Below, piece by piece: positions 1 to 21,690 of a stretch of DNA of 21,690 nt. The notes under the pieces were generated by a model. The model saw only the letters and a list, made by a program, of their open reading frames with translations, was not told the origin of the DNA and did not search any database. How positions within the stretch are numbered: position 1 is the stretch's first letter; each line of letters starts with the position of its first letter. Origin of the DNA: a virus; IMG/VR virus record IMGVR_UViG_3300046007_009227, positions 1 through 21,690 of that record. One strand, written 5' to 3'. Made by a program: the position numbers and the translations under genes.

Positions 1-359
1 AACTCAACAAACTTTTTAAACAAATTTGTAGGCATAGAATATCTATAAGCTCTTTCAACATAAAGTTCTTCAGTTTTATCACCAATAAAAACATGTGTTG
101 CTTGAGTAAGATCTCTTACTGTTCTAGTACCATTTTCATCATGAAATTCTTTCAATTTTACTCTAGGAATGTTCACTTTGTCAAGAAAATAATACTTATC
201 TCCTTTTGCTGGTGTATATGGATCTTTACTAATCTTGAAAAAGTCAGACTCATCAGAAACACTTTCAAGTGAAATACCTCTTAAGTCAAAACTACTCCAT
301 TTGCTATTTCTTGGGTCTCTGTCATCCCCATATAAATCAAAATATAATATATTTATCAT
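1..359 (-). CDS. Conserved phage protein of unknown function (C-terminus cut by window edge)
   Basis: The frame is open from an ATG at 359 to the left edge, giving 119 visible residues that begin MINILYFDLYGDD. I do not recognise a named domain. The visible part is rich in charged residues and has no membrane segment or signal peptide. The start lies only 18 nt downstream of the hairpin ending at 378, so there is hardly room for a separate promoter and the gene is probably reached by read-through. It is the last gene of the leftward run in this window. It would be missed by an ORF finder that requires a stop inside the window. Confidence 0.72.
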   Translation of the reverse strand, partial: MINILYFDLYGDDRDPRNSKWSSFDLRGISLESVSDESDFFKISKDPYTPAKGDKYYFLDKVNIPRVKLKEFHDENGTRTVRDLTQATHVFIGDKTEELYVERAYRYSMPTNLFKKFVE

Positions 360-365
360 AATCTT

Positions 366-401
366 TTAAAAAATAAAATAGGGGATGTAATCACCCCCTA
401 T
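366..401 (-). terminator. Rho-independent terminator after the HNH gene
   Basis: Read on the minus strand, a 7-bp GC-rich stem (ATAGGGG at 378-384 with CCCCTAT at 395-401, 10-nt loop) is followed by TTTTATTTTTT. It lies 52 nt after the stop of the endonuclease VII-like gene and 18 nt before the start of the next gene. Confidence 0.8.
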
Positions 402-452
402 CTTGGTTAATAATAGTTAATTGTGTTTTATGTGAAACTGCTCACCTGTGAT

Positions 453-1016
453 TTATTTCACAGCCATTTTCACAATCTTGTTAAGATAAACTATAGCATT
501 TTTTAAATTGGCTATATCATCTTTAAATCCTCCTAATCCTGTATTACAATGACCACAAATAATACCTCTGGCAAAACCTGTTGTATGACAATGATCTACA
601 AAAAAACCTTTTATATGATTTGGTGTAGTTGTTTTGCATATTTCACAACATTTACCAGCTTTTTCAAACAATTCATCAAAATCTTCCTTTTTAAAAAATT
701 CAGATTTTTTGTTTAAAATGCCTCTTTTTTTCCAAGAATTTTCAAGAAATAACAGTTTGTTATTATTGTAATATTCTTTTCTTTTTTTTTGAATAGCTTC
801 TTTATTTGCATCATTGTATTTTCTAGATCTTACTAAATAATTATCTTTATTTTTTATATAATCATCTTTTCTTTTTAAAGGATCATAAGCTTTTATCTTT
901 CTTGCAGATTCACAAGATTTACAAGTTGGTGTATAACCTAATTTATGCCTTTTGGACTTATAAAAATAAACAGTTTCTTTTGTTAATTTACATGTTGTAC
1001 AAGTTATCATTTCCAT
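453..1016 (-). CDS. Endonuclease VII-like HNH homing endonuclease
   Basis: The 187-aa protein has an N-terminal zinc-finger-like pair (C6/C9 and C32/C35), a basic Lys/Tyr/Asn-rich linker, and a C-terminal recombination-endonuclease-VII-type HNH domain. The visible HNH motif is C124-x2-C127, D141-H-C-H144, then C154-x2-C157-N158, followed by the usual helix with a leucine/tyrosine end. Proteins of this build are typically free-standing homing endonucleases in phages that cut DNA at a cognate site and are copied into it. The gene has its own promoter (1032-1039) and terminator (366-401), so it is a self-contained cassette placed directly after the MoxR-type gene. Its last residues (IVKMAVK) repeat the C-terminus of that neighbour (IVRMAVK), suggesting insertion into the neighbour's 3' end. 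Structural Holliday-junction resolvase activity like T4 gp49 is less likely, given the cassette layout. Confidence 0.85.
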   Translation of the reverse strand: MEMITCTTCKLTKETVYFYKSKRHKLGYTPTCKSCESARKIKAYDPLKRKDDYIKNKDNYLVRSRKYNDANKEAIQKKRKEYYNNNKLLFLENSWKKRGILNKKSEFFKKEDFDELFEKAGKCCEICKTTTPNHIKGFFVDHCHTTGFARGIICGHCNTGLGGFKDDIANLKNAIVYLNKIVKMAVK

Positions 1017-1031
1017 ATCATATATTTTTTA

Positions 1032-1066
1032 CAAATATACAAATTAATGATGTTTCCAGACAACCT
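1032..1066 (-). promoter_or_regulatory. Bacteroidota-type promoter for the HNH gene
   Basis: On the minus strand TATATTTG (1039-1032) matches the Bacteroidota -7 consensus TAnnTTTG. A TTG lies 21 nt upstream of it. The -7 element is 15 nt before the HNH start codon. The element sits in the short gap after the MoxR-type gene. Confidence 0.7.
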
Positions 1067-1084
1067 ATACTTTTAAAAAATTAA

Positions 1085-2257
1085 CTATTTTACTGCCATT
1101 CTTACTATTTCAGGATTTTGCATCAATACACCAAATTTATTTTTATTACCATTGACAATCTCTTTGATCATGTAATATTTTAAATCAGATGTAAAAGACT
1201 CACAATCAGTAACAAGTTTGCCTATTCTTTGAACCATATCTTTGCCAATTGGATTTTTCTCAGCAAAAGTCAATGAATAATTCACAAGTCTTGTTGAAAT
1301 AACACTTGCAATATCAGCACGGAAATCATCATCTTCACCAATTGCACTTTTCAATGCTCCTAAAACATATGTCTCATCCTTAGTTAGGATAGTCTCAGGG
1401 CTAATAATTTTATCAAGCTTATTATTGATAAACATAGTAAACATAGATGCAAACTCAGGACCTACAGAACCTTCACCAATCATTTGAATTATTGGTAAAT
1501 TTTTTCCAAAATCATCAATAGAACTAATTGAGTTAAAGAAAGTTGTAATTGCTCTTGGATTTACACTTTGTGATACTAATTCAGGATGCATTAATAAGAA
1601 GTTGATACATCTACCATCAATATTAACTTGCTCTGCCCATCTTGCCCAAACATTTACATCAAACTTAACTTCAGTTGAGATAAATCTTGTTCTCTGAGCA
1701 ATATCTAAAGAAGTAACATTGTAATCACCATTGTCTGGATTGGTAGTCAATAAAATATGCCAGTTCTTAGGTAATTTCCAAGAAGCATAAGCTTGCTCAT
1801 CAATAAGAGTCATGGTAGCTTGCATGAATCTATGGTCAGCTCTGGTATAGTCATCAAGAATCAAGAAACCACCTTCTCCTTTACCTTGAATCCAATCTGG
1901 AGCAGCATGTGACATTCTCTTGTCTGTTACCTTGTAACCTTTCTTCATTGCAGCATCAATCTGATGCTCATTGATCCATGTCTTTTTACCTTCAGCATTT
2001 TGTATTTCAAATTCTTTAACAGGAAAGCCTACTAAGTCACCTAATTCCTCAAACTCTGCTAAATTCAATCTAATTACATCCATGTTAAGCTCTTTAGAAA
2101 GTTGCTTAACTGATGAAGTTTTACCCAAACCTGCATCACCCTCAATATTGATTGCTACAGGAACTTTACCTTGTGCTTGGATATGTTGATTATTCTTAAC
2201 CATGAATTTAACAAAATCCTTAATCTCATCTAAATTTAATTGAACTGACTTACTCAT
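1085..2257 (-). CDS. MoxR-type AAA+ ATPase
   Basis: This 390-aa protein has a clear AAA+ core: Walker A GDAGLGKT (40-47), Walker B FLILDD (131-136), sensor-1-like TTNP (171-174) and an arginine-finger-like RTR (189-191). The overall pattern is that of the MoxR/CbbQ/NorQ class, which acts as a chaperone-like remodelling ATPase paired with a VWA-domain protein. The gene immediately upstream encodes exactly such a VWA protein with a metallopeptidase-like zinc motif, separated by 19 nt, so the two probably form a complex. The substrate cannot be read from the sequence. The leader is A/T-only with no Shine-Dalgarno. The last residues IVRMAVK are nearly the same as the end of the downstream HNH protein, with mostly synonymous base changes, so the 3' end may have been rebuilt when the HNH cassette inserted. 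Confidence 0.85.
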   Translation of the reverse strand: MSKSVQLNLDEIKDFVKFMVKNNQHIQAQGKVPVAINIEGDAGLGKTSSVKQLSKELNMDVIRLNLAEFEELGDLVGFPVKEFEIQNAEGKKTWINEHQIDAAMKKGYKVTDKRMSHAAPDWIQGKGEGGFLILDDYTRADHRFMQATMTLIDEQAYASWKLPKNWHILLTTNPDNGDYNVTSLDIAQRTRFISTEVKFDVNVWARWAEQVNIDGRCINFLLMHPELVSQSVNPRAITTFFNSISSIDDFGKNLPIIQMIGEGSVGPEFASMFTMFINNKLDKIISPETILTKDETYVLGALKSAIGEDDDFRADIASVISTRLVNYSLTFAEKNPIGKDMVQRIGKLVTDCESFTSDLKYYMIKEIVNGNKNKFGVLMQNPEIVRMAVK

Positions 2258-2276
2258 AACTTTAATTTTTAATTTT

Positions 2277-3290
2277 TTATAACTCTAACTTAATAACTTT
2301 CCCAGGAAGGCTTGTGTTTAATTCTGATCTTTCAGAAATAACCCACAATACATTTCCTTTTGGCTTCTGACGGGTATAACACTCACCATCAGTAAAATAT
2401 ACAAGACTTGTAAACTTCTTTCCATTAGCTGCATAATAGTCAAGAACCGGCTCAAAGCTAGTACCTCCTCTACCTTTTACAGTAATTTCATTTTTGCCTT
2501 TATAGGGCTCAATACTATTGATACTAGTATCACACTGAATAATTGTGATATCAACACCAGATTTATGAATATGATGAATCTCATTCATAAATTCTTTAAG
2601 TTCATCATCACATACAGAACCTGATGTATCAATAGCCAACAGCATGTGCTGTCTCATTTTAATTTTAAGTCCAGGAAAATCAGTGAATCTTCTATTCTCT
2701 TTTCTCCTAACTTTTTTAGTATATACTTTGGTACTAACTCCAGTAAATCTTCTGATATAACCTCTCCAATCAAACTTTGGTGGAATAACTTCTTCTATTT
2801 TAATAAGACCAGTTACCTCACCAGGTATGTTACCTTGTTTTTTGACTGTTTGTTCTTTGGCTTCAGTAAGAATTCTTTGAAGTTGTTTATCAATTAATTT
2901 CTGCTCTGCCTCACTGACTCCTTCAAATTCTTCCCATGTAGAATGTTCAGAACCAGTATCCATCCCTTGATCCATCTGATCACACAATTGATCAAAAGCT
3001 TCAGAACCTGAACTACCAGTTTCTTCTTTCTTCTTTTGTGCTTCTTTAAGCTTGTCATAGTAATATCTACAACCAGCTTTTACATTAAGATTTAACTCAG
3101 GATAATCTTCTAATAGTACACCACGTGGTGGTAACTTTTTATTTATCTCAGCAAGTTCTTCTGCTGATTTCCCGGCTTCTTTTGCTTGTTTGTACTCTTC
3201 AATCACAGCTTCTTTCAAAGCTTTAAATTGTTCATGATCAAATTCAGCACCAGGCAACCAAGATCTATCAATATATTGGTTGATCTCCAT
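2277..3290 (-). CDS. VWA / metallopeptidase-like protein, exon 2 (VWA part)
   Basis: This is the second exon of a gene whose first exon is at 4386-4679. It supplies 337 residues, starting with MEINQYI. After an acidic, lysine/glutamate-rich middle region it carries a von Willebrand A domain with a complete MIDAS: DTSGS (about residues 221-225 of this exon), a GGTSF threonine and a later TDGE aspartate. Exon 1 ends in NIAMD and this exon continues MEIN, as expected for the continuous N-x-A-x-D-x-x-x-N stretch of VWA-like metallopeptidase (DUF2201-type) proteins. The ATG at 3293, three bases inside the intron, would start a free-standing ORF, but homology and intron boundaries indicate splicing instead. 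Its partner is the MoxR-type ATPase 19 nt downstream. Confidence 0.85.
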   Translation of the reverse strand: MEINQYIDRSWLPGAEFDHEQFKALKEAVIEEYKQAKEAGKSAEELAEINKKLPPRGVLLEDYPELNLNVKAGCRYYYDKLKEAQKKKEETGSSGSEAFDQLCDQMDQGMDTGSEHSTWEEFEGVSEAEQKLIDKQLQRILTEAKEQTVKKQGNIPGEVTGLIKIEEVIPPKFDWRGYIRRFTGVSTKVYTKKVRRKENRRFTDFPGLKIKMRQHMLLAIDTSGSVCDDELKEFMNEIHHIHKSGVDITIIQCDTSINSIEPYKGKNEITVKGRGGTSFEPVLDYYAANGKKFTSLVYFTDGECYTRQKPKGNVLWVISERSELNTSLPGKVIKLEL

Positions 3291-3302
3291 CATTCATGTT
3301 AG

Positions 3303-3371
3303 CTGCAAGTTTCCCTGCAGATCGGACTATACCTTCACCCCAGTAGGGTGGCTTATTGTAGTCTCTGAACC
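3303..3371 (-). ncRNA. Group I intron catalytic core, P7-P8-P9
   Basis: This stretch holds the R element, the P8 hairpin CACCC-TACTG-GGGTG, the S element that closes P7 and the P9 hairpin with its GAAA loop. The last codons of the LAGLIDADG gene (up to its TAG at 3327-3329) encode R, P8 and most of S, so protein and ribozyme sequence are superimposed here. Confidence 0.85.
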
Positions 3372-4166
3372 TCTTTCTTTAAAATAATTTTCAAATTTAT
3401 TCTTTTTTCTATCTAACCAAATAGTAGCATCATTATATAAATAATTATAAAAAGCTAATGCTTTATTTGTACCAGATGTAGAAGAATACCAAATATTACT
3501 AAGTTTTCTTTTATCTTTTTTTGGAAAATTAATTGGAGCATATTTTGATAAAACACTTAACATTTCATATGTTCCACACATTCCAATACCAATTGATTTA
3601 TAAACAGTATTTGTATTGTTGTAATTTTTAGGATTACATGTAAATACAGTACCATCTCCATCAAAATAACCTCTTATAAAATGATTTATATAATCATTAT
3701 TGATATTAGGAAATTCAAGATTTAAAGATTTTCTTGGAATGCACCCAAGTTTACATAAGTCATTGAACATGATTTCACTTGTTAAATATATACCATATAC
3801 ATCATTGTATTCTTTAACTACAAAATCACCATTAATAGATTTAATAAACTTTTCAATCACTTCTTTATCTTTCACACATAAAGTAATTAACTTTTGACCA
3901 TTAGGTTTAGTATGTACACAACCATCTGCATATAAAAAACCAAGCCAATATGCTTTTTCTTCAGTGTCTATAGTATTAAAAAAGTTTTCATTCCATGATC
4001 TTTTTCTATAAACAGAATTAGATCTTTTAGTAATATTCAAGCTCTTAAGTTTTTTGTTAATATAACTTTCTGAGCAATTTAATTCATTTGCAATTTTTTG
4101 ACAACTTAAACCTGTTGTATATAACTGCTGTATAATATCATCTGTGATTAATAATTTTTGTCTCAT
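3327..4166 (-). CDS. LAGLIDADG homing endonuclease (intron-encoded)
   Basis: The 279-aa protein has an N-terminal helix-turn-helix-like segment (about 9-46) and two LAGLIDADG motifs, AYWLGFLYADG (72-82) and HFIRGYFDGDG (162-172), each with the acidic residue expected for metal binding. A two-motif monomer of this size is standard for the family. It would cut the intron-less version of the VWA-metallopeptidase gene and drive intron homing. The gene begins after the intron Q element and its 3' end overlaps the R, P8 and S core. A TATATTTG promoter element ends only 5 nt before the ATG, so the mRNA may be leaderless. I see no frameshift or missing motif, so it looks active. Confidence 0.93.
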   Translation of the reverse strand: MRQKLLITDDIIQQLYTTGLSCQKIANELNCSESYINKKLKSLNITKRSNSVYRKRSWNENFFNTIDTEEKAYWLGFLYADGCVHTKPNGQKLITLCVKDKEVIEKFIKSINGDFVVKEYNDVYGIYLTSEIMFNDLCKLGCIPRKSLNLEFPNINNDYINHFIRGYFDGDGTVFTCNPKNYNNTNTVYKSIGIGMCGTYEMLSVLSKYAPINFPKKDKRKLSNIWYSSTSGTNKALAFYNYLYNDATIWLDRKKNKFENYFKERGSETTISHPTGVKV

Positions 4167-4171
4167 AAAAA

Positions 4172-4201
4172 CAAATATACTAATTAATTTCTATTACACA
4201 A
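4172..4201 (-). promoter_or_regulatory. Bacteroidota-type promoter for the intron endonuclease
   Basis: On the minus strand, TTG, a 19-nt spacer and TATATTTG (4179-4172) match the Bacteroidota sigma consensus closely. The -7 box ends 5 nt before the ATG at 4166. The probable transcription start would therefore be at or next to the A of the start codon. Confidence 0.72.
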
Positions 4202-4385
4202 ACATTTTAAAGAAATTTGGCTGCGGATTACCCATTTAGACATCTTTATCTTTTTTACTATACCTGAATGATTAGTTCAGCCACATACTACCTCACGGTG
4301 CATGCTTAGTAGATGAAGCTTTAGGATTTTCCCGTCAATTTAAAGCTTTCAACTATATATTGCTATATAGCGGGACTAGGAGTTA

Positions 4386-4679
4386 ATCCATGGCTATATT
4401 AGCCATTCTGTGGTCACTAAATATAAAGTATGTAGTCAAGTGTCCAAAAGCAATGTGAAGTAACTCATGCTTCATCAAACCCAGCTTGTGATTTTCAGAT
4501 AAAGACATCCAAAAATCTTCATTAATTGCTAGTTGATGGTTGATACCATTTTTACTTACACCTGCTGTCGGAAGATCTTTTCTCCATACTTTGTTGAGCA
4601 TTATAAGAAAGTAGCCATAATAGGGCTCTTTCAACATAAGCTCTTTGCTTGTCTTACTAAGACTCTGAACTTTGTCCAT
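4386..4679 (-). CDS. VWA / metallopeptidase-like protein, exon 1 (HExxH part)
   Basis: This first exon gives 98 residues with the zinc-binding signature HELLH-x4-H (H71, E72, H75, H80), ending in NIAMD. It is followed by exon 2 at 2277-3290 after intron removal, for a spliced protein of about 435 aa. Proteins pairing an N-terminal metallopeptidase-like zinc domain with a C-terminal VWA domain are the usual partners of MoxR-type ATPases, which is the gene found downstream. Without splicing, translation would stop at the TAA formed by the first three intron bases. I chose the ATG at 4679, which overlaps the stop of the upstream gene as TGATG, over a GTG one codon earlier. Peptidase activity is not shown by the sequence alone. 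Confidence 0.85.
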
Positions 4680-5074
4680 CACTTTAATTTAATTGTTAAC
4701 TCAAACTTCTCAGTTTCAAATCCTAATTGCTCCATGTAACCTTTAAGCTCATTTGTAAATGTTTCCATAAATAATTCTACAGAACCATTACTTGCTTTAA
4801 TGTTTGACATGATAGTAAGTGTTCTTGGAGCAGATAGGTTATTATTACCTTGAAGATGTTCTTTAACAAAATTATACACTTTAGGAGCATGCTTCTCCCA
4901 TTCTCCTGCTGTTCTACCTGAATACTTGTAAAGTAATATTACTTCACCTTCATTCTCTTTAGAAAAGCTATTTTCAATTATTTGGAAAGCTAATTCAGAA
5001 TTACTATTGTCAGTTGACTTCATCATATTCATCAAGTTCAGTACTTCTTCTTTTTCAAATTTTACTTTTTCCAT
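4679..5074 (-). CDS. Unknown phage protein upstream of the VWA/MoxR pair
   Basis: This 131-aa soluble protein is acidic to neutral with predicted helices (for example about 60-75, 'EWEKHAPKVYNFVKEHL') and no membrane segment. I do not recognise its family. It overlaps the stop of the upstream gene (TGATG at 5072-5076) and its own stop overlaps the start of the VWA-metallopeptidase gene, so the three are translationally coupled. That coupling makes a role alongside the VWA/MoxR complex possible, but this is only inference from position. Confidence 0.8.
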   Translation of the reverse strand: MEKVKFEKEEVLNLMNMMKSTDNSNSELAFQIIENSFSKENEGEVILLYKYSGRTAGEWEKHAPKVYNFVKEHLQGNNNLSAPRTLTIMSNIKASNGSVELFMETFTNELKGYMEQLGFETEKFELTIKLK

Positions 5075-5421
5075 CAGTCCTCAATTTTTAATGTTTTAAG
5101 CATCCACTCTTTTGGTTTTCCAGACTCTAAAGCCTCAACCCATTCTTTTGCACTAGGTATATAACCAAAGCAATCTTCCTTTACATGTTGTTCTCCAACA
5201 TATCTTGTATATACAATTTTACCATCAGAATTTTTAAAGCTTGCTCCAAATCTTTTTTCACATTCAAATATACCTTCACTGTGATGACGGAACATTCTAT
5301 GTTTACTGTGACCAAGCCAAGCTTTAGTTTCATCAAACCAATCATGAATTGCTTGATAGTCAGATATTTGACCCCCCCATTTTTTAACAGAGGATTTTGC
5401 ATGTAATAAAGGATGTGCCAT
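5074..5421 (-). CDS. Conserved protein, DUF6915-like
   Basis: The 115-aa protein follows a pattern I recall from a small uncharacterised family of phage and bacterial proteins (DUF6915-like): HPLLHA-SS near the N-terminus, then GGQISDYQAIHDWFD, HRMFRHHSEGI, an FGASFKNSDGK turn, then GEQHVKEDCFGYIPSAKEW. The many conserved His, Asp and Glu residues suggest a metal or ligand site, but no activity is known to me. It lies 2 nt after the stop of the upstream gene and overlaps the next start by one base. The family name is from memory and would need a profile search. Confidence 0.8.
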   Translation of the reverse strand: MAHPLLHAKSSVKKWGGQISDYQAIHDWFDETKAWLGHSKHRMFRHHSEGIFECEKRFGASFKNSDGKIVYTRYVGEQHVKEDCFGYIPSAKEWVEALESGKPKEWMLKTLKIED

Positions 5422-5423
5422 AA

Positions 5424-5795
5424 TTATACATCTAAAATTTTACCAGAATGATTATATGTTTCTATATAAGTCACATTATTTTCAATTTTATATTCCCCAG
5501 AAGGAATTTTAATGTATAAATAACCATAACCACCATTATCATCCCACCAATTTTCAATTTCATTTAGTAATTTGTCAACACACCAATCAGCAATCATTGT
5601 TCTATTTTCAGAATCAATTTCTTCAAAAAAATCTAAACTGTATACATCTTCAAAATCATCTGCATTATCTCTTGTAGCTAATACTTCATCAATTGATCCG
5701 TCATCACCACCTCCAGAATATGAAATTCTTATAGCTGTTATACCCAAATCAGCAAGTTTTAATAAACTCCCAATTAATTTGTTTTCTTGACTCAT
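5424..5795 (-). CDS. Small acidic protein, DUF6878-like
   Basis: The 123-aa acidic protein has a glycine-rich SYSGGGDDGSIDEV segment (about 25-38), a second Asp-rich stretch, and a C-terminal NWWDDNGGYGYLYIKI segment. This resembles the pattern 'SGxGDSGxI' with a later 'WxxNxGGxG' seen in a small uncharacterised family found in plasmids and phages (DUF6878-like, from memory). No catalytic function can be assigned. It is packed 2 nt from its neighbours on both sides, within the same leftward transcription unit. Confidence 0.78.
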   Translation of the reverse strand: MSQENKLIGSLLKLADLGITAIRISYSGGGDDGSIDEVLATRDNADDFEDVYSLDFFEEIDSENRTMIADWCVDKLLNEIENWWDDNGGYGYLYIKIPSGEYKIENNVTYIETYNHSGKILDV

Positions 5796-5797
5796 AA

Positions 5798-6232
5798 CTA
5801 TTTTGTTTTATAAAACCGACCAAGAATGTTTCCATTAAGAAACTCTTCTTTCTCTAACACTTCATATACAAATTGGTGTTTTGTTTCTTGATATGTAAGC
5901 TCCATACCTGAGTAGCATATTTTAATGATTTCTCTTTTAATATGCACACCTTCTTTATGAGCCTTTTTTAATATAGCATTAGAGCTATAGTAGTTAAGAA
6001 AATCAGGCTTGATGACTCTGGTATATTTCTTAAGTCTTTTATCAGTGGTAACTGCCAGAGCTTTCTTACCTAATGGTCTCTTTATATTAGCAAAGAAGTT
6101 CTTCTTACCTATGTAAGCAACAGACTTACCATCTATTATAGCTGTCATAAGATAAATAAAACCAATTGCTCCTTCAGGAATATCTAGCTCACCAAATACT
6201 TTTCCATTATATGTCCAAAAATCTATCTTCAT
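5798..6232 (-). CDS. GIY-YIG nuclease-like protein
   Basis: The 144-aa protein has an N-terminal FIY (25-27) followed by YIGKKNF (YIG at 40-42), the two halves of a GIY-YIG motif. A basic region follows, then YYSSNAILKKAHKEG, a KREIIKIC strand, the YQETKHQF helix with the expected glutamate (E116) and a late asparagine (LNGNI, N136). This arrangement is common in phage proteins annotated as GIY-YIG or Seg-like endonucleases. It sits 2 nt from the next gene and has no promoter of its own, unlike the three endonuclease cassettes in this window. It may therefore be a resident phage nuclease rather than a homing element. Confidence 0.72.
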   Translation of the reverse strand: MKIDFWTYNGKVFGELDIPEGAIGFIYLMTAIIDGKSVAYIGKKNFFANIKRPLGKKALAVTTDKRLKKYTRVIKPDFLNYYSSNAILKKAHKEGVHIKREIIKICYSGMELTYQETKHQFVYEVLEKEEFLNGNILGRFYKTK

Positions 6233-6251
6233 GTTGACTTTGTTATGTAGT

Positions 6252-6434
6252 TCATTGCATGTGATTTATACCATGAAAACTTTTAAAAAATGCTAAATCA
6301 TCTTTAAGTTTTCTTATTTCCATGGCCATTTCCATCATTTCCATGTCAAGAGCTCTGTTTTCTTTTTTTAACTCTGTAATTGAAACATCTTCATTTAGTA
6401 GGCTCCATATTCCATTATTATTTACTGGACTCAT
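6252..6434 (-). CDS. Small coiled-coil protein
   Basis: This 60-aa product starts in an ATGA overlap with the stop of the primase gene (6431-6434), so translation is probably coupled. Residues about 17-50 form a methionine/lysine/glutamate-rich heptad-like helix that could dimerise. The function is unknown. Its position directly after primase could mean a replication accessory role, but nothing in the sequence proves it. Confidence 0.62.
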   Translation of the reverse strand: MSPVNNNGIWSLLNEDVSITELKKENRALDMEMMEMAMEIRKLKDDLAFFKSFHGINHMQ

Positions 6435-7405
6435 AGTATATTCTTTAAAAGTTGAAACATTGTATCTCTGGTTTTTACTACACCTTGTTCTTTAACAGAG
6501 TCTGCTATATCTTTTGCTAATGGAAATATAAGATATTCAGTCTCATATTTTGCAGCATATCTACTAGCAGCTTCAATACCTGCTTCATCATTATCAAAAA
6601 TAACTATGATCTTGAAATACCTGCTTTTTAATTTCTGCATTTCAGCTACGGGTATAAAACTATTCTCACTATCCGGAGCAATGCATTCAACATTCTTGAT
6701 ACCAAGAGTTTCAAAAGCCATCATGTCCTTTAATGAAGAAGTAATGATCAAATACTTTGAGGTAAAAGTAAGTTGTTCTGATCCCTGGATATAATCCTTA
6801 ATCTTTATGAACTTGCTCTTTTTATTCTTAGGCTGATAAATTTTATACAAAGTACCATCTTCCTTGAAATAACCATAAGTATATTGATTTTCAAACTTCA
6901 ATTCTTTATAATCACCATTGTTATCCAATTTGCTAAGAGTAAAAAACTTAAGAGGTTGTACATTATACTTACTCAACAGTTTAGATGAAATCTTGTAACT
7001 TGTCCAGAAGTCCTGATCTAAGTTATTCCAGTGTCTGATCTCATAATCAGATACTTGATATCTACTTTCTGGTACAGAATTTACAATAACTGCTTCATTA
7101 TTGGCAATGTACTCTGAATAGTCTTCCATTATCTTTGCAGCTGCTGCTCCCCGGTTGGATAAATTAAAGAAATCAACCACAAATTGTATAGCATCACCAT
7201 TCTTACCCGAAGAGAAATCCTTGAACTTATAACCCTTGAGAGAATTATAGTAAATACAAAAAGATGGGGTGTTTTCCTTAACAAAAAGAGAATGTATCTT
7301 TACATCTTGACCTGCTAATTTCTCTGTAAGATTGGCATAAAATTCAAAGATCCACTCAGTAGGAACTTGCCTCAAATCAGTAATTATGTTTTTTGTAGAA
7401 ATCAT
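6431..7405 (-). CDS. DNA primase (degenerate zinc region plus TOPRIM)
   Basis: The 324-aa protein aligns by eye with phage primases. An N-terminal CHC2-like fold (HSLFVKENTPSF, then DFSSGKNGDAIQFV, about 38-75) is followed by a middle region and a TOPRIM domain (about 220-300) containing the SLKD stretch and IVIFDNDEAG with the DxD pair. It would make RNA primers for the DnaB-type helicase encoded further upstream. The zinc-binding cysteines of the CHC2 motif are missing. The TOPRIM glutamate four residues before the SLKD aspartate is replaced by serine. The start is 21 nt after a terminator-like hairpin (7427-7449). The TGA overlaps the next start as ATGA. Confidence 0.82.
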   Translation of the reverse strand: MISTKNIITDLRQVPTEWIFEFYANLTEKLAGQDVKIHSLFVKENTPSFCIYYNSLKGYKFKDFSSGKNGDAIQFVVDFFNLSNRGAAAAKIMEDYSEYIANNEAVIVNSVPESRYQVSDYEIRHWNNLDQDFWTSYKISSKLLSKYNVQPLKFFTLSKLDNNGDYKELKFENQYTYGYFKEDGTLYKIYQPKNKKSKFIKIKDYIQGSEQLTFTSKYLIITSSLKDMMAFETLGIKNVECIAPDSENSFIPVAEMQKLKSRYFKIIVIFDNDEAGIEAASRYAAKYETEYLIFPLAKDIADSVKEQGVVKTRDTMFQLLKNIL

Positions 7406-7418
7406 AGCAATTGTTTTT

Positions 7419-7449
7419 AGAATAAAAAAGGGAGCTGTTAACTCCCTTT
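7419..7449 (-). terminator. Rho-independent terminator between the SSB-like gene and primase
   Basis: On the minus strand an 8-bp stem AAAGGGAG/CTCCCTTT (7442-7449 with 7427-7434, 7-nt loop) runs into a TTTTTTATTCT tail. It lies 20 nt after the SSB-like stop and 21 nt before the primase ATG. Confidence 0.82.
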
Positions 7450-7468
7450 CCTATAGGTTAATTATTGA

Positions 7469-8149
7469 TTAGTCTAAGCTGAAATCAGAACTTACAGTTG
7501 GAGCAGAAGAGAAATCATCATCTTCAGTACCAAACTCTTTCTTCTCAGTTACAGCTAACTTTTTAAGGTGAGTTGCTTCAACATAGTCAAGTACTTTACC
7601 GCTGTTTGCTGCACCAAAAGCAAATTTGTTATTTGCAGATTTTGGTAAATACATGTCATAGTTTAAGTAACCAGTTTTACCCATATACTCTTTACCACCA
7701 ATACACCATTTCAAATAAACATCTTTGAATGGAGCATTCTCATTGAAGTTGTTAACAAAATCTTCAATAGTAGAAAATTTGTTATCTTGAGCTTCAAACC
7801 AAGGAAGGATATCTAAAGACATAGATAAGTTTTTCAAGAAGATCATGATAGATCTGTCTCTGTGAATTTTAACACCTGTTTTAGTTTCACCATCTGCAAA
7901 TGCATACTGAGATGCTTTTACTCTACCAATTTGACCAGCATGGTGCCCTTTAGTTGCATCATCTTTATCAATCATAAAACCTTCAAAATCATCAATTGGT
8001 GCAGTTTCTACATCAATTATCAAATGATATGCTCCTGGAATGAATGAAAATTCTTCTAAATGAACACCATTGATTTTTAACTCATGATTACCTGGAGCTA
8101 TTGTTTTTGGCATTCCTGTTCCTGTTCCTAAATCTGTTGTACTTAACAT
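7469..8149 (-). CDS. Putative single-stranded DNA-binding protein
   Basis: The 226-aa protein ends in an acidic, Ser/Asp/Phe-rich tail (TEDDDFSS... to SDFSLD) like the protein-interaction tail of ssDNA-binding proteins. It also has alternating strand-like segments with aromatic residues that could form an OB-type core. It is encoded between a Sak4-like recombination ATPase and the primase, the usual place for a phage SSB. I could not recognise a specific family signature, so this call rests on the tail and context. Its A-rich leader (AATTAAAAAGTAAAAG) has no Shine-Dalgarno, and the gene is followed by a strong terminator, perhaps to set its level apart from primase. Confidence 0.55.
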   Translation of the reverse strand: MLSTTDLGTGTGMPKTIAPGNHELKINGVHLEEFSFIPGAYHLIIDVETAPIDDFEGFMIDKDDATKGHHAGQIGRVKASQYAFADGETKTGVKIHRDRSIMIFLKNLSMSLDILPWFEAQDNKFSTIEDFVNNFNENAPFKDVYLKWCIGGKEYMGKTGYLNYDMYLPKSANNKFAFGAANSGKVLDYVEATHLKKLAVTEKKEFGTEDDDFSSAPTVSSDFSLD

Positions 8150-8183
8150 TTCTTTTACTTTTTAATTATTAAACTTTTACTTT

Positions 8184-8903
8184 TTACATATATACTTCAT
8201 CCCAAGAGACTTTTAATTCTCCTTCAGTGGAATCAGCAATAACTATTTCTTTATTTCTAAGATGATCAGGTCTTGCACCACATGTTACTTCATCATTAGT
8301 CTTGAAAGACAAGATAGTTTTTGGTCCTTTTCTGAACATATAGCCGATAGCATCAGCATTAGCACAGATTAGAGACTTTATTTTACCTGTCAAATCAATA
8401 TTAGCAGACATAACAAGCTCACCTTTATCATCAACTTGCTTGTCTTTTATATGCCCTGATAAGATTACATGATCAGCTAATGTATCCACAAAATCTAACA
8501 CTTGGAAAAAAGCTTGGCGAATATACAAATAACCTGCACCATTTGGAAGAGTAGTTATATTATCTCCATCAAAATTTTTCCCCATAGGAGTTTGCTTATA
8601 CAATTTTACCGCAAGTGGATGAATCATTTCTTCTAATGCAGTAACAGTATCAATGGTAATAAACTTGTAAGGCTTACCTGCTTCTCTGATTGCTTTTCCA
8701 GTATCTAAAAGCTGCTGCAAACTTGTAATTGGAACCTTTAAGGCATCAATAAAATCTGCACCATGCTCTAAATCTAATATCAGATTGTCTTCAAGTCCAG
8801 CATAACATGTAGTTTTACCAGTCTTAGGCTTAGAATAAATTACTAATCTTTTTGGATTAGTTCTACCAGCCTTAACTTTTGAAGTTGGAAGTACTATACT
8901 CAT
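8184..8903 (-). CDS. Sak4-like RecA-fold ATPase (AAA_24)
   Basis: The 239-aa protein has Walker A SKPKTGKT (24-31), an acidic 'LILDLEHGAD' segment, and Walker B FITIDTVTAL (81-90). A later SGHIKDKQVDDKGELVMSA region and a beta-rich end are typical of the phage AAA_24/Sak4 group. These ATPases act in phage recombination, usually with an SSB as partner, which fits the SSB-like gene directly downstream. The start overlaps the stop of the upstream gene (8900-8903, ATGA), so they are coupled. Assignment to Sak4 rather than another RecA-fold ATPase is by overall pattern. Confidence 0.82.
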   Translation of the reverse strand: MSIVLPTSKVKAGRTNPKRLVIYSKPKTGKTTCYAGLEDNLILDLEHGADFIDALKVPITSLQQLLDTGKAIREAGKPYKFITIDTVTALEEMIHPLAVKLYKQTPMGKNFDGDNITTLPNGAGYLYIRQAFFQVLDFVDTLADHVILSGHIKDKQVDDKGELVMSANIDLTGKIKSLICANADAIGYMFRKGPKTILSFKTNDEVTCGARPDHLRNKEIVIADSTEGELKVSWDEVYM

Positions 8904-9565
8904 GCTTTTGTAATTAATTCATTTAACCATTGTTTGTTGCTTACAGGCTTTTTCCACATAATTGCAGCAAAATCTTGTATAGTCATCTCACTAACAAATG
9001 CATCTTTGTGTGTAAGCATTGCTACAGCTTGTGCAGTAGGTTGTACTAAATCAGCTGTGAAATCAGGAAACTCATCTTCAACCAATGAATTTTGTAATTT
9101 AGGTAAATCAATATCTAAATCAGCACCTTTTTTCTCTTGATCAGCCATTCTTTTCTCAAACAAAGCATATGTAATTTCTGTACCATCAGGTAACACTGCT
9201 AATAACTCTGTCACAGGAACAGTAAACAACTTATATGGATCACCTTTATAGTTGGTACCTTCCTTCAGATCATATTCTTCATTGAAGAATGGATTATATC
9301 TATACTTAAACAACTGTCTATTTTCATAGAAAGGTTTAATATCTTTTATAGTACCATTAGCATCAGTAACATTATCATAGAATTCTATGTAAATGTCTTC
9401 ACCTTTTGCTAACTCTGATTCAAAGAACTGCACTTGTCTTCCATACTTACCTTTCTGGAAAAATGCTGTCTTAACTAAGAAGAATGGATCCCCTTGCCCA
9501 ATCTTCTTGAAAGTTTTCATATGCTGAGCATAGAAATCTTTTTCTCTTTCTTTTCTAACTGTCAT
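8900..9565 (-). CDS. Unknown protein of the replication module
   Basis: The 221-aa soluble protein has no motif I can name. The N-terminal half is rich in Phe/Tyr and basic residues (PFFLVKTAFFQKGKYGRQVQFF). The C-terminal half is acidic then helical and ends WLNELITKA. It lies between helicase and the Sak4-like ATPase and is translationally coupled to the latter. A role in replication or recombination is inferred only from that placement. Its leader (AAAATTGAAAATTTAAGTGT) is A/T rich. Confidence 0.82.
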   Translation of the reverse strand: MTVRKEREKDFYAQHMKTFKKIGQGDPFFLVKTAFFQKGKYGRQVQFFESELAKGEDIYIEFYDNVTDANGTIKDIKPFYENRQLFKYRYNPFFNEEYDLKEGTNYKGDPYKLFTVPVTELLAVLPDGTEITYALFEKRMADQEKKGADLDIDLPKLQNSLVEDEFPDFTADLVQPTAQAVAMLTHKDAFVSEMTIQDFAAIMWKKPVSNKQWLNELITKA

Positions 9566-9569
9566 ACAC

Positions 9570-10574
9570 TTAAATTTTCAATTTTTGTTTTGTTGCGGTT
9601 GGTGGAGTTGGAATTTCCACAATCCTCATTACATTACGGTCAAGTTTAAAGAAGCTGATTCTTGTAGTACCATTTCTTGATTTAAGAAAGTGAAATACTA
9701 ATATATCTTCATCTTCAATAATGAACTTGTCCGGACCATAGAACCTAATTTTTCTAATAGATGGTTTGTTAATACCCATAACAACATCTGCATGCTGTAA
9801 TAAAGCATCTGAACCATAAATATCAGAATCCAATACATAGTTACCATAAGAACCTTCTTCTTGTCTTTTAGGATCATCAATATTTCTATTGAGCTGACTT
9901 AGGACAATGAATGCTACAGGATATTTCTTTTTCATCATAGTGAGAGCTTCACCTAAGCTTCCTAGCATTTCAAATTTGTCCTTTTGTCCTTTTCCTACTT
10001 TAAACAAAGCAGAGTGATCTATGCCAACTAGCATGTTAGGGAATGTTCCGTCTTCATTCTTGTACTTTTCCATTTCATAATGGATTGTAGCACACATTTC
10101 ATCTACAGTACATGCATCATATACCACATTGATAAAGTCATTAACTTTAGTACTGTTGTAATAAGCCACACATTGTTCATATATGTCTCTATCAACTAAC
10201 TGACCGCCTTTACTCATCAAAGTGTTATAATCTGCTCCTGTATTCAAACTGAGCTTCCTTACACCACTTGTTTCATCAACCATTTCCATCTGGAACTTCA
10301 AAACTCTAAATTCTTGGTCTTTATTGAAAGCAATAATATCACTTATCAATTGTTCCATGAACAAAGTTTTACCTGTTCCCGGTCTAGCACCTACTACGGT
10401 GATAGTTCTCCATTCTAATCCATCACAAAAAGCATCATTAAATTTTGGCCAAGCACTTCTTAAAGATCTAACCTGACCTTGTCTTCTAGCTTTTATTTTA
10501 TGAATAGCTTTTTCAATAGACTGCCTTTCAGTCACGGGCAATAAAGGCCGTGCACCATTAAATAAATGATTCAT
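9570..10574 (-). CDS. DnaB-type replicative helicase (C-terminal domain only)
   Basis: The 334-aa protein has the RecA-like core of DnaB/gp41 helicases: Walker A GARPGTGKT (62-70), Walker B MLVGID (181-186) and the SQLNRN motif (226-231). The region with DSDIYGSDALLQHADVV follows, then a KSRNGTTR arginine-finger segment. It would unwind the fork as a hexamer with the primase found downstream. The usual N-terminal primase-interaction domain of DnaB is absent; only about 50 residues precede the core. The next gene downstream follows the stop by 4 nt. The gene upstream ends 39 nt before this start. Confidence 0.92.
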   Translation of the reverse strand: MNHLFNGARPLLPVTERQSIEKAIHKIKARRQGQVRSLRSAWPKFNDAFCDGLEWRTITVVGARPGTGKTLFMEQLISDIIAFNKDQEFRVLKFQMEMVDETSGVRKLSLNTGADYNTLMSKGGQLVDRDIYEQCVAYYNSTKVNDFINVVYDACTVDEMCATIHYEMEKYKNEDGTFPNMLVGIDHSALFKVGKGQKDKFEMLGSLGEALTMMKKKYPVAFIVLSQLNRNIDDPKRQEEGSYGNYVLDSDIYGSDALLQHADVVMGINKPSIRKIRFYGPDKFIIEDEDILVFHFLKSRNGTTRISFFKLDRNVMRIVEIPTPPTATKQKLKI

Positions 10575-10613
10575 TTGTGATTAATTACAGATATACATAA
10601 CTACATTGTATGA

Positions 10614-11201
10614 CTATACAATGGTTTCCTTAAAATAGTTTGGCATTTCTCCTGCTCCAGAAATAACCAGTTCACAATAATTAGCTAATTCTGACTCAAA
10701 AGACTTGTCAAGATTTTGCTTTCTTAAAAAATATTGTGAAGTTCTCATATATTCAAACCTTTTCATTTCATATTCAGATACATATTTTTCAGTTGCTAAC
10801 AATATTGTTTCCCATGTGTAATCATAAGTTTCAAAAAACCATTTAAAAGCTCCATCAAGATTCTTTGGATTAACTCTGGCATATCTACCAGAACTCAGCT
10901 TCTTATCTGGAAATAACTCAACATAAGTTTTGATGTTATTTACATAATCAGCTCCCATAAGATCAGTGCTAACTTTCTTCTTGACTTTTTTGAAATACCC
11001 TGATATTTCTTCCATAAAGATAAGGCTTTTAGATGTCAATTGCAAATCTTCTGACAACCAGTCATCTGCTTTTAACACACTATAACCCAGTTCTTTACTC
11101 ACAAATTTATGAGGTACTATCTTGTTTTTCAAGCATGTAAGAATATAGAAATTGTTTGGAGTAATTCCTTCTTGTATCAGTCTATTGAATACTTCTACCA
11201 T
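10614..11201 (-). CDS. Unknown replication-module protein (possible helicase loader)
   Basis: The 195-aa protein has an N-terminal segment that could be a winged-helix-like fold (ITPNNFYILTCLKNKI, later LQLTSKSLIFMEEI). It also has a central SGRYARVNPKNLDGAFKWFFETY region and an EMKRFEYMRTSQYFLRK helix. I do not know a named family. It overlaps the UDG gene by 7 nt and lies just upstream of the helicase, a common spot for helicase loaders or DnaD-like adaptors. That idea is a guess from position and the helix-rich composition. Confidence 0.8.
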   Translation of the reverse strand: MVEVFNRLIQEGITPNNFYILTCLKNKIVPHKFVSKELGYSVLKADDWLSEDLQLTSKSLIFMEEISGYFKKVKKKVSTDLMGADYVNNIKTYVELFPDKKLSSGRYARVNPKNLDGAFKWFFETYDYTWETILLATEKYVSEYEMKRFEYMRTSQYFLRKQNLDKSFESELANYCELVISGAGEMPNYFKETIV

Positions 11202-11920
11202 ATTAATTTTTTACCATAATTATTAAATACATCTTCAGAAACTTTAACAAAAACACCTTTGGAATCCCATTTCTTGTTTGAACTGTAAACAGCACTTGCT
11301 GGATGTAAGGTTGAATACTTTATGTTACCTACTGAAGAAACTAATTCATCCCACTCTTGTGCTTTTTTACCCATGTAAATATACACAAGACCATTATTAT
11401 AATTGTTCAACCAGTCAAATAAATATGCAGTGAATGGTTTCCAGATGTTATAATGAACACCTATTTTACCTACTGTAGTTGTCAGAGCTGTATTCAAGAG
11501 TAATATACCTTGATTAGACCATCTTTTTAAATCAGGTTCATAACTAACATACTCATCTTCATATACAGTTCTGTTTACTTCTTGCAGCATATACTTCAAA
11601 CTTGGTTGTACATCCTGTGGTATTTTAGTTTTACTACAGCTAAAAGCAATACCATCAGCAATGTTTATAGTTGGATATGGATCTTGACCAACAATAACTA
11701 CACATAACTGATCATAAGGACATTCTTCAAATGCTCTGAATAAATCTTTAAATACTGGTGTAAATCTTTCCCCGGCATTACTACTCTTAACTAACTGTAA
11801 AATGATTTTTTCAAAATCTCCACTGAATATAAATGACTTCAATACTCTACCCCAACCAGAAGGTATGAGCTTTTGATAAAACTTTTCTTTTATCTCTTCA
11901 ATGTTTAGGTTTTGACTCAT
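11195..11920 (-). CDS. ung: Uracil-DNA glycosylase, family 1
   Basis: The 241-aa protein has the family 1 active-site motif GQDPYP (78-83, catalytic Asp80) followed by INIADGIAFS. It also has NQGILLLNTALT (136-147) and the HPAS loop (H206) that corresponds to the HPS intercalation motif. It would remove uracil from DNA made by dUTP incorporation or cytosine deamination. Its presence, with ThyX nearby, argues against a uracil-containing phage genome. The second motif ends in P instead of the usual H of GQDPYH, a change also found in phage members. The gene is the first of the leftward replication run after the divergent plus-strand gene and overlaps the next start by 7 nt. Confidence 0.93.
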   Translation of the reverse strand: MSQNLNIEEIKEKFYQKLIPSGWGRVLKSFIFSGDFEKIILQLVKSSNAGERFTPVFKDLFRAFEECPYDQLCVVIVGQDPYPTINIADGIAFSCSKTKIPQDVQPSLKYMLQEVNRTVYEDEYVSYEPDLKRWSNQGILLLNTALTTTVGKIGVHYNIWKPFTAYLFDWLNNYNNGLVYIYMGKKAQEWDELVSSVGNIKYSTLHPASAVYSSNKKWDSKGVFVKVSEDVFNNYGKKLIW

Positions 11921-11928
11921 AAAATAAA

Positions 11929-11936
11929 TATTTTTG
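11929..11936 (+). promoter_or_regulatory. Possible -7 promoter element for the plus-strand gene
   Basis: TATTTTTG matches TAnnTTTG and lies 20 nt before the ATG at 11957. The nearest TTG is only 14 nt upstream, so the -33 spacing is poor. The 36-nt gap between the divergent UDG and plus-strand genes holds nothing else I can name. Confidence 0.4.
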
Positions 11937-11956
11937 CTAATAAAAATTAACCAACT

Positions 11957-12268
11957 ATGATTAAAGTTAAAGAATTAAAAAGTGATGCTCTTATTCAAGT
12001 ACCTGTAAATAGAGGTTACTATGTAATGGTAAAGAATTTAGCAATGAGTATTGTTGAAAAAATGACCAAAGACAACAGAACTCCTGATTATGTTAAAGAA
12101 GTTTCTAGTAAGGCATATCAAGATTTAGATGATGATCAAAAGTCTTTACAAACAGTAACATTGTTGCTTGCTGAAATTGAAAACCAAGCTCAAATTCAAA
12201 AACAGTATGATGAAAAAGAAGTTTTAGAACCTGGTGATGAAGGTTATGTTGCACCTACCGAAGGTTAA
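11957..12268 (+). CDS. Small phage protein on the opposite strand
   Basis: The 103-aa protein is acidic and probably helical, with a C-terminal Glu/Asp/Gly-rich tail (LEPGDEGYVAPTEG). I do not recognise a family. It is the only plus-strand gene here that is not an endonuclease. It diverges from UDG across a 36-nt gap and its last 14 nt overlap convergently with the 3' end of the leftward gene at 12255. Even codon usage and a clean stop support it as real. It may have its own promoter and be expressed at another time from the leftward genes. Confidence 0.75.
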   Translation: MIKVKELKSDALIQVPVNRGYYVMVKNLAMSIVEKMTKDNRTPDYVKEVSSKAYQDLDDDQKSLQTVTLLLAEIENQAQIQKQYDEKEVLEPGDEGYVAPTEG

Positions 12269-12629
12269 CATTTAACTCTACTCCTATTTCAATACAAGCT
12301 TCAATAGCTAACATGAGCTGGTCTTTGGTGCATTCTCCAAAGGATTTACAATACTCACCATGTGAGTCTGTGTAGCAAAGACCAGATCTTTCTTTCACAA
12401 TCTTCTTCATTTCCTCAAAAGTATAGCCAGATTCTTTGGCTAACTCTCTGATACAAGCATGCACTTTATTAATCTGTGCTCTACTGTGATCTGCATTAGC
12501 AAGATCAATATACATTTCTATCTCCTGACCTTCAGGAAGCTTTTCTACAAACAGTTCATAAGCTAACTTATCTTTTGGATGAGCATATGTAAGCTTACCA
12601 TCTTTCTTAACTAGTTTTCCTGTAAACAT
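12255..12629 (-). CDS. Unknown phage protein, possibly NinB-like
   Basis: The 124-aa protein has a first half 'FTGKLVKKDGKLTYA', a conserved-looking HSRAQINKVHACIRELA helix (about 48-64), an EEMKKIVKE stretch and a KSFGECTKDQLMLAIEAC helix. This loosely resembles the N-Q-x-x-x-H/W layout of NinB-type recombination proteins, but the match is weak and I cannot confirm it. Its start overlaps the stop of the upstream gene (TAATG at 12627-12631). Its 3' end overlaps the convergent plus-strand gene by 14 nt. Confidence 0.78.
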   Translation of the reverse strand: MFTGKLVKKDGKLTYAHPKDKLAYELFVEKLPEGQEIEMYIDLANADHSRAQINKVHACIRELAKESGYTFEEMKKIVKERSGLCYTDSHGEYCKSFGECTKDQLMLAIEACIEIGVELNVNLR

Positions 12630-13051
12630 TAGGTTGAGTATTTAACATAAGACAACATTACTTCAACTGTAAAGATTTTATCTTTATAGTTAAGAGCAGC
12701 TTCTTCATAGTGATCTTTGTAATCTTTGAACAAACCAAATTGTTCAAGTCTCTGGGTTCTGTAAAATTCTAAACTTGCAAGAGCAATATAAAGATCATCT
12801 TTAAAATTATTTGTATCAAATAATCTCATCAAACCTTCTCTTTCAGAATCATCCATTATACCCATGAAATGATTAAGGTTTATTTCAGCTAGAGCCATAA
12901 AAGGTTTAAATGTAAAACTTCTAGGACTTTTACTTAATTGTGTAAACCAGTGATAATAAAGATTCTTGTCTGTGTTTTCACATATTAAAGCATGTTCATT
13001 ACAAATACTATGAAGAAGACTTGGGCTGTTTTCTTTTCTCTTTTTTTTCAT
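12629..13051 (-). CDS. Unknown phage protein
   Basis: The 140-aa protein has a very basic N-terminus (MKKKRKE), a middle with WFTQLSKSPRSFTFKPFMALAEI, and helical remainder. No named family is recognised and there are no membrane segments. Its start lies inside the 3' end of the upstream Cys-containing small gene (44-nt overlap) and its stop overlaps the next start, so it is part of a tightly coupled run. The Lys/Arg-rich N-terminus may bind nucleic acid, which is inference. Confidence 0.75.
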   Translation of the reverse strand: MKKKRKENSPSLLHSICNEHALICENTDKNLYYHWFTQLSKSPRSFTFKPFMALAEINLNHFMGIMDDSEREGLMRLFDTNNFKDDLYIALASLEFYRTQRLEQFGLFKDYKDHYEEAALNYKDKIFTVEVMLSYVKYST

Positions 13052-13190
13052 TTATATCAATATAACTTTCACAATTTTCTCCTGGAGTATACTTACTGTA
13101 CCACTGTGGATTACTAGGAGGTGCTAAAAATCTATAGCATGTTTTACTAAGTGGACACTTAGATTCAATACACATTGAAATGTCAGGCAT
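13008..13190 (-). CDS. Small cysteine-containing protein
   Basis: The 60-aa product begins MPDISMC and has cysteines at 7, 12, 18 and 40 (C-x4-CP-x4-CYR, later GENCESY). I recall this spacing from small, probably metal-binding proteins in several Bacteroidota phages and prophages. The C-terminus is highly basic and overlaps the start of the next gene by 44 nt. The function is unknown; a small zinc-ribbon-like fold is the simplest reading. Confidence 0.72.
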   Translation of the reverse strand: MPDISMCIESKCPLSKTCYRFLAPPSNPQWYSKYTPGENCESYIDINEKKEKRKQPKSSS

Positions 13191-13191
13191 A

Positions 13192-13266
13192 TCAGTCTTT
13201 TTTATAGATGATTGAGATAACTATAAGATTAAACAGATCTCTTATCCAGTTTATAATTCTTCTCAT
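13192..13266 (-). CDS. Tiny possible peptide gene (24 aa)
   Basis: An ATG at 13266 lies in an ATGA overlap with the stop of the upstream gene. The frame closes with TGA 1 nt before the ATG of the next gene. The peptide MRRIINWIRDLFNLIVISII continues YKKD, a basic and hydrophobic helix that could sit on a membrane. The perfect tiling of both ends supports translation, but at this length chance cannot be excluded. Confidence 0.45.
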   Translation of the reverse strand: MRRIINWIRDLFNLIVISIIYKKD

Positions 13267-13448
13267 GGGTTATTTTTTATGTGTTCATTGAGTTTTTGAA
13301 TTTCTAAATTCACTTTTTCCATCTCTTTAACCACATACTCACAAGCTGAGTGAGAACTTCTATATTTGAAGTGCTTTCTGACATTGAGTAATACATCTTG
13401 CTTAGCACTAAGTTCAGTTTTAAGCAAAATAGCTTCTAACTTAGTCAT
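13263..13448 (-). CDS. Small coiled-coil protein after ThyX
   Basis: I chose the ATG at 13448 (MTKLEAILLKTEL), which overlaps the ThyX stop by 8 nt, rather than an upstream start that would extend 17 residues into ThyX. The 61-aa product is rich in Lys/Glu/Leu with heptad-like spacing (VVKEMEKVNLEIQKLNEHI) and is likely a coiled coil. The function is unknown. Its stop overlaps a 24-aa ORF as ATGA. Confidence 0.68.
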   Translation of the reverse strand: MTKLEAILLKTELSAKQDVLLNVRKHFKYRSSHSACEYVVKEMEKVNLEIQKLNEHIKNNP

Positions 13449-14100
13449 TGATAGTAATTGCTTGAAATAAATTTGGAAACTCAACCTTGAAGATATCAAG
13501 AATACTCAAAGCAATTTCTCTGTGCTCTAACTGGGTATGCTCATCACATCTAATCTGTAGATAGTGTATCCAAGATCTTACTGAACCTTTCATGTATAAA
13601 GTAGTCTCAGTAGCTAATGGTAACACCATCCGCGCACATTCTTTAGCAACTCCTTTATTTATTAGTTCTTCATAAAGTTGTTGAGAATTTTCTAAATGTT
13701 CATTAATTATATCCTCAGCATATAATGGAGAATTAAATAAAGTAGGATTACATGGTTCAAGACTTGACTGTCTATTTGTAGCTCCGGCTGCTCTTAACTG
13801 AATAGTCTCAATCTCTGCTACAGCAGAGTATCTTTGAGAGAACTCTTGGAATGAGAAAGATCTATGTCTTAGTATCTGAGCAGCAATAGCTCTGCTTGTC
13901 TTAATCTCAATAGTAACATCTACCATTTCAAATGGACTCCAGTGCTTGTGCTTAATCAAATACTTCAACAACTTATCTGCTGTTTCCATATTCATCTGAT
14001 TCTCTGGATTGCTAACTCTTGCAGTATATACAATAAGTTCTTCACCACTGTTGACTCCTTCAATCATTGACTGAGTCATTGAAACTAATTTAGTCTGCAT
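13441..14100 (-). CDS. thyX: Flavin-dependent thymidylate synthase ThyX
   Basis: The 219-aa enzyme carries the ThyX signature RHR-x7-S (R78-H79-R80 to S88), followed directly by QRYS. It also has the C-terminal ECARMVLPLATETTLYMKG and SWIHYLQIRCDEHTQLEHRE segments. It methylates dUMP to dTMP with methylenetetrahydrofolate, FAD and NADPH. The length is normal for the family and all signature residues are present. It overlaps the next gene by 8 nt and the upstream one by 11 nt. Together with the UDG in this window it points to normal thymine DNA and extra dTMP supply during phage replication. Confidence 0.95.
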   Translation of the reverse strand: MQTKLVSMTQSMIEGVNSGEELIVYTARVSNPENQMNMETADKLLKYLIKHKHWSPFEMVDVTIEIKTSRAIAAQILRHRSFSFQEFSQRYSAVAEIETIQLRAAGATNRQSSLEPCNPTLFNSPLYAEDIINEHLENSQQLYEELINKGVAKECARMVLPLATETTLYMKGSVRSWIHYLQIRCDEHTQLEHREIALSILDIFKVEFPNLFQAITIND

Positions 14101-14344
14101 TGTTGTTTGGTTTAATAGTTGTACAATCTCTGACTATATAGTCATACTTAATAAAAGAAGCAATAGCTTCTAAAGTAAAGAACTTCTGAAGGTCTCTTAA
14201 ACTCACTCTCTCAGTTTTTGGATAAAACATAATATGTCTTTCAACAGTATAGTTTTTCACATCTTCTTCATGAGGAATGATTTCATTTCCTTCATGAAAT
14301 TCTTTTGTCACTTCATACATGCTTGGTGCACCTGGATTTTCCAT
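14090..14344 (-). CDS. Unknown small protein upstream of thyX
   Basis: The 84-aa product begins MENPGAPSMYEV and has no recognisable domain. I prefer the ATG at 14344 over a GTG two codons earlier. The 3' end overlaps thyX by 11 nt, so expression is probably coupled. The middle has a helix KTERVSLRDLQKFFTLEAIASF. The function cannot be assigned. Confidence 0.72.
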   Translation of the reverse strand: MENPGAPSMYEVTKEFHEGNEIIPHEEDVKNYTVERHIMFYPKTERVSLRDLQKFFTLEAIASFIKYDYIVRDCTTIKPNNNAD

Positions 14345-14346
14345 AA

Positions 14347-14598
14347 TCACTGTATTAAATTATTAATGTTTATACCCTCATCTTCCATCAATTCATCAAT
14401 TATCTCAAACATTTTATCCAATGTATCTTGCCCTGATAACGGTTGAATATCAGAAGAATCTATGATATCTTCCATTTTTCTTTTCACATTGTTTTTAAGT
14501 TCCCATAGTACTAAAGCCATACCGAGAGCATTACTCATTCTTTTGTGATCCATTTCATCTTCTGGGTCACTCATGTCAAATTCAAATGTTGCTTTCAT
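14347..14598 (-). CDS. Small conserved phage protein (MKATFEF-type)
   Basis: The 83-aa acidic protein starts MKATFEFDMSDPEDEMDH; this opening and the following hydrophobic helix (ALGMALVLWELKNNVKRKM) are familiar from many small phage proteins of unknown role. I chose the ATG at 14598, giving a 17-nt overlap with the upstream gene, because the longer reading adds a low-complexity basic extension inside that gene. The C-terminus is acidic (MFEIIDELMEDEG). Confidence 0.75.
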   Translation of the reverse strand: MKATFEFDMSDPEDEMDHKRMSNALGMALVLWELKNNVKRKMEDIIDSSDIQPLSGQDTLDKMFEIIDELMEDEGININNLIQ

Positions 14599-14812
14599 AA
14601 TTTTCTTTATAATGTTCTTCTTCAAACTGTGCATACAATGTAATTAATGTTGTTGTATGCTTATTAGTTAGCCATTCTGCAAAGTGAATTACTTTATTAT
14701 CAGTATCTTTTTTCTCCATTTCTTTGGCTTGTTCAGCTATTTTTTTAGCTTTATCAGTCCACATAATATTAGGCTCTAAATGCTCTAATAACCATTCTAC
14801 TGCTGTTTTCAT
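14582..14812 (-). CDS. Small helical phage protein (MKTAVEWLLE-type)
   Basis: The 76-aa product begins MKTAVEWLLEHLE and has a Lys/Glu-rich helix with AEQAKEMEKK, followed by HFAEWL and a YAQFEEEHYKENYE end. This is a familiar layout in phages and prophages of Bacteroidota, but no function is known to me. The start overlaps the stop of the upstream gene (14809-14812, ATGA). The stop overlaps the next gene by 17 nt. Confidence 0.75.
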   Translation of the reverse strand: MKTAVEWLLEHLEPNIMWTDKAKKIAEQAKEMEKKDTDNKVIHFAEWLTNKHTTTLITLYAQFEEEHYKENYESNI

Positions 14813-15018
14813 ATATCAATATGTATTAAAAAACTAATTTTTCTTTTTAGAGTTGGATATTTTTCCAACAACCATTTAGTTAGGTCATCATCACTTTCTT
14901 TACCATCAATGTGACACTCAATATACACATGTTTTTTATAACCATGTATCAAAGGATTGGTTCTTAACTCTACCGGTATCTCAGATACAGGGATAATTGT
15001 TCTCTTAATTGTTTTCAT
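14809..15018 (-). CDS. Unknown small protein
   Basis: The 69-aa product starts MKTIKRTIIPVSEIP and shows a beta-like middle (KKHVYIECHI) followed by a helix (DDLTKWLLEKYPTLKR). There is no named family. It overlaps both neighbours (14 nt upstream, 4 nt downstream), a sign of a translationally coupled run of small accessory genes. Confidence 0.7.
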   Translation of the reverse strand: MKTIKRTIIPVSEIPVELRTNPLIHGYKKHVYIECHIDGKESDDDLTKWLLEKYPTLKRKISFLIHIDI

Positions 15019-15286
15019 CTTCCAGCTTAGTTTTTATTGAATTATACTCCTCTAATGCAGAATCAATTTCTTCTTTTGAAAAATTATCCATTGCTTGACC
15101 AAGTATCTGAAATAAATGATATCTCAACATACTTCTGTACTTAATCTGCATATCAGCATCTTCACCTTTATGAAAAGCAACTAATGCTTCTCTTTTTAAA
15201 GTAATAAGTACATAATGTTTGTCAAGGCCAAACATTAATCTTAAACCATCTTTAATTCTGTAAAAAACTCTTTTAATTTTTTTCAT
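15005..15286 (-). CDS. Unknown small helical protein
   Basis: The 93-aa product has a strongly basic N-terminus (MKKIKRVFYRIKDGLRLMF) and is helical after that, with an acidic end. The N-terminal stretch could be an amphipathic membrane-binding helix. Its ATG overlaps the TGA of a 35-aa gene upstream. No function is recognised. Confidence 0.7.
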   Translation of the reverse strand: MKKIKRVFYRIKDGLRLMFGLDKHYVLITLKREALVAFHKGEDADMQIKYRSMLRYHLFQILGQAMDNFSKEEIDSALEEYNSIKTKLEDENN

Positions 15287-15390
15287 ACTAACTTTTTATG
15301 TTTATAACAATCTATACATATGTGATACCCAGGATTTACACTTGGTACCCATGTGTGTCTACAAAATAATCTTTTAATCTTTTTCCACAT
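15283..15390 (-). CDS. Tiny Cys/His protein (35 aa)
   Basis: An ATG at 15390 opens a 35-codon frame beginning MWKKIKRLFCRHTWVPSVNP and then GYHICIDCYKHKKLV. Cys10 and His12, with the later C-x2-C pair, could form a small zinc site. The start overlaps the upstream gene by 17 nt and the stop overlaps the next ATG as ATGA, filling a gap that would otherwise be empty. A very short frame, but both ends tile well. Confidence 0.6.
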   Translation of the reverse strand: MWKKIKRLFCRHTWVPSVNPGYHICIDCYKHKKLV

Positions 15391-15586
15391 TTTGTTTATT
15401 TTTAAGTTTCTTTCTTTTGTTTTTACTAAGTCTAAACTTTCTCATATCCCAATCCATAACAGTCTGGCATAATCTTCCTAAAGTCATGATGGCTTCTTGA
15501 TCAGATTCTGCTTCAAATGATAATCTAGCTTTGGTAGCTCTGTGTTGAAAGATATATTTAGATCTTTTACTAACAACTTGTTCCAT
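15374..15586 (-). CDS. Unknown small basic protein
   Basis: I start this 70-aa product at the ATG at 15586 (MEQVVSKRSKYIFQHRATKA), just after the stop of the upstream gene; a longer reading would overlap that gene by 73 nt. A central SFEAESDQEAIMTLGRLCQT segment looks like a beta-alpha unit, and the C-terminus is extremely basic (RLSKNKRKKLKNKQ). Nucleic-acid binding is possible but not shown. Confidence 0.7.
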   Translation of the reverse strand: MEQVVSKRSKYIFQHRATKARLSFEAESDQEAIMTLGRLCQTVMDWDMRKFRLSKNKRKKLKNKQNVEKD

Positions 15587-15591
15587 ACTAT

Positions 15592-15894
15592 TTACTTTTT
15601 TAATTTGACTATAAAAGTTGAAAATCCATGAGCAATGTAAGTGCCTTGAGATATAGATAGGCAAGTTATCTGAAAATTATCATCAGAGTAGTGTCTATTT
15701 TCTTCATGTGAAGGAATAGGTGAGCTATCACCTTGCTTATTTATTCTTTTCAGAAATATCAGCTCATGCCCTTTCATTACTCTTTGAGGTCTGAACATTT
15801 CAATAAGAGTGCTTTGCTCAATAATTCTTTTTCTAATAGTCCAAATTCCTACTGCTAATTGCAATGAGATGATTACAAAATATATAAGTTCCAT
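15592..15894 (-). CDS. Small single-pass membrane protein
   Basis: The 100-aa product has one N-terminal hydrophobic helix (about 2-19, ELIYFVIISLQLAVGIW) followed by a basic stretch (TIRKRI). This suggests a membrane anchor with the soluble rest on the cytoplasmic side. The rest shows beta-like segments (HELIFLKRI, NFQITCLSISQGTYIAHGF). The function is unknown. Confidence 0.72.
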   Translation of the reverse strand: MELIYFVIISLQLAVGIWTIRKRIIEQSTLIEMFRPQRVMKGHELIFLKRINKQGDSSPIPSHEENRHYSDDNFQITCLSISQGTYIAHGFSTFIVKLKK

Positions 15895-15896
15895 AG

Positions 15897-16193
15897 CTAT
15901 TTTATATTACTTAATGGATAACTATTTAAGATTGAATCTTTATCAACTTTAATGATAATGGTATCAACTAATTGTCCTGGATGAATTGTTTCTTCTTTTC
16001 TAATCCAGTCTTTACCAAGTGATGCCTTTGCTTTCTCACTTGCAGCTTTCAATGCAGCTTCTACGTGAATTCTAGCAAACTCAACCATTGTACTTTCTAT
16101 GTCACCTACATTTACCCAAGTGTCTTTAGAGTCTAAAACTATGTGATAATATTCTTTATTTAAAAACTCATCTGCTGTTGGTATTTCTGCCAT
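15897..16193 (-). CDS. Phage protein with an FAxxHVexAL helix
   Basis: The 98-aa product starts at the ATG at 16193 (MAEIPTADEFLNKEYY), since the longer frame would run 80 nt into the upstream gene. Its key segment is ESTMVEFARIHVEAALKAASEKAK (split here as MVEFARIHVEAALKAA plus SEKAK). This helix recurs in many small Bacteroidota phage proteins of unknown function and is echoed by neighbouring genes with GFNxALEL-type segments. It has no enzymatic motif. Confidence 0.78.
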   Translation of the reverse strand: MAEIPTADEFLNKEYYHIVLDSKDTWVNVGDIESTMVEFARIHVEAALKAASEKAKASLGKDWIRKEETIHPGQLVDTIIIKVDKDSILNSYPLSNIK

Positions 16194-16194
16194 A

Positions 16195-16806
16195 CTATTT
16201 CTTTTTAAATTGTTCTTCAAACCATCCTTCAAAAGTAGTATCACTTTCTCTACCTTGATATAATCTACCAACATGAAAAGATTTTCTTAAATCTTCCTCA
16301 CTATACATTCTTTCAGTCATGTATTTACCGCCTGCTATAAAACCATCATGCCATAAAGGTGATTCATTTTCAAATGATGCTCTATACATTTGCTCTTCTA
16401 ATGTTTCTTGTGGTATGGTGATTTTGTACATCATCTTAAATGTTAGGGGAAATTCGACAAGTTTTTTATTAACTTCAACAAACTCACAACTTGGATTCTT
16501 AACAAGCCATTCCAAGAACTCATCATCAATAGCTTGAACACCATCAGTAATTAGAGTTGGGTCTGTTGTTAGGATTATTTTATAATATCTAACCCCAAAA
16601 TCCCAAAAGAAATTAGGAGTAACTAATGTTGGTTGTTCATTACCTCTAATCATCCAATCTCCATCTTTAATCTCTTCATCAGATGTGATGTAGACGTGTT
16701 GACTATGTAATGTATTAGGTTCTTTATCTAAAACTAATTTGCCAGTAATAGTGTCTATCCATAACCTACTTGGCTGAGTTGTTGGGAGTATAAAAATATT
16801 TTTCAT
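16195..16806 (-). CDS. Conserved phage protein with GVQAIDDEFLEW motif
   Basis: The 203-aa protein starts MKNIFILPTTQPSRLW, followed by HVYITSDEEIKDGDWMI, then TDGVQAIDDEFLEWLVKNPSC. This pattern is common in flavobacterial phage and prophage proteins that have no experimental function I know of. The C-terminal third adds two GF/GR-type repeats (LWHDGFIAGGKYMTERM and FHVGRLYQGRES) and a FEGWFEEQF end. It is probably an accessory protein rather than an enzyme. Confidence 0.82.
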   Translation of the reverse strand: MKNIFILPTTQPSRLWIDTITGKLVLDKEPNTLHSQHVYITSDEEIKDGDWMIRGNEQPTLVTPNFFWDFGVRYYKIILTTDPTLITDGVQAIDDEFLEWLVKNPSCEFVEVNKKLVEFPLTFKMMYKITIPQETLEEQMYRASFENESPLWHDGFIAGGKYMTERMYSEEDLRKSFHVGRLYQGRESDTTFEGWFEEQFKKK

Positions 16807-16827
16807 GATTTTAATTTAAATGACCTA

Positions 16828-17151
16828 TTAATTACTTTCTAATATAACTCCAGTTCCACTGAAACTAGGATCTAAATTAGTATTCACCTTTACTGTAGTT
16901 ATATCAATTATTCCTGACTTAACTAATTCCAAAGCTCTATTGAATCCACATTCATAAGAGGAACTTTTTTCTCTTGCAGTAAGACTTATATTCTTCGGAA
17001 GATAATCTAAGTCAAATCCTATAAGTTGAGGGTGAGTCTTGATCCATAAATCTACATGAGCATTTGATTGAATATGTGAATCACTTACTTTTAATTCCCC
17101 ATCTTTTGTTTTAATTACCTGATTAAGGTTGTGATTTAATCTATCTTTCAT
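16828..17151 (-). CDS. Small protein with YECGFNRALEL motif
   Basis: The 107-aa product has no known domain apart from a SSYECGFNRALELVKSG helix (about 64-80), related in pattern to DFKNGFNKAMELNKDK in the gene at 17807 and to the FA-x2-HVEAAL helix at 15897. It overlaps the upstream stop (17148-17151, ATGA). These shared helices suggest a local family of duplicated accessory proteins. Confidence 0.75.
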   Translation of the reverse strand: MKDRLNHNLNQVIKTKDGELKVSDSHIQSNAHVDLWIKTHPQLIGFDLDYLPKNISLTAREKSSSYECGFNRALELVKSGIIDITTVKVNTNLDPSFSGTGVILESN

Positions 17152-17546
17152 GATTTCTTTTCTTTAATGATTGATATTAACCTATCTATACACTCTGATT
17201 CTGCTTCTTCATAAGTACCAACTTCCCAATTAATATGTAAATAATTTCTATTACCATCAATAAAATTACTAATACAATAACCATTTATTTCTTCTCTGGA
17301 GTCACTAGTTGTTCCATAACTTCCATGTATTTTATGCACCTCTCTAAACCACTTGAAGACTTGTTGTTTAAGTGGTGCTGAAACAAATGTAAAATCACTA
17401 TTGACATCTTCAACAGGTTGATGAAACCATTGTAGTTCACTACTTTTACCATATGTTCCTTCTGTATATGTTGCAATACAAGGTTCATTAAACCCTAATT
17501 CCTTTAAAACTAATGCTTGAGTATAATTTACAAAGTGATCTTCCAT
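17148..17546 (-). CDS. Conserved phage protein (QALVLKELGF ... WFREVH type)
   Basis: The 132-aa protein has YTQALVLKELGFNEPC near the N-terminus, then APLKQQVFKWFREVHKIHG and a C-terminal TYEEAESECIDRLISIIKE helix. This is a layout frequently seen in Bacteroidota phages and in crAss-like or flavobacterial prophage regions. The role is unknown. Its tail overlaps the next ATG by 4 nt. Confidence 0.83.
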   Translation of the reverse strand: MEDHFVNYTQALVLKELGFNEPCIATYTEGTYGKSSELQWFHQPVEDVNSDFTFVSAPLKQQVFKWFREVHKIHGSYGTTSDSREEINGYCISNFIDGNRNYLHINWEVGTYEEAESECIDRLISIIKEKKS

Positions 17547-17547
17547 C

Positions 17548-17805
17548 TTATTTTTTCTTTAAAATTTTATCTATAAGATTATCTCCAATTTGAGTAATGG
17601 CAGCTATTAATATAAATATTAAACAAAATGGCACAATTATCATTGATGCAGGTAAAAAAGATATAAGAGTCCATAATAAACCATTTTTAAAATCTTCTTT
17701 ATCTTTGTTTTTATAACCTTTTATAACATCAATTAAACCATAAATAAATACTATTAAACTACAAATAGCATAAAATATTATAAATACTAAATCTTCATTT
17801 TTCAT
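17548..17805 (-). CDS. Two-helix membrane protein
   Basis: The 85-aa product has two clear hydrophobic segments: LVFIIFYAICSLIVFIYGLI (about 6-25) and LLWTLISFLPASMIIVPF plus CLIFILIAAI (about 43-70). A lysine/aspartate loop separates them and a basic end follows. It is a small integral membrane protein of unknown role. It could act in lysis or in changing the cell envelope, but nothing specific shows this. Confidence 0.72.
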   Translation of the reverse strand: MKNEDLVFIIFYAICSLIVFIYGLIDVIKGYKNKDKEDFKNGLLWTLISFLPASMIIVPFCLIFILIAAITQIGDNLIDKILKKK

Positions 17806-17806
17806 A

Positions 17807-18358
17807 CTATTTCTTTTTAAGTATTAAACAACCATTTTCATCAAGTTTTGGTACTAAACAATCAGACATTTTTTCTATATCAGATTGTTTCCATGTAAGA
17901 TAATCTTTACGCATTTCAATCTCAACCTCTATTTCTGTTGGTTCTTGTAGTGATTGTATAAAGTCATCTACAAATTTAAACTGCCTTTCTTTAAAGACAT
18001 CAGATAGCTCATCTTTTTCTTTTTCTAGATAAAGTAAATTAATCATACCAACTCTTAGATTAGTTGTAGTAAACAACTTATCTTTATTCAACTCCATTGC
18101 TTTATTAAAGCCATTTTTAAAGTCTACCTGAGAATTCCAATATTCATCTGATGTATACTGAAAATCATCAGGGTGACTATCAACATACTCTCTAGCTAAT
18201 TTCCTAACATCAACTACTCCAAATATCTCATCACAGTTTTCTTTTGAGAGCCCATGCTTAACATACATACCATCTGTAGTAGCTATAAACTCTCTACTAT
18301 TAGAACCAGTCTCTTCAATACATAGAGAATAGCCTTCTTTATGTTTAATTAATTTCAT
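17807..18358 (-). CDS. Unknown accessory protein with GFNKAMEL helix
   Basis: The 183-aa protein contains 'YSLCIEE' and 'MYVKHGLSKENCDEIFGVVD' in the N-terminal part, a YWNSQVDFKNGFNKAMELNK segment in the middle and an acidic/coiled end. I recall similar proteins in flavobacterial phages but no function. It lies 10 nt downstream of the C-terminal half of the radical SAM gene, in the same orientation. Its leader AAATTAAAAATT has no Shine-Dalgarno. Confidence 0.78.
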   Translation of the reverse strand: MKLIKHKEGYSLCIEETGSNSREFIATTDGMYVKHGLSKENCDEIFGVVDVRKLAREYVDSHPDDFQYTSDEYWNSQVDFKNGFNKAMELNKDKLFTTTNLRVGMINLLYLEKEKDELSDVFKERQFKFVDDFIQSLQEPTEIEVEIEMRKDYLTWKQSDIEKMSDCLVPKLDENGCLILKKK

Positions 18359-18368
18359 AATTTTTAAT

Positions 18369-19244
18369 TTAAAATATGTATCTAATTGTCATCCAAGGCA
18401 ATATACCATAAAAAGCTTGAGTAAATTCAGTTATATAACCTGGTTTTAAGTAACGGTTGTACCTTATGTTTTCACCACCATAGTGTGATACTTTGTTCTC
18501 TTGAATAAGAGGTCTCCAAAGCAAACTTTCTCCAGGAATATTATTCTGCAGATTATAAAAATGCTTCTCTGCATTGTGAGTAAGGAATATAACTTCAGCT
18601 TTTACATCTTGTCTCCAATCATACAGATAGGATGAGGCATTTACTTCAGCAAATAGTTCTTTATACTCTAATAGCCAACCATCACATACAATCACCGGAC
18701 TGAAGTTTAAGTGCACATCATAACCAGCATCTTGAAATCTTTTTACAGCATTTAATCTCTCATGTATAGGAGTTGTATTAGGTTCTAACTTTTGTCTTAA
18801 TGCTTCCGGCATAAGACTGAATCTAATTCTTACCTTACCTTGAGGATTGAATTTAAGTAAGTCTTCATTGACATACTTAGTAGCAAATGATGCCATAGCT
18901 CTTGGATGTAATGTAAAGAAATCAAAAATTCTCTCCCACTGATGGTATTTAGCATGTAAAGCAAAGTCTTCATTACAAGAGATATCATAAGTGATATACT
19001 CTTCATGTGTTTGATTTGGTTTTTCCACATCAGCAAACCATGCATGATCACTGATAGCTGTTAATATATCTCCATGATTTTTAGCAATAGATAAACCTGT
19101 AGGTTTATTTCTTTTCATATAACAATTATGAGTAAGAATACCATTTGCAAAATAATTCTCATTCTTTTGTACAGAAAAGTTGACAACCTTAGATTGTTTT
19201 GCTATCTTTGTAATAGCTTTAATTTTCTTAAATTCTAACTCCAT
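18369..19244 (-). CDS. C-intein plus C-extein of spore-photoproduct-lyase-family radical SAM protein
   Basis: Residues 1-40 are a C-intein: block F (VVNFSVQKNENYFANG) and block G (GILTHN followed by Cys41). Residues 41-291 are the C-extein, starting CYMKRNKPTG, which supplies the third cysteine of the radical SAM CxxxCxxC. It contains YDISC (Cys90, in the place of the hydrogen-donor cysteine of Bacillus SPL), KVRIRFSLMPEAL, GYDVHLNFSPVIV, EVIFLTHN, YGGENIRY and the terminal IRYIF, all typical of the SPL family. After trans-splicing with the half at 19793-20203 the enzyme is 289 aa. Its ATG shares the CATG with the start of the opposite-strand HNH gene. SPL enzymes reverse UV-made thymine dimers; the exact substrate here is unknown. 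Confidence 0.92.
   Translation of the reverse strand: MELEFKKIKAITKIAKQSKVVNFSVQKNENYFANGILTHNCYMKRNKPTGLSIAKNHGDILTAISDHAWFADVEKPNQTHEEYITYDISCNEDFALHAKYHQWERIFDFFTLHPRAMASFATKYVNEDLLKFNPQGKVRIRFSLMPEALRQKLEPNTTPIHERLNAVKRFQDAGYDVHLNFSPVIVCDGWLLEYKELFAEVNASSYLYDWRQDVKAEVIFLTHNAEKHFYNLQNNIPGESLLWRPLIQENKVSHYGGENIRYNRYLKPGYITEFTQAFYGILPWMTIRYIF
19180..19210 (+). promoter_or_regulatory. Bacteroidota-type promoter for the antisense HNH gene
   Basis: TTG (19180-19182), a 20-nt spacer and TATCTTTG (19203-19210) match TTG-N19/21-TAnnTTTG. The -7 box ends 32 nt before the ATG at 19243. The promoter lies inside the C-intein coding sequence on the other strand. Confidence 0.62.
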
Positions 19245-20064
19245 GAGCTGTAAATATTGTGGTAAAATTACAAAAAAGTCTACAACCTATTGTAATTCTA
19301 CATGTGAAACAAGTTATACTGAATTGTTTAGTCAACAGTCTAAACCTATATTCAGAACTTTTCAAGAAGCTGGTAAGCATTATAATAGAGATTTTAGAAC
19401 CATGAAAAAGTTTGAAGGTCATTTATTCACTATTGATAAAACACTTCCTGCAGCTCATACTAAATGGATTCTTTGTAAAATCTGTGGTGAACAGTCACCT
19501 AAATCTAAAGCTAGAAAAGGATACTGTAAACATTGTACTAACCAAGGACTTGGTAAAAAGAACCAGGGCCAAATTATATCTCAAAGATATCAAGGCCCCG
19601 GAAATCCTAATTACCTGGATGGAACTTCACATGCTATAGAATATCAGTCTAATGATTGGTACAAGCTTAAAAAGAATTTAAACTTTACAAACTGTGCATT
19701 AACTAATAATACTGATAATATAGATTACCATCATATTATACCAAGATGGTTTTGTAAACTTGTTGAGATAGATGTATTTGATCCTAATAATATTATTGGG
19801 CTAAATCATCAATATCACAAAGTAATTCATCATCTTCAGTTAGATATTGTGCTTCTACCCAACCTCTATTCCTTGTATAAAAAGGATGCTCTCCAGTTAC
19901 GGTCACACTTTGTCCATCTACTTCAATTACATAAAGTTCATCAATATCCCGTTGACCAATTGCAGTCACTAAGTCTGTTTCAACTTTCCCGGTATCCAGG
20001 GAAAAAGAAATTACTTGATCTCCTTCCTGAATTTCTCCAGCCATTTTTACTCCATGAGGAGTAG
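19243..20064 (+). CDS. HNH endonuclease encoded antisense within the split-intein locus
   Basis: I start at the ATG at 19243 (MSCKYCGK), giving 273 aa, because a zinc-finger-like start follows at once: C3-x2-C6 with C17/C21. A second finger has C78-x2-C81 and C95-x2-C98. The HNH core is DYHHIIPRW (H163/H164), DPNNIIGL (N182/N183) and NHQYHKVIHH (H192, H196). It would cut the uninterrupted SPL-family gene and drive homing of the split intein. Residues from about 184 onward, including H192 and H196, are encoded antisense to the N-intein 3' end, and the frame stays open for 272 nt across it. The last 75 residues look non-conserved and may be a passive tail. Confidence 0.85.
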   Translation: MSCKYCGKITKKSTTYCNSTCETSYTELFSQQSKPIFRTFQEAGKHYNRDFRTMKKFEGHLFTIDKTLPAAHTKWILCKICGEQSPKSKARKGYCKHCTNQGLGKKNQGQIISQRYQGPGNPNYLDGTSHAIEYQSNDWYKLKKNLNFTNCALTNNTDNIDYHHIIPRWFCKLVEIDVFDPNNIIGLNHQYHKVIHHLQLDIVLLPNLYSLYKKDALQLRSHFVHLLQLHKVHQYPVDQLQSLSLFQLSRYPGKKKLLDLLPEFLQPFLLHEE

Positions 20065-20203
20065 CAATTAAAGTTTCAGGAGTCACACAGTATGCACATT
20101 GATAAAGGCAACCGTGTCCAAATGAAGGACTTATGAAATCTGTTGAGCGTCCAGAAGGCCTAATAAGCATAGACTTTCTGGTAACCTCTGTAACTAAACT
20201 CAT
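19793..20203 (-). CDS. N-extein plus N-intein of spore-photoproduct-lyase-family radical SAM protein
   Basis: Residues 1-38 are the N-extein, with GHGCLYQCAY carrying the first two cluster cysteines (C32 and C36). Cys39 begins the N-intein: block A CVTPETLIATPHG and block B VTVTGEHPFYT (TGEH), followed by a GWVEAQYLTEDDELL segment. Translation stops after DLAQ at 19793, without a C-intein or endonuclease domain. The missing third cysteine is provided by the C-terminal half at 18369-19244. On its own this product cannot bind the [4Fe-4S] cluster. Its start is 4 nt after the stop of the glucosaminidase-like gene, so it is co-transcribed with that gene. Confidence 0.9.
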   Translation of the reverse strand: MSLVTEVTRKSMLIRPSGRSTDFISPSFGHGCLYQCAYCVTPETLIATPHGVKMAGEIQEGDQVISFSLDTGKVETDLVTAIGQRDIDELYVIEVDGQSVTVTGEHPFYTRNRGWVEAQYLTEDDELLCDIDDLAQ

Positions 20204-20207
20204 TAGA

Positions 20208-20717
20208 TTAATCTGTTAATTGTGCATACTCATCAAAGTGTTTCTTTAAATGAGAACTGTATCCTGGATGTGCATAATATCTATCTAAGTGAGATAAATA
20301 TTGCTCTCTTGTCATTTGATGTCCTTGTACAAATTCTAAGTATAATTTGTAATCTTCAACACTATGTTGCCAAGACTTAAAATGTGCAAAACCTTTCTTG
20401 CTTCCTAAGCTTTTAGTAGGTCTTATACCAGGATGTCTCATACCAAACAAGTTGTTATTTGTTTTAAACAAGTTGCTTGATAGATTTGATTCTTGTCTGA
20501 TGATTGCATAAGCAACTTCAGGATGTTGGATTTTTTTGTGAAGTAAATAGCTGACCAATAACTCTTTAGTTAAGAAAGTGCTATCTACTGATTTGGTGAT
20601 TGTATCTTCTACCTTAGTAGATTTCACATTAATACTTTTTGTTTCAGTGCTTTTCCCTAAGCTCATTAAACTAGTAATTGCAATAGCAATCACAATAAAT
20701 AGTGCAGTAATTTTCAT
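20208..20717 (-). CDS. Secreted glucosaminidase-like peptidoglycan hydrolase
   Basis: The 169-aa protein has an N-terminal hydrophobic signal-like helix (LFIVIAIAITSLMSL, about 6-20). The domain that follows matches FlgJ/mannosyl-glycoprotein endo-beta-N-acetylglucosaminidase-type hydrolases: HPEVAYAIIRQESNLSS (catalytic Glu76 candidate), LFKTNNNLFGMRHPG and RPTKSLGSKKGFAHF, then a YAHPGYSSHLKK end. It would cut the glycan strand of peptidoglycan in the periplasm, for lysis or entry. No lipobox cysteine is seen, so it may stay anchored by the helix or be exported. The start lies 17 nt after a terminator hairpin. The next gene (SPL half) follows within 4 nt. Confidence 0.85.
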   Translation of the reverse strand: MKITALFIVIAIAITSLMSLGKSTETKSINVKSTKVEDTITKSVDSTFLTKELLVSYLLHKKIQHPEVAYAIIRQESNLSSNLFKTNNNLFGMRHPGIRPTKSLGSKKGFAHFKSWQHSVEDYKLYLEFVQGHQMTREQYLSHLDRYYAHPGYSSHLKKHFDEYAQLTD

Positions 20718-20726
20718 AAATGTTGG

Positions 20727-20758
20727 TTTTAAAAATCCGGTGCTACTAACACCGGATC
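20727..20758 (-). terminator. Rho-independent terminator upstream of the glucosaminidase gene
   Basis: On the minus strand an 8-bp stem ATCCGGTG/CACCGGAT (20735-20742 with 20750-20757, 7-nt loop) is followed by TTTTTAAAACC. It follows the stop of the 49-aa gene at 20764 by 6 nt and precedes the next ATG by 17 nt. Confidence 0.83.
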
Positions 20759-20763
20759 AGTTG

Positions 20764-20913
20764 TTAATCTCCTTCTTCATTATTAACTTTTTTCACTTGC
20801 TTTTGACCTGTTCTCGGTCTTTGTTTATCATCCTGAGCATTAAATCTTCTCAATCTTTCAGCTATCTTTTGATTAACTGTGTTGTAATCCTTCTTGATTT
20901 CTTGTTTTGCCAT
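20764..20913 (-). CDS. Tiny basic protein (49 aa)
   Basis: An ATG at 20913 opens a 49-codon frame that starts MAKQEIKKDYNTVNQKIAERL and is Lys/Arg/Gln-rich with an acidic end (NNEEGD). It overlaps the upstream 49-aa gene by 41 nt in another frame and ends 6 nt before a strong terminator, as expected for the last gene of a transcript. Nucleic-acid binding is possible from the charge alone. Confidence 0.6.
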   Translation of the reverse strand: MAKQEIKKDYNTVNQKIAERLRRFNAQDDKQRPRTGQKQVKKVNNEEGD

Positions 20914-21022
20914 CTTGTTCATATTTTTCTTGTTCTACAATTCTTTGAGCTTCTACTATAGTAAGATTACCTGGAATCTCACCATCATACATGTGAATAA
21001 TTTCCATGTAGAGTTCTTTCAT
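20873..21022 (-). CDS. Tiny phage protein (49 aa)
   Basis: The ATG at 21022 lies in an ATGA overlap with the stop of the DnaA-like gene. The product begins MKELYMEIIHMYDGEIPGNL and continues with TIVEAQRIVEQEKYEQDG, an acidic helical peptide. Its tail overlaps the next gene by 41 nt. Coupling to the upstream gene supports translation; the function is unknown. Confidence 0.6.
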   Translation of the reverse strand: MKELYMEIIHMYDGEIPGNLTIVEAQRIVEQEKYEQDGKTRNQEGLQHS

Positions 21023-21468
21023 TTTCCCCATAAAGATAATGCCTTAAACATTAAATTTGTCATTGCTTCTACTTCATCATCTATTTTCTTATGCTTCATG
21101 TAACTTGCCAGCTGATCTTTTTTGTATTCATTTAAGACTAACTTAAAGTTGATAATCTTGCTTGTTTTTATTCTTGCAGTAGATTCAGGTGCTGTAAAAT
21201 CATATGGAAATTTCTCATACAATTCATTTACATTATCCATAAAAGCTTTGTTCTTTGTTATAAAAAGATCACAAACTTTCTTCTTGCTGTAGTTAATAGT
21301 ACTGTGATGCATATCAGAGTAAGAGCCTATTACTTCTTCTGTTACAAAAAACTTATAGTAAAGTAAAGCAATAAGATAACATTTTTTATCTACTTCAGCT
21401 CTTGCACGGGTTTTAACTTGACATAGCTTCTTCAATTCAGAAACCACTTCTTCTTCTGAATAATTCAT
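21019..21468 (-). CDS. Protein with a DnaA domain IV-like DNA-binding motif
   Basis: I start at the ATG at 21468 (MNYSEEEVV), just after the upstream stop; a longer frame would overlap that gene by 53 nt. In this 149-aa protein, residues about 22-65 read RAEVDKKCYLIALLYYKFF, then VIGSYSDMHHSTINYSKKKV. The MHHSTI-x-YSKKK stretch matches the DnaA domain IV signature (DHSTV...KKI) that contacts DnaA boxes. No AAA+ domain is present. It could be a phage replication-origin or transcription regulator, or recruit or mimic host DnaA. The C-terminal half is a separate helical region. Confidence 0.7.
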   Translation of the reverse strand: MNYSEEEVVSELKKLCQVKTRARAEVDKKCYLIALLYYKFFVTEEVIGSYSDMHHSTINYSKKKVCDLFITKNKAFMDNVNELYEKFPYDFTAPESTARIKTSKIINFKLVLNEYKKDQLASYMKHKKIDDEVEAMTNLMFKALSLWGK

Positions 21469-21469
21469 G

Positions 21470-21690
21470 TTATATATCAGCAAATAAACTTTCAATTTCC
21501 TCCATTGCTTTTTGTCTAGCAATTGTACTAGATATTTGGTAAATGCAGAATGCTAATTCATTAGGGTGAACTACTTCTTTACTCACATTAACCATCATAT
21601 CTGTTATTCTCTGAGGACTAGTGAATTGATCACTAATTAATTTGGTCAAGAACACTGTTCTTTCATCTGTTATACCTAATGTGCCAGTCC
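21470..21690 (-). CDS. Unknown phage protein (N-terminus cut by window edge)
   Basis: The frame is open to the right edge with no in-frame stop, so the visible 72 residues (ending ARQKAMEEIESLFADI) are the C-terminal part of a longer gene. It is helical with no recognised motif. A GTG at 21655 could start a shorter product, but an open frame upstream makes a longer one more likely. Its stop is 1 nt from the ATG of the DnaA-like gene. Confidence 0.68.
   Translation of the reverse strand, partial: TGTLGITDERTVFLTKLISDQFTSPQRITDMMVNVSKEVVHPNELAFCIYQISSTIARQKAMEEIESLFADI

What the first reader, a model, noticed from the sequence alone, without database searches (positions are those of the whole stretch)
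18369..20203. Fractured radical SAM (SPL-family) gene rebuilt by a split intein at the [4Fe-4S] cysteine
Seen: the N-half ends its extein with GCLYQCAY and enters a Cys1-type N-intein (98 aa); a separate downstream ORF is a 40-aa C-intein ending THN followed by CYMK. Only trans-splicing recreates C-x3-C-x2-C. Known: fractured genes with split inteins occur in environmental phage (gp41, NrdJ and IMPDH types). Inferred: an SPL-family repair enzyme as host gene, with the third cluster ligand serving as the +1 cysteine, may be a new example, making enzyme activation depend on protein splicing.
Basis: partly seen in the sequence, partly recalled or inferred. Interest (0 to 1): 0.92.

Follow-up and report, generated by a model that had tools for sequence, protein, structure and literature searches.

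The report
Split intein with antisense homing nuclease
A phage repair-type gene is cut in two by a mobile protein-splicing element whose DNA-cutting enzyme is written on the opposite strand of the same DNA that encodes half of the splicing domain, an arrangement kept intact in about 40 phage contigs and not found in any description of such elements that we could search.

Summary
The SPL-family radical SAM gene is two ORFs: 38-aa N-extein + 98-aa N-intein (20203-19793, -) and 40-aa C-intein + 251-aa C-extein (19244-18369, -). Only joining restores C-x3-C-x2-C. It is not an assembly error: 40 other IMG/VR contigs carry the same element at the same codon, and near-identical phage L003 has the empty site.

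The gap between the halves is an HNH nuclease gene on the opposite strand (19243-20064, +). It starts at the same CATG as the C-half and runs 272 nt antisense over the N-half ORF, so the last HNH histidine and the C-terminal third are encoded opposite the N-intein. In 25 distinct elements and six diverged ones this frame has no stop where 3-6 are expected. N-intein synonymous variation is cut 4-5-fold. Thirteen unrelated inteins show no such effect.

The element moves: L062 and L067 differ at 65% of SPL synonymous sites but 0.9% of nuclease ones. Best reading: a homing split intein invading the Fe-S cysteine codon of phage SPL genes, of the known "fractured gene" kind but with a new host gene and an antisense, overprinted nuclease. 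Splicing, cleavage and lyase activity are inferred.

The parts
20090..20203 (-). N-extein of the SPL-family radical SAM protein (38 aa, first two cluster Cys)
   Evidence: TIGR03886 match; contiguous with the C-extein in intein-less L003
19796..20089 (-). N-intein, 98 aa, Cys1 at 20089-20087; stop codon 19793-19795
   Evidence: TIGR01445; aligned in 15 contigs; NrdJ-1 split intein among nearest solved relatives
19243..20064 (+). HNH homing endonuclease gene, 273 aa, antisense to the host gene; H163/H164 at 19729-19734, N183 at 19789-19791, H192 at 19816-19818
19793..20064 (.). 272-nt antisense coding overlap: N-intein on -, HNH C-terminal third on +
   Evidence: no stop in 25/25 distinct and 6/6 diverged elements; N-intein pS 0.085 against 0.351-0.450 elsewhere in the element
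19125..19244 (-). C-intein, 40 aa, ending ANGILTHN
   Evidence: TIGR01443; 31 other contigs with the same ATG distance
18372..19124 (-). C-extein of the SPL-family protein (251 aa), beginning with the third cluster Cys; stop 18369-18371
   Evidence: TIGR03886 4.7e-72; pN/pS about 0.35
19125..20089 (.). Whole mobile element, 965 bp; empty site in L003 at position 3979/3980
19243..19245 (.). Shared start: CATG (19242-19245) holds the ATG of the C-half (-) and of HNH (+)
   Evidence: sequence; TCATG in 31 of 33 elements, TTATG in L083 and a changed start in L086
19180..19208 (+). Promoter-like TTGACA-17-TATCTT(TG) for HNH inside the C-intein gene (tentative)
   Evidence: consensus match 10/12 (such matches are common by chance); both blocks near-invariant in the close elements

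Best explanation
This is a mobile split-intein element, 965 bp, inserted between the second and third cluster cysteines of a phage SPL-family radical SAM gene. The two host-gene halves are translated separately. The acidic N-intein and basic C-intein associate and trans-splice, giving ...GCLYQCAYCYMK... with the [4Fe-4S] motif restored, so the insertion is tolerated (inferred). The spacer is the element's own HNH homing endonuclease gene, encoded on the opposite strand from the same CATG as the C-half. Its frame continues antisense through nearly the whole N-intein, so one DNA segment encodes the N-intein on one strand and the end of the HNH motif plus the C-terminal third of the nuclease on the other (shown as a conserved, selected frame). 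The nuclease is expected to cut intein-less spl alleles at the conserved Cys-codon site, and repair from the element-bearing allele copies the element in (mobility shown indirectly; cleavage inferred).
For: Intein and SPL models on the right parts. Empty site: L003, 95-99% identical to the window in the main aligned blocks, lacks the element with the junction exactly at the Cys codon. Same element at the same codon in 40 other contigs, only in SPL genes. Antisense frame: 0 stops in 25 of 25 distinct elements versus 3.3-5.6 expected, P <= 0.011 each, and 0 in six diverged members; other antisense frames not depleted; 13 unrelated inteins have 3-10 stops in that frame. N-intein pS 0.085 versus 0.351 (C-intein) and 0.450 (HNH outside the overlap); the third position of N-intein codons is the least variable. 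Mobility: HNH pS below C-extein pS in 274 of 300 pairs, L062/L067 0.009 versus 0.654; L060/L061 identical over the first 300 bp of the element with 21/30 identity just upstream of Cys1. Charge segregation -10 to -16 / +4 to +6. HNH residues and Cys pairs invariant or nearly so. C-extein pN/pS about 0.35 with open frames.
Against: No splicing or cleavage experiment. Block F Asp of typical inteins is Asn in every family member seen. The HNH protein has no Pfam HNH hit, the PHROG match is weak, the AF2 model is of medium confidence (pLDDT 70; the last 34 residues under 50), and Foldseek finds no solved structure at E <= 0.001.
Confidence: 0.86

Rival explanations
1. The element is domesticated: the split intein serves as a switch that lets the phage make active SPL enzyme only when both halves are present, and the HNH gene is a passenger or a regulator.
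For: The cluster ligand is the +1 Cys, so activity must wait for splicing; antisense HNH transcription could repress the N-half (inference). C-exteins stay under purifying selection.
Against: Near-identical phage L003 lacks the element; 72 of 76 decidable junctions in close SPL relatives are empty; recent transfer between distant SPL alleles. A switch needs no nuclease frame under selection.
Confidence: 0.07
2. The split gene is dead or dying: insertion of an HNH gene broke the SPL gene, and the halves are decaying remnants with no splicing.
For: Splicing not shown; block F Asp is Asn.
Against: All intein blocks kept in diverged members down to 46% identity; both exteins open with no internal stops in 11 contigs; C-extein pN/pS about 0.35.
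Confidence: 0.04
3. The long antisense frame over the N-intein is a by-product of amino-acid constraint on the intein, and the real HNH protein ends near residue 200; its N183 and H192 would still lie at or just inside the overlap.
For: The last 34 residues are predicted with low confidence; no known domain there.
Against: Synonymous-redraw test gives P <= 0.011 in each of 25 elements and in six diverged ones, while 13 unrelated inteins carry 3-10 stops in that frame; N-intein pS is reduced 4-5-fold across the overlap and HNH-frame pN/pS there is 0.345.
Confidence: 0.08
4. Assembly or sequencing artefact: one intein ORF broken by frame errors.
For: None found.
Against: The same 965-bp structure in independent metagenomes, in frames that differ by 2 nt in every element measured.
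Confidence: 0.005

Closest known systems
'Fractured genes' (Dassa et al. 2009, NAR 37:2560, doi 10.1093/nar/gkp095; paper not held, described from own knowledge): gp41, NrdJ, NrdA, IMPDH and others
   Same: Conserved phage enzyme gene broken by a split intein with an endonuclease gene between the halves; N-intein close in sequence to NrdJ-1 among solved split inteins
   Different: Host gene is an SPL-family radical SAM gene; the nuclease is of HNH type (half of the 2009 loci had a Vsr-like one, own knowledge); the nuclease gene is antisense and overlaps the N-half by 272 nt. Whether any of the 2009 loci share the antisense overlap, or include SPL among their enzymes, could not be checked.
Cis inteins in other radical SAM proteins: NF038136 (Rv2578c family) and a phage B12-radical SAM protein in L279/L280
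   Same: In L279/L280 the intein sits at the same place, before the third cluster Cys (CKFGCNF|C), and carries an HNH domain; NF038136 aligns across extein and intein of the N-half
   Different: One continuous ORF; in L279/L280 the HNH domain is in frame on the same strand, the usual bifunctional intein; no split, no antisense gene
Phage HNH homing endonucleases
   Same: HNH residues, Cys pairs, strand-strand-helix unit predicted; viral HNH proteins among the Foldseek matches
   Different: Found only inside this element in the scans done; C-terminal third written antisense to an intein
Spore photoproduct lyase (4fhc) and the TIGR03886 family
   Same: CxxxCxxC and the Cys in DISCNED/EAACTSD aligned
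   Different: Shorter, and scores well below both equivalog cut-offs, as do its intein-less phage relatives

Membership tests
Fractured gene with split intein | Conserved enzyme gene broken in two, with N- and C-intein on separate ORFs | tested here: met
Fractured gene with split intein | Endonuclease gene inserted between the halves | tested here: met
   HNH ORF 19243-20064 (+); here antisense and overlapping
Fractured gene with split intein | Trans-splicing shown | not testable with these tools
   needs co-expression
Class 1 intein | Cys1, block B TxxH, penultimate His, terminal Asn, +1 Cys | tested here: met
   kept in the members aligned
Class 1 intein | Block F aspartate | tested here: not met
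   Asn in the members seen (VVNFSV; YNFAV in L086); effect on rate unknown, membership rests on the other blocks and on TIGR01443/TIGR01445
HNH homing endonuclease | HNH catalytic residues in a bba fold | tested here: met
   H163, H164, N183, H192 invariant in 26 sequences; strand-strand-helix at 160-200
HNH homing endonuclease | Curated HNH model above cut-off | tested here: not met
   no Pfam HNH hit; phrog_8048 at 0.0036 only
HNH homing endonuclease | Mobility: element younger than host gene, empty sites in relatives | tested here: met
HNH homing endonuclease | Cuts the intein-less allele | not testable with these tools
   needs purified protein
SPL family TIGR03886 | Radical SAM CxxxCxxC and SPL domain | tested here: met
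   2.6e-86, motif complete only after joining
SPL family TIGR03886 | Score above curated cut-off (437.55) | tested here: not met
   289.9; intact relative L003 289.5: a divergent phage branch, so 'SPL-family-like' and not a confirmed equivalog
SPL family TIGR03886 | Lyase activity on spore photoproduct | not testable with these tools
   needs enzyme assay

The most novel reading that the evidence does not exclude
An intein and its own homing endonuclease are encoded by the same DNA on opposite strands: about 270 bp encode the N-intein in one direction and the end of the HNH motif plus the C-terminal third of the nuclease in the other. The nuclease was overprinted on the intein, so the element cannot easily lose its nuclease without risking loss of splicing, and the nuclease transcript is antisense to the N-half message. 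This would be a previously undescribed genetic architecture for inteins.
Probability: 0.7. Interest if true: 0.88.

Novelty: new variant of a known kind. Interest (0 to 1): 0.8.

Why it matters
In the homing-cycle model (own knowledge), endonucleases decay once an element is fixed, because nothing selects for cutting when no empty sites are left. Here most synonymous freedom of the N-intein is removed by the antisense nuclease frame, which ties the nuclease to splicing, and no nuclease-free copy of this intein was found among about 40 contigs. The case makes the question 'can overlap protect a homing nuclease from decay?' testable. It also gives a long antisense coding overlap between two independently recognisable proteins with an outgroup (L086), and a new family of split inteins, acting at an Fe-S ligand, that could be tried as ligation tools.

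Tried and rejected
Assembly error: rejected by 40 contigs with the same arrangement. Frame read-through or cis-splicing: the halves are 2 nt out of phase in every element measured. Group I intron in place of an intein: no Rfam hit in this region. Element in cellular genomes: the genome-contig scan with the HNH alignment found nothing. Element in named phages: no HNH match, only distant inteins in other genes. Element in other host genes: none; more distant N-intein hits are unrelated inteins or Hint domains. HNH outside the element: none (the patterns lie in the overlap, those mostly outside it; one search used a single sequence and was uninformative). Solved relatives of the HNH model: none at E <= 0.001. 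Papers on intein plus spore photoproduct lyase: none; on split intein plus radical SAM: two unrelated reviews; on antisense intein nucleases: nothing apparent from titles and abstracts. Dassa 2009 is not held. Co-conversion of flanks: suggestive in window versus L003 (about 75 bp of 5' flank diverged, 3' flank identical) but confounded by strong protein conservation there; not claimed.

Full report
What is there. The window is a whole IMG/VR virus contig of 21,690 bp. The SPL-family gene is in two pieces on the minus strand: N-half 20203-19793 and C-half 19244-18369. N-half = 38-aa extein + 98-aa N-intein; C-half = 40-aa C-intein + 251-aa extein. TIGR01445, TIGR01443 and TIGR03886 match the expected parts. 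The joined protein matches TIGR03886 at 2.6e-86 and the solved lyase 4fhc at 6.9e-13, with CxxxCxxC aligned and the Cys of DISCNED opposite the Cys of EAACTSD, which from own knowledge is the H-atom donor of SPL. The third cluster ligand is the +1 Cys, so only joining restores the cluster site.

The 548 nt between the N-half stop and the C-half start are covered by an ORF on the plus strand, 19243-20064, 273 aa. It carries two Cys-pair sets and the HNH residues H163/H164, N183 and H192; the HNH residues and the second set are invariant in 26 sequences. The AF2 model places a strand-strand-helix unit at 160-200 (pLDDT about 70 overall), Foldseek lists viral HNH proteins among its matches, and phrog_8048 (HNH) matches weakly. 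Its ATG and the C-half ATG share one CATG. Its 3' end runs antisense across the N-half ORF for 272 nt, ending 25 nt inside the 5' end of the N-intein. H192 is encoded opposite the N-intein tail ELLCDI.

The antisense frame is real. In 25 distinct elements I redrew N-intein codons at random among synonyms with the phages' own codon usage: the HNH frame should hold 3.3-5.6 stops per element and holds none in any, P(no stop) <= 0.011 each, while the other antisense frames are not depleted. Six diverged members, down to 46% N-intein identity, also have none; 13 unrelated inteins have 3-10. In the overlap the N-intein has pS 0.085 against 0.351 in the C-intein and 0.450 in the rest of HNH from the same elements; read in the HNH frame, the overlap has pS 0.176 and pN 0.061. 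The third codon position of the N-intein is its least variable (0.043), the reverse of the C-intein (0.162). Both strands are thus constrained. L086, at 46% N-intein and about 34-40% HNH identity, keeps the same register and the motif HHLQLDIVLLP...YKKDA. Because the intein sequence is shared with NrdJ-1 up to this tail, I infer that the intein is older and the nuclease C-terminus was overprinted on it.

It is a mobile element. Forty other IMG/VR contigs carry it (two of them, from metagenome 3300025872, may be pieces of one locus, and some are near-duplicates), always in an SPL gene where the extein could be read and at the same codon, 965 bp long in 32 of 33 elements measured. The near-identical phage L003 has an uninterrupted gene, and 72 of 76 decidable junctions among the closest SPL relatives are empty. 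Host and element histories disagree: C-extein pS averages 0.643, HNH 0.450, correlation 0.20, and L062 versus L067 is 0.654 against 0.009. L060 and L061 are identical over the first 300 bp of the element but only 21/30 just upstream of it. L060 also carries a spare N-extein fragment that stops exactly at the insertion point...GCLYNCSY then TAA, which would fit a break at that site repaired badly (inference).

Splicing is probable, not shown. Cys1, TxEH, penultimate His, Asn and +1 Cys are kept in all members aligned; the halves have opposite charge, as in other natural split inteins (comparison from own knowledge); C-halves are open and under purifying selection. Block F Asp is Asn throughout, which may affect rate. 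No intact SPL copy was seen elsewhere in 11 element-bearing contigs, which may be fragments.

Expression. A TTGACA-17-TATCTT(TG) site lies on the plus strand inside the C-intein (19180-19208). Single matches of this kind are common by chance, but the two blocks are near-invariant across the close elements, codon third positions included. The nuclease probably has its own promoter, and its transcript would be antisense to the N-half message; both are inference.

Placing it. The kind is known: fractured genes with split inteins (Dassa 2009; paper not held). Insertion before the third cluster Cys also occurs with an ordinary cis intein holding an in-frame HNH domain in the B12-radical SAM protein of L279/L280. 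New here, as far as could be checked: the SPL host, and a homing nuclease antisense to and overprinted on its own intein. The literature search was limited to open-licence papers, so the novelty of the antisense overlap stands at about 0.7, not at certainty.

Noticed in passing
window 3303-4337 (-): DUF2201/VWA metallopeptidase gene is interrupted at NIAMD|MEINQYI by a LAGLIDADG ORF (3327-4166). Sub-threshold Rfam group I intron matches flank it (3303-3444, E 2e-6; 4179-4337, E 0.005). The L003 phage has the same insertion. Likely a group I intron.
   Followed up: partly
L279/L280 (3224-5749): Phage B12-binding radical SAM protein with a cis intein just before the third cluster Cys, carrying an HNH domain in frame: a separate case of the same insertion point.
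   Followed up: partly
L060 2630-2745: Duplicate SPL N-extein fragment that ends exactly at the intein insertion site, then TAA, upstream of the intact split gene: possible scar of a cut at the homing site.
   Followed up: partly
L073 240-620: Shorter N-extein fragment (ends RSTDFI) followed by a GIY-YIG-like endonuclease ORF, upstream of the split SPL gene.
   Followed up: no
window 453-1016 and 5798-6232 (-): Further nuclease genes: endonuclease VII-like (PF02945) and SegE-like GIY-YIG (PF19835).
   Followed up: no
window 20208-20717 (-): Glucosaminidase-domain protein (PF01832, 3.4e-8) directly upstream of the N-half.
   Followed up: no
window 365-485 (-): Weak match to the L20 leader RNA family (25.8 bits, E 0.26), below threshold; probably chance.
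   Followed up: no
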